Below, in pieces: positions 1 through 64,000 of a stretch of 64,000 bases of DNA. Both the position numbers and the translations under genes were made by a program. Below the pieces are notes generated by a model that searched no databases, was not told where the DNA came from, and was given only the letters and a program-made list of their open reading frames with translations. The number at the start of each line of letters is the position of its first letter. Position 1 is the stretch's first letter. The stretch is from assembly GCA_005778355.1 (NCBI GenBank), contig SXON01000156.1, forward strand, positions 1-64,000, written 5' to 3'. Origin of the DNA: Pseudomonadota bacterium. GTDB lineage: Bacteria; Myxococcota_A; UBA796; SXON01.

Positions 1-126
1 CGAGCACCTTCACCACCCGCTTCACGCGGTCGAGGCTGCCCAGTTCGGCGCGCATCACCGCCAGCAGGTCGAGGCCGGTCGAGCGGGCGAAGGCGTAGCC
101 CTGCTCGATGGTGTAGTCGCGCCCCA
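1..126 (-). pseudogene. RidA/YjgF-family internal fragment joined to ftsH
   Basis: Read on the minus strand in the frame one base off from ftsH, these bases encode a stretch beginning [17 protein letters not shown] and continuing with AELGSLDRVKRVVKV. That is the characteristic middle of the RidA/YjgF-like family (G-x-D-x-x-x-E-Q-G-x-x-x-A-R, then LG-x-LDRVKR-x-V-K). There is no start codon and no N-terminal RidA region; it begins exactly where ftsH homology stops. Either a deletion has fused two genes or this is an assembly misjoin near a contig end. The identity of the fragment is fairly clear; the cause of the junction is not. Confidence 0.6.
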
Positions 127-726
127 CCCCGGCGGGCCTACCAGCAAGACCCCCTTGGGAATCTTTCCGCCCAGACGAGTGAAGCGGTCGGGCGTCTTGA
201 GGAACTGCACCAGCTCGTTGAGCTCCTCCTCGGCCTCGTCGATGCCGGCCACGTCTTTGAAGGTGACGCCGGTGCCCTCCTCGGGCGCGAGCTTGGCCTG
301 GCTGCGCGCGATGCGGGCCGCGTTGGGCTCGCCCCCGCCGCCGCGCCCGAGGCTGGTGAACATCATCACGCTCGCGATGACGGCCAGGAGCGCGAAGGGC
401 ATGTACGAAGCGCAGCCGTCGGGCTGGGTGGCGCCGTAGGGGACGCCCTTCGTCTTCAGCGCGTCGACCAGCGCGAGGTCGCCGGGGACGGAAACGGTGC
501 GAACGAAACGGGGCGGGGCCGTCTCGTCCTCGGCGGGGCGTTTGCCCTGCACCTCGTTGCCGGTGAAGGTGACTTCAACCACCTCGCCCTTCTCCACCAT
601 CGCCACGAACTCGGTCTGCGAGACGGTGGGGACAGCGTACTTTTGCCACGCGTAAGCGCCAAGCAGAAGGATGCCGATGATCGAAATGATGATGACGACG
701 TTTGCAACGGTCGAGCGCACGGGCAA
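55..726 (-). CDS. ftsH: ATP-dependent zinc metalloprotease FtsH, 5' part only (broken)
   Basis: This encodes the N-terminal third of FtsH, the membrane AAA+ protease that degrades misfolded and regulatory membrane proteins. Visible in order are a first TM helix (about residues 8-26), a periplasmic segment, a second TM helix (about 107-127), and the start of the AAA domain with [16 protein letters not shown] and [10 protein letters not shown]. The Walker A should continue T-G-K-T but FtsH similarity ends at GPPG (about position 128). The remaining codons to 55 are an out-of-frame reading of a RidA-like sequence. The ATPase core and the HExxH protease domain are therefore missing and the product cannot be active. 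The start is a TTG at 726 or a GTG two codons in; there is no clear Shine-Dalgarno sequence. Confidence 0.75.
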
Positions 727-729
727 CGG

Positions 730-2424
730 CTATGCACCGCGCCGACGGCGGACAAGCAATGCTGCCGATGCCGTGACCCATGCCGACAAGCCTGCGCCCA
801 GACCTGCCGCGTGGCACCCCCCCGCCTCGACGCCCGTGTCGCCCGCCGACGCGGAGGCGACGGCGTTTCGTGCCGGGCGAAAGGCGCAGGCCCCGTTCTT
901 TGCGTCGAGACCGCCCGCGTCGCTCTCGTTGCCCTCGTCGACGAGGCCGTCGCAGTCGTTGTCGTAGTCGTCGCAGTACTCCCGCGCGCCCACGAAAACC
1001 CAGGGGTCGTTGTCGTCGCAGTCGTTCTGGGCGGGGTCGATCTCCACGTCGAGGAAACCGTCGCCGTCGTCGTCGACATCGGGACCGCCCTCGTCGATGG
1101 TGCCGTCGCAGTCATTGTCGACCCCGTCGACGATCTCTGCGGCGCCCGGAAGCACCAGGGGGTTCGCGTCGTCGCAGTCGCCGTCACGCTCCGAGAGCGC
1201 GTCGTTGTCGTCGTCGTAACGCTCGGTGTGATCGTCGGCCCAGCCATCGCAGTCATCATCGATGCCGTTCGCGGTTTCCGTGGCGCCTGGGTACACGTCG
1301 GCGTTCGCGTCGTTGCAGTCCTGGGCCCCGCACAGGGAGCCGCTCTCGTTGCATCCGTCGCCGTCGTCGTCGGTGTCGATGGGGTTGGCCGCCTCGTCGA
1401 AGGCGCCGTCGCAGTCGTCGTCGACGGGCTCGTCGAGCTCGGGATCGACGGCCTCCGACACCGAGGGGTTCACGTTGGGGTCGGTGTCGTCGCAATCGCC
1501 GCCGCAGGGCGTGAAGCCGTCGCCGTCGCCGTCCCAGCTCGTGCTCTCGCTCGAGAAACTCGTGCCGTCGAACGCCCAGGTGCTGTCGGCGCTCTGCGCG
1601 CAGTCGTTGCCGATGATCTCCACGGTTTCCGCGGCGAGCGCGTCCGAATTGCCCGTGAAGCTCAACACCCCCCGCTCGGGGTTGGGCTCGCCGTCGGTGT
1701 AGGCGGCCGGCGTCCAGCCCACGTCGACCTCCTCGGCCTGCCCGGGCAGGACGTAGAGCGGCGGCAGCGTGAGGCTCGACATCGACGTCGTTTCCGACAG
1801 CGTGATCGCCGATACCGTGAGGGTGACGATGCCGCAGTTCTGGATGTGGAACGTGCTCGGGAAGTCGCCACCCGCGGCACGTTTGCCGTAGTCGCGGAAG
1901 TCCGGCCACACAAAACCGCAGGCGTACCGGGACAGGCCACGCAACTGCACGCGCCAGACACCCCATTCTTCGCCGTCGGGGTCGCCGGGCAGCGGTAACG
2001 TTTCCTGCGTCTGCGTGTCGTTCGACCAGATGGTGAGGATGCCCTCGTAGTAGCCCTCGATGGTGGGCGCGAAGATGACGTTGAGCGGGAAAGTGTCGGC
2101 GTCGGAGCTCGGGTCGTAGCCCTCGAGGTCGAGGCAGTCGGCCACGCCGTCGCCGTCGCTGTCGCACAGCTCGTTGGCCCAGTAGCTGTCGTCGACGATG
2201 AAGGCGGGTTGCTCGGCGCCCGCCGGCACGCTGATGTCTTCCGCCACCACCTCGAAGATGCGCGCGGCGCCGTCGGCACGCGAGAATAACGGCACGGTGA
2301 ACGGTTGCCGGTCGCCCGGCGGGAGGGCGCCGGCGTCGACGTAGGCGAAGCTGTCGACGACGCGCTCTTGCGGAATCGAGGTGTAGTCCGGGCCGCCGCA
2401 GGCCATGAGCGCGAGGGTCAACAT
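730..2424 (-). CDS. MopE-type Cys/Asp-repeat lipoprotein with C-terminal sorting tail
   Basis: This predicted surface lipoprotein is 564 aa long. From the ATG at 2424 it opens MLTLALMAC, a very short signal with the lipobox Cys at residue 9. Residues up to about 290 form beta-rich domains. Residues about 310-510 hold repeated units with D-x-D-G-D and C-D-D plus C-D-G, the 'putative metal-binding' repeat named after MopE of methanotrophs. The C-terminus has G-G-C, a hydrophobic stretch and an RRRR cluster, the architecture of myxobacterial Cys-type sorting tails. Having both a lipobox and a sorting tail is odd and could mean that only one is used. It lies just 3 bp upstream of ftsH. Function is unknown; Ca or Cu binding is inference from the repeat family. 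Confidence 0.7.
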   Translation of the reverse strand: MLTLALMACGGPDYTSIPQERVVDSFAYVDAGALPPGDRQPFTVPLFSRADGAARIFEVVAEDISVPAGAEQPAFIVDDSYWANELCDSDGDGVADCLDLEGYDPSSDADTFPLNVIFAPTIEGYYEGILTIWSNDTQTQETLPLPGDPDGEEWGVWRVQLRGLSRYACGFVWPDFRDYGKRAAGGDFPSTFHIQNCGIVTLTVSAITLSETTSMSSLTLPPLYVLPGQAEEVDVGWTPAAYTDGEPNPERGVLSFTGNSDALAAETVEIIGNDCAQSADSTWAFDGTSFSSESTSWDGDGDGFTPCGGDCDDTDPNVNPSVSEAVDPELDEPVDDDCDGAFDEAANPIDTDDDGDGCNESGSLCGAQDCNDANADVYPGATETANGIDDDCDGWADDHTERYDDDNDALSERDGDCDDANPLVLPGAAEIVDGVDNDCDGTIDEGGPDVDDDGDGFLDVEIDPAQNDCDDNDPWVFVGAREYCDDYDNDCDGLVDEGNESDAGGLDAKNGACAFRPARNAVASASAGDTGVEAGGCHAAGLGAGLSAWVTASAALLVRRRRGA

Positions 2425-2471
2425 GGGCGCGGAGCATACGCCCCCCAGACCCCCGTCATCAAGGTGGCGCT

Positions 2472-3989
2472 TCATCCTCGGCGCGCGACCTGATCGAGGG
2501 TGTCTTTGGTCTTTCGGTAGAGAAACCTAGCTTGTTGCCAGTTGTCGCCAATGCACACCACACCGAGCTTCCCGAACTCCGAGAGCGCGCCGATGAGATG
2601 GAAGACGACGCCCCGCTCGGAAGAGGAGTGGAAGTGCAGCTCGTGCTCCACCGCGATGTCGACGAGATCGCTCGGGCCGATGCCCCTGTAGGCGTCGGAG
2701 CGGAGCGAGTCGGAAGCGTAGTAGTACTTGGGACGGCCCGTCTGGCTGTAGAAAAGCCCATCCTCGGGGTTGTAGGCGCCGTCGGTGAGGAAGCGGAGCG
2801 TGAGGAAGGGATGCGTGGTGCCCCCCTTCCTCAGGTTGACCTCGATGGCGTAGTGTTTCCAGGCGCCGTCTTCTTTGACCGAGACGAAGTCGGTGGCGAA
2901 GCGGCCGATCACGCCCTTCTGGGCGAGCACGCGCGCGATCTGCAGCCCCGCGTCCTGCACCGGGAGACGGTACTCGTCGATGGCCGGAAAGGTGCATCCG
3001 AGGAAGACTTGCCCGCTGGGTCCACCGAGCACCTGGTCGTGCGTGCTGATGGGCATGGCGACGCCGGCCGCGTTGACCCGGTTCTGCGAGGACGGGGAAC
3101 ATTTCTCCGCGCCCTCGACGAAGGACTCCACCACGCCCTGCATCTCGCGGAACTTCGAGTGGTAGCGTTCCCAGTGTTCGCCGGGAGCCTCGAATCGCAG
3201 GTTGACGAGGTTGTCGCCGATCCAGCTTCGCAGGTCGCCGCCCGTCTTGCCCTCGGCGCCGTCGTAATAGAAGAGCGCGTTGCCCTCGCCGGAGAAGCCG
3301 TCGTTCAGCTTCACCACCGAGCGGCGAGCGGCGGGGTTTCGCTCTTTCAGCGTCGCGAGCGCCTCGGTGATGTCGTTGCCGTCTCGCAGGTCTTCGAAGC
3401 CGTCGGGGAAAAGCACCCCGGCCTCGCGAAACACCTTCCGACAACCAGACTTTGTGCCGAGGCTGTATAGCGCCGGGTCGTTGGCGTAGAGGGGAATGTC
3501 GAGCTGCACGGCGAGGGTGCGCTCGAGCGGGGAGGCGTTGAAACAGACCAGGTGGGCGCGCTCGAGGTCGGGAATCGCGCCCTTGATGCGGTCTACCAGT
3601 CGAGGACGCGCGAGGATCTTCGCGGTGAGCGGCAGCTTCGAGGCGTCGGAGCAGTGAAGCAAGAGCAGTCGCTCGCGCGCGTGCGAAGAGGGGACGCCGG
3701 TCAGAAGGTGGAGGAAGTAGTCCACCACGGTGGGATCGAGCTGCTGGCTGGTGACGAACACCACGCGCGTGCGTGGCCGTCGCAAGAGCATCAGCATGTA
3801 GAGCATGCGCTCTTCGTAGTGGTGAACGCCGGTGACCTTCGCGAGTTCCTCAGGATCGAGCGACAAGGAAGGGACCACCACGACCGTCTGCGGCTCCAGG
3901 CGACCCTTGGTCACCTGCGCGAAGAGCGGTGCCAGCTTCTTCTGGAGGCGGTGGAAGGCCGCGATTTCTTCGAGTGAGCCGGGGAGCAT
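2472..3989 (-). CDS. PGM1-type ATP-grasp peptide ligase family protein
   Basis: This 505-aa cytosolic protein resembles the family built of a pre-ATP-grasp domain, an ATP-grasp core and a PGM1-type C-terminal domain. The family is named for the pheganomycin peptide ligase, which joins amino acids or peptides using ATP. Family signatures visible are YEERMLYMLMLLRRPRTRV near residue 57, SPLERTLAVQLDIPLY near 150, LGTKSGCRKVF near 175, the ATP-grasp Lys in SVVKLNDGFSGEGNALF near 222, and the metal-site stretch YAIEVNLRKGGTTHPF near 370. The length is normal. It lies between a VapB-like gene and the MopE-like lipoprotein, without an obvious peptide precursor or biosynthetic neighbours, so its substrate is unknown. 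Confidence 0.72.
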   Translation of the reverse strand: MLPGSLEEIAAFHRLQKKLAPLFAQVTKGRLEPQTVVVVPSLSLDPEELAKVTGVHHYEERMLYMLMLLRRPRTRVVFVTSQQLDPTVVDYFLHLLTGVPSSHARERLLLLHCSDASKLPLTAKILARPRLVDRIKGAIPDLERAHLVCFNASPLERTLAVQLDIPLYANDPALYSLGTKSGCRKVFREAGVLFPDGFEDLRDGNDITEALATLKERNPAARRSVVKLNDGFSGEGNALFYYDGAEGKTGGDLRSWIGDNLVNLRFEAPGEHWERYHSKFREMQGVVESFVEGAEKCSPSSQNRVNAAGVAMPISTHDQVLGGPSGQVFLGCTFPAIDEYRLPVQDAGLQIARVLAQKGVIGRFATDFVSVKEDGAWKHYAIEVNLRKGGTTHPFLTLRFLTDGAYNPEDGLFYSQTGRPKYYYASDSLRSDAYRGIGPSDLVDIAVEHELHFHSSSERGVVFHLIGALSEFGKLGVVCIGDNWQQARFLYRKTKDTLDQVARRG

Positions 3990-4020
3990 GCGCGCCGGAA
4001 CGTAGCGCGCGGGCGAGAAC

Positions 4021-4230
4021 CTAGCTGCGTGCTGGGGCGCGTCCCGCCGGAGCGGTGCGAACGGCCACGTCGACGAGGTAACGACGGAGCGAGTCAGCGC
4101 CCTCGCGCCGAGCCCGCTGGAAGTTGAGACGGTCCAGCCGCTCGCGAATCGCGGTGCTGATGGCCTCCTCCTCGTCTTCCCCGGTCAGCGATTGCAGCTC
4201 ACGGATCATGCGGTCGATGGTGAGGTTCAT
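4021..4230 (-). CDS. VapB/PSK-type antitoxin, orphan
   Basis: This 69-aa protein begins MNLTIDRMIRELQSLTGEDE followed by EEAISTAIRERLDRL. It matches the short Rv0623/PSK class of VapB antitoxins, with a ribbon-helix-helix-like N-terminus ('LTG-E-x-x-x-EAI-x-x-AIRERL'). VapB normally neutralises a PIN-domain VapC toxin encoded immediately downstream. Here the next gene downstream (ending at 2472) is an ATP-grasp ligase and no PIN domain is nearby, so this looks like an orphan. The C-terminal 25 residues (Ala/Arg/Pro-rich) are not typical and may replace the usual toxin-binding tail. It may act as a solitary DNA-binding regulator or be a relic. Confidence 0.6.
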   Translation of the reverse strand: MNLTIDRMIRELQSLTGEDEEEAISTAIRERLDRLNFQRARREGADSLRRYLVDVAVRTAPAGRAPARS

Positions 4231-4308
4231 CGCTGGCTCCTGTTGGTAAGGTACGGGACAGGTGATCGATGGGTGACTCGACGATCGCCAGGAGCGCGTG
4301 AAGCCTCC

Positions 4309-7074
4309 CTAGTCGAACAGGGCGGCCAGTTCGTCGCTGCTCAGAGCCTTGGCCAGGGCGTCCTCGTCCAGGGCCGCGCGCACGAGGTCGCGCTTGCGCT
4401 CCTGCAACGCCAGGATGCGCTCCTCCACGGTGTCTTCCGCGAGGAGACGCACGGAAACCACGGGGCGCGTCTGCCCGATGCGATGGGCACGATCGGTGGC
4501 CTGGTCTTCCACGGCGGGGTTCCACCAGGGGTCGAGGTGGAACACGTAGTCGGCGGCGGTGAGGTTGAGCCCGGTGCCGCCTGCCTTGAGTGACAAGAGG
4601 AAGATCGGCGGGCCATCATCGGCGTTGAAGGCGTTGACCACCGCGGCACGGTCGCGCGTGCTGCCATCGAGCCGCACGTGCGACCAGCCGCGCTGCGCGA
4701 GCGCCGGCTCCACGAGGTCGAGCATGCTCGTCCACTGCGAGAACACCAGCGCGCGGTGGCCCTCGGCCACCACCTCGTCCAGCGTTTCCAGGAGCAGCTC
4801 GAGCTTCGAGGAACTCGTGGCTTCGGAACCGGGAAGCAGGCCCGGGTGACACGCCGCCTGCCGCATGCGAAGCAAGACTTCGAGTACCTGGAGGTAGCCC
4901 TTGCCGCCCTGGAGGGCGCGGCGGGCATCGGCCGACGACAAGGTGCGCACCGACTCGTAGAGCCCACGCTCGTGCTCGCTGAGCGTGCAGCGCATCACCA
5001 GCGAGGTGCGCGGCGGCAGCTCGGGGGCCACCTGCTGCTTGGTGCGGCGCAGGACGAAGGGGCGGATGCGGCGGCGCAGGCCATCACGCGCGGCGCGTTG
5101 GCCGTTCTCGATGGGCGTGGCAAAACGGTCGCGGAAACTCCGGCGGCTGCCGAGGAGCCCGGGGTTGGCCACCTGCATCGCCGACCACAGCTCCTCGAGC
5201 CGGTTCTCGACCGGCGTGCCGCTCACGCAGAGTCGAAGCTCGGCGTCGACCTTGCGCGCGGCGATGGCGGTCTGCGACTCGGGGTTCTTGATGGCTTGTG
5301 CCTCGTCGAAGACGGCGGTGGTCCACCGGCGGCCCCCGAGGATCTCGGCGTCGACTCGGAGCGTGCCCCACGTGGTGAGCACGAGGTCGACGTCGTCGAG
5401 TCGCCGCCCCGGGCCGTGGTACACGAGCTGCGTTAGATCGGGACGGAATTTTGCCGCTTCAGAAGCCCAGTTATGAAGGACGCTGGTCGGTGCCACGACG
5501 AGGTGGCGCCCCGGCGGGAGCGAGGCGAGGCACTGCACTGTCTTGCCGAGCCCCATGTCGTCGGCGAGCAGGCCGCCCATGCCGATGCTTCGCAGCCACG
5601 CGATCCAGTCCACGCCCCGCTGCTGGTAGACGCGCAGCTCGCCGCAGAAACCCGTGGGCAGCGCCGCCGCCGGGATGGCGTCGAAGTCGCCAGCCAGCGC
5701 ACGAAGACCGCGCAGCGCTGCGGGGGGCTCGACGCCGAGTTCCTCGAGGGCCTGCAAGGCGAGGGGGGCCTGGGCCCGCGTGATCCTGCCGCCGCCCTCG
5801 TCCTCCGCGTCGAGCAGCTCCGCGAGCACCGCGGCGTGCTCGTCGAGCCACTGCCGCGGCACGGGACGCCAGCCGCCGGAGAGCAGCGGAACCAGCGCGT
5901 CGCGATCGCGCCAAGCCGCGATGAGCGCGCGGGGATCGACGTCGCCGCTGAGCTGTACCCGGTAGTCGCCGTCGCCCGAGAGCGACACCTCGGGGTCGCC
6001 CGAGGCCTTCTGAATCCGGAACGCGGGCGCCCGATCGAGGATCGCCTGTCGCGCCGGAGCAGGCAGGCCGTTCACCCAGAGCGCCGCCTGCGCGCCGTCG
6101 TTCTCCACGGGCACGCCCACCGGCACGCCGCTCTCCAGGAGCCGCCGCTCGGCGTCGCGGTCGCGCGTGGGGATGACGCGCGCCTCGAGCCTACGCAGCT
6201 CGCCGTGTTCCACGCGGGCGTAGGCGGGGTCGCCGTACACCACGTGGGCGATCGCGCGGAGGTGGTGACCGTCAACGGTGACGTCCCACGCGAGGCGGGG
6301 CGGGTCGCGACGTGGCTCGGGTAGCCGGGCGGTCCGCACCTCCACGTCGACCAGCTTGCGGAGGTCGGGCAGGAACTCGGTGACCAGCCGCGAGGCCTCG
6401 CCGGGGGCAAAACTGACGCCGTTGACGAGGCGCTGTCGCTGGCCAAGCTCGAGCTTGGTCTCCCCGAGGGGACGCAGGGTCGAGCCCATGCGAACCACGC
6501 CGTTGACGAAGGCCTCGTCGATCCCGGGGCGACGCACGAGGCGCACCTTCCACCCGTCGCCGTCGTCGACCACGATCGCCACCGGGGTGACCGGAGCGCC
6601 GTCGCAAGTGAGCGGTTCGCCGTCGAGCAGCACCTGGCTCCCGCGGAGCGCGACGATGGCCTGCGCGGCGAGGCCCCGAGGGAGATTTGGGCGTCCCCAC
6701 TGCCCGGCGAGAACGCGGTTCAGCTCCGTGTCCACCGGGCGTCGAGGCGCGCCGTCGGGGACCTCTCGGTCGAAAATCAGTCCCGATGTGTCGCGACGCA
6801 GCTTGTAGGCGATCCCCCGCGCACCCTCGCTGACGAGGCCCTCTGCGAGGGCAACCGCCACGGCGGCGACGTGCCCGCAAGTGGCGTCGGCGCCGCAGTT
6901 GCACTCGTAGTCCTCGCCGTTCACCCACACTTCAACTGCATCGGCGCGACCGGCGATGCGCACGACGAAGGTGTCGGGACCGGCGCGGGCCACACCCCCG
7001 GCGCGCGCGTAGCCCAGGCCTCGCTCGAAGAGCTGCGGGGGACAGTTTGCGCGGACGGCGGCGAGGAGCGACAT
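4309..7074 (-). CDS. SNF2-family helicase with N-terminal SWIM zinc finger
   Basis: This 921-aa DNA-dependent ATPase of the SNF2/HepA type is predicted to remodel protein-DNA complexes. Residues 58-68 form a SWIM finger (C-x-C-x5-C-x-H). Motif I is DDMGLGKT at 505-512, the DEAQ box is at 590-593, SGTPVENRLEELW follows at 618-630, and motif VI (DRAHRIGQ) is at 861-868. The region between SWIM and helicase (about 120-480) is variable, as usual for bacterial SWIM-SNF2 proteins. I chose the ATG at 7074 because upstream in-frame sequence runs into the divergent gene. Its start lies 28 bp from that of the sulfatase-like gene, so any promoters must overlap coding sequence. Confidence 0.88.
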   Translation of the reverse strand: MSLLAAVRANCPPQLFERGLGYARAGGVARAGPDTFVVRIAGRADAVEVWVNGEDYECNCGADATCGHVAAVAVALAEGLVSEGARGIAYKLRRDTSGLIFDREVPDGAPRRPVDTELNRVLAGQWGRPNLPRGLAAQAIVALRGSQVLLDGEPLTCDGAPVTPVAIVVDDGDGWKVRLVRRPGIDEAFVNGVVRMGSTLRPLGETKLELGQRQRLVNGVSFAPGEASRLVTEFLPDLRKLVDVEVRTARLPEPRRDPPRLAWDVTVDGHHLRAIAHVVYGDPAYARVEHGELRRLEARVIPTRDRDAERRLLESGVPVGVPVENDGAQAALWVNGLPAPARQAILDRAPAFRIQKASGDPEVSLSGDGDYRVQLSGDVDPRALIAAWRDRDALVPLLSGGWRPVPRQWLDEHAAVLAELLDAEDEGGGRITRAQAPLALQALEELGVEPPAALRGLRALAGDFDAIPAAALPTGFCGELRVYQQRGVDWIAWLRSIGMGGLLADDMGLGKTVQCLASLPPGRHLVVAPTSVLHNWASEAAKFRPDLTQLVYHGPGRRLDDVDLVLTTWGTLRVDAEILGGRRWTTAVFDEAQAIKNPESQTAIAARKVDAELRLCVSGTPVENRLEELWSAMQVANPGLLGSRRSFRDRFATPIENGQRAARDGLRRRIRPFVLRRTKQQVAPELPPRTSLVMRCTLSEHERGLYESVRTLSSADARRALQGGKGYLQVLEVLLRMRQAACHPGLLPGSEATSSSKLELLLETLDEVVAEGHRALVFSQWTSMLDLVEPALAQRGWSHVRLDGSTRDRAAVVNAFNADDGPPIFLLSLKAGGTGLNLTAADYVFHLDPWWNPAVEDQATDRAHRIGQTRPVVSVRLLAEDTVEERILALQERKRDLVRAALDEDALAKALSSDELAALFD

Positions 7075-7102
7075 GGCGGGGCGGCGGGCTAACTGGCGGG
7101 GC

Positions 7103-8506
7103 ATGACGCGCACGCGGCTCCTGCTGGTCGGACTCCTCGTGGTGTTGGTCGCGCTCGGGGGCCCGGCGGTGGTGGACAGTTGGTGGACCATGCTCTACGA
7201 CCTCGGCAAGGTCGGCCCGCGTCAGGCGCGCGGCACGGTGGTGCTGGTGGTCTTGGACAATGTCCGTGCGGATCACACGTCGCTCTGCGGCTATTCCCGC
7301 CCCACCACGCCGAACCTCGAAAAACTCGCCGAGGGTGGCGCGCACTCCTGCCGAGCCTACGCCCCGGGCACGTGGACCTTGCCGTCGCACGCCTCGTACT
7401 TCACGGGTGTTCCCATGTTGGAGCACGGGGCGCATGACATTCCCGTGCCGAGCGAGGTCGAGGGGACGGCGCCGAACGCGGGCGGTGCTGACATTCCCAT
7501 CCGGGGACTCGACGGCACGCTGCCGACGCTCGCCGAACAGATGGCGGCCCGCGGGTACCAGGCAATCATCGTCAGCGCCAACCCGGTGCTCGGGGAGGGG
7601 AGCGGCCTGCTTCGTGGATTCAGCGCCGGAATTGTCGCGCCGCAATTCGGGGTGCTCGTCAACGACAACGCCCTGCGGGCGGTCGAGCAGGTCCTGCGCG
7701 AGAATCTCGACCCCATGGGAGGGCCGGCGTTCATCGTCGTCAATCTCGCCGAGGCCCATCAGCCGTGGGATGGCGTACCCGCTGGGCACCCTTGGCTCCC
7801 GGCGCGCGAACCCCTCAGCTTCATGGGCGCCGGGGCCGAAGAGCCCTTTGCACGGTTCTACAGCGGGGACATGGCGGAGGGAGAACGGGGGGCGTTCCTC
7901 GCACAGCTCGCCGACGTGTATGACTACGGCATCTGGCGCGCTGATCGCAGCCTCGGTGCTGTCCTCGAACTGCTCCGGACCCGGGGCTGGTGCGTGGACG
8001 ATTGCCGTGTAGTGGTCACCTCCGACCATGGTGAGCTGCTCGGCGAGCACGGCCTTATCGAACACGGGTTTTTCGCCTGGGAGCCCAACGCGCGGGTGCC
8101 GGTCGTCGTGACTGGGATTGGCGACATCGCCATGCCCGAGCCCTTTCCCGGCGTGCTCGTGCACGCGCTGGCTCTTGATGGTCGCATACCTGATGTCGTC
8201 CCGGCGGCCACTCAGGCCGCATTCTGGCACCCGCACGCCGCGCTCAGCAGCCGTGGGGCCGACGGCGGTGATCGCATGGCCGTCTACTGGTCGGGGGCCG
8301 AGAAATGGGTCTGGCAGGGCGACCTGCTCGCTCGTTTCGACCTCGCGGCTGATCCGCTCGAGGGTGTGCCACTTCCGATTCACGGCGAGCCGCCGCCGTT
8401 CGGATCCTTGCGTGAGGTCGTGAAAAACTACGTCGCGACCGATTCCGCAGACGAGGACCTCAGGAAGCAACTCGAAGCTGCCGGCTACCTGGACGCGTAC
8501 GAGTAA
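7103..8506 (+). CDS. Membrane-anchored sulfatase-like (AlkP-superfamily) hydrolase
   Basis: This 467-aa protein has an N-terminal hydrophobic anchor (about residues 5-24) and a sulfatase/phosphotransferase fold facing the periplasm. The first metal site is VLDNVRADHTS near residue 45. The nucleophile region is TWTLPSHASYFTG near 87, with Thr where true sulfatases carry Cys or Ser in C/S-x-P-x-R. The second metal site is VTSDHGELLGEHG near 300. The missing C/S-x-P-x-R argues against classical formylglycine sulfatase activity and favours a phosphotransferase or phosphodiesterase on an envelope substrate; that is inference. It starts at ATG 7103, directly after the divergent helicase, and sits in front of pilC without sharing its function in any obvious way. 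Confidence 0.75.
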   Translation: MTRTRLLLVGLLVVLVALGGPAVVDSWWTMLYDLGKVGPRQARGTVVLVVLDNVRADHTSLCGYSRPTTPNLEKLAEGGAHSCRAYAPGTWTLPSHASYFTGVPMLEHGAHDIPVPSEVEGTAPNAGGADIPIRGLDGTLPTLAEQMAARGYQAIIVSANPVLGEGSGLLRGFSAGIVAPQFGVLVNDNALRAVEQVLRENLDPMGGPAFIVVNLAEAHQPWDGVPAGHPWLPAREPLSFMGAGAEEPFARFYSGDMAEGERGAFLAQLADVYDYGIWRADRSLGAVLELLRTRGWCVDDCRVVVTSDHGELLGEHGLIEHGFFAWEPNARVPVVVTGIGDIAMPEPFPGVLVHALALDGRIPDVVPAATQAAFWHPHAALSSRGADGGDRMAVYWSGAEKWVWQGDLLARFDLAADPLEGVPLPIHGEPPPFGSLREVVKNYVATDSADEDLRKQLEAAGYLDAYE

Positions 8507-8512
8507 AGGGCT

Positions 8513-8528
8513 GGCGGGGCCGGCCCCG
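8513..8528. terminator. Perfect 16-bp palindrome after the sulfatase-like gene
   Basis: GCGGGGCCGGCCCCGC lies 6 bases after the stop codon of the sulfatase-like gene. It is a perfect palindrome and could form a hairpin at the transcript end, but there is no T tract, so a terminator role is only a suggestion. It separates that gene from the pil genes. Confidence 0.3.
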
Positions 8529-8597
8529 CGCACTGACGGGCGGCTTGTCTGTGGGCACACGGCTAGTGTACACTCCCCGCCGCTAGGAGCTGCAGGC

Positions 8598-9821
8598 ATG
8601 GCCGTTTTCGCCTACGAGGGCAAGACTTCGAGCGGCGAGGTTCGCAAGGGCAAGGTCGATGCCGCCGACGCCAGCGCCGCGCGCAACAAGCTCCGCGAGA
8701 TGCGCATCACGCCATCGAGCGTGGTCGAGAGCAAGAGCGCGCTCGACGTCAATCTCAACATTCCGCTTCCCGCTTTTCTAAAGCCGGGCGTCAAGCTCCG
8801 CGACCTCGTGATCTTCTCCCGTCAGTTCGCGACGATGATCGACTCGGGCCTGCCGCTGGTGCAGTGCCTCGAGATCCTCTCGGCGCAGTGCGAGAATCCT
8901 ACGCTTCGCGACCAGCTCAAGGTGATCAAGGAAAAGGTCGAGAGCGGCAACACCTTCGCCGAGGCGCTCAAGACCTACCCCGCCACCTTCGACGACCTCT
9001 ACGTCAACCTCGTGGCCGCCGGCGAGGTGGGCGGCATGCTCGACACGATCATGAACCGCCTCGCCGCCTACCTGGAAAAGAACCAGAAGTTGATCCGGCA
9101 GGTGAAGGGGGCGATGACCTACCCGATCATCGTGCTCTTCGTGGCGTTCGTCGTCATCGCCCTGTTGTTGACCAAGGTCGTACCCCAGTTTGAAGACATG
9201 TTCGCCGACTTCGGCGCTGCCCTCCCCGCGCCCACGCAGTTCGTCGTCGATCTATCAAAGTGGATGACCGCGAACATCGGGTACATCATCGTGGGGATGG
9301 TCGCCGCCGGCGTGGCTCTGCGGTTCGTGCTCAAGACAGAGCGAGGCACGTGGGTATTTCACGCGATGCTGCTCAAGCTCCCCGTTTTCGGTGACGTGGT
9401 GACGAAGGTGGCCGTGGCCCGGTTCTGTCGCACGCTCAGCACGATGCTCTCGTCCGGCGTGCCCATCCTCGAGGCGCTCGACATCTGCTCGCGAACGGCC
9501 GGCAACAAGGTGGTGGAGAAGGCCATCGTGGGGGCGGCCCGGAGCATCAGCGAGGGCAGGACGATCGCCGAGCCGCTCCTGGAGTCGGGCGTGTTTCCTC
9601 GGATGGTGTGCCAGATGGTGGGCGTGGGCGAGGCCACGGGCGCGCTCGACGTCATGCTCGGGAAGATCGCCGACTTCTACGACGAGGAAGTCGACCAGGC
9701 CGTTGAAGCGATGACCAGCGCGCTCGAGCCCATGATCATGGCCTTCCTCGGCATCGTGGTCGGCGGACTGGTGATCGCCATGTACATGCCGATCTTCGAG
9801 ATGGCGGGCAACGTCGGCTAA
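8598..9821 (+). CDS. pilC: Type IV pilus inner-membrane platform protein PilC
   Basis: PilC is the polytopic platform of the type IV pilus motor; it couples the PilB and PilT ATPases to pilin insertion and removal. At 407 aa the length is standard. It starts MAVFAYEGKTSSGEVRKG, as GspF/PilC proteins do. The two tandem GspF domains are visible: the first with FSRQFATMIDSGLPLVQCLEIL near residue 75 and the second with ARFCRTLSTMLSSGVPILEAL near 275. TM helices lie at about 175, 225 and 380. An AGGAG ribosome binding site lies at 8586-8590. No pilB or pilT is present immediately upstream, unlike the Myxococcus order pilB-pilT-pilC. Confidence 0.95.
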   Translation: MAVFAYEGKTSSGEVRKGKVDAADASAARNKLREMRITPSSVVESKSALDVNLNIPLPAFLKPGVKLRDLVIFSRQFATMIDSGLPLVQCLEILSAQCENPTLRDQLKVIKEKVESGNTFAEALKTYPATFDDLYVNLVAAGEVGGMLDTIMNRLAAYLEKNQKLIRQVKGAMTYPIIVLFVAFVVIALLLTKVVPQFEDMFADFGAALPAPTQFVVDLSKWMTANIGYIIVGMVAAGVALRFVLKTERGTWVFHAMLLKLPVFGDVVTKVAVARFCRTLSTMLSSGVPILEALDICSRTAGNKVVEKAIVGAARSISEGRTIAEPLLESGVFPRMVCQMVGVGEATGALDVMLGKIADFYDEEVDQAVEAMTSALEPMIMAFLGIVVGGLVIAMYMPIFEMAGNVG

Positions 9822-9842
9822 CGCCGAGGCCGCCCCGCTCCG

Positions 9843-11315
9843 ATGACGCCTCGCCTCCAGCGCTACAGCGTGCTCCGCTTCTTGGTGGCGCTGGCGATTC
9901 TCGTGTCGGCGTTGGGACTGGTCGCCAGCGGCGGCTGGGACGTGCGGGGGAGCACGTCCACGTTTTTCCGCCTCGTGGCCGCACAGCTGTTGGTGTTGGT
10001 ACTCACGACGCTCTGGGCTCGTCGTAACCGGGCATCGGTTGGTTTCATCTACTTGCAGCTGGCCGTCGATGTTGCCGGCGCATCCCTGCTGGCCGCATGG
10101 ACGGGGGGCGCGAGCTCGCTGCTCACCTTCTTGTACTTTCCCACGATCGCTGCGGGCGCCTACCTTCTCGGGCGCAACGCCGCGCTAGCCGCCGCTGGCT
10201 TCTCCACGGTCGGCCTATTGTCCGTGGCGATCTGGGTGGGCGCCGGGGCCGACTCCAGCCTTGAGCTCCTGTACTGGGAGACGGGATTCCGGGTATTGTC
10301 GTACTTCCTCGTCGCTATCCTCGCGGGGCAGCTCGCCGCCTCGCTCGAAGTCGCGGGTGCCGAGCTGCGCGCGCAGCGCATCGCCAGCGAGACCGTCATC
10401 GAGCGGGTGCGTGCCGGCGTGCTGACCACCGACCAGAGCGACCGCATCGTTGACGTCAATCCCTCGGGCCGGTTGCTCCTCGGCGAGGTGACCGGAGGTC
10501 GGCTCGCCGACGTGTTCTCCGGGGCCATTCATCATCGGACATGGGAAGAATTGCGGCCCGAAGGCCGTCGCTGGGTGTGCAGCCAGGCCGCGATGCCCGA
10601 CGGCGGCCGTGTCGTCGTCGTCGAAGACGTGACCGAGCTCTGGGCGATGCGCGAGCGCACTCAACAAGACGAACGTTTCGTGGCTGTCGGTAAGCTCGCT
10701 GCTGGCCTCGCCCACGAGATTCGGAACCCGCTAGCGGCACTGTCGGGGACGCTCCAACTCTTGCGGGAAGATCGTCCCGGTCGCGAGATCGACGTCGCGC
10801 TTGGCGAGGCGGAGCGCCTCAACCGCCTCGTCGAAGATTTCCTCGAGGCGGCGCGGGCGCCGTCGCTTCGACGGCAGAGCGGCGACTTGACGGCGCTGGT
10901 CCGCTCCTGTGCCGAGGCCTTCCGCACCGACACCCGCTACTCGGGCGCCGTGGTGGTGCGCGTCGAAGGCCCCGCCTTGCAGGCCGAGTTCGACGCCGAC
11001 CGGTTGCGGCAGGTCGTGTGGAATCTGCTCCTGAACGCCGCGCAGGCGATGCCTCAGGGGGGGGAGATCGAGCTGAGGGTGGTGGCCCGCGACGATGGCG
11101 CAGCCGGTCTGGAGGTTTCCGACCAGGGCGTCGGCATTCCCGAGGAGGAACGCCACCGGATCTTCGACCCCTTCTACACGCGCCGGTCGGGTGGTACCGG
11201 CCTCGGTTTGGCGCTGGTCGATCAGGTCGTCCGGGCCCACGGCGGCTCGATCGAGGTGGCGCCCCGTGCCGGCGGGGGCACCCGATTCAGCCTGTGGTTG
11301 CCGAGGGAGGCGTAG
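9843..11315 (+). CDS. pilS: Sensor histidine kinase PilS
   Basis: PilS is the membrane kinase that senses pilin level in the membrane and controls PilR. This 490-aa protein has about six TM helices between residues 10 and 170, a PAS-like linker (about 180-270), the phospho-acceptor H291 in GLAHEIRNPLAAL, and an HATPase domain with WNLLLNAAQAMPQGG, DQGVGIPEEE and a GTGLGLALV G-box. It lies 21 bp after pilC and 3 bp before pilR. The pairing with pilR and downstream pilA fixes its identity. Confidence 0.92.
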   Translation: MTPRLQRYSVLRFLVALAILVSALGLVASGGWDVRGSTSTFFRLVAAQLLVLVLTTLWARRNRASVGFIYLQLAVDVAGASLLAAWTGGASSLLTFLYFPTIAAGAYLLGRNAALAAAGFSTVGLLSVAIWVGAGADSSLELLYWETGFRVLSYFLVAILAGQLAASLEVAGAELRAQRIASETVIERVRAGVLTTDQSDRIVDVNPSGRLLLGEVTGGRLADVFSGAIHHRTWEELRPEGRRWVCSQAAMPDGGRVVVVEDVTELWAMRERTQQDERFVAVGKLAAGLAHEIRNPLAALSGTLQLLREDRPGREIDVALGEAERLNRLVEDFLEAARAPSLRRQSGDLTALVRSCAEAFRTDTRYSGAVVVRVEGPALQAEFDADRLRQVVWNLLLNAAQAMPQGGEIELRVVARDDGAAGLEVSDQGVGIPEEERHRIFDPFYTRRSGGTGLGLALVDQVVRAHGGSIEVAPRAGGGTRFSLWLPREA

Positions 11316-11318
11316 ATA

Positions 11319-12728
11319 ATGAGTCGCGACAAGATATTGGTTATTGACGACGAGCCAGCCCTTCGGGAAGTGCTGGGGATGGTGCTCAGCCGCGCCGGCT
11401 ATGAGGTGCGTGAGGCGGCCAGCGGAGAGGCCGGTCTCGCGGTTTTCGACCGCTGGGGCCCCGACCTGGTCGTGAGCGACCTCACCATGCCGGGCATCGA
11501 CGGGCTCGAGGTGCTGCGCCAAGTGAAGGTTCGGGCCGCGCAGGCCGGTCGCGACGTGCCAGTGATCCTGGTGACCGCCTACGCTAGCACCGCGTCGGCG
11601 GTGGCGGCCGTGAAGGAAGGGGCCTTCGACTACGTGGCGAAGCCGTTTCAGAACGACGAGCTGCGCATGCTGGTGGCCAAGGCGTTGGCGATGCGTCGGC
11701 TCGAGGCCGACAACGCGCGATTGCGCGCCGAACTGGGCGACCGCTACGGCTTCGCCCAGCTCGTGGGCACCTCGCAGCGAATGCAGGAGGTCTACGCACT
11801 GGTGCGGCGGGTGATGGGCACCAAGATCAACTGCCTCGTTTGCGGCGAGTCGGGCACCGGCAAGGAGTTGATCGCTCGGAGCGTGCATCACGGCAGCGAG
11901 CGGCGCCACGGTCCCTTCGTCGCGATGAACTGCGGCGCGATCCCGGAGACGCTCTTCGAGAGCGAGCTGTTCTGCTACAAGAAGGGGGCGTTCACCGGGG
12001 CCGCTCGCGACAAGCTGGGCTTCTTCGCGGCGGCCGATGGCGGCACCCTGGTCCACGAGGAGATTGGCGAGATGCCGCTGCAGGCGCAGGTGAAGGTGTT
12101 GCGCGCTCTCGCCGAACGCAAAGTGACCCCGGTCGGCGGCACCGACGAGGTCGCGGTTGACGTGCGCGAGGTGGCCGCCACCAACCGCGATCTGGCCGCC
12201 GAGGTGAAGGCTGGGCGCTTCCGGGAAGACCTCTACTATCGGCTCAATGTCGTGCAGATCGACATGCCGCCCTTGCGCGAGCGCGGGGACGACGTGCTCA
12301 CGCTCGCCAGTCACTTCGTGGAGAAGTTCGCCGAGGAGTACGGCAAGCCGGTGCGCGGTCTCACCCCCGAGGCCCAGCGACTCCTGCGTGCCTACGCCTA
12401 CCCGGGCAACGTGCGCGAGTTGCAGAACATCGTGGAGCGCGCGGTGGCGCTCGAGGGCGGCACACTGGTGTCTGCCGGGGCGCTACCCGAGCGCTTGCAC
12501 GGGGGGCTGGCTCCCGAGGGCGGCGAGGCCGACGACGAGCCCTTCCCCGAGACCGGCATCGACCTCGAGGCCCGGCTAGCCTCGGTGGAACGTCGCTACA
12601 TGGAGCGCGCCCTCGTCGCTGCCGGTGGGAACCGCACCCAGGCCGCCCGGCTCCTCGGGGTGACCTTCCGCTCATTCCGCTACCGGCTGATCAAGTTCGG
12701 CCTCGCGCAGGAAGGTGACGCCGAGTGA
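11319..12728 (+). CDS. pilR: Sigma-54-dependent response regulator PilR
   Basis: PilR is an NtrC-class activator that switches on pilA from a sigma-54 promoter. Domains in order are a receiver with phospho-acceptor D54 (VVSDLTMPG), an AAA+ sigma-54 interaction domain with Walker A GESGTGKE at 176-183 and GAFTGA at 223-228, and a Fis-type helix-turn-helix at the C-terminus (GNRTQAARLLGV). The usual ELFGHEKGAFTGA is ELFCYKKGAFTGA here; the contact loop itself is intact. At 469 aa the length is normal. Its cognate promoter is visible 75 bp downstream of its stop, ahead of pilA. Confidence 0.94.
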   Translation: MSRDKILVIDDEPALREVLGMVLSRAGYEVREAASGEAGLAVFDRWGPDLVVSDLTMPGIDGLEVLRQVKVRAAQAGRDVPVILVTAYASTASAVAAVKEGAFDYVAKPFQNDELRMLVAKALAMRRLEADNARLRAELGDRYGFAQLVGTSQRMQEVYALVRRVMGTKINCLVCGESGTGKELIARSVHHGSERRHGPFVAMNCGAIPETLFESELFCYKKGAFTGAARDKLGFFAAADGGTLVHEEIGEMPLQAQVKVLRALAERKVTPVGGTDEVAVDVREVAATNRDLAAEVKAGRFREDLYYRLNVVQIDMPPLRERGDDVLTLASHFVEKFAEEYGKPVRGLTPEAQRLLRAYAYPGNVRELQNIVERAVALEGGTLVSAGALPERLHGGLAPEGGEADDEPFPETGIDLEARLASVERRYMERALVAAGGNRTQAARLLGVTFRSFRYRLIKFGLAQEGDAE

Positions 12729-12731
12729 CAC

Positions 12732-12766
12732 GTGACGAAAATTGTCAGCCACTGGGGTGACGAAAA
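12732..12766 (+). promoter_or_regulatory. Candidate PilR upstream activating sites
   Basis: GTGACGAAAA occurs twice as an exact direct repeat (12732-12741 and 12757-12766). The first copy is also part of an inverted repeat, TGAC-N7-GTCA (12733-12747). These lie about 40-70 bp upstream of the sigma-54 -24 element, the place where an NtrC-type activator such as PilR binds. The spacing of 25 bp is not an exact multiple of a helical turn. This is assigned by position and symmetry only. Confidence 0.45.
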
Positions 12767-12802
12767 ACGGCACTCATCAACAAAAACGTAGGAAGAAACG
12801 TG

Positions 12803-12817
12803 TGGCACGGGGCTTGC
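12803..12817 (+). promoter_or_regulatory. Sigma-54 promoter of pilA
   Basis: TGGCAC at 12803-12808, five bases, then TTGC at 12814-12817 match the RpoN -24/-12 consensus exactly (TGGCAC-N5-TTGC), with GG and GC at the required spacing. It lies 61 bp upstream of the pilA start and directly after pilR, so PilR/RpoN control of pilA is the straightforward reading. Confidence 0.9.
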
Positions 12818-12878
12818 TTCACCATTGTCCGACTGGCGAACAGGCCAGCATCTCCCCGAACCCACTGGAGTCTACACC

Positions 12879-13349
12879 ATGCGTCAGAACAAGGGCTTCT
12901 CTCTCGTCGAACTCATGATCGTCGTCGCGATTATCGGCATCCTCGCCGCCATCGCCATCCCGAACTTCGTTGCCATGCAGTACAAGGCCAAGCGCGCCGA
13001 GGTCCCGGGCAACGTCGACGGCATCAAGACCGCCCAGCTCTCCTACGAAGCCAGCTTCGACGCGTTCGTCGATTCTCCCACGCAGCCGCGCGCCGACGCC
13101 TCGCTCGACAAGACCGCCATCGCGTGGGCCGGCTACTCGGGCTTCTCGACGGTCGCGTGGGCGCCGGACGGCGAAGTGCGCGGCAACTACGCGGTGGACG
13201 AGAGCGGTGCACCGAGCTTCCTCGTCACGGGCAAGTGCGACGTGGACAACGATGACGTCGTGATCACCTACACCGCCAACCACGACAGCAGCAACCTCGC
13301 CTTGGCCACCAACGCGACCCTGGTGGCCGGCCAAGAGAACGACTACTAG
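12879..13349 (+). CDS. pilA: Type IV major pilin PilA
   Basis: PilA is the structural subunit of type IV pili. The 156-aa precursor opens MRQNKGFSLVELMIVVAIIG: a 6-residue basic leader, the prepilin peptidase site G-F, Glu5 of the mature protein, and the hydrophobic alpha-1 helix. The globular part is short (about 100 residues), Asp-rich, and has one Cys near residue 127, so the classic C-terminal disulfide loop is absent. A GGAG site at 12867-12870 lies 8 bases before the ATG. Transcription comes from the sigma-54 promoter at 12803 and ends at the terminator at 13368. Confidence 0.93.
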   Translation: MRQNKGFSLVELMIVVAIIGILAAIAIPNFVAMQYKAKRAEVPGNVDGIKTAQLSYEASFDAFVDSPTQPRADASLDKTAIAWAGYSGFSTVAWAPDGEVRGNYAVDESGAPSFLVTGKCDVDNDDVVITYTANHDSSNLALATNATLVAGQENDY

Positions 13350-13367
13350 CCCCTGCGGGCTCGACCC

Positions 13368-13408
13368 ACGGCGCTCACCCCTCGCGGGGTGGGCGCCGTC
13401 TGGTTTTT
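13368..13408 (+). terminator. Rho-independent terminator of pilA
   Basis: A 14-bp stem (ACGGCGCTCACCCC pairing with GGGGTGGGCGCCGT, one G-U pair) with a TCGC loop is followed by TTTTT at 13404-13408. It lies 18 bp after the pilA stop. This is the clearest intrinsic terminator in the window and isolates pilA as its own transcription unit. Confidence 0.85.
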
Positions 13409-13432
13409 CGGGGCTGGGATAAGAACGCGCGA

Positions 13433-14515
13433 ATGATTGCAATCCTGCTCATGGCCTGCGCGGACCGGGATGATCCCGTTGCGGCGCTTCCCCGCGAGGG
13501 CTTTATTTCGGCAGACTCGGCGACCGTTGCCAACCTGTCGGCCTGCCTCGCGGCGTTTACCGGCAGCGAGGCCGCTTCCCTTGGCGCCTCGTGGCGGTCG
13601 CTGGCGGCCGAGTGCCCAGCCGAGCTCAGCGGCGGGGGCTCGGCGGCCTGGCGCGAGCTCGCTTGCGTCGCGTCGTCGCCTGCGGTTCGCGACTTCCGCG
13701 GCGACGCAGGGTTGGCGTTCGGCTGGAGTGCAGATGGCGAACTCGCAGGTCGCGGCCGCCTGTGGTCCAACGAGAGTGGCCTGCGCGCGGAGGCTCTGGC
13801 CAAGATCGCTCCTCTCGGCGCCGTGGGCCGGTTGTTCGTCCCGGGGGACGAGCCGGCGGGTCGGTCCCGCCTCGTTCACGACGGCGCTGTTCTGCATGCG
13901 CGCGCCCGGCCGGCGGGGGGCATCGACGTGTCCGCGCTGGTGGAGGCTGGCTCACAGGCCGACACGCTGTTTGGGCTCAAGGGCGCGCTCCTCTCTCGTG
14001 CCGTTCTCGCCGGCGACTGGGAGCTCGTCGCCTACGGTCCCGCGGCGGGCGGCGAACTGCCCCTTCCCGTGCTGGCGCTGGGGCTGAACCAGCCGGCTGG
14101 CGCGGCGGCGGTCGAGAGCTTCGCTGTGGCGATGGCGGAGAAGTGGAATGTAGAACGCCGTCGCCAGCGGATAGGGGTACGCGAAGGCGAGTGCCTCGCG
14201 GGTCTGCGGGTGCTCCCCCAGTTGGAACCTTGCTTCGTGGCGACAGAGGAGGCCCTGGTGGTGGGCTGGAACGCCGACGCGGTGGCGCGCGCGTTGGGTG
14301 GGGGCGCGACTCGTGACGGCGGAGAGGCGGGCGGGTGGGCGACGATCGATTTTGCCTCCATGGCCGAGGCCGACGACGTGTTCGCGGCCTCGCGACCGCC
14401 GGAAAGCACGTTGCCCGCGTTCGCCTACCCGCTCCGGCGCGTGGAGTTCGAGGTGCGACGCGTCGACGCAGAAGTTCGCATCGACGCACGAAGTGCCGTC
14501 GGGTGCGGGGGATGA
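13433..14515 (+). CDS. Lipoprotein of unknown function
   Basis: This 360-aa predicted lipoprotein begins MIAILLMAC, with the lipobox Cys at residue 9 and no basic residue before it. I do not recognise the family. The body is Ala/Gly-rich with internal Cys residues (for example near 43, 61, 78, 254, 267) that might form disulfides. An internal pattern (a strand-rich module with 'LPVLALGLNQPAGAAAVESF' near 213) hints at two similar halves. Its stop overlaps the next start as ATGA, so it is co-translated with the phosphodiesterase-like gene. Part of an unrelated-looking but tightly coupled group running to 20296. Confidence 0.6.
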   Translation: MIAILLMACADRDDPVAALPREGFISADSATVANLSACLAAFTGSEAASLGASWRSLAAECPAELSGGGSAAWRELACVASSPAVRDFRGDAGLAFGWSADGELAGRGRLWSNESGLRAEALAKIAPLGAVGRLFVPGDEPAGRSRLVHDGAVLHARARPAGGIDVSALVEAGSQADTLFGLKGALLSRAVLAGDWELVAYGPAAGGELPLPVLALGLNQPAGAAAVESFAVAMAEKWNVERRRQRIGVREGECLAGLRVLPQLEPCFVATEEALVVGWNADAVARALGGGATRDGGEAGGWATIDFASMAEADDVFAASRPPESTLPAFAYPLRRVEFEVRRVDAEVRIDARSAVGCGG

Positions 14516-16860
14516 GGCGGCGTCGCCGCGAGGTGGCCGTTGTGCTCGTGGCGCTGGTGCTGCTTGCCGCGGCCGCGCGCTGGTCGCTGCTGGCGACGAG
14601 GCGTGCGACCGCCTGTGCGCAAACGGAGGAAGCGTTCGCGGCGGGTGACTGGGCAGGGGTAGTGTCGCTGTCGGGGCCCGTGCTCTCGGAGGCGGACCCG
14701 GGTGACGGCTCGGTCCTTCGAGCGATGGAGCTCAGGTGCGAGGCGCTGCTGAAGCTCGCGCGTGGCGACGAGTGTGCGGCGCTCCTGGGGGAACGCTTGG
14801 CGCGCCCGGACGCTGCCTCGTGGCTCCCTCGCGCGGGGCTCGCCGAGGCATGGGTGAACTACGCGCTCGCGCACGGCCAGGCCAGCGAGGCCGCGGTGGT
14901 GGCGGAGCGTCTCCGCGCGGAAGAGCCCAGGGATGTGGCTCGCGCTCGGCTCGCGTTCCGCGCGCTGCGCGCGAGCGAAGATCTCGACGCGAGCGCCTCG
15001 TTTGCGTTGGGTTGGATCGACTCGCTCCCGCCCGACCGACGCCTCGCCTTGTTGCTCGACGTGGCGGATGCGCAGGCGCGGGCGCGCCAACCCGGGCGTG
15101 TCCTCGCAACACTCGGCGCGGCGCCCACGACGGGAACTCTGGAGGAGCGCGACGCCTGGTGGTCGCTCCGGATCAGCGCCCTCGCCCAGCTGGGAGACGC
15201 CGTCGGCGCTGCAGCCGCCGCCGAGTCCTGGTCGGCGACGCCGGACGACGCCCCCACGGCAAGGGCGAACCTCGCCGTGGCCCTGAGCGAGGCTTCGGTC
15301 GCCCACCCGCGTGGGACCTGGTGGGACCATCTCGCCGCCAGCGAGGCCGAGATCGCGCGCGTGCGCGGCAAGGGTCTCAAAGCGCGAGTGTATCGGCGAC
15401 TGGTGGGACACCTGACGGTGCAGGGGCGTTTGGACGACGCAGCGGTCGTCGCGTCGCGCGCACAGCTTCTCGACCCCTCGTGGGTGACAAATGCTGACGA
15501 ATTACGACGGATGTCGGAGGGCGACGGAAACGCGGGCGGAGTGGGCGAGCTTGTTTTCCGGGTCGAGGGCGCTGCCCCTCCCGGCGCGGCGATCTGGGTT
15601 TCGCCGGAGGGGGTCGCGACGCCTCAGGGGGCCTGGACGCCGCTCGTGGCCGGGAACGAGACGCGGCTGTCGCGAGCGGTCGCGACCGTCGCGACCCGTT
15701 GGGTGCTGCGCTCCGAGACATCGACTTACGCCTCGGGGGTGGCATGGCCGCAGGCTCGGGAGACTACCGTCGTGAGCATCCGGCCTGGGGCGGGGAAGCC
15801 ACGGGCTGAGCGCGCGCCTCTGGCTCCTGCGGCGCCGGGCGACGGTAGCCGTCGCGTGCTGGTGGTCATTCTGGATAGCGGCGATTGGCGCCTGTCGAGC
15901 TACCTCCGACAGCGCGGCGAGATGCCCGTTCTGGATGCGCTCCTCACGCAGGGATGGCGCGCCGCTCCGGTGCAATACCCCGCCTTCACGGCTGCAGCGA
16001 TGGCCGCACTCACGTCCCCGGCGGCGCGCACGAGCGCGTCGTTCCCGGCCGCCGTGCACCAGCTTGGCGTGGAACTGGCCGGCCTTGCGTCCATCGGCAA
16101 GAACCCGTTCGCACCCGTCGGCTTCGTCCTTCCCGCCGCCCCTGACATCTTCTCGGCGCTCGGGGTAGGTGACCGTCGTGTTGCGAATCTGCTTTTCTCT
16201 CACGGCGCGGTGTCCGCCGGTCGACACGCTGAGGTGGTGGGTCCGGCGGGCGCCCGCACCACGGCACGCCTCGGTCCCGCCGAGCGGGAGCTCACCGCGT
16301 CGGAACTCCGCCTGTTCCCCGAGTGGTCCGGCAAGGGGCTCGAGACCAGCGGGATTAGCGCCCATGTCCGGAGCACCGCCGCGCAAGTCGATGGGGTCGC
16401 GGAGCTCGTGCGCTCGGGCGGCGCCGACGTCGTGCTCTACCGGCTGGAGGCGCTCGACCTCGTTACGCACGGTGGCTTCGCCGAGGTCAATCGTCCGCAG
16501 CAGGACGATGGCATGGGTAAGCTATACAGCTTCTACCGTTATGTTGATTTGCGATTGGGCGAACTGGCGGGGTCGCTCGACGGCGATGATCTGCTCGTGG
16601 TCATGTCCGACCACGGGGCGCTCACCTCGATGGAACACGACCCCATCGCGATGTTCGTGGCGTGGGGCAACGGTGTGCCCCGCGGGCGCACGGGCGGTCG
16701 AGTCAGGCTGATGTCGGTCGCTCGGTTCCTCGCTGCCCTGGAAGGCGTGCCGGTGGACTGGCCCGGTGAAGAGATCGCGCCGTGGACGGGCGCGTGGCGG
16801 GCGCGACGCACGCCCCCCGGCGTCGGTGTCCCCTGGGCCGGCGAGACCGAGGGCGGCTAG
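14512..16860 (+). CDS. AlkP-superfamily type I phosphodiesterase-like membrane protein
   Basis: This 782-aa protein starts MRRRRREVAVVLVALVLLAA, an Arg-rich N-terminus plus a single TM anchor. Residues about 25-390 are Ala-rich helical repeats of TPR-like character. The C-terminal half is an alkaline-phosphatase-fold module: RRVLVVILDSGDWR (first metal Asp) near 445, a Thr-containing YPAFTAAAMAALTSP nucleophile region near 490, and VVMSDHGALTSMEHDP near 700. It resembles type I phosphodiesterase/nucleotide pyrophosphatase proteins rather than sulfatases. It is probably periplasmic and acts on an unknown substrate. It overlaps the preceding lipoprotein by four bases and is followed after 9 bp by the TPR-like gene. 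Confidence 0.65.
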   Translation: MRRRRREVAVVLVALVLLAAAARWSLLATRRATACAQTEEAFAAGDWAGVVSLSGPVLSEADPGDGSVLRAMELRCEALLKLARGDECAALLGERLARPDAASWLPRAGLAEAWVNYALAHGQASEAAVVAERLRAEEPRDVARARLAFRALRASEDLDASASFALGWIDSLPPDRRLALLLDVADAQARARQPGRVLATLGAAPTTGTLEERDAWWSLRISALAQLGDAVGAAAAAESWSATPDDAPTARANLAVALSEASVAHPRGTWWDHLAASEAEIARVRGKGLKARVYRRLVGHLTVQGRLDDAAVVASRAQLLDPSWVTNADELRRMSEGDGNAGGVGELVFRVEGAAPPGAAIWVSPEGVATPQGAWTPLVAGNETRLSRAVATVATRWVLRSETSTYASGVAWPQARETTVVSIRPGAGKPRAERAPLAPAAPGDGSRRVLVVILDSGDWRLSSYLRQRGEMPVLDALLTQGWRAAPVQYPAFTAAAMAALTSPAARTSASFPAAVHQLGVELAGLASIGKNPFAPVGFVLPAAPDIFSALGVGDRRVANLLFSHGAVSAGRHAEVVGPAGARTTARLGPAERELTASELRLFPEWSGKGLETSGISAHVRSTAAQVDGVAELVRSGGADVVLYRLEALDLVTHGGFAEVNRPQQDDGMGKLYSFYRYVDLRLGELAGSLDGDDLLVVMSDHGALTSMEHDPIAMFVAWGNGVPRGRTGGRVRLMSVARFLAALEGVPVDWPGEEIAPWTGAWRARRTPPGVGVPWAGETEGG

Positions 16861-16869
16861 AGGGCGCGG

Positions 16870-17748
16870 ATGTGGCGCAACCTGCTCGTCGCGCTCGTGG
16901 GCGCTGTCACCGCGGGGGTGGCCCAGCCAGCGCTCGATCACACCCGGCAAGCGCGGCTGGTCGACTCGGCCCTCCTGTTCCTGCCGCGGGGCGACACCCT
17001 CGCCGTCGCGGCGTCAGGATTCCACGAGCCCATGGCGAGCCTGCTCTGGGTCCGGGTGGTGCTCACCTTTGGCGAGCGCTACGGCAAAGACGACAGCGCG
17101 GAGTGGCGTGCGTGGTTTGCCGGTGGCGTTCTCGCGGTGAACACGCTGGACCCCCAGTGGCGCACCGCCTACTTTTACGGTGGCGGGATGCTTCGCAGCA
17201 TGGGGGAGCTCGACGCGTCGTCGGTGGTGTTCGAGCGATGCACGGAGGCGCTCCCGGCGGATGGCTGGTGCCCGTTCTCGCGCGGCATGAACGCGTACCT
17301 ATACGAGAAAGACCGCGCGCTGGCCGCCCGGTGGATGCGGATCGCCGCCGAGCGCCCGAACGCCGCGAAGTGGTGGTCGGCCGCCGCTGCCCGCATGGGC
17401 AGTGAGGAGGGGGCACGGGAGAGCGCCCTCGTGTACCTGGAATCCCAGCTCCGCGAAGCCCAGACGGAGAGTGAGATCCGGTATCTGGAGCTTCAGAAGC
17501 GCCGAATCGTGCACGATCAGGCCGTTGACCGGTGGGCCGCGGCTTGCCGGGCGAGGTTCCTCGAGACGGGCGCACTGCCTGCGTCGCCCGCGGTGCTGGG
17601 CGAGCTTGGTTTCGAACTCCCCGAGAACCCGCGGGGCGACGCCTGGGTGGTCGGCAACGACGGCATCGTGCGCTCCGAGGGCGCGGAGGCCGAGCGCCGT
17701 CGCAAGACGCTCCAGAAAGAGCGCCTTCTGGTGATGAAACGCCGGTGA
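16870..17748 (+). CDS. Conserved membrane-anchored TPR-like protein
   Basis: This 292-aa protein has an N-terminal signal anchor (residues 4-20) followed by [19 protein letters not shown], then helical repeats with [19 protein letters not shown] and [14 protein letters not shown]. The pattern is familiar from conserved hypothetical proteins of delta-proteobacteria, whose function is not known to me. The C-terminal 100 residues are charged and helical ([20 protein letters not shown]). Its TGA overlaps the GTG of folK (GTGA at 17745-17748), so the two are translationally coupled. Confidence 0.65.
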
Positions 17749-18278
17749 ACGCCCGCCGGGCCGCCCTCGGCCTTGGCGCATCTCTCGGCGATGCGCGGGC
17801 CACGATGGCTTTCGCCACGCGAGCGATCGAGTCCCTGCCAGACACGCAAGTTGTCGCGACCAGCCGAATGTACTGGTCCGCCCCCGCCGGCGGCGTGGCG
17901 CGCTGTCCCTTCATCAACGCGGTGGTTGTCGTCGAGACGACGCTGTCCCCGGGTGAACTCGTCCGCGCCTGCCGCGAGATCGAGGCCCGCGCGGGTCGCC
18001 GCCCGTCCCGTCGCTGGGCGGATCGTGTGCTCGACATCGACCTGCTCCTCGTCGAGGGTCTGGTCTCCCGCGACCCCGAGGCCACCGTGCCTCACCCGCG
18101 CCTGGTCGACCGTCCGTTCGCGCTCGTGCCCCTGGTCGAGGCCTGGCCGGAAGCCGCCAACCCCCGCACGCGTCGCCGCTACGCGCGCCTCGCGGCCGCC
18201 CAGGTGCCACTCGCCGTGGCTGGTGCCCTTCCGCGCCCGTTTCCCGAGATAAGCCGCGCGCGCGACGGAGCCACCGCC
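17745..18278 (+). CDS. folK: HPPK (FolK), in frame with the downstream transaldolase
   Basis: HPPK pyrophosphorylates 6-hydroxymethyl-7,8-dihydropterin in folate synthesis. From the GTG at 17745 the sequence shows [13 protein letters not shown] (the usual G-S-N-L-G-D loop), [15 protein letters not shown], and the signature [17 protein letters not shown]. HPPKs are about 160 aa, which would end near 18230. No stop codon occurs: the frame runs through a roughly 20-residue linker straight into the transaldolase ATG at 18279, making one 408-codon ORF. A TAA in the +1 frame at 18250 would end folK if one base were missing or extra. Real fusion, read-through or a sequencing indel are all possible. 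Confidence 0.85.
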
Positions 18279-18971
18279 ATGAAGTTCTTCCTCGATACCG
18301 CCAACCTCGACGAGATCCGCGAGGCCGCCAGCTGGGGCATCATCGACGGGGTGACCACCAACCCCTCCCTCATCGCCAAGGAGGGCCGCGATTTCGTCGA
18401 CACCATCTACCAGATCTGCACGATCGTCGATGGCCCCGTGTCGGCGGAGACCGTCGCCGTCGACGCGCCGAAGATGATCGAGGAAGGGCGCCTCCTCGCG
18501 CGCGTGCACCGCAACGTGGTGGTGAAGGTGCCGCTCACCATCGAGGGCATCAAGTGCTGCAAGGCGCTCTCTTCGGAGGGCATCCGCGTCAACGTCACCC
18601 TCTGCTTCCAGCCGATGCAGGCCTTGATCGCGGCGAAGGCCGGTGCCACCTACATCAGCCCCTTCCTCGGTCGCCTCGACGACGTGAGCGAAGACGGGAT
18701 GGACCTCATCCAGAAGATCGTCCAGATCTACGCGAACTATCCCGAGCTCAAGACGCAGGTGCTCTCCGCGAGCATTCGCCATCCCCTGCACATGGTGCAG
18801 GCGGCGATGGCCGGATCCGACGTCGCGACCGCGCCGTTCAAGGTCTACAAGGCCTTGTACAGTCACCCGCTCACCGACAAGGGCAACGCCGCGTTCCTGA
18901 AGGACTGGGAAACGGTGCCCGACCGCGACATCATCGGCCAGGTGAATCGCTGGTTGGCGAGCCGCGGCTAG
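18279..18971 (+). CDS. fsa: Transaldolase / fructose-6-phosphate aldolase (FSA/TalC family)
   Basis: This 230-aa class I aldolase is of the small transaldolase family and acts on sugar phosphates such as fructose 6-phosphate or sedoheptulose 7-phosphate. It starts [20 protein letters not shown] and contains [15 protein letters not shown] and the Schiff-base Lys K83 in [11 protein letters not shown], plus [15 protein letters not shown] at 18267-18270 sits 8 bases ahead of the ATG, which supports independent initiation although the frame is open through folK. Whether it is transaldolase or F6P aldolase cannot be decided from sequence alone. Confidence 0.9.
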
Positions 18972-18974
18972 GCA

Positions 18975-19775
18975 ATGTCGTACTTCGGCCAGAAGCACGC
19001 TCTCGTCACGGGCGGCAGCAGTGGCATCGGCTTCGCCGTGGCCAAGGCAATCATCGCTCGCGGCGGCCGGGTGACGATCGTCGCCCGTCGCGAGAAGGAG
19101 CTCAACGAGGCCCGGGCCCAGCTGGGCGACCGTGCGCTGGCGCTCGCGGTCGACGTGGCCAACGAGGCTGAGGTCGCTGAGAAGCTCGGCGCGCACGATC
19201 GCGCCCACCCGGTGGACATGCTGATCAACAACGCCGGGGTGGTGATGCCCGGCCGTTTTCTAGAGCTGCAACCCGATCAGTTCCGCTGGATGATGGACAT
19301 CAACTACTTCGGGACGGTGCACTGCTGCCGCGCGCTCCTGCCCGGCATGATTGCACGGAAGTCGGGGCACGTGCTCAACGTCTCGTCGATGGCGGGGGCC
19401 ATCGGCATCTACGGCTACACCGCCTACTCGGCCTCGAAGTTCGCGCTGGTTGGTTTCTCACAGTGCCTCCGCGGCGAGATGTGGCCGCACGGCGTGCGCG
19501 TCAGCGTGTGCCTGCCACCCGACACCGACACGCCACAACTGGCCTTCGAGAACCAGTACAAGCCGGCGGAGACCAAGGCGATCGCGGGCAACGTCAAGAC
19601 GATGAGCGCCGACGCCGTGGCCGCCGCGATGCTCGACGGGATGGCCGGTGGAAGCTTCGAGATCATCCCGGGTCTCGACGGCTGGTTCAGCGCCCTCGCC
19701 CAACGACTGATGCCCGGGGTCGTACGAATGGTCTGTGACAGCTCCCAGAAGAAAGCGGCTACCTTGAAGGCGTGA
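18975..19775 (+). CDS. SDR oxidoreductase resembling 3-ketosphinganine reductase (KDSR)
   Basis: This is a 266-aa short-chain dehydrogenase. It has the dinucleotide motif TGGSSGIG at 12-19, INNAG near 84, catalytic Ser at 137/138 and Y151-x-x-x-K155 (YSASK). The stretch PPDTDTPQLAFENQYKPAET (181-200) matches the hallmark of eukaryotic 3-ketodihydrosphingosine reductases (PPDTDTPG...EN...KP-x-ET), not of generic SDRs. The likely reaction is NADPH reduction of 3-ketosphinganine to sphinganine in the second step of sphingolipid synthesis. No serine palmitoyltransferase is in view, so the pathway is inferred. It lies 3 bp after fsa and overlaps the next GTG. Confidence 0.75.
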   Translation: MSYFGQKHALVTGGSSGIGFAVAKAIIARGGRVTIVARREKELNEARAQLGDRALALAVDVANEAEVAEKLGAHDRAHPVDMLINNAGVVMPGRFLELQPDQFRWMMDINYFGTVHCCRALLPGMIARKSGHVLNVSSMAGAIGIYGYTAYSASKFALVGFSQCLRGEMWPHGVRVSVCLPPDTDTPQLAFENQYKPAETKAIAGNVKTMSADAVAAAMLDGMAGGSFEIIPGLDGWFSALAQRLMPGVVRMVCDSSQKKAATLKA

Positions 19776-20296
19776 TCACGCTCTTCTTGCTGGTGCTGGG
19801 CTGCGACGGGGGCGACACGGGCGAGTCAGGCGCGGCCTGCGAGCCCGGCTGCGCCTGTGACGCATCGGTCGACGTGGGCGGCACCGGCTACGACGACGAG
19901 GGCCGGCCGGTGTGGATCGAGATGCCCGGTGGCAGCGAGCAGACGATGGTGCACGGGCCGCAAGGCGGCTGGCACGTGCTCGCGGCCGCGCAGGTAAGCG
20001 GCACGGCCGAGGTGGTAAGCATCGAGTACACCATCGAGTACCCCGAGCGCGACGCCCAGCTGTCTTACGGGCTCTTCCGGGTGATGCTCGTGGCCACGGA
20101 GTGCGGCGGCTACTACCCGAGCATGTTCGGCATCCTCGACGTGTCGGCCATCGCGGACGGAGAGGCCGATACGCCACCGGAGCTGCTCGCCGGGAAGGAG
20201 CTCCTCCTCCGCATGGACGTGGACGACGGCGAGGGGGGCACGGCGAGCGACGAGGTGACGGTGATCGCCGCGCTCGACCCCCAGGACGTGGAGTAG
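19772..20296 (+). CDS. Small acidic lipoprotein
   Basis: This 174-aa predicted lipoprotein starts at a GTG overlapping the SDR stop (GTGA) and reads MITLFLLVLGC, followed by DGGDTGESG, the flexible Asp/Gly/Thr linker typical of this genome. A Cys cluster (CEPGCAC) follows. The remaining 120 residues look beta-rich, perhaps an Ig-like fold (SIEYTIEYPERDAQLSYGLF). I do not recognise the family. There is no upstream in-frame start, so the 10-residue signal before Cys cannot be lengthened. Confidence 0.6.
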   Translation: MITLFLLVLGCDGGDTGESGAACEPGCACDASVDVGGTGYDDEGRPVWIEMPGGSEQTMVHGPQGGWHVLAAAQVSGTAEVVSIEYTIEYPERDAQLSYGLFRVMLVATECGGYYPSMFGILDVSAIADGEADTPPELLAGKELLLRMDVDDGEGGTASDEVTVIAALDPQDVE

Positions 20297-20426
20297 GTCG
20301 CCGGGCGTCCACCCGAGAGGGTGTGACACGGGAGAGGGGGAGAGTCCGCCGGTGGGCGTGCTACCTGCACGCCCACCGCCGCAGGGCGGAGGCCAAAGGC
20401 CGGAGCCCGGAGGGCAGCGGACGGTA

Positions 20427-20458
20427 GGGGGAGAACCCGCCTACGCGGGTTCTCCCCC
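20427..20458. terminator. Bidirectional hairpin between convergent genes
   Basis: A perfect 14-bp stem, GGGGGAGAACCCGC with GCGGGTTCTCCCCC, and a CTAC loop lie between the convergent small lipoprotein gene and rpsD (8 bp past the rpsD stop). There is no long T tract on either side. Placement and stem strength make a two-way terminator likely. Confidence 0.7.
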
Positions 20459-20466
20459 TCCAACAA

Positions 20467-21084
20467 CTAGATCTGCTGCGAGTAGAACTCGACGATCTTC
20501 TGCGGCGCGCACTCGAAGGGCAGGTCTTCGCGCTGGGGCTCGGTGACGATCTTGCCGGTGGCGGTGGCCGGATCGAACTCGAGGTAGCCCGGGCGCACCC
20601 GCGTGGCGGCCAGCGCGAGCGCGGCCTGCACGAAGGGACGGGTCTTGCTCTTCTCGTGGATGGCCACGGCCACGCCGGGCTTCACCTGGAAGCTCGGGCG
20701 GTCGACGCGCTGGCCGTTCACGGTGATGTGACCGTGCACGACGAGCTGGCGGGCCGCGGGGATGGTGGCGGCGAGGCCAAGGCGCCAGATGATGTTGTCG
20801 AGACGGCTCTCGAGGAGCGTCACGAGGATGCGGTCAGTCGTGCCCTTGCGGCGGCTGGCCTCGGTGACGTAGCGACGGAACTGCTTCTCCAGAATGCCGT
20901 AGTGGAAGCGCATCTTCTGCTTCTCCACGAGGCGTTCCTTGTAGTCGCTCTGCTTGCCTTTGCGGCGGGTGCCGTGCTGGCCGGGGGGAAACGGGCGGTC
21001 GAGAGTAGCGACCGTCGTCAGGCCCGGAAGCACCACGCCCACCTGCCGGCAACGAGCGAGCCGGGGTCCACGATAGCGTGCCAT
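20467..21084 (-). CDS. rpsD: 30S ribosomal protein S4
   Basis: This 205-aa S4 is a primary binder of the 5' domain of 16S rRNA. It begins MARYRGPRLARCRQVG, continues PPGQHGTRRKGKQSDY, and has the S4 RNA-binding domain (SRLDNIIWRLGLAAT near 105; RQLVVHGHITVNG near 123). A strong AAGGAG lies 8 bases upstream of the ATG. It stands alone rather than between rpsK and rpoA. Only one Cys is in the N-terminal region, so it is the zinc-free form. It may be a relocated sole copy or a second S4; the window cannot tell. Confidence 0.93.
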   Translation of the reverse strand: MARYRGPRLARCRQVGVVLPGLTTVATLDRPFPPGQHGTRRKGKQSDYKERLVEKQKMRFHYGILEKQFRRYVTEASRRKGTTDRILVTLLESRLDNIIWRLGLAATIPAARQLVVHGHITVNGQRVDRPSFQVKPGVAVAIHEKSKTRPFVQAALALAATRVRPGYLEFDPATATGKIVTEPQREDLPFECAPQKIVEFYSQQI

Positions 21085-21222
21085 GATTATGGCTCCTTGG
21101 GTGCGGGAAGTTCGCGAGGCCGGGGGATCGACGGAATGTCGTGGGCCGAGCTCGCCTGCCCCGGGATTGGGGCAGCCCGCGCGGCTAACCGTTAGGCGCG
21201 GCAACACGCAAGGAGGCGAGCC

Positions 21223-21699
21223 GTGAGTACGCTGCAAGACGCCCTGAAGAAGGCGATCCAGCCGGGTGCGACGGTGGAAGCGCGCGAGGTGCGCTCTGGC
21301 CCACCCGTGGGCGTGGCGACCCTGCCCGCGGCTGCGTCGAGCGAGTGGGCGCGCCTTCTCCGCGACCACGGCGTGAGCTTGCCAGGCGACGCCGTGGTTG
21401 CCACCTACCAGCAAAAGACGGCGGGCGTGGTGAAGGATCTCGAGCGCTCGGGACGGCCACGAGAGGCGCGGGCCCTCGCCTCGGCGCGCGACGAGTTCCT
21501 ACGCCTGCGCGAGCGGAAGGCCTGGGAGGGCGTGAAGTCCCGGTTCGAGGAGCTGGGGCTCCCCGAGAAGGCCTACCGAGCCATCAAGCAGGAGGGCGCC
21601 GACGCGGAGAAGGTCTTGGCGCGGCTCTACACGCGGCGGGCCGAGGAGTGGCGCGGCGTGGCCGCCGCCAAGCTCCGCGACGCGCTGCTCGGCAAGTGA
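21223..21699 (+). CDS. Hypothetical helical protein
   Basis: This 158-aa soluble protein has a GTG start (MSTLQDALKKAIQPG) preceded by a good AAGGAGG at 21210-21216, six bases away. I do not recognise it. The second half is highly charged and helical, with possible coiled coil (KDLERSGRPREARALASARD; KVLARLYTRRAEEW). It is divergent from rpsD and precedes the pseudopilin gene by 26 bp. It could be a nucleic-acid-binding or ribosome-associated factor, but nothing in the sequence proves that. Confidence 0.55.
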   Translation: MSTLQDALKKAIQPGATVEAREVRSGPPVGVATLPAAASSEWARLLRDHGVSLPGDAVVATYQQKTAGVVKDLERSGRPREARALASARDEFLRLRERKAWEGVKSRFEELGLPEKAYRAIKQEGADAEKVLARLYTRRAEEWRGVAAAKLRDALLGK

Positions 21700-21725
21700 G
21701 GTACACTAGAGCCTCGGAGGTGTGC

Positions 21726-22448
21726 ATGCGCAGCCGTCGCGGCGTCACGCTCATGGAAATCGCGCTGGTGGTCGCGATGATTGGCATCCTTGCCTCCATC
21801 GGGGCGAGCATGCTCACCAAGCAGATCCCAACGTGGCGTACTCGGCGTGCGGCCAAGGAGTTTCTCGCCCATGTCAACGCCGCCCGGGCCATGGCAATCG
21901 CGGATGGGGTGGAGTACCGGATCTTGATCGAGGCGACGGAGGACGACCCGACCGACAGCACCGACGCGGCAGGCGCCTACCGGGTGCAGCAGGGCAACGC
22001 GGCCAGCGAGTCGACGGAGTGGGACACCCTCCCCGTCGAAGTGGGCTCGGGGGATGACATCGGCGGCGAGGGCTACGTCAACATCGCCACCGGCATGGAG
22101 GATTCACTCCCGGGGGTCACCATCAAGACCCTCGATCCGCCACTCTTCGGCCCCTCGCACGGCGGTAGCGCGGACGCCATCCACTTCGGCCCCTCTGGGA
22201 TGGTGCTCAACGACGGCGACGACTTTGGCGACGATGGTTTCATCTACGTGCGTTTCGTCAACAAGAAGCAGGCGCTGGAGGGTGTTGACGAGGTGCTCGT
22301 CGTGAGCATCGCGCGCGGGGGATTGGCCCGCATGGTCGGTGGAGACAACACCATCGGCTACTCCGCCGGCAGCGGCAGCACCACGGCGAACGCCGGCAGC
22401 GGCAGCGGCTACAGCGGCGGCTCCTCGGGCTCGGAAACGCCGATATAA
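21726..22448 (+). CDS. Type II pseudopilin / GspH-like prepilin
   Basis: The 240-aa precursor begins MRSRRGVTLMEIALVVAMIG: a basic leader, a prepilin peptidase site after Gly6, Glu5 of the mature protein, and a hydrophobic helix. This makes it a pilin-like protein inserted by a type II secretion or type IV pilus machine. The remainder resembles GspH/FimT minor pseudopilins (short helix 'AAKEFLAHVNAARAMAIADG', then a beta domain). The C-terminus is a Gly/Ser/Thr-rich tail (about residues 205-238). GGAGG at 21716-21720 supports this ATG. No secretion genes are adjacent, so its partner apparatus is unknown; pilC lies 12 kb away. Confidence 0.72.
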   Translation: MRSRRGVTLMEIALVVAMIGILASIGASMLTKQIPTWRTRRAAKEFLAHVNAARAMAIADGVEYRILIEATEDDPTDSTDAAGAYRVQQGNAASESTEWDTLPVEVGSGDDIGGEGYVNIATGMEDSLPGVTIKTLDPPLFGPSHGGSADAIHFGPSGMVLNDGDDFGDDGFIYVRFVNKKQALEGVDEVLVVSIARGGLARMVGGDNTIGYSAGSGSTTANAGSGSGYSGGSSGSETPI

Positions 22449-22780
22449 GCCAGCTTCGGCGCCTGCCCTTCCGGGTCGGTCAGGGCGGCGCGCGCTCGCG
22501 CCAGGGTTCTCGCTAGGTCGATCGGCCCGGCGCGGTCGCCGACGAGCTTCGCGAGCGCCTTCGCCCACTGGCCGTCGCGCCCGCGGGGATTTCCGCGGCG
22601 ATGGTGCTCCAGGCTCACCGCGAGCTGGATGAGTCCCTGCACCTGCAGCTTCTCCTCCCCCGGCGGCTGCGCTCGCCAGAGGTGCTCCCAGGCCTCGTGG
22701 GCCTCGAAGTAGCGACCGGCGTCGTAATGGGCGGCCCCCTCGGCGAAGCGAGGATCTAACCAGGGGTCCTGGTGCGTCAT
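22409..22780 (-). CDS. DUF309 domain protein
   Basis: This 123-aa protein shows the DUF309 pattern AAHYDAGRYFEAHEAWEHLW followed by KLQVQGLIQLAVSLEHHRRGN. DUF309 proteins are small all-helical proteins of unknown biochemical function, found widely in bacteria. It starts at ATG 22780, overlapping the TGA of the HEAT-like gene by four bases. Its 3' end overlaps the convergent pseudopilin gene by 40 bp. Confidence 0.8.
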   Translation of the reverse strand: MTHQDPWLDPRFAEGAAHYDAGRYFEAHEAWEHLWRAQPPGEEKLQVQGLIQLAVSLEHHRRGNPRGRDGQWAKALAKLVGDRAGPIDLARTLARARAALTDPEGQAPKLAYIGVSEPEEPPL

Positions 22781-23784
22781 GCTGGCAGCCCCGCTAGCGC
22801 GCCGAGGAGGGCGCCGGCGTTCTTCCGTCCGCGCTCGCCGAGCCCCGGGAGGGCCCTCCGCACCGGCTCCGAGGCCGGGAGGCCGATGCGGAAGAGCGAG
22901 TCCATGGCGGGTAGATCGAGGCCGCCGAGCGCGGAGCTGCTCGAGTCGTCGAGGTGGGCGATCAGCAGCGGAATAGCACTGGAGTGACCAATCTCGCCGA
23001 GCGCGTAGAGGAGGTTGGCGCGCACCGGGTACTGGATGCCGAGTCCAGCGCCCGGACGCCCCTCGAAATCGTTCCTCTCGTCGCGCAGAGCGCCCGCGAT
23101 GAGGCTCACGCCGGCACTCAGGCCCAGCGCGCCGAGCCCGTCGGCGGCGAGTCGCCGCTGGGTGAAGCCGCGCCCGGGGTCGACGTCGCGCGCGAGCAGC
23201 GCCTCTTTGAAGTCGGCGAAGGCGCGTGGATCGCCGTGGTCGGCCAGCGCGACGAGGAGGGCGTGGTCGCCCCGCCGACCCGCCGTTGCCCGGGCCGAGC
23301 GGAGGGCGTCGAGGTCGCTCGGGTCGCGGCGCCGAGCCCGGGCGAGAAGGTCGTCGCCTCCCACGCGGATCGCGTCGAAGCGCTCGACGAGCGGGCGCCG
23401 AGAGATTGCGAGCGCCGGTGCACGTTCCCCGCTGGCGGTCTGGAGGCGTCGGCCTGCCCACGCGGCGAGCTCGTCACGCGCCGAAAGGTCGCCGATGCGG
23501 GCCCGGGCGAGTGCGAGCAGGAGCCGGTCCTCATCGGCCCGCGCGTGGATCCCTTCCAACCAGGCGGGCCGCACGTCCACCAGCCCGGTGGCGAGCATGC
23601 CCAGCCATGCCCGGAGCACCGCGCCGGCTCGCTGCCGGGCGAGCAGAGCGAGGCGATTGAGTTCGGCCGGACCGGCGTTCCGAGCGGCGAGGCGCACGTG
23701 CTGTGTGACCCGCGCCTCGGGCAAGAGCGCGAGCGCGCGCTCAGCGAGGGGGACGGCGAGGCGGAAGGCCAAGTGAACACACAC
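22777..23784 (-). CDS. HEAT-like repeat protein, hypothetical
   Basis: This 335-aa helical protein has a C-terminal half resembling HEAT/PBS-lyase-like repeats (RANLLYALGEIGHSSAIPLL; GLDLPAMDSLFRIGL). The N-terminal half is Arg/Ala/Leu-rich with no family I recognise. The start at GTG 23784 is tentative; a TTG four codons inside is an alternative. A perfect DnaA-box sequence lies immediately upstream of the start. It is translationally coupled to the DUF309 gene. The function is probably protein-protein scaffolding, by analogy only. Confidence 0.55.
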   Translation of the reverse strand: MCVHLAFRLAVPLAERALALLPEARVTQHVRLAARNAGPAELNRLALLARQRAGAVLRAWLGMLATGLVDVRPAWLEGIHARADEDRLLLALARARIGDLSARDELAAWAGRRLQTASGERAPALAISRRPLVERFDAIRVGGDDLLARARRRDPSDLDALRSARATAGRRGDHALLVALADHGDPRAFADFKEALLARDVDPGRGFTQRRLAADGLGALGLSAGVSLIAGALRDERNDFEGRPGAGLGIQYPVRANLLYALGEIGHSSAIPLLIAHLDDSSSSALGGLDLPAMDSLFRIGLPASEPVRRALPGLGERGRKNAGALLGALAGLPA

Positions 23785-24139
23785 TTATCCACAATGTCGA
23801 GCCGGGCGAGACGCCCTTTGCCGTCGTCAGCGAGACTGCATGACTTGTTTTCCACAAGCCTCCGACACGAAAGGTCGTCGTTTTACGCCTAGTTATTGAG
23901 TTGTACATAGAGTCCTCCATAACTATTGACATGTCCAGATAAACGTGGAATAGTCCGCCTCTGAGGAAACTTTCTGATGGTTTTCCTCTTGCCTTTCTGA
24001 ACGCCTCGCCATACCATCCAGGTGTCTGGGGGGCGGTGGTTGCCTGCCCTTCCCCGGCTCCCACCGATATCCCCCTCTTTCCCACCTTTCTTCCCTTCAA
24101 CGCTTCGCCTGGGTGCGGACGCGTCGGGCACGTGGCACC
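23785..24139. other. AT-richer intergenic region with DnaA-box matches and promoter-like elements
   Basis: This 355-bp gap between divergent genes is distinctly richer in A+T than its surroundings. TTATCCACA at 23785-23793 is an exact DnaA box and TTTTCCACA at 23848-23856 is a close one. TAGTTAT (23890-23896) and ATAACTA (23919-23925) form an inverted repeat. TTGACA (23926-23931) with 17 bp to AATAGT (23949-23954) is a possible sigma-70 promoter for the plus-strand gene. On the minus strand a GGAGGA lies just before ATG at about 23908, opening a 55-codon frame that runs into the HEAT gene; I do not call it. No dnaA, rpmH or gidA neighbours are seen. Confidence 0.45.
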
Positions 24140-25285
24140 ATGCCTGTTCCCACGAGTCCTGTTCGACCTGTACCGTCCGCGGTCCGGCTCGTCCGCACCT
24201 GGCTTCCCAGGCAGGGCACGGTGTGGCTTCTGGTGGTGGTCTGCGCGTTGTTCGCAGGTGGGCTGTCCACGCCAGTGGGCGTTGCGCGTCTGGCCCCGAT
24301 GTGGCTGGGCCTTCTCCCGGTGCCGTCTTCGACGGCTTGCGACACGCCGATACTGGCATGGGCCGCGCTGGCGCGAGGCGAGCTCCGCGCGGCCGACACC
24401 TGGGCTTGTCGCAGCGACATCGTCGGCGGTGAGCGTCGCCGCGCGGTGCTCGATGCCCGGTTGGCCGACCGTCACATTGATGTCGCGACGCGACGTGAGA
24501 TCGCTCGGTTGTTGCTCGCCACGGGTGATGGTGCCACCCTTCTCGCCGACGCGCGGCTTGGCGTAGACCTGCGGCGCGGGTTGGTTGATGTGGACACGAT
24601 CGCCCACGCAGACGACGACCTCGTGGCCTTGTCGCAGGCCTACCCGCTCGGGGGCGCGTGGGACGCGGCGCTGGTGGCCGAGGCGCTCTCGGCGGGTGAC
24701 GCCACGATCACCACGCCGCTCGCCGGCGGTGGAGTGGGGATGGGCCCCGCCGGGCTACTGGCGGGCTTGCCCCGGGTGCCGGCGTCTACGCCGTCCTCAC
24801 CCCAGCCGAGTAGCTACCTCGCGGAATATGCGCCCATCGGCGAGGCTTTTGCCGAGCACGTGTTCGAGGAGTGGGCGGCCGTTCGGGGCTGGGTCGCGGC
24901 CGGCCGCACCGAGCGAGACCGCGCCGACCGCGTGATGGCGGTGCTCGTGGCCGACTCGCCGGGCGAGCCCTGGGTTTCGGTCCACGCGCTCGTGCGTGGG
25001 GAGCGGGTGACGCCCGCGCTCGTGGTGGCGGCCGCGCTGGATCTCGGAGAGTCAGCCTCGCTCCCGGTGAGCGCGCGGGGCGACGCGGAGGCAGTCGTCA
25101 TTGGCGTGGGGCATCGCGCGGTGTACGCCCCCGCTTGCGGCCCACGCCGTCCCGCCGCCCTCCCGGGGACACGGGTCGACCCCGACTGGGGCAGCACGCC
25201 GGTGGAGATCGCGCGGCGGGCACGTGTTCTCTCCGACACCTGGGGACTCGGGCCCTGCTCGCCAGGCACGGCCTCGCCGGACTAG
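24140..25285 (+). CDS. Hypothetical membrane-anchored protein
   Basis: This 381-aa protein has one hydrophobic segment (about residues 26-45, TVWLLVVVCALFAGG) followed by an Ala-rich helical body. The most distinctive part is near 215-240 (SSYLAEYAPIGEAFAEHVFE), followed by Cys-containing C-terminal sequence (VYAPACGPRRPAALPG; GPCSPGT). I do not recognise a family. ATG 24140 is chosen because the hydrophobic segment follows a short basic N-terminus. It converges on the btpA-like gene with overlapping stop codons. Confidence 0.5.
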   Translation: MPVPTSPVRPVPSAVRLVRTWLPRQGTVWLLVVVCALFAGGLSTPVGVARLAPMWLGLLPVPSSTACDTPILAWAALARGELRAADTWACRSDIVGGERRRAVLDARLADRHIDVATRREIARLLLATGDGATLLADARLGVDLRRGLVDVDTIAHADDDLVALSQAYPLGGAWDAALVAEALSAGDATITTPLAGGGVGMGPAGLLAGLPRVPASTPSSPQPSSYLAEYAPIGEAFAEHVFEEWAAVRGWVAAGRTERDRADRVMAVLVADSPGEPWVSVHALVRGERVTPALVVAAALDLGESASLPVSARGDAEAVVIGVGHRAVYAPACGPRRPAALPGTRVDPDWGSTPVEIARRARVLSDTWGLGPCSPGTASPD

Positions 25286-26076
25286 AGGCCGAGCGCGCGT
25301 GCCATCGCGACGACTCGCGCCGGGTCGATGGGCGCGTCGAGCCGCCCACCGTCGTGGAGCGCCGTGCCCACGATGGCGCCGTCGGCGCGGGCTCGCCACG
25401 GGGGCGCCGAGCCCAGGGTGACGCCGCTCCCCACCCACAGCGGGGCACCACCGAGCGCCGGCCTGACCGCCTCCGCGTCGGCCGGATCGGCGCTCGCGCC
25501 CGTGGCCTTCCCCGTCACGATCACGGCGCTCGCCCCGGCGCGATGCACGAGGTCGGCCGCCTCGTCGACCAGCGGTCGGGCGCCGAGCGGCGCCGCGTGT
25601 TTCACCCGGACGTCGGCAGCGATGCTCACCCGCTCCGCCTCGATCTCGCGGCGGTATCGGAGCCAACGATGCGCGTCGCCCTCCACGATGCCCTGGTCGG
25701 CCACCACCGCGCCCACGAGCACGTTGACCCGCACGAAATCCGCCCCGGCGGCCGCTGCGACGGCGAGGGCAGCGATGGCGTCGTTACGCAGCACGTTGAC
25801 GCCCAGGAGCATCGCCGGATGGCGCGAGCGGATCTCGGCGACCACGGCGGTCATCATGGCCACGACGTGAGGATCCACGGCGACACGCGCGAAGGGTGCG
25901 TCGCCCAGGTTTTCAACGATCATGCCGCTCGCCCCGCCCTCGGCGAGCGCGTCGGCGTCGTGAAGGGCTCGTCGCGTGACCTCGGCGAGACCGGGGCCGC
26001 GGCGAGGGGCGCCCGGGAGCGGCAAGAGGTGCACGACCCCGAGGAAGGTGAAGTTCTCGCCCTCGCGACGAATCAT
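25282..26076 (-). CDS. BtpA/SgcQ family TIM-barrel protein
   Basis: This 264-aa protein belongs to the BtpA family, TIM-barrel proteins related to phosphoribosylanthranilate isomerase. Cyanobacterial BtpA supports photosystem I stability and SgcQ is a putative sugar-metabolism enzyme; most members have no known reaction. Visible signatures are VVHLLPLPGAPRRGPG at 14-29, GMIVENLGDAPFAR near 52, LGVNVLRNDAIAALA near 92, GADFVRVNVLVGAVV near 110, and ADVRVKHAAPLG near 150. The length is normal. It lies 9 bp downstream of the Y-family-like gene in the same direction, probably in one transcript. Confidence 0.82.
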   Translation of the reverse strand: MIRREGENFTFLGVVHLLPLPGAPRRGPGLAEVTRRALHDADALAEGGASGMIVENLGDAPFARVAVDPHVVAMMTAVVAEIRSRHPAMLLGVNVLRNDAIAALAVAAAAGADFVRVNVLVGAVVADQGIVEGDAHRWLRYRREIEAERVSIAADVRVKHAAPLGARPLVDEAADLVHRAGASAVIVTGKATGASADPADAEAVRPALGGAPLWVGSGVTLGSAPPWRARADGAIVGTALHDGGRLDAPIDPARVVAMARALGL

Positions 26077-26085
26077 TGGGGCCGC

Positions 26086-27324
26086 CTATCGCGCGAGACG
26101 AGCCTCCTCGATGAGCCGCACCTGCTCCCCTGCGCGCGCCGCACGCGGGCGCCACTCCAGGACTGCGGCGCCATCGAGCCGCGGGCCGCGCGCGCGGAGG
26201 GCCTCTTCCACGTGCGCACCCACGGCCTTGCCCTCGGGGCAGCGGACCGTGTAGCGACCCGTGCTGCTGGACACGTGCAGGCTGCCCGGCGCGATCTTGC
26301 GTTCCACGAGAGCCCGGGCGAGGGCCACGACGCCCTCCACGTCAACCATCTCGGCACCCTCCCAGCGCACCGCGCCCCCCTCGCGCCTCACCGCGCGGCG
26401 CGCTCGCCGCCGCCACGCCCCCGCCGCGCCCAACGGCACGTAGGCCACCTGGTCGGCGTCGAGCAGGCCGGACACCTGCGCGGCCGTACGCCGTTCAGCG
26501 GCCACCGCCACGCGAAGGTGCAGGCCAATCGCCTGCCAGGCGCGCACGACCAGCGCCTCCGCCAGCGCCACGTGCTCGGCGGCCTTCCCGGCGGGCAGGG
26601 CGACGAGGAGCGCCCGACCCTGCCGCGAGACGTCGCCGATCTCGGCGCCGAGGAGGGTGCGGAGCTCCTCCACGACGTCGATCGAGGGAGCTTCTACCGC
26701 GCGTAGTGCCGGGCAGCGGCGCGTGGCGAGTCGAAGCGACATGCCGGGCACCACGCCGAGAGCGCGAGCCTCGGGCGACACGGAGGCCAGCCGCCGCGCC
26801 GCGCGGACGTTGTTCGCCACGACGGGGCGGAGCACGGCCACGGGGCCGCGCCCCACCGAGGCGTCGACCCGGCAGGCGGCGGCCCAACCCGGGGCGACCG
26901 GCCTCACCGCCAGCCAGGGCCCCTCGCGCATCACCGAGCCCCCGGGCTCCCGGCGCGCCATGCCGCTAACCGCCGCCGCTGGGCCGAGAGGGAGGCGAAC
27001 CGTGCGCACGCGAGCCGCCAGCCCGCCGACGGTGACCCACCGGCGCGGCGAGCAGCTCTCGCCGCTGCCATCGACCGCCCAGCCTGTGGGCGTGGCTCGA
27101 GCGAGGAGCGGGCGTCCGAGCCCCCGGGGGACGATCAACTGCCGCGCGAGGCTGGCACCTCCGTTGGCCGCTGCGGCCTGCGGCACCGCAACCAGCAAGT
27201 CGCCATCGAGCGTGGCGCCGGCGTGGCGAACCGCGAAGCAGCGCCCGCCACGGTCGAGCACTTCAGCGCCGAGGCGGCCCGGGGGGAAGACGGGGACGAG
27301 GCGGAGGGGCGAGGCGACGTTCAT
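26086..27324 (-). CDS. Y-family DNA polymerase-like protein lacking catalytic acids (ImuB-like)
   Basis: This is a 412-aa protein. From about residue 155 the order of landmarks follows Y-family polymerases (DinB/ImuB): VDASVGRGPVAVL, then SPEARALGVVPGMSLRLATR with CPALRAV, which matches the 'EAR-x-x-GV-x-x-GM-x-x-x-A-x-x-x-CP' palm/fingers signature. The expected S-x-DE catalytic pair is replaced by VSRQG, so the enzyme should be polymerase-dead, as ImuB is. About 150 N-terminal residues are unrelated to the family. The ATG at 27324 has GGAG five bases upstream. A LexA-like sequence lies 30 bp further up. Neither ImuA nor DnaE2 is in view. Remote family assignment by eye. Confidence 0.5.
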   Translation of the reverse strand: MNVASPLRLVPVFPPGRLGAEVLDRGGRCFAVRHAGATLDGDLLVAVPQAAAANGGASLARQLIVPRGLGRPLLARATPTGWAVDGSGESCSPRRWVTVGGLAARVRTVRLPLGPAAAVSGMARREPGGSVMREGPWLAVRPVAPGWAAACRVDASVGRGPVAVLRPVVANNVRAARRLASVSPEARALGVVPGMSLRLATRRCPALRAVEAPSIDVVEELRTLLGAEIGDVSRQGRALLVALPAGKAAEHVALAEALVVRAWQAIGLHLRVAVAAERRTAAQVSGLLDADQVAYVPLGAAGAWRRRARRAVRREGGAVRWEGAEMVDVEGVVALARALVERKIAPGSLHVSSSTGRYTVRCPEGKAVGAHVEEALRARGPRLDGAAVLEWRPRAARAGEQVRLIEEARLAR

Positions 27325-27353
27325 GGTAGCTCCGTGGGTCACGCAGCTACTTT

Positions 27354-27370
27354 ACTGAACTTGCCATTAG
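27354..27370 (-). promoter_or_regulatory. Possible LexA-type box ahead of the Y-family-like gene
   Basis: Read on the minus strand, CTAATGGCAAGTTCAGT has the CTR and GTTCAG ends of the Myxococcus-type LexA motif as I recall it (CTRHAMRYBYGTTCAGS), with mismatches in between (about 12 of 17 agree). It lies 30-46 bp upstream of the ATG at 27324. SOS control of a mutagenesis-type gene would make sense, but the match is weak. Confidence 0.3.
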
Positions 27371-27371
27371 T

Positions 27372-27396
27372 CTGACGACCAAAAAATGGTCGTCAG
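27372..27396 (-). terminator. Hairpin at the end of the RecB-like nuclease gene
   Basis: CTGACGACCA and TGGTCGTCAG form a perfect 10-bp stem with an A5 loop (T5 on the transcript of the minus strand). It contains the nuclease stop codon (27393-27395). No T tract follows the stem, so termination may be weak or Rho-assisted. Confidence 0.4.
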
Positions 27397-28316
27397 CAAT
27401 TTTCTCGTGCGCAGCTCCGCCTGAAGTTGCAGCGGCGACAGGCCTCTGCACCGGGGGGCAGCACCTGAAAATCATCTTTGTCAGCGATGTTATTCCCGAC
27501 ATCGCGGAGCTTCGCGCGCATGGCGGCAGCGCTCTCGGCCACCGCGCTCGCCGCCTTCGCCATCGCCGCAGAGTCGACCGCGTGACGCGTGGCCGTCCCA
27601 TGGCGAAGGTTCACGTGCATCGCGGTGATCGCGTCCTCCGCGACGCCGAGCTCCCGCACGCTGTAGAGACCGTAGATACCGAGCTGCGCGGCGATATTGT
27701 CGTCGTCGTGGTTGTCTCCCGTCTTCCAGTCGATGATCACGAGCCCGCCGCGATCGTCTTCCACCGCCACGTCGATCACCACGTACACGTCGGTGTCGCC
27801 GACGCGGAAACGACGCAGGTCTTCGAGCTCGCGGATGCGCTGGGGTACCTGGAGGAGGCGTCGGAAATACTTGTTGTCGTAGAGGCTCCGCACCTGTCGC
27901 TCGATCTCGTCGATAGCGGCATCCCATCGGGAATTTTCCACGGCCTGCGAGTAGTAGTGCTCCGCGAAGCCGGTGCGCTTCGCGGGGCGGCGTAGCCAGC
28001 TGCCGTTCGCGCTCCCGGCGATGTCCCGGGATGCTCCCTCTCGCGCGCGACCCACCGCCTCGTCGACCCCGGGCACCCATGCCTCGGTCCGGGCGGCGCG
28101 GAGAACCGCCTCGGCCACGCCGTGCACCACGGTCCCGGTCCACATCGGAATCGTCGTGAGTTTTTTCTGCACGTAGGCGTCGCGGACCTCGGCTGCTGCG
28201 TCGTCGGACCACCCTCCCCAGCTCCCGTAGTAGGTGAACCAGTAGGCACGCGGACACTGCGAGAAGCAGCGCGCGCGCGAGTGCGACCAGGTGAACTCGT
28301 TCTGCAAGTCGGGCAC
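27393..28316 (-). CDS. PD-(D/E)XK nuclease, RecB/Cas4-like with Cys cluster
   Basis: This 307-aa predicted DNA nuclease has the PD-(D/E)XK fold: the core VIDVAVEDDRGGLVIIDWKTG (Asp, then D-W-K) lies near residues 180-205 and QLGIYGLYS near 220. The C-terminal Cys cluster (C-x2-C-x5-C-x5-C) together with an N-terminal Cys resembles the 4Fe-4S arrangement of AddB/Cas4-like nucleases. The N-terminus NEFTWSHSRARCFSQCPRAY is typical of stand-alone members of this family, which supports the GTG at 28316 (a second GTG lies at 28331). It is divergent from the glycosyltransferase. The substrate is unknown; a DNA repair role is likely. Confidence 0.8.
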   Translation of the reverse strand: MPDLQNEFTWSHSRARCFSQCPRAYWFTYYGSWGGWSDDAAAEVRDAYVQKKLTTIPMWTGTVVHGVAEAVLRAARTEAWVPGVDEAVGRAREGASRDIAGSANGSWLRRPAKRTGFAEHYYSQAVENSRWDAAIDEIERQVRSLYDNKYFRRLLQVPQRIRELEDLRRFRVGDTDVYVVIDVAVEDDRGGLVIIDWKTGDNHDDDNIAAQLGIYGLYSVRELGVAEDAITAMHVNLRHGTATRHAVDSAAMAKAASAVAESAAAMRAKLRDVGNNIADKDDFQVLPPGAEACRRCNFRRSCARENC

Positions 28317-28343
28317 GGCCTCAAGCTTCACACGGCGGAGGGA

Positions 28344-29450
28344 GTGGCGAGGTGCCGCCTGATTACTTGCCGTCCGTTGCACGTCGTCCTCGCCAACCTG
28401 CACTGGAGCCCTCGGCATTCCGCGAGCTGGTTCGACCCGTGGCTTGGCGACACGATGCACGCGCCGCTCGCGCTCGCCCTCACGCGCCTTGGCCTCCGGG
28501 TGACGGTCGTCCAGGAGGGTCCAGTGCCTTCTGTGTCGCGACACGAGGGGGTGGAACTGCATGTGGTGCGGCCGTCCCACCGCACTCGGCTGGCCCGGTG
28601 GTCGACTCGCTGGCGCCCCTTCCCCGCCGCGCACTCGGTGGCGTGGTCGCTCGTGGAGGCCGTCGCCGAGGCCCGCCCGGACCGCGTTCACAGCTTCGAT
28701 CTCGTGGCCTACCCCACGCTCCGCGCGCTCGGTACCATCGCCCCGGTGATCGCCACCTTCCACGGGGGCGCGGCGGTGCAGGCGGCGCTGCGGCGACCGC
28801 TCGAGGCGACCGCGCTCCGCAGGGTGACAGCCTGCTTTACCGCCCGCGAACAAGCCGAGCCGTGGATTGAGAACGGTGCGCTTTCTCCCTCGCAAGTCGA
28901 GGAGGTGTTCGAGCTGTCGAGCCACCTCCCGTTCCGCCGCCGGCCCCGCCTACCCGGCACGCCGGCGCTTCTGCATCTCGGTCGATTCCACCCGGTGAAG
29001 GACTTCGACACTACGCTCCGCGGCGTGCGTGCCGTCCTGGCGCGCCACCCGGGCACGGTTCTACATCTGGGCTGGCGTGAGGGCACGCCGCCAGAGACCC
29101 CCGGCGTGCCCTCGGTGCGACACGGAGTCGCGTCGCCTCAGCGTGTGGCGGATCTGCTTGCCGGGGCTGATTGCCTCGTCCAGGCGAGCGTGCGCGAGGT
29201 GTGCGGTCGCGCGCCGATGGAGGCCATGGCCAGCGGCTGTGTGCCGGTGCTCAGCGACATCCCGCCCTGGCGCAGATTGCTCGGCCCGCTGCCGACACGT
29301 TTCCCGGTGGGGGACGCCGAGGCCCTGGCCGACGCGGTCGACCGGGCGCTGGGAGTATCGCCCGAGGTCGTGCGCGCCCGCTTCGATGCCGCGCTCTCGT
29401 GGGATCAGATCGCAGCGCGATACGCCGAGATCTACGCCAGGCCCTCGTAG
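28344..29450 (+). CDS. GT-B glycosyltransferase (GT4-like)
   Basis: This is a family 4-type glycosyltransferase of about 368 aa. The N-terminal acceptor domain has VVLANLHWSPRHSASWFDPW. The C-terminal nucleotide-sugar domain has LLHLGRFHPVKDFDTTLRG, VRHGVASPQRVADLLAGADC and the E-x7-E stretch EVCGRAPMEAMASGCVPVLS. It probably transfers a sugar to a surface polysaccharide or lipid. The start is uncertain: GTG 28344 or TTG 28377, the latter directly before the HVVLANLH strand. It converges with the YdjC gene, overlapping by 19 bp. Confidence 0.82.
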   Translation: MARCRLITCRPLHVVLANLHWSPRHSASWFDPWLGDTMHAPLALALTRLGLRVTVVQEGPVPSVSRHEGVELHVVRPSHRTRLARWSTRWRPFPAAHSVAWSLVEAVAEARPDRVHSFDLVAYPTLRALGTIAPVIATFHGGAAVQAALRRPLEATALRRVTACFTAREQAEPWIENGALSPSQVEEVFELSSHLPFRRRPRLPGTPALLHLGRFHPVKDFDTTLRGVRAVLARHPGTVLHLGWREGTPPETPGVPSVRHGVASPQRVADLLAGADCLVQASVREVCGRAPMEAMASGCVPVLSDIPPWRRLLGPLPTRFPVGDAEALADAVDRALGVSPEVVRARFDAALSWDQIAARYAEIYARPS

Positions 29451-30124
29451 GAGTAGAGCACGCCGCCGAACCGTGCCCAGGGGTCGCCCCGGAGCCATTC
29501 GAGCTCGTCGGCATACACCGGTTCGTCGCGACCGGGGTGGCACATCACCTCCACGGTGTCCACTCGCCAGCCGCTCTCGAGGGCCACCTTCACCCGCGCG
29601 GCGGGGCCGAACCCATCGCTGCTCCAGAGGCCGGCCAATCGCAAGCGAGTGCCCGTCGCGTGCGCCCTCGCCACGCGGCGCAGGCCCACCGGGGGAACGG
29701 CCCCGACTCCCCGGACCCAGCGGACGCCGTGTTGTTTGGCGACGGTGGCCACGGCATCGAGCACGACGGGCTGCCAGTGAAGATGCTGGTGGCTGTCGAT
29801 ATGGCTGATCCGGGCGCCTGTTTCCAAGAGCCGCTCCGCCTGCGCGTTCATCTCTGCGACCAGCGCGGCGCGCGCCCCGAAGGGCCAGTGCACCGGCCGG
29901 CCCGGCAGCCACTTGTCCAGCGCCCTGGTGAGGGGCGGGAACTCGGAGACATCGACGTGGAGCCCCACGGCAACACCGGCGAGCGCCGAACGGGCCGCGA
30001 CGAAGCTCGGCCCGGTGACGATGGTGCTCATGTCGGAGATCCATCCCTGGTCGAGCCCTTGCAGGATGGCCCGATCGACCTCCGTTGAGAGGCCGAGGTC
30101 GTCGGCGTTGACAATGACGCGCAC
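29432..30124 (-). CDS. YdjC/ChbG-family carbohydrate deacetylase
   Basis: This 230-aa metal-dependent hydrolase of the ChbG/YdjC family removes acetyl groups from amino-sugar oligosaccharides. The metal-binding Asp pair is in IVNADDLGLS at the N-terminus; HVDVSE is near 55, ISHIDSHQHLHW near 105, and VMCHPG near 195. The length is normal for the family. Its neighbour is a glycosyltransferase, which suggests a shared glycan, but the two are convergent rather than in one operon. Confidence 0.85.
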   Translation of the reverse strand: MRVIVNADDLGLSTEVDRAILQGLDQGWISDMSTIVTGPSFVAARSALAGVAVGLHVDVSEFPPLTRALDKWLPGRPVHWPFGARAALVAEMNAQAERLLETGARISHIDSHQHLHWQPVVLDAVATVAKQHGVRWVRGVGAVPPVGLRRVARAHATGTRLRLAGLWSSDGFGPAARVKVALESGWRVDTVEVMCHPGRDEPVYADELEWLRGDPWARFGGVLYSYEGLA

Positions 30125-30177
30125 GACCCGGTTCTACCAAAGCCGAGCGCGGAGCGTGCGCGGATTATGTCGGCGTC

Positions 30178-30954
30178 GTGTCGATCTTCCTGAGCCTGGG
30201 GCGGCAACGACTAAAGGCCGCGCTGGCCTACCGCGGCGACCTTGCGGCGAGTGCCCTCTCCAACGTGCTCATCGTGTGCACCGGACTCGTGTTTCTGGTG
30301 GCCCTGATGGACAAGGTGCCGCGCATGGGCGACTGGTCACGCGCACAGATGGTCTTCACCTGGGGTTTCGCGGAGTGCGCGATCGGGGTGCTGTACCTGC
30401 TCTTCGGTGGCTTGTTCGTGGCTAACCACCGATACATCCTTGGGGGCGAGCTCGACCGTACGCTCCTGCGCCCGGCGAACCCGCTCGGGCAACTCCTCGC
30501 CGAGAACCTGGGTATCGACGACGTCTCCGTGATCCTCGTTGGCCTGGCGGTGATGGGCTGGGCGGCCCCTGGCATCGAGGGCGTCGAGTCCTGGCGCTGG
30601 CTACTACTCCCCTTCTTCCTGCTTTCCGCCACGTTTACCCTCGGCGGGCTCTTGATCGGCTTCGTGTCGGTGGGCCTCCGTCTGCACCATCGCGGCACGG
30701 CGGTGGGGCTGGTGTCGCACCTCGCAATCTTCAATCGCTACCCGATCGACCTTTTCGGCCCGCCGCTCCGATGGCTGCTTACCTTTGCCCTGCCGCTGGC
30801 CTTCGCCGGGTTCTACCCTGCGTCCTTCTTCCTCGGCGGCGACCGCTTCCTCGTCTACGCCGTCGCGACGCCTGCGGTGGCGCTCACCACGCTCTCGCTG
30901 GGCTACGCGGCGTGGCACCACGGCTTGCGCAGCTGGTCGTCGACGGGCACGTAG
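30178..30954 (+). CDS. ABC-2 type transporter permease, orphan
   Basis: This 258-aa integral membrane protein with about six TM helices begins MSIFLSLGRQRLKAALAYRG and contains the GGELDRTLLRPANPL loop, characteristic of the ABC-2/DUF990 permease family in which two such permeases plus one ATPase form an exporter. Neither the ATPase nor the second permease is adjacent, so it is either an orphan or works with subunits encoded elsewhere. The start is GTG 30178. It converges on the small membrane protein gene with a 2-bp gap. Confidence 0.75.
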   Translation: MSIFLSLGRQRLKAALAYRGDLAASALSNVLIVCTGLVFLVALMDKVPRMGDWSRAQMVFTWGFAECAIGVLYLLFGGLFVANHRYILGGELDRTLLRPANPLGQLLAENLGIDDVSVILVGLAVMGWAAPGIEGVESWRWLLLPFFLLSATFTLGGLLIGFVSVGLRLHHRGTAVGLVSHLAIFNRYPIDLFGPPLRWLLTFALPLAFAGFYPASFFLGGDRFLVYAVATPAVALTTLSLGYAAWHHGLRSWSSTGT

Positions 30955-30956
30955 GC

Positions 30957-31160
30957 TCAGGGGTAGTAGGCCCCCGCCACCAGCAGGACGGCGAGGATCC
31001 AGCTCCACCACGTGGAGCCGACCACGAAGGTGAGCCCGAGGAGGACCACGCCGAGGACGATCTTGCGCGGCTCTTCGCGGCGTCGCCCGATTTGTAGGGT
31101 CGCGACGCCGATCGTGCCCGCGATCAGGCCGAAGGCGAGAGAGGCGGGAGACAGGTCCAT
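30957..31160 (-). CDS. Small two-helix membrane protein
   Basis: This 67-aa protein has two hydrophobic helices (about residues 7-22 and 33-64) joined by a basic turn (IGRRREEPRK). Function unknown. The second helix contains GSTWWSWILAVLLVAG. It lies just downstream of the large MopE/FG-GAP lipoprotein gene on the same strand, 12 bp away, so it may be co-expressed with it. Confidence 0.55.
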   Translation of the reverse strand: MDLSPASLAFGLIAGTIGVATLQIGRRREEPRKIVLGVVLLGLTFVVGSTWWSWILAVLLVAGAYYP

Positions 31161-31172
31161 GCCGAGCCGCTC

Positions 31173-34076
31173 CTAGAGCAGGTAGAAGGCCCCGGTGACA
31201 AGACCCCCGTAGGTGTATCCGGGGGCGCCCACGAGGCAGTCGTCAGCCCCGTCGCCGTCCACGTCGCCGAGCCGGAAGACGCCGGAGCCCGTGGCATAGT
31301 CGGCCCCCTCGGCCGGGTAGCTCGCGCTCGCGTCGACGGCGGGGATCGTCCCCGAGGGCACGCCGCTGTAGCGGAAGACCTCGCCGCCGTCGGCGTAGGC
31401 GCTGTCGCTGCCGGGGGCCCCCGCGAAGACGCTGCCTGTGCCGCTATTCTCGACGTCGACGATGGCCACAGCGGTCCCCAGCGCGTCGTCGGCAGCGGTG
31501 CCCGTCAGCACCGCGTCGGCACGCGAGAGCGAGATGTCGGCGGTGACGGGGCCCACGAGGAAGTAGGCCGCGCCCGCGTCGGTGGCCACGGCGTCGTAAC
31601 CGGGTGCGCCCACTACCATGTCGAGCGTGCCGTCACCGTCGAGATCGTAGAGGTCGAGATCGGTGCCGGCCTTGTCCTTGTAGGTCTCCCCACCCAGGGT
31701 GGCATCCGCAGAGGCCACGGTGGTATCGCCGCGAATGGGGCCGAGAAACACGTACACCGCGCCGGACTCCGCCGCGTCACCCTCGCCGCCCCAGCCACCC
31801 ACTACCAGGTCGTCGACGCCGTCACCGTCGATGTCGCCGGGCTCCGGGGGCAGGACCGAGAGACGAGACTGCGCGTCGCCGTCGATCACATGGTCGGCGG
31901 TGATCGCGCTGACGGTGCCGGTGAGGGCGCTGTCGAAGATGTAGACGGCGCCGGCTTCGCTGCCGCCGTCGTCGCGACCGGATGCGCTGGTGATCAACTC
32001 GGCTTTCCCGTCGTCATCGATGTCGCCGCCCAGCATCACCTCGGCGCCCACGTGGTCGTGCTCGTCGACGCCGTACACGAGCTTGGTGACGTCGGACAGG
32101 GCCTTCACGCCGGTTGACAGCTCAACGAGGTACGCCCGGCCTGTTCTTGTGCCGGACTCCTCGTTGTCCTCGGAACCCACGATGATCTCGTAGTCGCCAT
32201 CGCCGTCGATGTCGTAGGCGTTGGACACCGCGCTGGCTGCGCCCTCCCCGGAGTCGGTGCCCCACCAGCTGCCGAGTTCTCCAGTGAGCACGGCGGCGCC
32301 GGCGAAGGGGCCATCGAACCAGTAGGCGGCACCCGCATTGCTCGCAACCCCGAAGGTGCGGTCGTCGCCCGGCACGCCGAGGATGATCTCGGCGTAGCCG
32401 TCGCCATCGGTGTCGGGCGCGGGGGCGGCAACCAGGCCCAGCTCGTCGTCGCCCTCCACCCCGATGAGCGTCGCATCCGCGTCGCCGAAAGTACAGTCGG
32501 GATCGGTGCTGTCGCAGTCCTGATCGATCGCGTCGCCGCAGGTCTCCGGCGCGCCCGGGTAGGTGCGCGGCGCGACGTCGTCGCAGTCGCCGCCGAGGGC
32601 CACGTTGAACTCGCCCAGGCCCTCGCAGGCGCACAGCGAGCCGTCGCCGTAACCATCGCCGTCCGCATCGCTGTACCAGTCCGTGCAGGCGATGGCGCCG
32701 ATCTCGTTCGCGTCCTGGTCGCAGTCGTCGTCGGCCTCGGTGATGCAGGTCTCGGCGGCGCCCGGGTAGGTGGTGCGGGCGTCGTCGTCGCAATCGGTGT
32801 TGTCGGCCACGTGGCCGAGGGGGCGGTCGCAGGCCTCGGTGCTGCGCCAGCGATGGCCGAAGCCGTCGCCGTCGTTGTCCACGTGCCAGGTCAGCGCGTC
32901 GGCGGCATTCTCGTCGACCGTCCCCTCGCAGTCGTTGTCGATGCCGTCGCATACTTCGCTCGCGACGGGGCTGACCGCCGAGTCGCCGTCGTCGCACTCC
33001 TCGCAGGCGCGGTAGCCGTCGCCATCGTTATCGACCGTCCCTGCGAATCCGTCGCAGTTCATGTCGACGCTGCTCTCGCAGTCGGTCTCGGCTGCGCCGG
33101 GGTGGACGGTGTCGTTGTTGTCGTTGCAGTCAGTGGACAGGCGGGAGCTTCGACTGGGCTCCTCGCAGGATGTGGTCGCGACACCGGCGTCGCCGTAGCC
33201 ATCGCCGTCGTCGTCGGCATACCAGGTGAAGGCGTCGGTGGCGTCGGTATCAACGCTGCCGTCGCAGTCGTCGTCGATGCCGTTACAAAGCTCCACGTTG
33301 CCCGGGTACACGAGACCGTCGGCATCGTCGCAGTCCTCGGAGAGCGACACGTGGTCGCGCGGGGCTTCGCAGCTCCAGGTAGGCTCGATCACCGCGTCGC
33401 CCCAGCCGTCGCCATCGAGGTCGGGGTACCATGGCTGTCCGCCCGCGACCCAGTCGTCGAGGTCGTCGGGGAGGCCGTCGCAGTCCTCGTCGGTGTCGGA
33501 CGCGTCGCACACCTCGGGGGCGCGGGGGGACACGTCGTCGCGGGCGTCGTCGCAGTCCACGTCGTTGCCGACGAAGCCGACCGGGGCCTCGCAGGCCAGA
33601 GAGGGCTCGCCGGCCCCGTAGCCGTCGCCGTCGTCGTCGGCCCACCAGTCCACGAGGTCGGTGCTGTCGGCTTCCATGACCAGGCCGTCGCAGTCGTGGT
33701 CGTCGCCGTCGCACAGCTCGGGGGCGCCCGGGTAGATGGTGGGGTCGGAGGGGCCGCAGTCCGTGTTGTCGAGCGTCCAGCCGCGATCGATCGTGCACGA
33801 GGTGGTGGTCCACGCGGGGTCGCCGTAGCTGTCGACGTCCTGGTCGCGGTACAGCGTGATCTGTGGGCTGTCCTCGTCGAGGATGCCGTCACAGTCGTTG
33901 TCGGTGCCGTCGCAAGTGTCGACGCTGCCCTGGTAGACGTCGCCGTCGTTGGGCGCGCAGTCATCGTCGTCGACAACACCGTCGCCGTCGGCGTCGTCGG
34001 CGGTGGCGTCGTCGTCCTTGTCGCCCGGGTCGAGCAGGGGACAACCCGCGAGCACGACGAGGAGGAGGCGAATCAC
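31173..34076 (-). CDS. Large lipoprotein: MopE-type repeats plus FG-GAP repeats
   Basis: This 967-aa surface lipoprotein has a GTG start and reads MIRLLLVVLAGC, with the lipobox Cys at 12. Residues about 25-450 hold about a dozen MopE-type units (D-x-D-G-D-G-Y plus C-D-D and C-D-G-x-D-N-D-C-D-G) with paired Cys, predicted to bind Ca or other metals. Residues about 490-967 hold FG-GAP/integrin-like repeats (DIDGDGVDDLVVGG; DLDGDGTLDMVVGAPG; DVDGDGADDCLVGAPG), likely forming a seven-bladed propeller. It is probably exposed on the outer membrane for adhesion or metal binding; that is inference. Confidence 0.78.
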   Translation of the reverse strand: MIRLLLVVLAGCPLLDPGDKDDDATADDADGDGVVDDDDCAPNDGDVYQGSVDTCDGTDNDCDGILDEDSPQITLYRDQDVDSYGDPAWTTTSCTIDRGWTLDNTDCGPSDPTIYPGAPELCDGDDHDCDGLVMEADSTDLVDWWADDDGDGYGAGEPSLACEAPVGFVGNDVDCDDARDDVSPRAPEVCDASDTDEDCDGLPDDLDDWVAGGQPWYPDLDGDGWGDAVIEPTWSCEAPRDHVSLSEDCDDADGLVYPGNVELCNGIDDDCDGSVDTDATDAFTWYADDDGDGYGDAGVATTSCEEPSRSSRLSTDCNDNNDTVHPGAAETDCESSVDMNCDGFAGTVDNDGDGYRACEECDDGDSAVSPVASEVCDGIDNDCEGTVDENAADALTWHVDNDGDGFGHRWRSTEACDRPLGHVADNTDCDDDARTTYPGAAETCITEADDDCDQDANEIGAIACTDWYSDADGDGYGDGSLCACEGLGEFNVALGGDCDDVAPRTYPGAPETCGDAIDQDCDSTDPDCTFGDADATLIGVEGDDELGLVAAPAPDTDGDGYAEIILGVPGDDRTFGVASNAGAAYWFDGPFAGAAVLTGELGSWWGTDSGEGAASAVSNAYDIDGDGDYEIIVGSEDNEESGTRTGRAYLVELSTGVKALSDVTKLVYGVDEHDHVGAEVMLGGDIDDDGKAELITSASGRDDGGSEAGAVYIFDSALTGTVSAITADHVIDGDAQSRLSVLPPEPGDIDGDGVDDLVVGGWGGEGDAAESGAVYVFLGPIRGDTTVASADATLGGETYKDKAGTDLDLYDLDGDGTLDMVVGAPGYDAVATDAGAAYFLVGPVTADISLSRADAVLTGTAADDALGTAVAIVDVENSGTGSVFAGAPGSDSAYADGGEVFRYSGVPSGTIPAVDASASYPAEGADYATGSGVFRLGDVDGDGADDCLVGAPGYTYGGLVTGAFYLL

Positions 34077-34091
34077 GACGCAGTGTAGCCG

Positions 34092-36908
34092 TTACTCGGC
34101 GTGGAGGAGCGGGGAAGTCTTGGCCCGCTCGGCCCGGGGACCGCTCGGCGCGAGCGCGAGGTAGTCCGTCCACGCGTTGCGAGTGCGGTCCTGTGCATCG
34201 TTCGCATCGGCGTAGAACCGGCCTTTTTCGTACAGCCCCAGCCCCAGCTCAGGCTCCAACTCGACGGCCCGGTCGAAGTGTTGGGCCGCGAGCAGGCGGT
34301 TGCCGCTGCGCTCCCAGTAGCGGGCGAGGAACACGTGGGCGGCGGCGTCGGCGATGCCGGTTCGTCGTAAGTCGGTCACGCGGGCGGCGGCGGCCGGGGC
34401 GTCGAGCAGGGTGACGCCGAGGGCCTGGGCTCGGGGCGCCAGTCGCGACACGAAGGGATCGATGGCGGTGGCGAGCGCGGCGGCGGCATCGCTCGCGAGG
34501 AGCGCGGCGTCGGCCCGGTGAGCGTTTGCGGCGAGCAAGGCGCGGGCATAGGCGCCGAGGGGGGTGGAGGCGTCCAGCGTGGCCGGGTCGGGGGCGTCGG
34601 GCGCGGTGGCCCAGGCCGCGACAATGCCGAGCAAGACTTCGCGCAGCGGCGGGTTCGCCTCGGTCGCGAGCGCCGCGGCCTCGTCGATCCGGTCGATCTC
34701 GAGCAAGGTGAGCACCAGCGCGGTGCGCACGTCGGGGTCGGCCCGGTAGAGCGAGTGCAGCGCCGTGAGCTTGCTCGCGGCGGTAACGAGCTCGCTCTGT
34801 CGCATGTCGTCGGTCGCGACGGCCAGCAAGAGGTCGCGGTGCGTGCCGTCGCGCGCCAGCCCACTCTCGGCGGCGGCACGGGCGCGGTCGTAGTCCTTCG
34901 CGTCGAGCCACGCGCTGGTTTCCACCCAGGCCGCCTCGCCGTGCTGGCGGGGAGAAAGGCCCACCGCATCGTAGGTACGCCGGAAGACGGCCGCAGCGGC
35001 GGCGAGGTCTTGCGGGGTGCCCTCGCGGAGCTTGAGCTCCCAGAGCCGGGCGGCCACGTGATTCGGGTGTCGCGACACGAGCAACGCAGTGATCGTGCGG
35101 GCCTCGGCGATCCGCCCGGCGGCGGCAAGCACGCCGACCCGACCCAGCCGGTAGCGCGGTTCCTCGGCGGCCACGATCTTGTCGATCTCGTCGAGGGCGG
35201 CGTCGTGGTTGCCGAGCGCGGCGTGGATGCGACCGCGAAGCAGCCGGTCCTCGTCGTCCCTCGCGGGCTCGCGGCCGAGGGCGGCCAGCGCGGAGGCCGG
35301 GTTGCGGAAGGCGAGCAACTCGGCGGCGCGCAGGTAAGCGAGCCGGTGAGCGTCGATCCCCGCGGGGTTGGCAAGCAGCGCGTCGACCGAGTCGAGGCGG
35401 GCGTGGTCGCCGTCGAACTCCGACCAGATCACCACCTGGGCGCGGGCGAGCTCGGCCCACTCGGCGGGGTCGTCGGCGTAGGAAACAAGTCGCTTCTCGT
35501 TGTCGACGAGCGCGGGGAAGTCCTCGGCGGCGAGCACGCGGTTGAGGTCGACCGAGGCGCGGGCGGCGTCGAGGAAGCCGGCCGCGCGGGCGAGGAGAGC
35601 CGCGAGGAGGAGGATCATCAGGCCGAACGCCGCCACGAGGGCCAGCCCCACCAGGGACTTGCCGAGGCCGATGCCGCGACGAGGCTCGGCGATGGGCTCC
35701 ACGTTCACCATCGGCAGTGCCTGCGGCACCGGGTGTTTCTCGATCACCTCGATGGGGGCGTCGAACTTCGCGGGTGGGGGGGGCTCCACGACGGGCATGT
35801 TCGGCGCCACCTCGACGAGCGGCGTGGCGGCCTCGCGCGGGGCCACTTCGCTGTCCTCGTCGGGCTCGCCGAGACCGTCAAGGTCGGATCGGAATGGGTC
35901 CACGCCCATGCTGGCCTGCCAGTCGCGCAGGTTGAGCACGCCGCTGGTCTCGGGGTCGCGACGCTTGTGCATGGGGCGCGCGTCGCCGTCGCCGACCACC
36001 ATGAGGATCTGCGTGTCGCCCGCGCCGCCGCCGGTGATGGACACGAGCTGGGGCGGCGGGGACTCCACCGCGCTGTTCATCGTCTTTTCTTCTTCCTCGG
36101 TCCCCGCTTCCGGCGGGGGGCCGCCCGGGAGCACGTCGTCGTCGGCCGGGATCGGCGTGGGCGCAGAGCCTGCGCGCTTGAAGAGGCTTGGGAACGCGGC
36201 TGGGCCAACTTCCGGCTCGAGCAGGAGCTCGCCGTCGGAACGAAGGCTCTCGGTGTGCTCGGACTCCTCGGGGACCGCCGCGAGATCGGTCATCAAGGGC
36301 AGCGCGCGCTTCACCTGGACGTCGAGCGACTCCTTGGTGGAGTAGTCGGCCGCAAGTGCCCACAAGAGCTCGTTGACCCTAGGATTATTTGGATCCGCCC
36401 GACGCAGCCTCTCCAAGATGCCGGTGCCGCGGAGCTGGCTCCCGGTGGCGAGGAAGAGCTCCGCGAGGCGAAGCAGCTCGCCGGTGTCGTTGCCCGCCTC
36501 GACTTCGCGCGCGATGGCCTCGGGACGCAGGGGCTCCTCGCCGATTCGCGCCAGCAGCGTGTCGACACTCTCGCCGGCGGTGCGGAGGGCCTCCAGCACC
36601 GGCCGCGCTCGGAGCGGCCAGCCGCGGTCGATGTACACCTCGGCCAGCAGGCGCTGAGCGGCGCGGTCGCCCGGCGCGTTCTCCACGGCGTCGCGTGCGC
36701 GAGACAGGGCTCGGTCGAGCAGTCGAAAGTGGTGGAACGCCCGGCCCTCGCCGACCTTCGCGTTGACCGTCGGTGCGCCGACCGCCGCCCAGGCGCTGAC
36801 GAGGCGCAAGACACCGGCGTGATCGCCCTTCGCGGAGAGCGCCATCACAGCACGCTCGCGACGGCGATCCGCGTCGGCAGGGGCGGAAACGACGGGGGCG
36901 GGAGTCAA
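34092..36908 (-). CDS. TPR-repeat membrane protein
   Basis: This protein is up to 938 aa. Residues 1-220 are helical repeats, 220-415 a Pro/Glu-rich disordered stretch, 425-450 a single TM helix (VGLALVAAFGLMILLLAALL), and 460-930 Ala-rich TPR-like repeats with a recognisable TPR at the C-terminus (AQHFDRAVELEPELGLGLYE). The order suggests a cytoplasmic half joined to a periplasmic TPR half. The start is uncertain: TTG 36908 or ATG 36845; neither has a good Shine-Dalgarno sequence. It lies downstream of etfA beyond a terminator-like hairpin. The partner proteins are unknown. Confidence 0.6.
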   Translation of the reverse strand: MTPAPVVSAPADADRRRERAVMALSAKGDHAGVLRLVSAWAAVGAPTVNAKVGEGRAFHHFRLLDRALSRARDAVENAPGDRAAQRLLAEVYIDRGWPLRARPVLEALRTAGESVDTLLARIGEEPLRPEAIAREVEAGNDTGELLRLAELFLATGSQLRGTGILERLRRADPNNPRVNELLWALAADYSTKESLDVQVKRALPLMTDLAAVPEESEHTESLRSDGELLLEPEVGPAAFPSLFKRAGSAPTPIPADDDVLPGGPPPEAGTEEEEKTMNSAVESPPPQLVSITGGGAGDTQILMVVGDGDARPMHKRRDPETSGVLNLRDWQASMGVDPFRSDLDGLGEPDEDSEVAPREAATPLVEVAPNMPVVEPPPPAKFDAPIEVIEKHPVPQALPMVNVEPIAEPRRGIGLGKSLVGLALVAAFGLMILLLAALLARAAGFLDAARASVDLNRVLAAEDFPALVDNEKRLVSYADDPAEWAELARAQVVIWSEFDGDHARLDSVDALLANPAGIDAHRLAYLRAAELLAFRNPASALAALGREPARDDEDRLLRGRIHAALGNHDAALDEIDKIVAAEEPRYRLGRVGVLAAAGRIAEARTITALLVSRHPNHVAARLWELKLREGTPQDLAAAAAVFRRTYDAVGLSPRQHGEAAWVETSAWLDAKDYDRARAAAESGLARDGTHRDLLLAVATDDMRQSELVTAASKLTALHSLYRADPDVRTALVLTLLEIDRIDEAAALATEANPPLREVLLGIVAAWATAPDAPDPATLDASTPLGAYARALLAANAHRADAALLASDAAAALATAIDPFVSRLAPRAQALGVTLLDAPAAAARVTDLRRTGIADAAAHVFLARYWERSGNRLLAAQHFDRAVELEPELGLGLYEKGRFYADANDAQDRTRNAWTDYLALAPSGPRAERAKTSPLLHAE

Positions 36909-36920
36909 GGAGCAGATCGT

Positions 36921-36948
36921 ATCAAAGCAAAGGGGCGGAGCAGCCCCT
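36921..36948 (-). terminator. Intrinsic terminator of etfBA
   Basis: On the minus strand AGGGGC-TGCTCC-GCCCCT forms a 6-bp stem with a 6-base loop, followed by the T-rich run TTGCTTTGAT. It lies 31 bp past the etfA stop and just ahead of the TPR gene, as expected for the end of the etf transcript. Confidence 0.6.
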
Positions 36949-36978
36949 CGGCCGCCCCGCCCCCGTGGTTTTGCAAGC

Positions 36979-37941
36979 CTACTTCAGCTTGCCGAGCTCG
37001 GCCTGGACGGCGGGCGCCACCTCGAAGAGGTCGCCCACGATGCCGTAGGTGGCGTACTGGAAGATGGGGGCTTCCGGGTCCTTGTTGACGGCCACGATCA
37101 CGCGGGAGGTGCGCATGCCCGCGAGGTGCTGGATCGCGCCCGAGATGCCGAGCGCAATGTAGAGCGAGGGGCTCACCACCTTGCCCGTCTGGCCCACCTG
37201 CTCGCTGTGTCCCGCGTAGCCGGCGTCGACGGCGGCGCGGCTGGCGCCGGCCGTGGCGCCGAGCGCCGCCGCGAGGGGACGCACCACGCTGTCGAAGCCG
37301 TCCTTGCTCTTGAGCGAGCGCCCACCGGACACGATGCGATCGGCCTCGGTGAGATCGACGCTCTTGTTGGCGGGCGCGAGCGTCTGGACCACCTTCACGT
37401 CGACGTCGGCGTCGGACAAGCCGGCATCGACATTGACGACGGCCCCGGCCGCTGCGGCGGGCTGGGCCAGCACGAAGCTGTTCGGGCGGACCGTGAAGAG
37501 GCCGACGGCGGAGCTGGTGCGCGCGTCGACGAGGGCCTTGCCGGCGTACACCGGGCGACGACCCACGAGCTGGCCGCCCTCGTTGCGCAGGTCGGTGCAC
37601 TCCACCACGAGGCCGTGGCCGTTGCGGGCCGCGACCCGGGGCAGTGCATCGCGCCCGGCCGCGGAGGCGGCCGCGAGCACGTAGGCCGCGCCGCTGGCCG
37701 CGATGCCGGCGGAGATGGCCTTGGTGTAGGCGCCGGTGGAGTAGCTGCCGAGCACCGGGTGCTCGACGACGAACACCTGCGCCGCACCCCAGGCCGCGAG
37801 CGAGCTGGTATCGCCACCGCCGACGACCAGCGCCGACACCGGGCCGAGGCCGAGCTGTGCGGCCTTGCCGAGCAGCTCGTAGGCGGTCTTGCGGGGCTTG
37901 CCGCCTTCGAACTCACAGTAGACGAGAATTCCGTTTCCCAT
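36979..37941 (-). CDS. etfA: Electron transfer flavoprotein alpha subunit
   Basis: EtfA is the FAD-binding subunit of the ETF heterodimer, which carries electrons from acyl-CoA and other dehydrogenases to ETF-quinone oxidoreductase. It is 320 aa, the normal length. The N-terminal domain begins [20 protein letters not shown]. The C-terminal FAD domain shows [55 protein letters not shown] and [17 protein letters not shown]. It follows etfB by 18 bp in the same transcript, under a TetR regulator of the fatty-acid type. Confidence 0.95.
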
Positions 37942-37959
37942 GGTATTTTCCCTCCCTTC

Positions 37960-38751
37960 TTAGATGACTTTGGCTTCTTCGCGGAGCAGGCGCACGAGCT
38001 CGGCGGCGACCGTGGTCGCGTCGCCTTGCAGCATGCGGCCCGGCGGGCGCGCGGGGGGAAGCCCCATGTTGTTTTGCTTCACGATGGCGGCACCAGCGCC
38101 GACGGTGCCCGCGTCGACCCCGAGGGCCGCGAGGTTCTTGACGTCGATCTTCTTGGCCTTGGCCTTCATGATGCCGGGGAGCGTGGCGGTGCGAGGCTCG
38201 TTCATGCCCTTGTCGCAGCTCACGACCACCGGCATCGCCCCGCTCACCACCTCGCGGACACCGCCGCCGGCGGCGCGCTGCGCCGTGAACGTGGCGCCTT
38301 CGAGCACGAGCTTGTCCGCGTAGCACACCTGGTTCCAGCCCAGGATCTCGGCGATCATCGCCGGCACGGCGCTACTGTCGCCATCGATGGCCTGGCGACC
38401 GCAGAGCACGAGGCCCACGCCTTGTTCCTTCGTCGCCGCGGCGAGCGCCCGGGCGATGCCCAGGGCGTCGGAGCCGGCGAGGCCCGCGTCGTCGATCCGC
38501 ACCGCACGGTCGGCCCCACGGGCGAGCGCGTCGCGCACCCGGGGCTCACACTCGGCGCCGCCGATGGTGAACACGATCACCTCGCGGCTGGCGTCGGTGC
38601 CCTTGATGCGCAGGCCCTCTTCCAGGGCGTACTCGTCGTAGGGGTTGATCTCGAACTTCACGTCGTCGGTGACGATGCCCGTCCCATCCGCGTTGACACG
38701 GATGCGGGTGTCGGTCGCCGGCACCTGCTTCAAACAGACTCCGATCTTCAT
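37960..38751 (-). CDS. etfB: Electron transfer flavoprotein beta subunit
   Basis: EtfB is the AMP-binding partner of EtfA. The 263-aa sequence starts MKIGVCLKQVPATDTRIRVN and contains INPYDEYALEEGLRIKG, the adenine-binding region GRQAIDGDSSAVPAMIAEIL, and MKAKAKKIDVKNL. The length and order are normal. Its ATG overlaps the TGA of the TetR gene by four bases, so regulator and structural genes are translated together. Confidence 0.95.
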   Translation of the reverse strand: MKIGVCLKQVPATDTRIRVNADGTGIVTDDVKFEINPYDEYALEEGLRIKGTDASREVIVFTIGGAECEPRVRDALARGADRAVRIDDAGLAGSDALGIARALAAATKEQGVGLVLCGRQAIDGDSSAVPAMIAEILGWNQVCYADKLVLEGATFTAQRAAGGGVREVVSGAMPVVVSCDKGMNEPRTATLPGIMKAKAKKIDVKNLAALGVDAGTVGAGAAIVKQNNMGLPPARPPGRMLQGDATTVAAELVRLLREEAKVI

Positions 38752-39386
38752 GTTTGCTCCCGGGGGTTGCTGCCGCCGGGCGGTGGGGCCGCCAGGCCGC
38801 GGATGAAGATGCCCACCACCGTGTCGGCGGCGGCATCAAGTGAAAACGTTCGGTGCTTCGCCAGCACCCACTGCATGGCCATCTCGTCCATCGCGCCGAA
38901 GAAGGCCCACATCGCCATGAAGGGGTCGATGTCTTTCCGGATGACGCCTTCGTCTTGTCCCTCGCGGACGAGCGCCGCGAAGATGCCGAGGTAGTCCCAG
39001 AGCTTCTCGGGACGGTACTCTTTGAGGAATTTGTTGGAGAGGCGCAGCTCGATCTGTAGCACCTCCGCCACCGCGCGATGGTCCTGGACCATGCGGAAGT
39101 GGTAGCGGGCGAAACGCTCGATCTTCTCGAGCGCGGTGTTTCCCTCCGCCAGGGCGTCTCTCAGGCCACCGGTGAGCTCCACCATCTTCTCTTCGAAGAT
39201 GCTGAGCAAAAGGTCGTCTTTGTTCTTGAAGTACAGGTAGATCGTGCCGTCGGCCACGCCGGCGGCGTCGGCCACGTCGGAGATCCGTGCGCCGTGGAAG
39301 CCCTTCTCTGCGAAAACACGGATCGCCGCCTCGAGGATCAGCTCGTGTTTGTCGGCGCGATCGCGGGAGGGGTCGGCTGCGGCCAA
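38748..39386 (-). CDS. TetR-family regulator (fatty-acid degradation type)
   Basis: This 212-aa repressor has an N-terminal TetR helix-turn-helix (ILEAAIRVFAEKGFHGARIS, then VADGTIYLYFKNKDDLL). The C-terminal region (HFRMVQDHRAVAEVLQIELR) resembles the TetR FadR/YsiA-like group that senses acyl-CoA. It is transcribed with etfBA, which fits control of beta-oxidation electron transfer. The only plausible start is TTG 39386, placed just after a palindromic operator at 39394-39409, so autoregulation is expected. Acyl-CoA as ligand is inferred from context. Confidence 0.85.
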   Translation of the reverse strand: MAAADPSRDRADKHELILEAAIRVFAEKGFHGARISDVADAAGVADGTIYLYFKNKDDLLLSIFEEKMVELTGGLRDALAEGNTALEKIERFARYHFRMVQDHRAVAEVLQIELRLSNKFLKEYRPEKLWDYLGIFAALVREGQDEGVIRKDIDPFMAMWAFFGAMDEMAMQWVLAKHRTFSLDAAADTVVGIFIRGLAAPPPGGSNPREQT

Positions 39387-39393
39387 GGGCTCA

Positions 39394-39409
39394 CTGAATG
39401 GCGGTTCAG
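39394..39409. promoter_or_regulatory. Palindromic operator for the TetR regulator
   Basis: CTGAATGGCGGTTCAG is an inverted repeat with 5-bp arms (CTGAA/TTCAG) and a 6-bp centre, seven bases upstream of the TetR-etfB-etfA start. TetR-family proteins bind such sites to repress their own operon. It also lies 85 bp upstream of the divergent lipoprotein gene and could affect that too. Confidence 0.6.
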
Positions 39410-39494
39410 CGCCTAGCGCGGAGGTGCCGGGGCGGCAACAGGGCTGCGACCATTCGCCCGCGCGGATAGGTGGGCACGTTCTCCCCGGTGATCC

Positions 39495-40199
39495 TTGCCG
39501 CGTCACGCCGCCTCGTTCCTCTTCGCCCTCGCGCTGGTCGGTTGTCCGGAGGACACCGGAAGCTCCACCACCCCCGCGCCCCCGCCCGGTGGCGAGGGCG
39601 GTGCGGGCGGCGGCAGTAACCCTGGGTCTGCGGCGCCCCAGCCCGGCGCCGACGGCAGCCTCACGCTCGATCTCTCCGCTATGAAGCCAGAGAAGACGCA
39701 GGACGAGATGAAGGCGGGGACGCACGTGATCGCCAGCGGGACCATCGCCGGCGAGTGCGCGGGGACGATCTCGCTCCACGCGGTCGGCGTGAGCACGGGC
39801 CCGGCCAACGGGCCGCTCACCCTGCTCGACCTCGACGCGGTCGGCGCCTTCACCATGGCGCTCCCGAAGGCCACCGCGATGCGAATCATCCCGCATTGCG
39901 ACGCCAACAAGGACGGCATCATCACGGTGGGCAAGGACGGCGACAACATCGCCGCCTCGGTCGACGTGGCGGCCACCGAGGCCGACCTCGCGGGCCTGGC
40001 CATCGACCTCGCCGCGCCGCCCTCGTTGCCTGGGGCGGGCCCCGGCGGGAGCACACCGGGTGGTGAGGCACCCCCCTCGGATGGGACGGCGCCCCCGGCT
40101 GAGGCGACTGCGCCGCCGGCCGACGCGACGGTGCCGCCGACCGATGGGGCCGCCGCGCCGCCGGCGGATGCGGCTGCGGCGCCTGCGACGCCCGGCTAG
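39495..40199 (+). CDS. Lipoprotein with Pro/Ala-rich tail
   Basis: This 234-aa lipoprotein has a TTG start reading MPRHAASFLFALALVGC, one of the few normal-length signals here. A Gly/Pro/Thr-rich linker follows, then a globular domain (residues about 50-165) with an Asp-rich loop (HCDANKDGIITVGKDGD) resembling a Ca-binding dockerin/EF-like turn. The C-terminal 65 residues are Pro/Ala repeats (PPADAT, PPAEAT, PPTDGA) that might span the peptidoglycan. Function unknown. It is divergent from the TetR gene. Confidence 0.6.
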   Translation: MPRHAASFLFALALVGCPEDTGSSTTPAPPPGGEGGAGGGSNPGSAAPQPGADGSLTLDLSAMKPEKTQDEMKAGTHVIASGTIAGECAGTISLHAVGVSTGPANGPLTLLDLDAVGAFTMALPKATAMRIIPHCDANKDGIITVGKDGDNIAASVDVAATEADLAGLAIDLAAPPSLPGAGPGGSTPGGEAPPSDGTAPPAEATAPPADATVPPTDGAAAPPADAAAAPATPG

Positions 40200-40201
40200 C
40201 G

Positions 40202-42742
40202 CTACTCCCCCCCGCCCTCGTCGTCGCCCGGCGCGGCCTTCACCGGCACGGCCACGCGCACCGGCTCTTGGCCGAGCGGTTGCAACGTGATCTTCTCGGC
40301 CCGGGGCACGCTGGTGCGCACCGGCGCGCCGACCGGCCGGAAGAACGGCATGTCCTGCAGCTCCAGGATGAGCTTCATCGCCTCGCTGGGCGCCGCCTTG
40401 GCGCTGGCCGGTAGGTTGGGGTCAGACTCGGCGGCGAGGAGCCACTGCCACATCGCCGACTGCGCGTGGTACACGTAGTCAATTCGAACCTTCGGCTCGT
40501 TCAAGGCGTACTTAATGCCGCCCGCCACTTCGTCGGCGCGCGAGAAGTAGTGCGTGTCGAGCGCGTCGTGCTGCGTCTGGAGGCCAAATCGCACGGTCTC
40601 GCGCGTGGCCTTCTCGAAGTAGGGGGCCTCTTCGGGCTTCGCGCGCAGTGCCATGCTGTAGGCAGCGGCCGTGCCCTCGCCGTAGCAGAAGGCCTGCATC
40701 GCGGGCAGCTCGCCCTCGAACTTGTAGTAGCCGCCGAGGTAGTCGGGGTAGGGCGTGCGCTCGGTGGTGTACTCGTAGGCGTCGACCATCCAGCGACCCA
40801 CTTCCAGGCCGAAGTCGACGATCTCCTTTTCTTCCGGGCGCACGCGGGTGTAGGCGTTGGCTGCCATCACCGTCCACGGGCCGAACTGCACGAGCTCCAG
40901 GCGAGTGTCATTATCGTAGATGTAGGCCGGCCACGGCGCGTTGGGGTTCTTCTTGGCCGCGCGGTCGCGGAACCAGGGCTTGTAGTACTCGAAGAACTTG
41001 GGCAGGGCCTCGAGGTACTGCGGGTCGTTGAAGTACTCGTACAAGTACACCAGCGACAGCGCCGCCTCGCCGGGCACGATGTCGTTCACGGCGTTCTCGT
41101 AGGGGTGTCCCGGCTGCACGTGGTAGGGCCGGAACTTGCCCTCGGGCGTCTGCGAGAACATGACATAGCGGCCGAACTTGCGCATCAGCTCGTCTTTGCT
41201 GTGGTCGCCGGTACTGCGGGCCACGTCGATCATGCCGTACAGGCCAACCACCACGCTGCCGAGCTTGGTGTTGTTGTCATACGTGAGATAGGCCATGCCC
41301 TTCTCGAGGATCTCATCCTTCAGGGGCGACTTCTCTACGAGATCGCGCTCCCAGGGCTCGAGGTTGGTCTTGTCTTTCTCCACCAGTGACAGCAAGGTCC
41401 AGTCCTGCGCACGGATCGCGCCCTCGAGGAACTCGGGACGCGGGTCGAGCTTCCAAGCCTGCCACAGGTTCCACGTGGCCAGCTCGTGGCGCACGTGGTT
41501 GTACTCGTTGCTGTAGCGGTTCTCCTCGGGCCACATCTTGTAGGTGACCTGCCCGTTAGGTTGGAGATTGCGGAGGTACCACTCGCCCGAGTACACGATG
41601 GCCGACTTCACCGTGTCGATGTTGACCGACTCGAGCGGCACAGGCGTGCTCCCCCGGTACTGCGGGACGAGGCCCCGCCCGGCCACCTCGCGGTAGTCGA
41701 TGGTGCGGATGAGCTCGAGCGACACGCCCTCGTCGCGCCAGGGGCGGAGGCTGTCCCAGCGGAAATCCTTGGCCACCCCCCGGAGGAACTCGTCGGCCTT
41801 GGTGATGCCCCGGCTCACCGCTACCGCGCCGGGCCAGACGCCGGCCTTCTTGTTGTCGCGGTCGAGCAGGATCGCGCCGTCGAGGCCGAGCTCCCAGAGC
41901 CCCTGGAGGAACTCCTCGTCGCGGGGCACGACCAGCGCGCGCTCCTTCACCCGACGGATCTCGATCACGAGTCCCGGCATGTGCCGTTGGAGCGGGGCGA
42001 ACCCCCAGATCTCCCGCTGGCGACGATGCATCGTCTCCAGATCGTCCACCGTCTCGCGGAGCGCCACGTCGAGGGTGTCGCCCTCGGCCAGGGAGATCGC
42101 CAGCTCCTGGCCGGCCCCGCGGATCGACGTCACTAGCATCCAGGTGCTGCGCTCGGGCTTGAGCGGCGGGAAGGGCGCGGGCTTCTTGCCCTCGAGGCTG
42201 TCGCGAATCCAGCGGGTCGAGGCGTCGGCCACGGCCGCCTCGAATCGCAGGCCGGCATCCACCACGAGGTAGATGAAAAGACCGTTTTCCACGCGCGCCA
42301 GCTGGAACCGGTCGAGGAAGTCGTGGTGGTAGATGCGCGAGAGCACGTGGCGGTCGCGGTCGAACGACGGCGCCAGCGGCTGGTGGACCACCAGCACCTT
42401 CGCGCCCGCGTCGCGGATCGCGTCGGCCAGCTTGCTCTCCTCGGTGCCCATGAGCACGTCGTCGGGGAGCTTGGTGAGGTCGATGGTCTCGAGATCGGCG
42501 GGCAGGCCGCGCACCTCGCCGTCGAGCGCCACCTTGGTGCCCACCTTCTTGATGTACTCCACGGCGGCCGAGGAGATATCCGCCTTGGGCACCAGCTTCC
42601 ACGCGGCGCGGGCGCGGTCGCCGTAGCTGGCGCCGTTCACCACCACCTCGCCGCCGGTGACAGTGTTGCCGCCGCCCGAGGGCGAACCACCGGGGGCGCA
42701 GGCGGAGAGGGCGAGAACGAGAACGGGGGCGAGCAGCCGCAT
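40202..42742 (-). CDS. Large lipoprotein with predicted alpha/alpha-barrel domain
   Basis: This 846-aa lipoprotein starts MRLLAPVLVLALSAC with the Cys at 15. The N-terminal 300 residues are of unknown fold. The C-terminal part (about 400-780) is rich in Trp/Tyr/His and looks like an (alpha/alpha)6 barrel of carbohydrate-active enzymes (HVRHELATWNLWQAWKL; PGEAALSLVYLYEYFNDPQY; YGEGTAAAYSMALRAKPEE). A polysaccharide epimerase, lyase or hydrolase is possible, but I see no diagnostic catalytic motif. The ATG at 42742 is chosen for the signal peptide. It is divergent from greB with 39 bp between starts. Confidence 0.6.
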   Translation of the reverse strand: MRLLAPVLVLALSACAPGGSPSGGGNTVTGGEVVVNGASYGDRARAAWKLVPKADISSAAVEYIKKVGTKVALDGEVRGLPADLETIDLTKLPDDVLMGTEESKLADAIRDAGAKVLVVHQPLAPSFDRDRHVLSRIYHHDFLDRFQLARVENGLFIYLVVDAGLRFEAAVADASTRWIRDSLEGKKPAPFPPLKPERSTWMLVTSIRGAGQELAISLAEGDTLDVALRETVDDLETMHRRQREIWGFAPLQRHMPGLVIEIRRVKERALVVPRDEEFLQGLWELGLDGAILLDRDNKKAGVWPGAVAVSRGITKADEFLRGVAKDFRWDSLRPWRDEGVSLELIRTIDYREVAGRGLVPQYRGSTPVPLESVNIDTVKSAIVYSGEWYLRNLQPNGQVTYKMWPEENRYSNEYNHVRHELATWNLWQAWKLDPRPEFLEGAIRAQDWTLLSLVEKDKTNLEPWERDLVEKSPLKDEILEKGMAYLTYDNNTKLGSVVVGLYGMIDVARSTGDHSKDELMRKFGRYVMFSQTPEGKFRPYHVQPGHPYENAVNDIVPGEAALSLVYLYEYFNDPQYLEALPKFFEYYKPWFRDRAAKKNPNAPWPAYIYDNDTRLELVQFGPWTVMAANAYTRVRPEEKEIVDFGLEVGRWMVDAYEYTTERTPYPDYLGGYYKFEGELPAMQAFCYGEGTAAAYSMALRAKPEEAPYFEKATRETVRFGLQTQHDALDTHYFSRADEVAGGIKYALNEPKVRIDYVYHAQSAMWQWLLAAESDPNLPASAKAAPSEAMKLILELQDMPFFRPVGAPVRTSVPRAEKITLQPLGQEPVRVAVPVKAAPGDDEGGGE

Positions 42743-42781
42743 GGGAGCGTCTCCGGGCGCGCCGGATAATCGGGCAAACCG

Positions 42782-43264
42782 ATGCCGTCCTACATCACCC
42801 CCCAGGGTCACCAGAAGATCGTCACCGAGTACGACTTCCTCGTCAACCGCGAGCGGCCTCGCATCACCGCCGAGGTCGGCTGGGCCGCCTCGCTGGGCGA
42901 CCGGAGCGAGAACAGCGAGTACATCTACGGCAAGCAGCGGCTGCGGGAGATCGACCGTCGCCTCCGCTTCCTCAAGTCGCGACTCGACGTGATCCAGGTG
43001 GTCGAGCCCGCGTTGTTTTCGGGCAACACGGTGATGTTCGGCGCGACGGTCGACATCGAGGACGAGGACGGTGCGCATCAAACCTGGACAATCCGGGGGG
43101 AGGACGAGGTCGACACCGGCAACGGCGTCATCTCCTACGTGTCGCCGCTGGGCCGGGCGCTCCTGGGCAAGTCGGTGGACGAGTCGGTGGCCTTCGACAC
43201 CCCCGGGGGGCGTCGCGAGGTGACGATCCTCGCCGTGCGCTTCCCGCCCAGCGCCCCGGCGTGA
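42782..43264 (+). CDS. greB: Transcript cleavage factor GreB
   Basis: GreB reaches into the RNA polymerase secondary channel and stimulates cleavage of backtracked RNA. At 160 aa it shows the N-terminal coiled coil with acidic tip residues D40 and E43 (GDRSENSEYIYGKQRLREID) and the C-terminal FKBP-like domain (ISYVSPLGRALLGKSVDE). The EYIYGK...RRLRFL pattern is of GreB type rather than GreA. The stop overlaps the next GTG (GTGA), linking it to the HTTM pair, which is an unusual neighbour for greB. Confidence 0.92.
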   Translation: MPSYITPQGHQKIVTEYDFLVNRERPRITAEVGWAASLGDRSENSEYIYGKQRLREIDRRLRFLKSRLDVIQVVEPALFSGNTVMFGATVDIEDEDGAHQTWTIRGEDEVDTGNGVISYVSPLGRALLGKSVDESVAFDTPGGRREVTILAVRFPPSAPA

Positions 43265-43899
43265 CGCCCGCCGATCTGCGCGCCGCCGTGCTCCTCGCGG
43301 TGGTCTTCGTCAACACCGTGGAAGCCCTCCCGCTGCCGCGCAGTGCCAAGCGCGAGAACTACGAGAAGGCCAGCGCGCAGGACGAGATCGCCCGCTGGCA
43401 GGTGGCGCTGGCCCGGGTGGGTCTCGACTACACCGAGGCCGAGCTCACCGACGCCGCCTTCGCGCTCGCCGAGGCCGGGGTGAGCGCGCGCAAGTGGCTC
43501 ACGGGTCCGGCGCGGCCGATCTTCGAGCTCACGCAGACCGGTCAGAACTGGGGGCTCTTCACGCATCCCGACCGCTGGCCAGCGCGACTGGTGATCGAGG
43601 CACAAGCGGGCAGCGAGTGGCGTCGTCTCTATGCTTCTCTCGATCCTGAGCACGAGTTCCGTGCCGACGCGCTGGTGTACCGTCGCGTGCGCGCGGTGTA
43701 CGACGGCCAGAGCGAGAAGGGTGGTCGAACCTGGGATCGCTTCGCCTCGTGGGCGGCGGCCGAGGTCTTCGCGGCCTACCCCGAGGTGAACACCGCGCGG
43801 GTGAAGTTCATCCGGGTGCACACGTTTGAGCCGGGGGAGTCGGCCGCGGTGTTGGAGGAGGTGGGCGACCGCTTCCCCGAGATCCGGCGTCGCCCATGA
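43261..43899 (+). CDS. Partner protein of the HTTM gene, hypothetical
   Basis: This 212-aa protein has a possible N-terminal signal or anchor (LRAAVLLAVVFVNTVEALPL) and a soluble domain rich in Trp and Arg (PIFELTQTGQNWGLFTHPDR; ARLVIEAQAGSEWRRLYASL). It is coupled to greB upstream (GTGA) and to the HTTM gene downstream (ATGA), so the last two are likely to work together at the membrane. No family is recognised with certainty. Confidence 0.6.
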   Translation: MTPADLRAAVLLAVVFVNTVEALPLPRSAKRENYEKASAQDEIARWQVALARVGLDYTEAELTDAAFALAEAGVSARKWLTGPARPIFELTQTGQNWGLFTHPDRWPARLVIEAQAGSEWRRLYASLDPEHEFRADALVYRRVRAVYDGQSEKGGRTWDRFASWAAAEVFAAYPEVNTARVKFIRVHTFEPGESAAVLEEVGDRFPEIRRRP

Positions 43900-44852
43900 G
43901 GGCGCTCTGGTCGCGTTGGCGCGCGCTCTGGGAGGGCGAGGACGACCCGCTCCCACTGGTCCTGGTCCGGGTGATCCTGCCGCTGGTTTTCCTGTGGGAC
44001 TTCTGGCAAGTGCACCAGTTGCACCTGGTGATCCCGCTCTGGGGCCCGGGCGACGCGGGGGGCATCGGCGATCCCGAGCACCGCACCAGCGTCCCTCTGC
44101 TCTACCAGTGGTTCGCACCCACGGTGGCCACGACCCGCGCCGCGTTCTGGGTCTTGTGTGCCTCCACGCTGGCGGTGTCGCTGGGGCTCTTCTTGCCCCT
44201 GTCGAGCCTCGTCACGGTGCTGGTGTACGCGCAGTTCGCGCAGGTCTTGTCGGCGGCTGATCGCGGCATCGACACCTTCTTTCGCGACGTGCTGCTCATC
44301 CTCGCGTTCTCGGGTGCGTCGCGACGATGGGGCATCGACGCGCTCTTGTTTGGCCGGCGCGAGCGCATCGCGGCCTGGCCCCGGCGGCTCCTGGTTGTGC
44401 AGGTGGTGGGCCTCTACTTCATGGCGGGGGTGCAGAAGGCGGGCGTGGCGTGGTGGCCCTGGGGCGGCTTCTCCGCCTTGTTCATCGTCTTGCAGGACAT
44501 GGCGGTGGCGCGGCATCCCTTCGAGTGGCTGCAACGCTACTACCCGCTCACCCAGCTGCTCACGGCGGCGACGATGTTCTTCGAGCTGGGCGCCTGCCTC
44601 GTCCCGTTCGTGTACTGGTCGCGACACACGCGCACGCAGCCAGGCTGGATCCGCGCGCAGCTCAACCGGTTCGATGTCGTTCCCGGGTGGCTCTTGCTCG
44701 GGGTGGGCATGCACCTCGGGATCGCCGCGACCATGCGCCTCGGCGTGTTTCCTTTCGCGATGATGGCCACCTATCCAGCCTTCTTTTGCGGCCACGAGAT
44801 CCGACGCACCATCGGTCGATTGACCGGCGCCGGTGCGTCGCCCAGGCGGTAA
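43896..44852 (+). CDS. HTTM domain membrane protein
   Basis: This 318-aa polytopic protein matches the HTTM (horizontally transferred transmembrane) family related to the membrane part of vitamin K-dependent gamma-carboxylase. Features include VRVILPLVFLWDFWQVHQLH at the N-terminus, DRGIDTFFRDVLLILAFSGA near 115, YFMAGVQKAGVAWWPWGG near 170 and a MHLGIAATMRLGVFPFAMMA motif near 270. Catalytic activity of bacterial HTTM proteins is mostly untested. It ends a three-gene coupled set with greB and the 43261 gene. Confidence 0.8.
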   Translation: MRALWSRWRALWEGEDDPLPLVLVRVILPLVFLWDFWQVHQLHLVIPLWGPGDAGGIGDPEHRTSVPLLYQWFAPTVATTRAAFWVLCASTLAVSLGLFLPLSSLVTVLVYAQFAQVLSAADRGIDTFFRDVLLILAFSGASRRWGIDALLFGRRERIAAWPRRLLVVQVVGLYFMAGVQKAGVAWWPWGGFSALFIVLQDMAVARHPFEWLQRYYPLTQLLTAATMFFELGACLVPFVYWSRHTRTQPGWIRAQLNRFDVVPGWLLLGVGMHLGIAATMRLGVFPFAMMATYPAFFCGHEIRRTIGRLTGAGASPRR

Positions 44853-44861
44853 GACTGGGGC

Positions 44862-45299
44862 ATGCTTGTGCTCCTCGTCGCCTGCACCGCCGCCGACACC
44901 GACACGGCCGACACGAGCGACAGCGCCGAGGTCACGGTCTGCGGCAACCTCGAAGCCGACACCTGGTCGGCCGGCATCTCGCGCGCAGGAAGCACCTACG
45001 ACTTCGTGCTGGTGGCGAGCGACCCCGACCCGCCCGACAAGGGCGACAACGTGTTGACCGTGCGCGTCGAGGAGGGGGGTGCCGGGGTCGACGATCTCAC
45101 CGTCACCCTTGAGCCGCTCATGCCGGAGCATGGCCACGGGACGAACCCCGCCGTGGTATCGACCACGGGCAGCGGCGGCGGCACGTACGTGTCTGACAGT
45201 TTCAACCTCTTCATGGGCGGGGCCTGGCAATACACGGTGAAGGCGGCCGGCAGTAGCGGCACCGACTCGGTCGACTTCTTGTTCTGCATCGAGGGCTAG
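44862..45299 (+). CDS. YtkA/FixH-like lipoprotein
   Basis: This 145-aa lipoprotein reads MLVLLVACTAADTDTADTSD: Cys at residue 8 and no positive charge. The domain GDNVLTVRVEEGGAGVDDLT followed by EPLMPEHGHGTNPAVV resembles the YtkA/FixH-like Ig-type domain, whose M-P-x-H-G-H stretch can bind copper in relatives. Its stop shares a base with the GTG of the pentaheme cytochrome gene, so they are co-translated. A role in delivering or binding metal for the redox region is plausible but not shown. Confidence 0.7.
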   Translation: MLVLLVACTAADTDTADTSDSAEVTVCGNLEADTWSAGISRAGSTYDFVLVASDPDPPDKGDNVLTVRVEEGGAGVDDLTVTLEPLMPEHGHGTNPAVVSTTGSGGGTYVSDSFNLFMGGAWQYTVKAAGSSGTDSVDFLFCIEG

Positions 45300-46594
45300 T
45301 GTTCGGCCTCCTCGCCTGCGCGCCCGAGCTCGAAGCCGAGCCGGCGATGACCGAGGCGGAGGCCCTCGACCCCGTCACGTGCGCGGCCTGCCACCCCGAC
45401 CAGTACGACCAGTGGCAGGGCTCGATGCACGCCTACTCCTCCTACGATCCGGTGTTCATCGCGCTCAACGCGGCCGGCCAGCGGGCCACGGATGGGGCGC
45501 TGGGAACGTTCTGCATCGATTGTCACGCGCCGATGGCCAGCAAGCTTGGGCTCAGCGGCGATGGTCTCGATCTCGACACGCTTCCCGCCTCGATGCGCGG
45601 CATCAGTTGTACGTATTGCCACACGGTCGACGGCGTGGGCGACCTGTACAACAACGGCCTCGGACACGCCGATGATCTCGTGCAACGTGGGGGTTTTTCC
45701 GACCCGGTGCCCACTGCGGCCCACGCGTCCGCCTACTCGCCTCTGCACGACCGGGCCGAGCTTGTGAGCTCCGACCTGTGTGGGAGCTGTCACGACGTGG
45801 TGGTGCCCTCGGGCATGCAGCTCGAGCGGAGCTGGGTGGAGTGGAACAGCACCCAGTACGCCACGGCCACGTCTGGTCTCCAGCAAACCTGCGGCAACTG
45901 TCACATGGACGGCTACGAGGGCCGGGCGGCCATCAGCGACGGCGCCCCGCTGCGACGGGTACATGACCATAGTTTCCCCGCGGTCGACACCGCGCTCATC
46001 GAGTTCCCCGGCCGCGAAGAACAAGCCGAGATGATCCAGGATCGTCTCGATCCCACCGTGCTCTCCGAGTTGCTCGTCTGTGCGAGTGAGAACGGCGTGG
46101 AGATGCGGCTACGGTTGGAGAACGTGGCCGCCGGGCACAGCTGGCCGAGCGGCGCGGCGCAGCATCGCCGTGGCTGGGTGGAGATCGCGGCCTACCAGGG
46201 CGAGACACTGCTTTTTGAGGCCGGGAACACTGCCGAGGGCGAGGCGGTGTTGGCGAACGAGACCGACGACCTGTGGTGGTTCGGTGACCGCATCTTCGAC
46301 GGCGACGGGATCGAGACACACGCGGCCTGGGACGCCGTGAGCTACGAGTCGAAGCTGCTCCCCGGTCTCGACCAGGACGGCGACAACCACGTCACGCGCA
46401 CCTGGTACCTCGGCGAGCAGGTGCCCACCCGCGCCGAGGCCATCGTGCACATGCGCGCGCTCGACGTGGACTTCTTGCAGTGGCTGGTCGACCAGGGCGA
46501 CCTCGATCCGAGCTATTTGTCGGCGGTGCCCACGTGGGACCTCGCCGCCTCGGAGGCGATGTGGAGTGACATCATCGGGCGGTGCCCGGAGTAG
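45299..46594 (+). CDS. Pentaheme c-type cytochrome lipoprotein
   Basis: This 431-aa protein has a GTG start reading MFGLLAC (Cys at 7), so it is probably lipid-anchored. Five CxxCH haem sites are visible: CAACH (28-32), CIDCH, CTYCH, CGSCH and CGNCH (all before residue 215). The first is in the multihaem context CAACHPDQYDQWQGSMHA, as in cytochrome c554-like proteins. The C-terminal half (about 240-431) is a haem-free beta-rich domain. It likely moves electrons across the periplasm or at the surface. It overlaps the YtkA-like gene by one base. Confidence 0.88.
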   Translation: MFGLLACAPELEAEPAMTEAEALDPVTCAACHPDQYDQWQGSMHAYSSYDPVFIALNAAGQRATDGALGTFCIDCHAPMASKLGLSGDGLDLDTLPASMRGISCTYCHTVDGVGDLYNNGLGHADDLVQRGGFSDPVPTAAHASAYSPLHDRAELVSSDLCGSCHDVVVPSGMQLERSWVEWNSTQYATATSGLQQTCGNCHMDGYEGRAAISDGAPLRRVHDHSFPAVDTALIEFPGREEQAEMIQDRLDPTVLSELLVCASENGVEMRLRLENVAAGHSWPSGAAQHRRGWVEIAAYQGETLLFEAGNTAEGEAVLANETDDLWWFGDRIFDGDGIETHAAWDAVSYESKLLPGLDQDGDNHVTRTWYLGEQVPTRAEAIVHMRALDVDFLQWLVDQGDLDPSYLSAVPTWDLAASEAMWSDIIGRCPE

Positions 46595-46595
46595 G

Positions 46596-46613
46596 GGGCG
46601 CCGCCGGGCGCCC
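46596..46613. terminator. Hairpin between convergent genes
   Basis: GGGCGCC and GGCGCCC form a 7-bp GC stem with a short loop just after the pentaheme cytochrome stop and 10 bp before the end of the convergent lipoprotein gene. There is no T tract, so the terminator role is tentative. Confidence 0.4.
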
Positions 46614-46623
46614 GAGTGAGCGC

Positions 46624-46780
46624 CTACTCGCAGGACAGCGTCTGCCAGCTCCACGTGCCGGCGAAGCCGGTGATTGTCACGGCCACGGGCGTGTCGTAGT
46701 CGAGCCACACTTCGAAGGCGGCGCAGTTGCCGTCCGCGTCGTCGAAGCCGAGCCATGCCTGGCCCTCCACGTCGGCCTCG
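46624..46780. repeat. Direct repeat copy A (157 bp)
   Basis: The 3' end of the small lipoprotein gene matches 48340-48496 without gaps and with about a dozen substitutions. Both copies have the same orientation and flank the 47035-47942 gene pair and the palindromic array. Confidence 0.9.
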
Positions 46781-47031
46781 TGCGTGCGGGTGTCACCGGG
46801 TGCGATGTACCAGTAGCCGAACTCGATCATCCCCGGCTTCGCGGTGTACACGGCCTGAAAGCCCTCCGCCGCCACGTCGGTCGCGTTCGTGACATTGAGG
46901 AGTGAGACTGGGGCTGGCTCCTCGCCGGTGTCTCCACTGGTGTCGGTGTCATCGCCCTCAGGGTCGGCGGAGGCGGAGTCCGGCGAGGGGGTTGAATCAC
47001 CCCAGCAAGCGAACAGAGCGAGGAGCGCCAT
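46624..47031 (-). CDS. Small lipoprotein, 3' end duplicated at 48340
   Basis: This 135-aa lipoprotein reads MALLALFAC (Cys at 9) followed by an Asp/Ser/Thr-rich linker. A beta-rich C-terminal domain ends AVTITGFAGTWSWQTLSCE. It lies 3 bp after the 47035 gene, closing a three-gene minus-strand cassette (47942 to 46624). Its last 157 bp are repeated at about 92% identity, by my hand count, at 48340-48496. Function unknown. Confidence 0.65.
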   Translation of the reverse strand: MALLALFACWGDSTPSPDSASADPEGDDTDTSGDTGEEPAPVSLLNVTNATDVAAEGFQAVYTAKPGMIEFGYWYIAPGDTRTHEADVEGQAWLGFDDADGNCAAFEVWLDYDTPVAVTITGFAGTWSWQTLSCE

Positions 47032-47034
47032 GGA

Positions 47035-47547
47035 CTACCAGCTCCAGTTGTCGTAGTCCCAATCCTCGTCGGTCCAGCCGAACGAACCGGGGGACGGGCG
47101 GGGGATGGGCTCCGGGTCGAAGCCCGTCGCGTCCGTCCCCACGCACGTGCAGTCGGTGATCTGGCACGAGTCAGTGTCGAAGCCGTACTCGGTGACTTCC
47201 CCCCCGAGCTCGTCGCAAGTGCCGTAGCACACCAGATAGGCGAGCGCCATCATGACGAGCGAGTCGAATCCGGCGCAGGCGGACGCATCGTCCGATTGGT
47301 TAAAATCCGAAACCGCCTTTTGTAGAACTTCTTCCTTCTCGGTGCCGGTCATTTCGTCGGTGCGTTCCGCGCTGGCTCGCGCATCGAGCCGCGAGGCCAG
47401 TGCGAGCACGGAGTCGCGTGTGACGGCAGTTGCGAGCCAGGGCGCTGTGGGGGGAAACGGCGCCCCGACAGGCCAGAAGGAGCTCACGGCTCTGCCTCGC
47501 GCGGTTCGGGCGGGGTTGGCGCCGCAACCGCAACTCGCCCCGCCCAT
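47035..47547 (-). CDS. Cys-rich hypothetical protein
   Basis: This 170-aa protein starts MGGASCGCGANPARTARGRA and ends with an acidic, Trp-rich tail (WTDEDWDYDNWSW). Eleven Cys residues occur, including a middle cluster (LVCYGTC) and CQITDCTCVG near residue 130, which could bind metal or form disulfides. No signal peptide is evident. Its ATG shares a base with the stop of the 47547 gene. I do not recognise a family; a peptide natural product precursor was considered and not supported because no maturation enzyme is near. Confidence 0.5.
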   Translation of the reverse strand: MGGASCGCGANPARTARGRAVSSFWPVGAPFPPTAPWLATAVTRDSVLALASRLDARASAERTDEMTGTEKEEVLQKAVSDFNQSDDASACAGFDSLVMMALAYLVCYGTCDELGGEVTEYGFDTDSCQITDCTCVGTDATGFDPEPIPRPSPGSFGWTDEDWDYDNWSW

Positions 47548-47942
47548 CAGAACGGCTTCCTCATCTCGAAGACTTCCACGACGCTCCACACCGCCGCGCC
47601 GCCGGCGCCGGCCTGGTGGGCGATCTTGAGCACGGGGTGCAGCCACTCGCCGATGACGATGCTGGTGTCGGCCTGGCCGGAGAGCACGGTGGGGAATGTA
47701 CCACCGGGGTTGGCGGCGTTGATACAGACCGAGTGGAGAATCGACACCTGGCCGTCGGGACCGTGTTCGAGCTCGACGGTCACGCGCACGTTGGTGGTGT
47801 CGTTCGCGTTGAGCACCTTCACCATGTACATGGTCACCTTCGCCATGCGGCCACCCTTGCGGGCGGGCAGGCGGTAGCTCAACTGTGCGCCGCTCGACGC
47901 GCTGTCGACACGCATGGGACCCGAGATCTTCCGCCACTCCAC
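47547..47942 (-). CDS. Hypothetical beta-rich protein
   Basis: This 131-aa protein has a GTG start at 47942 with AAGGAG seven bases upstream. The sequence is beta-rich with basic N-terminal part (SYRLPARKGGRMAKVTMYMV) and an alternating-strand core (NVRVTVELEHGPDGQVSIL). It could be a small jelly-roll or a subunit of a surface layer, but nothing is diagnostic. It is the first gene of the cassette 47942-46624 and lies 0.4 kb downstream of the decayed lipoprotein copy on the same strand. Confidence 0.55.
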   Translation of the reverse strand: MEWRKISGPMRVDSASSGAQLSYRLPARKGGRMAKVTMYMVKVLNANDTTNVRVTVELEHGPDGQVSILHSVCINAANPGGTFPTVLSGQADTSIVIGEWLHPVLKIAHQAGAGGAAVWSVVEVFEMRKPF

Positions 47943-48146
47943 GGCCGTTCTCCTTGCTGCGGTTGTGTGCCGCGAGCGGTGAGCGTCGCGACAACTGGAT
48001 TCTAGCTCCCCCTGGCCGGGGACCAGCCCTCGCGACAGCTTGTGACAATAATCCCGACGCAGCTTCGTCGTCTCGCTCCGGGCCCCCCGCGCGCGCGAGG
48101 CACGCGCAGGCACCGGGGGTGCGGTGGGGGAGCGCCGCTGCCCCGT
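47943..48146. other. Non-coding stretch ahead of the palindromic array
   Basis: Between the 47942 gene start and the repeat array I see no convincing gene. It contains the Shine-Dalgarno sequence for the 47942 gene and GC-rich runs (for example a CGCGCGCG tract near 48093). The minus-strand cassette promoter should lie here or within the array, but I cannot pick one with confidence. Confidence 0.4.
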
Positions 48147-48317
48147 CGGAACCAGGCCAGGGGCTCGACGTCGAGCCTCGCACTTGGTTCCGCAGATCGG
48201 TTGAAAAACGGAACCACCTGGGGGGCTCGCCGCTCGAGGGGTCGAGCTGGTTCCGGAAACGCGGGATCACGCGGAACCAGCTCGAAGGCTCGACCGCGAG
48301 GGGCCGCGTTGGTTCCG
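48147..48317. repeat. Three-unit array of CGGAACCA...TGGTTCCG palindromic units
   Basis: Three units of 46-47 bp start at 48147, 48209 and 48272 (period 62-63 bp) and are separated by exactly 16 bp. Each begins CGGAACCA and ends TGGTTCCG, and each contains GGCTCG inside. Unit 1 also has a perfect inner palindrome, GGCTCGACGTCGAGCC (48162-48177). The units could fold as hairpins in RNA or act as clustered operator sites. No ORF of note is needed to explain them. I found no other copies by eye in the window. Confidence 0.85.
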
Positions 48318-48339
48318 CGCGCGTGTCAACCCGGCCCGG

Positions 48340-48496
48340 CTACTCGCACGACAACGTCTGCCAGCTCCAGGTGCCGGCGAACCCGGTGATGGTCACCGCA
48401 ACAGGGGTGTCGTACTCGAGCCACACTTCGAAGGCGGCGCAGTTGCCGTCGGCGTCGTCGAAGCCGAGCCAAGCCTGGCCCTCCACGTCGGCCTCG
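48340..48496. repeat. Direct repeat copy B (157 bp)
   Basis: This is the partner of 46624-46780: same length, same strand, about 92% identical by hand count. It begins 22 bp after the palindromic array. Confidence 0.9.
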
Positions 48497-48606
48497 ATTG
48501 TGTCCGTGTCGCCGGGGTCCTCGCTCCTGGCGTCACCGCGGACGACGTCGTCGCTCTCGGTGTCGTCTTCGACCTGGGGCCCCTCGCACGACGCGAACTC
48601 CACCAT
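48340..48606 (-). pseudogene. Decayed copy of the small lipoprotein gene
   Basis: An open frame of 88 codons on the minus strand ends with EADVEGQAWLGFDDADGN and TITGFAGTWSWQTLSCE, nearly identical to the C-terminus of the 46624 lipoprotein. Upstream of this it has an Asp/Glu-rich stretch and MVEFASCEG, which aligns with MIEFGYWY of the intact gene, so there is an insertion in between. The signal peptide and first half are missing. It looks like a truncated duplicate; expression of a small acidic protein is not excluded. Confidence 0.6.
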
Positions 48607-48630
48607 CCCCCCTCGCGATACACCGCCCGC

Positions 48631-49404
48631 ATGCTGCTGCTCCTCGCGCTCGCCCACGCCGACGGCATCCTCGACGCGGGCGGCATTGGCGCCGCCGGGG
48701 CCACCAACGACGAGGGCGCCCTCGCCGGCGGGCTCGCGCTCAGCCACCTCGCGGGCGACTTCGACGCCTGGGTGCTCTTCGGCGCCCCCGACGCCAACGA
48801 CAACGTGGTCCGCGCGTGGAACTTCAGCGTGGGCGGGTGGACGCCCACCTTCATCACCGAGCGAAAGCCCGTGACCAAGGGCGACCAGAACCAGCAATCC
48901 GAGTTGGGTTTCGCCGTGGAGCCGGAGGCACGGAAGCGGAAGTTGATCCTCGGCACACCACTCCTGCGGATCGGCGGCAGCACCTGGGAAGACGAACGTT
49001 TCCGCGCCGACGTGGGCGGCGAGGGCCTGCTCAACTTCCTCGATCTCGCCGACGTGGCCCCGTCGAGCGCCTACGCCGGGCTCACCTTTGGCGGCCGCAC
49101 CCAGGTGGTGTACTCGAGCGTCGACCACGACATGCCTGCCACGGGCGCCCTGGTGTTGAGCGGGGGCGTGGCGGCGGGCGGCACGGTGGCCAACGCCGCC
49201 GTCGGTCGTCTGAAAGGCCGTGTAGAAATAGACCCCTTCCTCGGTGAAGTGGTGCTCAATAGCGGTGTCTTGCTCGCCGGTAGCCTCGCGCGTACCGACG
49301 TTCCGCTGGCCCTCCGCGCCGATCTCGAGGCCTGGACCCACCCCGCGCGCGACATGGCCACCGACTGGCGCGCGATGCTCTACGCGCTCGTTTCCTCCGA
49401 CTAG
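48631..49404 (+). CDS. Secreted hypothetical protein
   Basis: This 257-aa protein begins MLLLLALAHADGILDAGG, a short signal peptide with a likely cleavage after AHA. The rest is Gly/Ala/Leu-rich and strand-like (GGLALSHLAGDFDAWVLFGA; LAGSLARTDVPLALRADLEA), as in a small outer-membrane barrel or a beta-sandwich. I do not recognise the family. It lies upstream of the redox operon on the same strand with a 74-bp gap. Confidence 0.55.
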   Translation: MLLLLALAHADGILDAGGIGAAGATNDEGALAGGLALSHLAGDFDAWVLFGAPDANDNVVRAWNFSVGGWTPTFITERKPVTKGDQNQQSELGFAVEPEARKRKLILGTPLLRIGGSTWEDERFRADVGGEGLLNFLDLADVAPSSAYAGLTFGGRTQVVYSSVDHDMPATGALVLSGGVAAGGTVANAAVGRLKGRVEIDPFLGEVVLNSGVLLAGSLARTDVPLALRADLEAWTHPARDMATDWRAMLYALVSSD

Positions 49405-49478
49405 ACACGCTTTTCGCGCATCCGCCATCGGTCGAGCTACCGACTCGCCGCCCCTTTCCCCGTCGCTAAGCAGGGGGC

Positions 49479-50882
49479 GTGACCCTGCTTCCGCTCCTCG
49501 TCCTCGGCTGTTCGACGGACCCCGGCGAGAGTGCCGCGCCCGGCGCCGGTTTTTCCGTGGTGACGAGCAGCGTGGAGGGCGGTGCCTTGCTCTCCGCGTG
49601 GAGCGAGGGCAACGCGCTCCTCATGGTGGGCGGCCAGATCGGCGGCGGCTCGGGCATCCTCGCCCGCCTGGACGACGATGTTCTCTGCGTGGAGAGCGAC
49701 TTCTCGGAGAAGACCCCGTGGTGGATCCACGGCGAGGGCAACGACTGGGTGGCCGTGGGCGAGGCTGGCCTCGTGGTGTACAGCCACGACGGCACGCGAA
49801 CGCGGGAAGATGTGCCCACCGAGGCCACGCTCTACGGGGCCTGGATGGAAGGCAGCGAGGTGATCGCTGTGGGCGGTCGCTCCGCCAGCGAGGGCAGCGT
49901 GGGCGAGGTCTGGCGCCGCCGCGACGGGGCCTGGACAGCCCTCGCGACGGACTTGCCGGGCGCGGTCTACAAGGCCTGGAACGGCTTCCTCGTGGGCGAC
50001 GGGGTGGCCTACACCTACGACGGCGAGAGCCTGGCGCCGGTCGACTTCGGCGGCGGTCACCTCTTGACGGTGCGCGGTCGCGACACGAGCGACGTGTACG
50101 CGGTGGGCGGCCTCGGTCAACCCGAGCTCTGGCACTACGACGGCCGCGCCTGGACGGCGCTCGACGGCTCGGCGCTCGGCCAGCCGCTCAACGGCGTGTG
50201 GACGGCGCCCGGCGAGCCAGCCTGGGTTGCGGGGAACTTCGGGGTTGTCGGCGGGCTCGACGGCGACGAGTGGATCCTGCCCGACGCGCCGCTCACCGCC
50301 GATCACCTGCACGCCGCGTGGAAACACGGCGACAGCGTGTACTTCGTCGGCGGGAACTTGTTCGACGGCGGGGAGAAACACGGGACGATCCTGCGCTACG
50401 GCGAGGGCGACGAGGTCATCGAGGACTGCGGCGAGTTGGCCGCCCTCCCGGGGATCACCCAGGCCCACGCCGCCACTGCGGCTTTCCCGGCCAGCCAGCT
50501 CACCGGCCCCACCGGTACGACGGCCCTCCTGGGCAAACCCGCCGTTGTCAACTTCTGGGCCAGCTGGTGTGCGCCCTGCCTGGAGGAGCTGCCGCTCTTC
50601 GACCAGCTGTCCACTCGCCTCTCGGGCGTGGCCCCCGTGGTGGCCGTGTCGGTCGACACCGCCTGGGGGCCCGCGAGTGGCGTGATCGCGCGCCTCGGGC
50701 TCAAGCTGCCACTCGCGCACGACCCGAAGGGGCTTCTGCCTCGTGCCCTGTCTGCCCCGAGCCTGCCGGCCACGTATGTCATCGACGCCCAGGGGCAGGT
50801 GCACTCAACCCTCTTCCGCGCGATCACCGCCGCCGATGTCGGGAGCATCGAGGCCCAGGTGCGCGCCCTGGTGAGCCCGTGA
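49479..50882 (+). CDS. Lipoprotein fusing a beta-propeller to a TlpA-type thioredoxin
   Basis: This 467-aa protein has a GTG start reading MTLLPLLVLGC (Cys at 11). Residues about 25-310 are short repeats around 'VYAVGG', 'WVAVGE', 'VIAVGG' and 'VYFVGGN', a propeller-like domain. Residues about 330-467 are a TlpA/ResA-type thioredoxin with active site WCAPC in VNFWASWCAPCLEELP and the cis-Pro loop PSLPATYVID. Such domains reduce disulfides in cytochrome c or metal-site maturation. It begins the coupled operon; its stop overlaps the next GTG. The propeller fusion is unusual for TlpA proteins. Confidence 0.82.
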   Translation: MTLLPLLVLGCSTDPGESAAPGAGFSVVTSSVEGGALLSAWSEGNALLMVGGQIGGGSGILARLDDDVLCVESDFSEKTPWWIHGEGNDWVAVGEAGLVVYSHDGTRTREDVPTEATLYGAWMEGSEVIAVGGRSASEGSVGEVWRRRDGAWTALATDLPGAVYKAWNGFLVGDGVAYTYDGESLAPVDFGGGHLLTVRGRDTSDVYAVGGLGQPELWHYDGRAWTALDGSALGQPLNGVWTAPGEPAWVAGNFGVVGGLDGDEWILPDAPLTADHLHAAWKHGDSVYFVGGNLFDGGEKHGTILRYGEGDEVIEDCGELAALPGITQAHAATAAFPASQLTGPTGTTALLGKPAVVNFWASWCAPCLEELPLFDQLSTRLSGVAPVVAVSVDTAWGPASGVIARLGLKLPLAHDPKGLLPRALSAPSLPATYVIDAQGQVHSTLFRAITAADVGSIEAQVRALVSP

Positions 50883-53557
50883 TCTTCCTGTTTGCCTGCG
50901 CACCGCCCACGCCCCGGGAGGTCTTCGACGCGGAGGTGGTGCCCGTGCTCGAGCGGAGCTGCGCCGCTTCGACCTGTCACGGCGTGGGCCCGGATGATCC
51001 CCCGGCGCCCGACCCCGCGAACACCTATTTCCAGACCGATGGCGACAGTCACATCACCGACCTCGACGCCGCCTACGTCACCGCCTTGAGGGTGGTGAAC
51101 ACCGACGAGTCACCGGCCTACTCCACGCTGCTCCGCAAGCCGCTCAGCTCCACCTTCGGGGGCCTGCCGCACTATGGCGGCGACAACTTCCGCAGCCCCG
51201 ACGACCCGGGCTACCAGTCGGTCCTCAGTTGGATTGCCATGGAGCAGGTGGGCGGCGAGGTGGCCGAGCCCCTCAGCGCGCTTGAGACACTCTACGCCGA
51301 CACGGTGCAGCCCATCCTCTCGGGGCGCGGCTGCATGCAGGGCAATTGCCATGGGGTGTCGGCAGCGATCCCATTCCGCTTCGATCCGGGTGTCGATGGT
51401 GCATTCCCCAGGCAGGCCACCCACGACAACTACGACGCCGCACGCACCATGATCTCGATGGACGGCGACCCGTCCTTGTCGCGCCTCTTGCGAAAGGGCG
51501 TGCCCATGCACCGGGGCGGCATCGTTCACAAGGGGGGCAACACCACCTTCTTCTTCATGGACGACGACCCCGCCATCGCCGCCATCGAGAGCTGGGCCTG
51601 CGCCGAGCGTGAAGCCCTGGGCGGCGCCTGCGGCGACGTGGTGGAGGGCTACTACGTGGTCGTGGGCGAGGTGGCCCCGGCCGACCCCTTCGTGCTCGAA
51701 CCGACCGACAGCGCGCGCATCGCCTGGTACAGCGACGCCGAGGGGCTCCAGGACCTCGATCTCGGCGGCGACGACACGCGCGACCCGGCGGTGGATCCGA
51801 CCGGACAGTACCTCGCCTTCGCGCGGCGGGAGGCCGGGGAAAGCAACCACCACGTGTGGATGCTCGACCGGGAGAGCGGCGCGCTCACCCAGCTCACCCG
51901 TGGCGAGGGGACCGACCGCGACCCGGCCTTCGGGCCAGACGGCGAGGTGTGGTTCGTCTCCAACCGCGCGGGCGTAGTGGCCGACGACGGCGAGCGGATG
52001 GACACCGAGATCTACAGCGTTCACCCTGACAGCCTCGACGTCACCCGGTGGACGTGGACGCCCCACATCGAGCGCAAGCTGACATTCGCGGTCCACGGCG
52101 AGGAGCACGGCGGCGAGGTGATGTTCACCGCCTTGCGCGACGCGATCCCCGGGCAGAGTTTTGCGCATCCCTTCCGCTTCCCCCCCGACCTCTCCACCGA
52201 GTACCACCAGCACTTCGGCATCTCGCCCGAGGAAACGCTGACCCACGACATGGTGGAGCTACCCGACGGGCGATTCCTCGCGGTGATCGGCGACCTCGGC
52301 AATGCCTGGGAGGCCGGTCGCCTCGCGGTGGTGGATCGTAACTTCGGTCCGGAGATCCCGAGTGGCAGCGACCCGGCGCTCCCCTTCTACGCCGACCCCA
52401 TCACCCGGCTCGACCCGGAGGCCGCCGAGAAGGGACAGACGGCGCGTTTCTACCGCGACCCGGCGGCGCTTCCCGATGGCAGCTTCCTGGCGGCCGTGGC
52501 GGAAGGCCCCTTCGACCTGGGCGACGACACGGCGGTGCCGCAGTTCCGAGTGATGCGATTCACCGTCACCGAGTCGAGCGACGGGAGCGGTCCGGTCATC
52601 GCGAGCACGGAAACCGTGGTCGAGTCCGACGTGTCCGTCTACGACCCCGTGCCCGTCTACCTGCGGCAGGCGGCGCCCCTGAAGGAACGAAAGTGGGACC
52701 CGGAGGCCTCGACCGGCACCTACGTTCACAACGGGCTGGCGCTGATCGACGCGGTGCTCACGGCGTTGCCCCCCACCGGTCCACGCCCCGTGCGCGACGA
52801 CATCGTGGCGGTACGGCTCATCGAGGCGATCACTCAGGCCCCGGGCGACGTCCGGTCACTGCCGGAGTGGGGTGAACGCGCCACCACCACCGGCCTCGGC
52901 GGCTACGCGGCGGCGCGCATCCTCGCCGAGTTCCCCCTCGCCGACGATGGTACCCTCTACACCAGCGTCCCTGCGGGCGTGCCCTTCCGCGTGCAGGCGC
53001 TCGACGCCCAGGGCTTCGCCGTGGGCACCGACCACAACCGCTGGTTCTACGTGGCGCCGGGTCAAACGTTGAAGCAAGGGCTGCGCAAGGGCGACGGCAC
53101 CGCCTACGCCACCCTCTGCGCGGCCTGTCACGGCGCGCTCGACGGCAACCCGGACAACGTCTTCGTCGAGCCCGACGTCACCACCACTGCCTCGCTCACG
53201 CTCTCCCGCTACGAGGATCAGGATCCGCGGCGTCCGCTCGACCCGATGGTGCTCGGCGACGACACGCGGCGAACCCTGGACTACATCGACGACATCTCGC
53301 CCCTCTTCGAGAGCTGCCGTTCTTGTCACTCGGCGACGGACCCGGCCGGCGAGCTGCGGCTCGACACCGAGCCCTTGTCGGAGTTCGACGAGGGCTACGT
53401 CGCGCTCTTCGAGCGTGGTCTCCTCGAGCCCGGTCGCGCGGGGTCGAGCAGCCTCGTCACCAAGCTCAGCGGGCAGGCGCACGGCGAGCTGAGTCCCAGC
53501 GATTTCGCCACCCTCTGCACGTGGATCGACCTCGGCGCGCCCTGGGAGGTGCCATGA
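50879..53557 (+). CDS. Lipoprotein with haem sites and PD40 beta-propeller
   Basis: This 892-aa protein has a GTG start reading MIFLFAC (Cys at 7). Two C-x4-CH sites near the N-terminus (CAASTCHG, CMQGNCHG) and two classic CxxCH sites near the C-terminus (CAACHG near 750, CRSCHS near 815) suggest four haems. The middle holds TolB/PD40-like blades (DPAVDPTGQYLAFARR; DPAFGPDGEVWFVSNR). It is probably a cell-surface electron-transfer or sensor protein. It overlaps genes on both sides (GTGA, ATGA). Confidence 0.78.
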   Translation: MIFLFACAPPTPREVFDAEVVPVLERSCAASTCHGVGPDDPPAPDPANTYFQTDGDSHITDLDAAYVTALRVVNTDESPAYSTLLRKPLSSTFGGLPHYGGDNFRSPDDPGYQSVLSWIAMEQVGGEVAEPLSALETLYADTVQPILSGRGCMQGNCHGVSAAIPFRFDPGVDGAFPRQATHDNYDAARTMISMDGDPSLSRLLRKGVPMHRGGIVHKGGNTTFFFMDDDPAIAAIESWACAEREALGGACGDVVEGYYVVVGEVAPADPFVLEPTDSARIAWYSDAEGLQDLDLGGDDTRDPAVDPTGQYLAFARREAGESNHHVWMLDRESGALTQLTRGEGTDRDPAFGPDGEVWFVSNRAGVVADDGERMDTEIYSVHPDSLDVTRWTWTPHIERKLTFAVHGEEHGGEVMFTALRDAIPGQSFAHPFRFPPDLSTEYHQHFGISPEETLTHDMVELPDGRFLAVIGDLGNAWEAGRLAVVDRNFGPEIPSGSDPALPFYADPITRLDPEAAEKGQTARFYRDPAALPDGSFLAAVAEGPFDLGDDTAVPQFRVMRFTVTESSDGSGPVIASTETVVESDVSVYDPVPVYLRQAAPLKERKWDPEASTGTYVHNGLALIDAVLTALPPTGPRPVRDDIVAVRLIEAITQAPGDVRSLPEWGERATTTGLGGYAAARILAEFPLADDGTLYTSVPAGVPFRVQALDAQGFAVGTDHNRWFYVAPGQTLKQGLRKGDGTAYATLCAACHGALDGNPDNVFVEPDVTTTASLTLSRYEDQDPRRPLDPMVLGDDTRRTLDYIDDISPLFESCRSCHSATDPAGELRLDTEPLSEFDEGYVALFERGLLEPGRAGSSSLVTKLSGQAHGELSPSDFATLCTWIDLGAPWEVP

Positions 53558-53961
53558 TTCTCCTCGCCGCGTGTGTCACCGGGCCCGGCAGCATCGAGCT
53601 GCCCGACGCCGACACCGCCGAGTTCTACGCCACGGTGGAGCCCGAGCTCGGCGCGAGCTGCGGCAACCCGAGCTGCCATGGCTCGGCCGACCGGCCCTAC
53701 GAGGTGTACGCGGTGCACTACCATCGTGCCGATCCCGACGACACTTACGTCGACGCGGAGCTCAGCGACGAGGAACACCAGCTCAACTTCGACCGGGCGC
53801 GCGCGTTTCTGAGCCCGTCCGATCCCGCGCAAAGCCTCCTCCTCCTCAAGCCGCTCGACCCCGCCGAGGGGGGGCTCGTGCATGGCGAGGAGCTGGTCAT
53901 CTACCTCGACCGCTCCGACCCCGGCTGGATTGCCCTCGCCGACTGGGCAGGTGTGCCATGA
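53554..53961 (+). CDS. Small monohaem-like lipoprotein
   Basis: This 135-aa lipoprotein reads MILLAAC (Cys at 7). It carries one C-x4-CH site, CGNPSCHG, in the context VEPELGASCGNPSCHGSADR. This resembles the N-terminal unit of the preceding 892-aa protein, and the C-terminal LVIYLDRSDPGWIALADWAG matches the 'W-I' ending seen there, so the two share a domain type. Start and stop overlap neighbours (ATGA both times). Confidence 0.68.
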   Translation: MILLAACVTGPGSIELPDADTAEFYATVEPELGASCGNPSCHGSADRPYEVYAVHYHRADPDDTYVDAELSDEEHQLNFDRARAFLSPSDPAQSLLLLKPLDPAEGGLVHGEELVIYLDRSDPGWIALADWAGVP

Positions 53962-54143
53962 TCTGGTTGTTCCTTCTCGCCTGTGTACACGTCCCCACCT
54001 GGCAGCGGGCGCCGCTCCTGACCGAGCAGATGGCCTTCGATCCCGATCCGCTGGGCTCCACCTTCGACATGCACGTGCACGACACGCGCGAGGCGATGAG
54101 CGGGGCCACGGCCTCGGCGGGGGTCCCGTGTGGCTGCAACTAG
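53958..54143 (+). CDS. DUF4266 lipoprotein with flavinylation-like motif
   Basis: This 61-aa lipoprotein reads MIWLFLLAC with Cys at 9, then VPTWQRAPLLTEQMAFDPDP, the DUF4266 pattern (hydrophobic, W-x-R, M-x-x-DPDP), and ends in CGCN. Near the C-terminus E45-A-M-S48-G-A-T51 fits the ApbE target motif D-x-x-[ST]-G-A-T with Glu for Asp. DUF4266 genes commonly travel with DUF3570 and ApbE, as here. It is too short for most annotation cut-offs. Its 3' end overlaps the DUF3570 gene by 16 bp. Confidence 0.82.
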   Translation: MIWLFLLACVHVPTWQRAPLLTEQMAFDPDPLGSTFDMHVHDTREAMSGATASAGVPCGCN

Positions 54144-55204
54144 CGGCATTCGCCCTCGCCGATGACAGCGAGACCCTGCACCCAGACGCGGCCTCGGCCC
54201 AGTTCAACGTGTACAGCGACGAGGGCGTCACCGCGTGGGCGCCCTCGGCGCGGGCGCGCGTCGGCGCGGGCAGCCTGACCGTCGGCGCGCTCTGGACCGC
54301 CGACTTCGTGTCCGGTGCCACCCCGGTGGTGGCCACCGACGCGGTGAGTAGCGCCACGCCCTTCTCGGAAACGCGCAACGGCGGCACCTTCGACCTCGAG
54401 TGGGCGCCATCGACGCAGTGGAGCTACACCGCCGCCGTCACCGGCAGCACCGAGAGCGACCACCAGGTGGTTCTCGGCTCGGTCGGCGCGTCGGCCGCGC
54501 TCAACGAAGACAGCACGCGGCTCAACGCGGGGGCCAGCCTCGGCTGGGTGCAAGACGGCACCCGGGCCGACCCCACCCTCGCGGGCGAGTCGATCGACGC
54601 CGCGCTCGACCTCGGCTGGACGCAGATCCTCGGCCCCACCACGTCGGCCGCGCTCCGGTTCACCGGCGGCTACGCCGACTGTGATCCGGCCTTCGGCTGC
54701 GTCGCGAGCGCCTATCGCTACGTGCCCCAGGGCGACGTCTTCCTGCCCGAGCGCCACCCCGACACGCGGGCCAAGAGCGCCGCCTCCGCCTCGATCTCCC
54801 AGGCCTTCGGCAGCGACTACGCTGTTCACGGCTACTACCGGTACTACGCTGACACCTGGCAGGTTTCTGGTCACACGGGCACCCTCGCCCTCGCCGGCGC
54901 CTTCTTCGAGGGCCGGGGAGTCTTGCGACTGGAGGGCCGCGGCGTGTTGCAGAGTCCCGCGAGCTTCTGGACCGATGGCTACGCGGGCCCATCGGAGTAC
55001 CGCACCGCCGACCGCGAGCTATCGGGCTTCACCGAGTGGAAAGCCGGCCTGCGCGCCCGCTGGAACTTCTTCGGGCTCTTGCGGACGCAGAAGGTGGCGC
55101 TCGACGCACACCTCGAGCGGCTCTGGTTCAACTATCCTAACTACGCAGCCTTGCCCGAGCGCAATGGCTGGATCCTCGGGGGAGGCATCGATGCTCGCTG
55201 GTAG
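54128..55204 (+). CDS. DUF3570 outer-membrane beta-barrel protein
   Basis: This 358-aa protein has a GTG start and signal MWLQLAAFALA, then acidic residues. The rest alternates polar and hydrophobic residues with aromatic strand ends (WSYTAAVTGSTESDHQVVLG; VHGYYRYYADTWQVSGHTG) and finishes in ...DARW, consistent with an outer-membrane barrel of the DUF3570 family. D59-F-V-S-G-A-T65 exactly fits the ApbE flavinylation motif and D71-A-V-S-S-A-T77 nearly does. The function of the family is unknown. It sits between DUF4266 and the later cytochrome and apbE genes. Confidence 0.82.
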   Translation: MWLQLAAFALADDSETLHPDAASAQFNVYSDEGVTAWAPSARARVGAGSLTVGALWTADFVSGATPVVATDAVSSATPFSETRNGGTFDLEWAPSTQWSYTAAVTGSTESDHQVVLGSVGASAALNEDSTRLNAGASLGWVQDGTRADPTLAGESIDAALDLGWTQILGPTTSAALRFTGGYADCDPAFGCVASAYRYVPQGDVFLPERHPDTRAKSAASASISQAFGSDYAVHGYYRYYADTWQVSGHTGTLALAGAFFEGRGVLRLEGRGVLQSPASFWTDGYAGPSEYRTADRELSGFTEWKAGLRARWNFFGLLRTQKVALDAHLERLWFNYPNYAALPERNGWILGGGIDARW

Positions 55205-55706
55205 CTTGCTCTTGTTTTGGGCCTGCACGGGCACCGAAGACACCGGCACGGGCGAAACCGAGGCCACGAGCTTCGCCTGCGAGCTGGGCGTGCCCACCCC
55301 GGAGAACGGGTGGCAGCCGCTCGTCGATACGCTGGAAATGGAGATGGGCTTCCAGGGCTTCGTGCTCGCCCAGCTCCAACTCAAGGTGGCCGACGAGGCG
55401 CCGAGCCCGCTCACGGCCACCATGGTGGTGGAGCCTGAGGGCGCCGACGCGGTGTCCGGTTCCCAACCGCTGGTCTATGTCAACGGCGGGATCACCGACC
55501 CGATCCTCGTGTTCTTCACCAGCAACTACATCAGCTACTACCTCGACCGCTCGGCCCGCGTGGCGGTGCGGGTGCAGTCGGGTAACGCGAGCTGCGCGGT
55601 AGAAGGCACGGCGATCCTCGTGGACGAGGACCCCTGCCTCCACACGGGGGACGAGCCCATCTGTCCCGAGGACTCGGGCTTCCCGTCCGACACTGGGGAG
55701 GAGTGA
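55191..55706 (+). CDS. Small lipoprotein of the redox operon
   Basis: This 171-aa lipoprotein reads MLAGSLLLFWACTGTEDTGT: Cys at 12, no basic residue. GGGGGAGG lies five bases before the ATG. The domain (about 28-165) is beta-rich, perhaps Ig-like (QPLVYVNGGITDPILVFF), with paired Cys residues and a final acidic tail (EDSGFPSDTGEE). Family unknown. It overlaps the 3' end of the DUF3570 gene by 14 bp and shares a base with the next start. Confidence 0.62.
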   Translation: MLAGSLLLFWACTGTEDTGTGETEATSFACELGVPTPENGWQPLVDTLEMEMGFQGFVLAQLQLKVADEAPSPLTATMVVEPEGADAVSGSQPLVYVNGGITDPILVFFTSNYISYYLDRSARVAVRVQSGNASCAVEGTAILVDEDPCLHTGDEPICPEDSGFPSDTGEE

Positions 55707-58051
55707 TGTTTGTCTTGTTCATGGCCTGCGCCGAGGAAAGCTGGCGCACGCTCACCCCCTACGACAATCCGATGACCTCGGATGATCCGCTCTGGTCGCC
55801 GCAACCGCACCGCGACAAGCCCACCGAGGTGGCCACCGCCAACAACCACGCCTATGTCGCGTTGCAGGGCCAGGTCGACGAGCCGAGCTGCGAGGTGGCC
55901 GACGTCAACCTCGGCACCGGCGAGATCGTGCGCTGGGAGGTGGGCCCGGCGCCCACCGGCATCGCCGTGCATCCCGACGGCTGGTTCCTCGCCACCGGTC
56001 GCTACGGCAACTGGGTAACACAGGTCGACCCCGACACCGGCGAGATCAATCGGCTGGAAACTGACTTCTACGCGGCCGAGATCAAGTTCACCGCCGACGG
56101 CACCGAGGCCTGGGTCACCAACCGTTGGAAAGACCGGGTGGAGGTGTGGGACTTCGACGGCAACGAGCGCACCAGCGTGGGCTACCTCGACGCCGGCATC
56201 AACCCCCGCGACATCGACGTGTCCGACACGCGCGTGGCCGTGGCCAACGTGACCGGCCTGAGCGTCGACCTCTACGATCGCGTGGCGCGCGAACATCTCG
56301 CCTCCATCGACCTCGACGCCCCCGCCAACGGCCTCGCCTTCGCCGGCGACTGGCTCATCGTGGCCACCCTCTCCAATTCGCGCCACAACCTGCCGCACGA
56401 GGGTCCCGATAGCAACAGCGACGGCGAGCCGGGCGACGGCACGCCGAATGTCAACTTCCAGGACCTGCAGTCGGAGATCGCGGTGATCGACGCGCGGACC
56501 GGCGAGATCACCCATCGCTACACGTCAGACACGATGTGCTGCAAAGACTTCCGCGACATCCACCCGGAAGACACGGCGCTCTACGGCGACGAGCTGCCCC
56601 CCGAGGACACCTGGATCGTGGGCGGAGCCCTGCCCGAGCAAGTGGTGGTCGACGGCGACACCGTGTGGGTGGACTACTCTTCCTCCAACCAGCTCCAGTC
56701 CTTCACCATCGATCCGGCCACCGGGAACCTGAGCCCGGGTGAGGTGGTGCAGACCGGTCACGCGCCTCATGGGCTGGCCGTCACCGAGAGCGGCGACGTG
56801 CTCGTGGTGGAGCGGCTCGCGGAGACCCTGGCGCGCTTCCGCGCCGGGCAGCTGGTGGAGCGGTACACGGTGGGCGACACGCGCGACGGCGCCTTCCCCG
56901 CCACCGACGCGGAGCTCGGCGAGCTGTTCAACAACGTCACCGGGCCATTCACGGTCGACGGCGACCAGTCCTGTGTGATGTGTCACCGCGAGGGCGGCAA
57001 TCTCAACAAGGCCATCGGCATGCCGCTGGCTCGCCACGCCGGCATCAACTCGCGCATGGTGGCCGCCTACCGCGGCGCCTTTGACACTCGCCCCTGGTTC
57101 TTCGAGGGGGCGATGGACCAGACCAACTTCCGCCCGGTCATCAACGAGTTCGCGCGCGTGGAGAACTTCTGCTGCGAAGACTACACGCTCTGGCCGGACG
57201 GGGCCCCGGCCGACTGTGCCACCAACCCGCCCGATGAGTGTTTCACCGAGACGGCCACCGGCTCCGTCGACGCGATCTTGCCCTCCCGCGACACGGAGCA
57301 CCGCTCGCCCTGGCCCACCGAGTACGTCACCCGCGACGCCTTCTTCCTCGCGCGCAGCATCGAGGTGATGGGTCGCGACACCACCTTCGGCGACGCGGTG
57401 TACCTCGAAGACCCAGTCACGCTCGAGCGCGAGCCCTTGCCGCTCACACTGGAAGGCATCACGCGCTCACTGGGTATCTTCCTGCTTCGACGACCCAACC
57501 TCTTCCCCAACCCGAACGACGACGACACCACGGTGGTGAGGCGGGGCGAGGCCATCTTCAACGACAAGACGACGGCCTGCGCCACCTGCCACCCGGCGCC
57601 GGCCTTCACCGTGTCGACGATGTACAATCCCGACGAGCTGGCGATGGTGATGCCCCCGGTCGTCACCCCGATGCGCGACGAGGGGGGCACGAACATCGAC
57701 CTCTTGTCCGACGGCTTCATGGCCACCTTCCCCACCGCCGAGCAAGACACCTGCACGGAGATGTGTGGCGAGGAGGCGTGCACCGACGACCCCTTCGTGT
57801 GCGACGACATCATGAACGTGCGCTTCAATCCCCCGCAGCTGCGCGGCACCTGGGACCGCGCCCCGCGCATGTTGCACGACGGCCGGGCCAACGGGCTCCG
57901 CGAGGTGCTCTGCACGCCCGGGCACCCCGCCCTGCGCGAGGGCGAGAAGGGCTTCAACGAGCGCGATGGCGTGATCGATACCCACGGCGGCACGAGCCAC
58001 CTGAGCGCCGATGACATCGACGCGTTGATAGCCTTCATCGAGAGTCGATGA
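55706..58051 (+). CDS. YncE-like propeller fused to di-haem cytochrome domain
   Basis: This 781-aa protein reads MFVLFMAC with Cys at 8; the stop of the previous gene overlaps its ATG (TGATG). Residues about 20-400 are YncE/lactonase-like propeller blades (TGIAVHPDGWFLATGRYGNW; APHGLAVTESGDVLVVERL). The second half has two CxxCH sites (CVMCH near 428, CATCH near 630) in a layout like di-haem peroxidase/MauG-type proteins (ARHAGINSRMVAAYRGAFD; LRGTWDRAPRMLHDGRANGL). It probably takes part in electron transfer or substrate oxidation in the envelope. It overlaps apbE (ATGA). Confidence 0.8.
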   Translation: MFVLFMACAEESWRTLTPYDNPMTSDDPLWSPQPHRDKPTEVATANNHAYVALQGQVDEPSCEVADVNLGTGEIVRWEVGPAPTGIAVHPDGWFLATGRYGNWVTQVDPDTGEINRLETDFYAAEIKFTADGTEAWVTNRWKDRVEVWDFDGNERTSVGYLDAGINPRDIDVSDTRVAVANVTGLSVDLYDRVAREHLASIDLDAPANGLAFAGDWLIVATLSNSRHNLPHEGPDSNSDGEPGDGTPNVNFQDLQSEIAVIDARTGEITHRYTSDTMCCKDFRDIHPEDTALYGDELPPEDTWIVGGALPEQVVVDGDTVWVDYSSSNQLQSFTIDPATGNLSPGEVVQTGHAPHGLAVTESGDVLVVERLAETLARFRAGQLVERYTVGDTRDGAFPATDAELGELFNNVTGPFTVDGDQSCVMCHREGGNLNKAIGMPLARHAGINSRMVAAYRGAFDTRPWFFEGAMDQTNFRPVINEFARVENFCCEDYTLWPDGAPADCATNPPDECFTETATGSVDAILPSRDTEHRSPWPTEYVTRDAFFLARSIEVMGRDTTFGDAVYLEDPVTLEREPLPLTLEGITRSLGIFLLRRPNLFPNPNDDDTTVVRRGEAIFNDKTTACATCHPAPAFTVSTMYNPDELAMVMPPVVTPMRDEGGTNIDLLSDGFMATFPTAEQDTCTEMCGEEACTDDPFVCDDIMNVRFNPPQLRGTWDRAPRMLHDGRANGLREVLCTPGHPALREGEKGFNERDGVIDTHGGTSHLSADDIDALIAFIESR

Positions 58052-58989
58052 CCCTGCTCCTCGTTGCCCTCGCGTTCGCCGCCAACAAGTCCTTCAGCAG
58101 CGAGGCGATGAGCACGAGGGTGGAGGTGACCCTCCCCGACGATGCCGACGCCGCCGTGCACGCCGCCGGCGTCTTCGCGATCTTCCGGGCCGTGGAGGAA
58201 GAGGCGAACGAGTGGCGCGAGGGCTCGCCGCTCGCCCGCGTGAACGCCGCCGCCGGGGGCGAGGCGGTGGCGGTGCCCGCGCCCACCTACGAGCTGGTGA
58301 AGCGCGCCGTGGCCATCGGTGGCCTCACTGGCGGCAAGTTCGACCTCACCTGGGCCGCGCTGTGGGACCTGTGGGACTTCCGCGCGCGGCGGGTTCCGTC
58401 GCAAGAGGAGATCGCCCCGCGATTGCCCCTGATCGACTACGCCCGGGTGGAGCTGGGAGACGGCACCGTGCGACTGCCCGAGGCCGGGATGAAGGTCGGC
58501 CTCGGCGGCATCGCGAAGGGCTGGGCGCTCGACCGGGCGCGGGACTACCTCGATGAGCATGGTCGCCACGACTTCCTCGTGAGCGCCGGGGGACAGGTCT
58601 ACGCCGGCGGCCAAAACGCCGAGGGACAGCCCTGGCGCGTGGGGGTGCGCGACCCCGATGGCGCCGCCACCAGCGCGCTGGCCTTGCTCGGCGTGACCGG
58701 CGCCAGCGTGTCGACCCGCGGCGACTACGAGCGCTACTTCGAGCGCGAGGGCGTGCGCTACCACCACATCATCGACCCCGACACCGGCTGGCCGGCCCGG
58801 GGCCTTCGCGCGGTCACTGCCCTCAGTCCCGACGCCACCCTCGCCGACGCCGCCAGCACCGCGATCATGGTCGCCGGGCCCGAGGGTGCCGGGGCCATGG
58901 CCCGGGCGCTCGGCGTCGAGGCCTTGTGGATCGCCGACGACGGGATGGTGTACGCCACTGCGGGGATGCCGATCACGTGGCGGCGGTAG
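58048..58989 (+). CDS. apbE: FAD:protein FMN transferase ApbE
   Basis: ApbE covalently attaches FMN from FAD to Thr or Ser of target proteins outside the cytosol. This 313-aa protein has a short signal (MTLLLVALAFAANK) and shows REGSPLARVNAAAGG, KFDLTWAALWDLWDF, the conserved GLGGIAKGWALDRARDYL, VSTRGDYERYF and YHHIIDPDTGWPARGL, ending with the metal-site region DATLADAASTAIMVAG. No lipobox Cys is present, so it is soluble or membrane-released. It is the last gene of the operon, giving a direct link between flavinylation and the DUF4266/DUF3570 proteins. Confidence 0.92.
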   Translation: MTLLLVALAFAANKSFSSEAMSTRVEVTLPDDADAAVHAAGVFAIFRAVEEEANEWREGSPLARVNAAAGGEAVAVPAPTYELVKRAVAIGGLTGGKFDLTWAALWDLWDFRARRVPSQEEIAPRLPLIDYARVELGDGTVRLPEAGMKVGLGGIAKGWALDRARDYLDEHGRHDFLVSAGGQVYAGGQNAEGQPWRVGVRDPDGAATSALALLGVTGASVSTRGDYERYFEREGVRYHHIIDPDTGWPARGLRAVTALSPDATLADAASTAIMVAGPEGAGAMARALGVEALWIADDGMVYATAGMPITWRR

Positions 58990-59015
58990 GCCGGCCAGGG
59001 GAATAGGCCGAACCC

Positions 59016-60089
59016 ATGTCGACGCCGACCTACTGGGACTACCTCCGCCTGCCCGACCTGCTCGAGCTCCAGGGGGGGCTCGACGGGCAGCCGAGCCCCG
59101 ACGAGCTGCACTTCATCGTGGTGCACCAGAGCTTCGAGCTTTGGTTCAAGCTGGTGCTCTCGCAGCTCCGCCTCGCGCGCGACCACCTCGCCGCGCCGCG
59201 GCTGCCGGAGGAGCGCGTGCCCTTCGTGGTGCACCATCTCGGCCGGGTGAACGCCATTCTTCGCCTCTGCGTGGAGCAGTTCGCGGTGATGGAAACCCTG
59301 CCACCGCAGGACTTCCTCGACTTCCGCGACAAGCTCGTGCCCTCCTCCGGCTTCCAGAGCTTCCAGATGCGGGAGCTGGAGCTGGTTCTCGGCCTTCGGC
59401 AGGATCAACGCATCAAGTACGCGGGAACCGACCCATTGGCCCACATCAGGGCCCAGTCGCATTCCCCGGCCAGCGCCAAGGTGGCCGGCAAGCTGGAAGC
59501 GGCGATGGCGGAAACCACGCTGCACACCTCGGTGATGGCCTGGCTCCAGCGGACGCCGATCATGGGGTCGAACCCGGGCGACCCCGACGACGACGCCATG
59601 GTCGACGCCTTCCTCTCGGAGTACCTCGCGAAGACCGAGGGCCACCAGCGGGAGGGCATCGAGACCTTGGTGCGCGCGCTCTCCGAGAATGATCGCCCGG
59701 CGATCACCGCCCGGGTGGAGGCGGGCCTCGCGGCCACGCGGGCCTTCCTTACCCCCGACGACCGGGAGGCACGTCGTGCACGCGCCGGCCTCTTGTTCAT
59801 CGAGAGTTACCGCGAACTGCCCCTCCTGGCGTGGCCACGGCTTCTGCTCGACACGGTGTGCGAGCTCGAGGAACAACTCTTGTTGTTCCGCAATCGTCAC
59901 GCGCGCATGGTGGAGCGCACCATCGGCCGCCGCGTGGGCACCGGCGGCAGCTCGGGGGTGGACTACCTCGACCAGACCGCGTCGTACCGCGTGTTCCCCG
60001 AGCTCTGGGCGGTGCGCAGCTGCCTGCTCCCCCGCGAGCGCCTGCCCGGCCTGCGCGGCGGGGAACGCTACGGGTTCGCGGCGGGGTAG
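59016..60089 (+). CDS. kynA: Tryptophan 2,3-dioxygenase
   Basis: This 357-aa haem enzyme opens tryptophan to N-formylkynurenine, the first step of the kynurenine pathway. Signatures are TYWDYLRLPDLLELQ at the N-terminus, VHQSFELWFKLVLSQLRLAR (with the catalytic His) near 35, FQSFQMRELELVLG near 110, and the GTGGSSGVDYLDQT loop near 306. It starts 26 bp after apbE but has no overlap, so it may be a separate unit. No kynureninase or kynurenine formamidase is adjacent. Confidence 0.93.
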   Translation: MSTPTYWDYLRLPDLLELQGGLDGQPSPDELHFIVVHQSFELWFKLVLSQLRLARDHLAAPRLPEERVPFVVHHLGRVNAILRLCVEQFAVMETLPPQDFLDFRDKLVPSSGFQSFQMRELELVLGLRQDQRIKYAGTDPLAHIRAQSHSPASAKVAGKLEAAMAETTLHTSVMAWLQRTPIMGSNPGDPDDDAMVDAFLSEYLAKTEGHQREGIETLVRALSENDRPAITARVEAGLAATRAFLTPDDREARRARAGLLFIESYRELPLLAWPRLLLDTVCELEEQLLLFRNRHARMVERTIGRRVGTGGSSGVDYLDQTASYRVFPELWAVRSCLLPRERLPGLRGGERYGFAAG

Positions 60090-60098
60090 AATGGCCGC

Positions 60099-60566
60099 GT
60101 GGATGCCGACCTCGTCTTCAGCTTGCTTCGCGCGCTCAACGCGTCCGGAGTGCGCTACAAGGTGGTCGGCGGCGTTGCCCTGAACCTCCACGGGTTGCCG
60201 CGAGCCACGCGCGACCTCGACATCTTCGTGTCACCCGACGCCGACAACGTTGCCCGCCTTCGCGTTGCCCTCGACTCGGTGTTCCACGATCCGGAGATCG
60301 CTGGCATCAGCGAGGCCGACCTCGCCGGCGCGTACCCGGCGGTGCAGTACGTGCCCCCCACCGGCCTCTTCCACGTCGACATCGTCGCGCGGCTCGGCGA
60401 GGCCTGGAGCTTCGATGACATCGAGGTTTCCCCTGTCGTGGTCGAAGGCATTTTGATTCCGGTCGCGACGCCGGAGACGCTTGTGCGGATGAAGGCGGGT
60501 ACGGTCAGGCCGCAGGACCATGCGGACGCCGCTCGCCTGCGGGCCCGCTTCGGCGTGAAGGACTAG
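60099..60566 (+). CDS. MNT-type nucleotidyltransferase (possible toxin-antitoxin component)
   Basis: This 155-aa protein of the DNA polymerase beta-type nucleotidyltransferase fold has G24-G25 in VVGGVALNLHGL and D39-x-D41 in RATRDLDIFV, the minimal catalytic motif. This small class is common in MNT-HEPN and AbiEii-like toxin-antitoxin systems, which AMPylate or nucleotidylate partners. The start is GTG 60099. The partner gene at 60567 follows with no gap. Confidence 0.75.
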   Translation: MDADLVFSLLRALNASGVRYKVVGGVALNLHGLPRATRDLDIFVSPDADNVARLRVALDSVFHDPEIAGISEADLAGAYPAVQYVPPTGLFHVDIVARLGEAWSFDDIEVSPVVVEGILIPVATPETLVRMKAGTVRPQDHADAARLRARFGVKD

Positions 60567-60803
60567 GTGCCCGTCCGTCGCCTACATTCGCTCGACGAGG
60601 CCGAGAGCGCGGCCTGGGTTGAACCGGGCGACCCTCGCCTGTGGGTGACTATCCGTGAAGTGTGGCGCCTCGCCGACCGGCTGGCGCCGATCCGATATCC
60701 ACCGGGTGTATACCGCCACCGGAACATCGAGGACGCCAACGCGCAAACCGAGGCGTGGGAACGCGACGGCTACGCGCGGCTCATCGCGTCGCGAGCGCAG
60801 TAG
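60567..60803 (+). CDS. Partner of the nucleotidyltransferase
   Basis: This 78-aa protein has a GTG start immediately after the nucleotidyltransferase stop. Its sequence [20 protein letters not shown] with [20 protein letters not shown] is a pattern I associate with a small conserved companion of such transferases in delta-proteobacteria. No HEPN motif (R-x4-6-H) is obvious, so the role (antitoxin or specificity factor) is open. Its 3' end overlaps the convergent kdsA gene by 34 bp. Confidence 0.65.
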
Positions 60804-61588
60804 TCCCTGATCGCGAGCACGTCGCGGAGCAGGCGTTCCAGGTCGCCGAGGCGCAGCATGTTGGCCGCGTCGGAGGGGCTACTCTCGGGATCGTCGTGCA
60901 CCTCGGCGAAGAGCGCGTCGATGCCGACGGCGGCTGCGGCGCGAGCGAGCGCGGGGACGTATTGCCGGTCGCCCAGGGTCTTGTCGCCTCCACCGCCGGG
61001 TGACTGCACCGAATGTGTGGCGTCGAAGCACACCGGGACGCCGAGATCCCGCATCCGAGGCAACGATCGGTAGTCCACCACGAGGTCGTGGTAGCCGAAG
61101 CTGGCCCCCCGCTCCGTGAGCATCACTCGGTCGCGACCCACCTTCTCCACGGCGCCCGCCATCTGGCCCGGGGCCATGAACTGCCCTTTCTTGACGTTGA
61201 CCGGCTTCCCGGTGGCGGCGCAGGCCAGCAAGAGATCGGTCTGGCGGCAAAGGAAAGCCGGCACCTGCAAGAGATCGACCACCTGCGCGGCGGCGCTCGC
61301 CTGCTCGGGGAGATGCACATCGGTGGTGACGGGCACGCCAAGTCGCGACCTGACCGCTTCGAGTCGCGACAGACCCTCGTCGAGCCCCGCGCCACGCCCA
61401 GCGTTCGCCGAGCAGCGGTTGGCCTTGTCGACGCTGGCCTTGAAGATCCAGCGCACGCCGACGCGCGCGCACACCTCGGCGATCCCGTCTGCCACGCGCT
61501 CGGTCACGCCCGGGCCCTCGATGACGCAGGGGCCCAGAATGAAGAAGAAGTCGCGACCGGCCACGATGTTGCCGACGGCGAAGCTCAT
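60770..61588 (-). CDS. kdsA: 3-deoxy-8-phosphooctulonate synthase (KdsA)
   Basis: KdsA condenses arabinose 5-phosphate and phosphoenolpyruvate to Kdo 8-phosphate for the LPS core. At 272 aa it shows [78 protein letters not shown] and [13 protein letters not shown]. The Cys in GPC marks the metal-dependent class rather than the metal-free (Asn) class. The start overlaps the kdsD stop (ATGA), and the two catalyse consecutive steps. Confidence 0.94.
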
Positions 61589-62469
61589 GCCCCCATCCCC
61601 GCGCGCACCAGGTCGTGCAAGCGCACCAGTCCCACGTAGGCCCCGCCATCGTCGACCACCGGCAGGACGCTCAGCTGCGAGTCCCTGCGTTCCATGCGGT
61701 CGAGCGCCACGCTGGCCGGCTCGTCGGCGTGCACCGTCACCGGGTGCCGGGTGGCGTGCTCGCCCACCGGTCGCGACATCGCGGCTGGGTCTTGTCCCAC
61801 CACCCGGCGCAGGTCGCCGTCGGTAAAGATGCCCCCGCCCTCCACGAGGATCGCCCCGTGCGCGAGGCGCGGGATGCACTCGAGCAGCGGCGTGGAGGCG
61901 GCCACCAGCGGCGGTGCGAGCATCAAGGAGCGCACGGGACGGCGTGCCAGCGCGATGAGGCCACCTGGGTGGTTCAGCGTGTCGCCCTCGCGCAGGGCGA
62001 GCGCGAGGGCATCGACCAGAGCGCAGGCCACGACAAAGCTGGTCGCGGGCGCACGGCCACCGGCCTCCTCGTCGACCGTACAATCTAGTGTCGCGACCGA
62101 GACATCGGCCAGGGGGGAGCCGGTCGAGCAGACCGACACCGTCGGCACTGTTACGCTGCCGATCAGGCGGAGCACTTCCGCCGTGCGGCCGGAGTGGCTC
62201 GCGGCCACGAGCACGTCGCCGGTCTGGATGGCGCCAAGGTCGCCGTGCAGGGCATCGACGGGGTGCACGTAGACGGCCCGGCGCCCGAAGCTACACAGAG
62301 TAGCGGAGAGTTTCTGGGCCACCAAGGCGCTCTTGCCGAGCCCCGTGGTCCACACGGTCGCGGCGGGGGTCAGCACCGCGACGGCGGCGGCCCACCGGCC
62401 CTCGTTCCGCGAGTGGGCGCGTGCGAGGGCCTCGGCGGCGAGGAGCAGGGGTCGACCCGGGTCGAGCAC
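61585..62469 (-). CDS. kdsD: Arabinose-5-phosphate isomerase (KdsD/KpsF)
   Basis: KdsD makes arabinose 5-phosphate from ribulose 5-phosphate, the substrate of KdsA. This 294-aa protein has an N-terminal SIS domain ([20 protein letters not shown] near 42; [16 protein letters not shown] near 85) and two C-terminal CBS domains ([16 protein letters not shown] near 210; [20 protein letters not shown] near 265). It is slightly shorter than E. coli KdsD (328 aa). The start is GTG 62469. Confidence 0.92.
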
Positions 62470-62493
62470 GCCCCGACGCTATCGCGAGCGCGG

Positions 62494-63198
62494 CTACTTG
62501 GCCGAGACCGACTGCCGGGCGACGTAGGGAAAATCCTGCTTGCGACCGGCGGGTTCGCTCTCGGGGCGTGCTTTTCGCGTGGGGAGTCGAACGAGGACCG
62601 CGCAGGTGGTGAAGAGCCAGCCCAGCCACACCGGCCCCGCAAGGAGCAGGAAGTCGGCGGCGACCGGCGTCCACGCCTGGCCGACCACGCCCATGGTCAT
62701 CACCCCGCCCACGAGTCCCCATCCCGATAGCCACATGGGCACGTGCGTCGCACGGGCCATCGCCAGCGACAAGAGCACCATGGAGACGCCCCACAAGAGG
62801 TTGAACAGGGCGTCGGCGGTGAGGGCGATGGCCAAGAGCGTCTGGCCGAGCGCGTCCTCGCCGTGCGGGAGGTGGGTAACGGCCACGAAAGGCAGCAGCG
62901 AACCGCCCGCGTTGATGATCGCGGCCATCATCGTGAGCGCGGCCCCCGGCCAGGCGTAGGGGCCGATCGCCCGGGCCAGGCCTGCCACCCAGGGCACCAT
63001 GAACGCCATCGCGAGCGTGAAACACCAGGCGCTCCACGAGGCCGCGCCGCTGTGCTGCTGGGCCGCATAGTACCAGCGGTCGATGGTTTCCGGGCGGTAG
63101 GCGGCCTCGATGTCGAGGCTGAAGGCCACGCCGAGGACGCAGAAAGAAGCGGCAAGGACTCCACAGCCCGCGGCCACACGGTTCGGCTCAGCGCTCAC
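62494..63198 (-). CDS. Polytopic membrane protein (DUF4386-like)
   Basis: This 234-aa protein has about six TM helices. It resembles DUF4386-type proteins (long hydrophobic helices, GGVMTMGVVGQAWTPVAADF near the C-terminus). The function is unknown. GTG 63198 is preferred because AGGA lies 8 bases upstream; a TTG at 63246 directly after the aminotransferase stop is the alternative. It lies between the aminotransferase and kdsD genes on the minus strand. Confidence 0.6.
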   Translation of the reverse strand: MSAEPNRVAAGCGVLAASFCVLGVAFSLDIEAAYRPETIDRWYYAAQQHSGAASWSAWCFTLAMAFMVPWVAGLARAIGPYAWPGAALTMMAAIINAGGSLLPFVAVTHLPHGEDALGQTLLAIALTADALFNLLWGVSMVLLSLAMARATHVPMWLSGWGLVGGVMTMGVVGQAWTPVAADFLLLAGPVWLGWLFTTCAVLVRLPTRKARPESEPAGRKQDFPYVARQSVSAK

Positions 63199-63246
63199 TT
63201 GCACGGTCCTAGGGTACACCCGTACATCGGCGACCCGGACCGGCAA

Positions 63247-63993
63247 TCAAGCCCCCTTGGCAACAATCTCCGCGAAGGCGTGCCCCAGGCGAACGCCCAC
63301 GGGGCCGAGTTCCCGAGCCCACGCGCCGTCGATCATCTCGATGGGCGCTATCTCCTTGAGGGTGCTGAGTGCGTAGAGTTCGTGACAGCGCGCCGCGGGG
63401 AGTGGCTCCTCGCGCAGTTCCACGGCGTCGAGGCGCGCGGCCTCGATCACGGCGGCGCGAGTCACACCCGGGAGAATCCGGCCGTCGACCGGCGGCGTGA
63501 TCGCGACGCCATCGCATACGGCCAGCAGATTGCTCCGGCTGCACTCGGTCCAGAAACCCCGGGCATCGACGAAGATGAGCTCGTCCACCCCCGCCCGCGC
63601 GGCGGCCAGCTCCCACCCCGCGCGGTTGCTGTGCTTCACCCAGCCGGGGAGCCACGGGGGTGGTTCGTAGGGCGCTGTCGCGACACGAATCGCGCGTCGA
63701 ACGCGACGTTGATCCAGCGGTCGCGAGATGACCACGCGGTGGGTGGGGGTGAGGTACACGTTGACGGCCTGGCCGTCGCGGACGTCCAGCGTTTCGAGGT
63801 CGCGACGGAGCTCGTCGAGGGGGCAGGGAAGGTCCATGAACGCGGCGCTTCTCGCCAGGCGCTCGAGGTGGGCCTCCGCGCGGAAGAGGCGTGGGCCATA
63901 GCTGCGCAGGGTTTCAAAGGCGGCGAGGCCCATCGTGAACCCGGCGTCGTCCGCGGGCAGTTGGAGGTCGCTTCGGCCATCGACCAGCACCAT
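63247..63993 (-). CDS. Class IV PLP aminotransferase (IlvE/PabC-like)
   Basis: This 248-aa fold-type IV PLP enzyme may be a branched-chain or D-amino-acid aminotransferase or aminodeoxychorismate lyase. Visible are FTMGLAAFETLRSYGPRLFR at the N-terminus, the PLP Lys in WVKHSNRAGW near 120, and WTECSRSNLLAVCDG near 150 with the conserved Glu and Ser-Asn. It is shorter than IlvE (about 300 aa) and close to PabC (about 270 aa). A PabC role would link to folate synthesis (folK is 46 kb away), but substrate cannot be read from the sequence. The ATG at 63993 lies near the window edge, so upstream context is lost. Confidence 0.8.
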   Translation of the reverse strand: MVLVDGRSDLQLPADDAGFTMGLAAFETLRSYGPRLFRAEAHLERLARSAAFMDLPCPLDELRRDLETLDVRDGQAVNVYLTPTHRVVISRPLDQRRVRRAIRVATAPYEPPPWLPGWVKHSNRAGWELAAARAGVDELIFVDARGFWTECSRSNLLAVCDGVAITPPVDGRILPGVTRAAVIEAARLDAVELREEPLPAARCHELYALSTLKEIAPIEMIDGAWARELGPVGVRLGHAFAEIVAKGA

Positions 63994-64000
63994 GTCCCCT

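Follow-up and report, generated by a model that had tools for sequence, protein, structure and literature searches.

A predicted outer-membrane barrel with paired candidate flavinylation sites is encoded with hydrazine synthase-like heme lipoproteins

INTRODUCTION

An operon that ends in apbE, the gene for an FAD:protein FMN transferase, raises the question of which of its products receives the flavin. Such an operon lies in the window analyzed here, a 64,000-nucleotide stretch of contig SXON01000156.1 (assembly GCA_005778355.1), where it also encodes a DUF3570 protein, a DUF4266 lipoprotein, and several further lipoproteins. An earlier note, made from the DNA letters and their translations, pointed to the absence of a classical FMN_bind protein from the operon and proposed both DUF3570 and DUF4266 as the natural ApbE substrates. 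The absence holds in a Pfam scan of ten proteins of the region, among which no FMN_bind match was found at E ≤ 0.1; one FMN_bind domain is encoded in the same genome, on a different contig.

For one of the two proposed substrates, an answer is in print. Full-text search for DUF3570 and for DUF4266 led to a single paper, that of Meheust et al. (eLife, 2021; PMC8238504), who report that ApbE-associated DUF3570 proteins carry two conserved [ST]GA[ST] motifs and that the DUF3570 protein of Chlorobium luteolum is flavinylated by its own ApbE, as followed by co-expression, in-gel fluorescence, and mutagenesis, with flavinylation lost only on changing both sites. The DUF3570 half of the earlier note is thus correct but already published for the family. 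The word "barrel" is absent from the main text of PMC8238504. Flavinylated folds were surveyed later in PMC11334425, with FMN-bind, NqrB/RnfD, and DUF2271 among the domains compared; its main text uses "outer membrane" once and "barrel" never, and in that comparison of domains the structural setting of DUF3570 is not treated. Two points go beyond the earlier note and deserve a second look: the predicted location of the sites in the mouth of a barrel and the operon link to a hydrazine synthase-like protein pair.

RESULTS

Gene content of the operon

Six proteins of the operon (the TlpA-like, 892-aa, 135-aa, DUF4266, 171-aa, and 782-aa proteins; Table 1) were classed as lipoproteins by lipoboxes read by eye, and the hydrophobic N terminus of ApbE was likewise read by eye. 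Pfam matches exceeded their cut-offs for DUF3570 (PF12094, 70.9 bits versus 25), for DUF4266 (PF14086, 48.1 bits versus 27, with the C-terminal CXC present as CGCN), and for ApbE (PF02424, 264.8 bits versus 25.6), the last being full-length (profile positions 1 to 266 of 266). The DUF4266 reading frame runs from an ATG, and that of DUF3570 starts at a GTG and overlaps its end. The 171-aa lipoprotein, without a Pfam family match, has a relative in 5 of the 100 DUF3570 loci described below at E < 1e-5 and in a sixth (L082) at E < 1e-4. Directly 3′ of apbE lies a gene for tryptophan 2,3-dioxygenase (59016-60089), which is also present in the sister locus L039 and for which no counterpart was detected around the operon in L040, L041, and L042.

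Table 1. Positions of the operon genes and of the candidate flavinylation sites in the window
Feature	Position	Strand	Basis
TlpA/ResA-like thioredoxin lipoprotein (C-terminal domain), 467 aa	49479..50882	+	Profile matches
Hydrazine synthase alpha-like lipoprotein, 892 aa, two CX4CH and two CXXCH	50879..53557	+	Profiles, motifs
Small lipoprotein, 135 aa, one CX4CH	53554..53961	+	Motif
DUF4266 lipoprotein, 61 aa, lipobox LLAC, C-terminal CGCN	53958..54143	+	PF14086
EAMSGAT in DUF4266 linker, residues 45-51; not a conserved flavinylation site	54090..54110	+	Alignment
DUF3570 protein, 358 aa, predicted 16-strand outer-membrane beta-barrel, ApbE substrate by family	54128..55204	+	PF12094, strand pattern, Foldseek on relative
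Candidate flavinylation site 1, DFVSGAT, residues 59-65, acceptor Thr65	54302..54322	+	Conservation; family-level experiment (PMC8238504)
Candidate flavinylation site 2, DAVSSAT, residues 71-77, acceptor Thr77	54338..54358	+	Conservation; motif tolerance (PMC12052999)
Small lipoprotein, 171 aa, no family match	55191..55706	+	Pfam scan
Hydrazine synthase beta-gamma-like lipoprotein, 782 aa, propeller and two CXXCH	55703..58051	+	Profiles, motifs
ApbE, FAD:protein FMN transferase, hydrophobic N terminus	58048..58989	+	PF02424

Conservation of the paired DUF3570 motifs

The window DUF3570 protein carries both motifs that had been read in it, at exactly the residues given: site 1 matches the motif exactly, and site 2 (SSAT, with Ser replacing the motif Gly) is a weaker match. 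We scanned 377 genomes of the window's phylum for DUF3570 and found it in 137. From these, 100 loci were picked by hand, a nonrandom sample that spans close relatives, the highest scores, genomes without ApbE, and a range of other matches, and one DUF3570 protein per locus was aligned with that of the window (101 rows). A genome scan with a four-sequence alignment returned three loci, a search of a viral collection found no further homologs, and the DUF3570 profile matched no PDB sequence up to E = 10.

The acceptor position is Ser or Thr in 99 of 101 rows at site 1 and in 79 of 101 at site 2. Misalignment accounts for the other two site 1 rows, L044 and L045, whose sequences contain DTWSGAT and DGVSGAT. 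The fifth motif position at site 1 varies (G in 51 rows, S in 30, A in 16, and other residues in 4, two of which are the misaligned rows), so that strict [ST]GA[ST] is missing from many members, as it is from site 2 of the window. Replacement of this Gly by Ala in another substrate left about 50 percent flavinylation (PMC12052999). In a narrower set (n = 27), both motif Asp residues and both motif Ala residues are invariant. Given the expectation from composition of 0.010 exact matches in DUF3570, together with this conservation, a chance origin of the motif was rejected; DFVSGAT is the sole D-x-x-[ST]-G-A-[ST] in the 68,504 residues of the window's six-frame open reading frames of at least 150 aa.

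The earlier note had made its proposal depend on conservation of the acceptor where ApbE is kept, and at site 1 of DUF3570 it is conserved: in 34 rows, ApbE is encoded on the same strand no more than 6 kb away, and of these, 32 have Ser or Thr and the other 2 are the misaligned rows, which hold the motif elsewhere. A strict motif at either site was found in 25 of these 34 rows versus 29 of the 67 without such an ApbE (Fisher P = 0.006), and site 1 is still kept in the latter 67. Across genomes, ApbE was detected in 134/137 with DUF3570 versus 182/240 without it (Fisher P = 1e-9, relatedness ignored). ApbE was not found in three DUF3570 genomes, G204, G330, and G365 (86, 95, and 86 percent complete), whose DUF3570 copies retain a motif-like loop. 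G330 (L079, L080, and L081) has six DUF3570 and four DUF4266 matches. A DUF3570 match in another genome (G182:C46:11963-12733) contains two in-frame TGA codons and may be a pseudogene, an error, or a case of recoding.

Position and variability of the DUF4266 motif

DUF4266 was found in all 137 DUF3570 genomes and in one further genome of the 377 scanned. The EAMSGAT reported for its residues 45 to 51 is present, although the start position given for it, 54092, lies two bases late (54090). Composition predicts 0.008 [ST]GA[ST] in DUF4266, a value that understates chance because the linker consists largely of small residues across the family, approximately [RK]-E-G-[SA]-x-G-G-x-G-x-x-G-G-G-C-G-C-N.

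We aligned 85 DUF4266 rows, comprising the window and the 84 of the 100 loci in which DUF4266 was found. At the acceptor column, SGAT is common to the window and its sister L039 only; within the window's family, the same column reads AGAT in L040, GGAT in L042, and TGAD in L041 (genome G296), where the acceptor is Asp even though ApbE is encoded in the operon. Of the 85 rows, 16 have Ser or Thr at this column (13 T and 3 S), 33 have Gly, and the rest have other residues. In the 29 rows with a local ApbE, Thr occurs in 3, Ser in 0, and Gly in 19. Any [ST]GA[ST] in the tail was found in 6/85 rows. In the window's family, 4 of the 5 DUF4266 members found have one, in L040 and L042 as SGAS just ahead of a CGCR end and thus in a different column from that of the window. 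Because the column shifts and L041 has no such motif, we read these occurrences as drift in a small-residue linker. The proposal of DUF4266 as a second ApbE substrate, taken as a family trait, was therefore dropped, since the acceptor is unconserved among homologs with ApbE; in our reading, DUF4266 is a constant partner of the barrel and probably not a flavin carrier. Of the earlier note as a whole, the motifs and the published DUF3570 substrate stand, and DUF4266 as a substrate across the family does not.

Predicted barrel structure and position of the acceptor sites

DUF3570 had also been called an outer-membrane barrel, and at the level of fold this finds support in a moderate-confidence model of a relative. 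The model of the window protein itself is poor (pLDDT 45), with a barrel-like series of strands that falls short of a confident barrel. The model of P0002, a relative from L141 that shares 39 percent identity with the window protein, has 16 strands (mean pLDDT 60, pTM 0.50), and its even number of amphipathic strands together with its structural matches places it among outer-membrane barrels. A Foldseek search of this model against the PDB gave 28 matches at E < 0.001, of which 27 are outer-membrane proteins by title (siderophore and cobalamin receptors, TamA, LptD, SusC, OmpG, CdiB, and others) and the 28th is an artificial zinc protein. The matches are loose (TM-score by query no higher than 0.56; rmsd between 6 and 22 for the rows with E < 0.001) and therefore indicate fold class only.

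In the P0002 model, the acceptor Thr68 immediately follows strand b and the acceptor Thr80 immediately precedes strand c; both flavins would therefore sit on one hairpin, in a loop with pLDDT below 50. Both are in register with polar, presumably lumen-facing residues (mean hydropathy of the acceptor register versus the other, −0.64 versus 1.67 for strand b and −1.57 versus 0.38 for strand c). One side of the barrel has seven turns of 2 to 10 residues; the other, which bears the sites, has four loops of 12 to 29 residues and four of 2 to 4. Of the 30 most conserved DUF3570 positions, 29 are on the long-loop side, compared with 197/341 overall, and 13 of the 16 strands are more conserved in their long-loop half (half-strand flip test, P = 0.009). 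A second strand assignment, based on the window model after manual addition of the first strand and with a small hairpin counted as loop, placed 37 of the 40 most conserved positions on the long-loop side (P = 0.006). In such barrels, the termini and short turns are usually periplasmic. By this rule, we infer that the predicted acceptor sites lie at the extracellular end of the barrel.

Homology of the heme lipoproteins to hydrazine synthase

The best PDB match of the 892-aa family profile is hydrazine synthase alpha (5c2v_A, E = 5.6e-32), with four positive-scoring colinear segments; a fifth printed segment scores negative. The 782-aa family profile matches best the surface-layer propeller 1l0q (E = 1.8e-41), followed by hydrazine synthase beta (E = 1.8e-18) and gamma (E = 1.5e-9). 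Since 1l0q scores better, the similarity to beta is generic to such propellers; gamma alone, among the 28 chains listed, aligned with the C-terminal di-heme part of the profile. Homology to hydrazine synthase is thus clear at the sequence level for the 892-aa protein (alpha) and moderately supported for the 782-aa protein (gamma). The Pfam HZS_alpha domain scores above its cut-off (31.6 bits versus 26.6), and the NCBI equivalog models score far below theirs (alpha, 35.9 bits versus 800; gamma, 27.1 versus 625), for which reason we regard both proteins as homologs and not as hydrazine synthases.

The heme motifs are well kept among relatives. Both CXXCH motifs are present in 12/12 beta-gamma-like relatives, and all four heme motifs (the last being CXXCH or CX4CH) are present in 11/13 alpha-like relatives; the remaining two are fragments that hold two motifs apiece. 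In the anammox enzyme, Tyr591 ligates heme alpha-I, four residues after His587 (PMC12758564). Equating the first CXXCH with the heme alpha-I motif from motif order, we found no Tyr at His+4 in any of the 11 rows with the motif, out of 12, all of which have Asp or Ser. Because this heme-ligating Tyr appears to be absent, hydrazine synthesis is not claimed.

Pairs of alpha and beta-gamma genes outside anammox bacteria have been described mainly from Planctomycetota and Desulfobacterota, with altered key residues (2025; PMC12758564). The main text of that paper contains none of the words "Myxococcota," "ApbE," "DUF3570," "DUF4266," and "flavin," and a full-text search of one literature library returned no paper with both of the full terms "hydrazine synthase" and "ApbE." Twelve papers in that library mention hydrazine synthase together with Myxococcota. 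HZS_alpha matched 75 of the 377 phylum genomes, 66 of them over the cut-off. DUF3570 occurs in 63 of these 75 versus 74 of the 302 others, a comparison that ignores shared ancestry and of which only part is operon linkage.

Frequency of the heme-flavin pairing

In 13 of the 100 DUF3570 loci, the same strand carries an alpha-like or beta-gamma-like gene no more than 7 kb away; ApbE is nearby in 9 of these and not in the other 4, which include L082 in G204, a genome without detected ApbE. The remaining loci have thioredoxin and ApbE (18), thioredoxin alone (5), ApbE alone (6), or no heme, thioredoxin, or ApbE gene nearby (58, some on stretches that end at a contig end). In all 14 heme-type genomes, counting the window's with those of the 13 loci, DsbD is absent from the DUF3570 contig; 7 of the 10 thioredoxin-type genomes included have it there. 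In the window's genome, the sole DsbD_TM match is on contig C181 and the window on C139, and the operon therefore stands apart from a DsbD cluster. Relatives of the 135-aa CX4CH lipoprotein were seen within 7 kb on the same strand in 9 of the 67 DUF3570 loci without nearby ApbE (L059, L062, L068, L081, L084, L092, L111, L127, and L129) and on the opposite strand in L091 and L124.

DISCUSSION

The motif pair, its conservation, its co-occurrence with ApbE, the barrel fold class of a relative, and the homology to hydrazine synthase alpha together lead us to a reading that we hold to be probable, if well short of secure: DUF3570 is an outer-membrane barrel that is flavinylated by ApbE and acts as a two-flavin relay with heme lipoproteins and periplasmic thiols. 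ApbE from the same operon would load FMN on Thr65, and less surely on Thr77, while the hairpin is still unfolded; the barrel would then insert, holding two FMNs side by side in its mouth, at both ends of one hairpin and among conserved Arg, Asp, Glu, Tyr, and Trp residues. There, the two FMNs could relay electrons at the outer membrane to or from the alpha-like and fused beta-gamma-like pair and the small CX4CH protein. The lipid-tethered DUF4266, with its CXC on a flexible Gly-rich tail, may shuttle electrons between periplasmic thiols and the flavins, and the TlpA-like thioredoxin would link the relay to the periplasmic thiol pool. FMN loading is the one step of this mechanism with experimental support, in a relative: by analogy with C. 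luteolum, where others have shown covalent flavin at both sites, both sites of the window protein may be occupied. The orientation, the partners, the order of events, and the direction of electron flow are as we infer them. A bolder extension, which we offer tentatively and would not ourselves bet on, is that two FMNs in an extracellular mouth wire the cell surface to a hydrazine synthase-like complex, a conduit of flavins without a multiheme wire.

ApbE, thioredoxins, and probably DUF4266 act in the periplasm, and an extracellular site would be hard for such partners to reach, which would count against the reading we prefer. These periplasmic partners instead fit a barrel that carries its flavins on an end facing the periplasm, as a thiol-flavin-heme relay anchored at the outer membrane. 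The 18 loci with thioredoxin and ApbE but no heme gene agree with that arrangement, as do published DsbD clusters that pair DUF3570 with a thioredoxin-like protein (PMC8238504). The model speaks for the opposite orientation: counted from the C-terminal strand, the 16 strands put the b-c hairpin opposite the termini, and all four loops of at least 12 residues are on the b-c side, the four others there having 2 to 4 residues. We consider the periplasm-facing arrangement a doubtful but serious possibility. That the barrel is chiefly a channel for iron or another solute, with flavins that reduce the cargo and a heme pair that belongs to a separate enzyme, appears unlikely. Siderophore receptors head the fold matches and 25 published DUF3570-type clusters carry the iron transporter VIT1 (PMC8238504), but the fold matches are generic to barrels, no iron transporter family was matched among the ten scanned proteins of the region (two of which had no match at all), and heme genes of this type adjoin DUF3570 in 13 of 100 loci.

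Two further alternatives concern the sites themselves. DUF4266 might be flavinylated too in this lineage, EAMSGAT in its flexible tail serving as a natural flavin tag. Such a modification is conceivable because seven residues suffice for ApbE and terminal tags work best (PMC12052999), Asp-to-Ala effects were minor in one substrate (PMC12052999), Glu occupies motif position 1 in 18 of the 34 ApbE-linked DUF3570 rows, and, of the five members found in the window's family, four carry an [ST]GA[ST] in the tail. We nevertheless judge it quite improbable, given a motif that stands at the window's column only in the window and L039, the retention of ApbE by L041 with TGAD there and no [ST]GA[ST] elsewhere, and the low counts across the family (16/85 at the column; 6/85 in the tail). 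Very improbable, in our estimate, is that the D-x-x-[ST]-x-A-[ST] pair has a structural role, as a hairpin at the barrel rim, and that flavinylation is absent or incidental in this subfamily. The motif persists in the three ApbE-less genomes and in many copies without a local apbE, and Ser or Ala replaces its Gly in many rows; against this stand the published family mutagenesis (PMC8238504), the ApbE found in 134 of 137 DUF3570 genomes, and, in the window, an exact site 1 with apbE in the same operon.

Should two FMNs sit in the mouth of the barrel, as we favor, they would provide compact electron transfer at the outer membrane and make DUF3570 testable as a surface redox site. Through this pairing, the orphan hydrazine synthase-like cytochromes gain a likely electron partner and the flavin barrel gains a likely client, and the operon may connect electron transfer by flavins with that by hemes at the outer membrane.

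MtrCAB-type porin-cytochrome conduits combine an outer-membrane barrel with c-type cytochromes, and the window operon is predicted to encode both kinds of protein; what would set it apart from MtrCAB is covalent flavin on the barrel. In the Foldseek search with the P0002 model, chain B of the Mtr complex (6r2q_B), which we take to be MtrB, ranked 38th (E = 1.4e-3), a match generic to barrels. Hydrazine synthase and its non-anammox homologs of clades I to IV (PMC12758564) share with the window an alpha-like gene upstream of a fused beta-gamma-like gene, and a propeller and heme motifs in the same order. The window pair differs from them in an alpha-like protein without Tyr at His+4 and with two N-terminal CX4CH motifs, and in its linkage to DUF4266, DUF3570, and ApbE. 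The published systems of DUF3570, DUF4266, thioredoxin, and ApbE, in whose clusters DsbD is the donor (PMC8238504), differ from the window operon, which is without DsbD, has heme lipoproteins of the hydrazine synthase type, and reads SSAT at site 2; the same four components, the two DUF3570 motifs, and the C-terminal CXC of DUF4266 are common to both.
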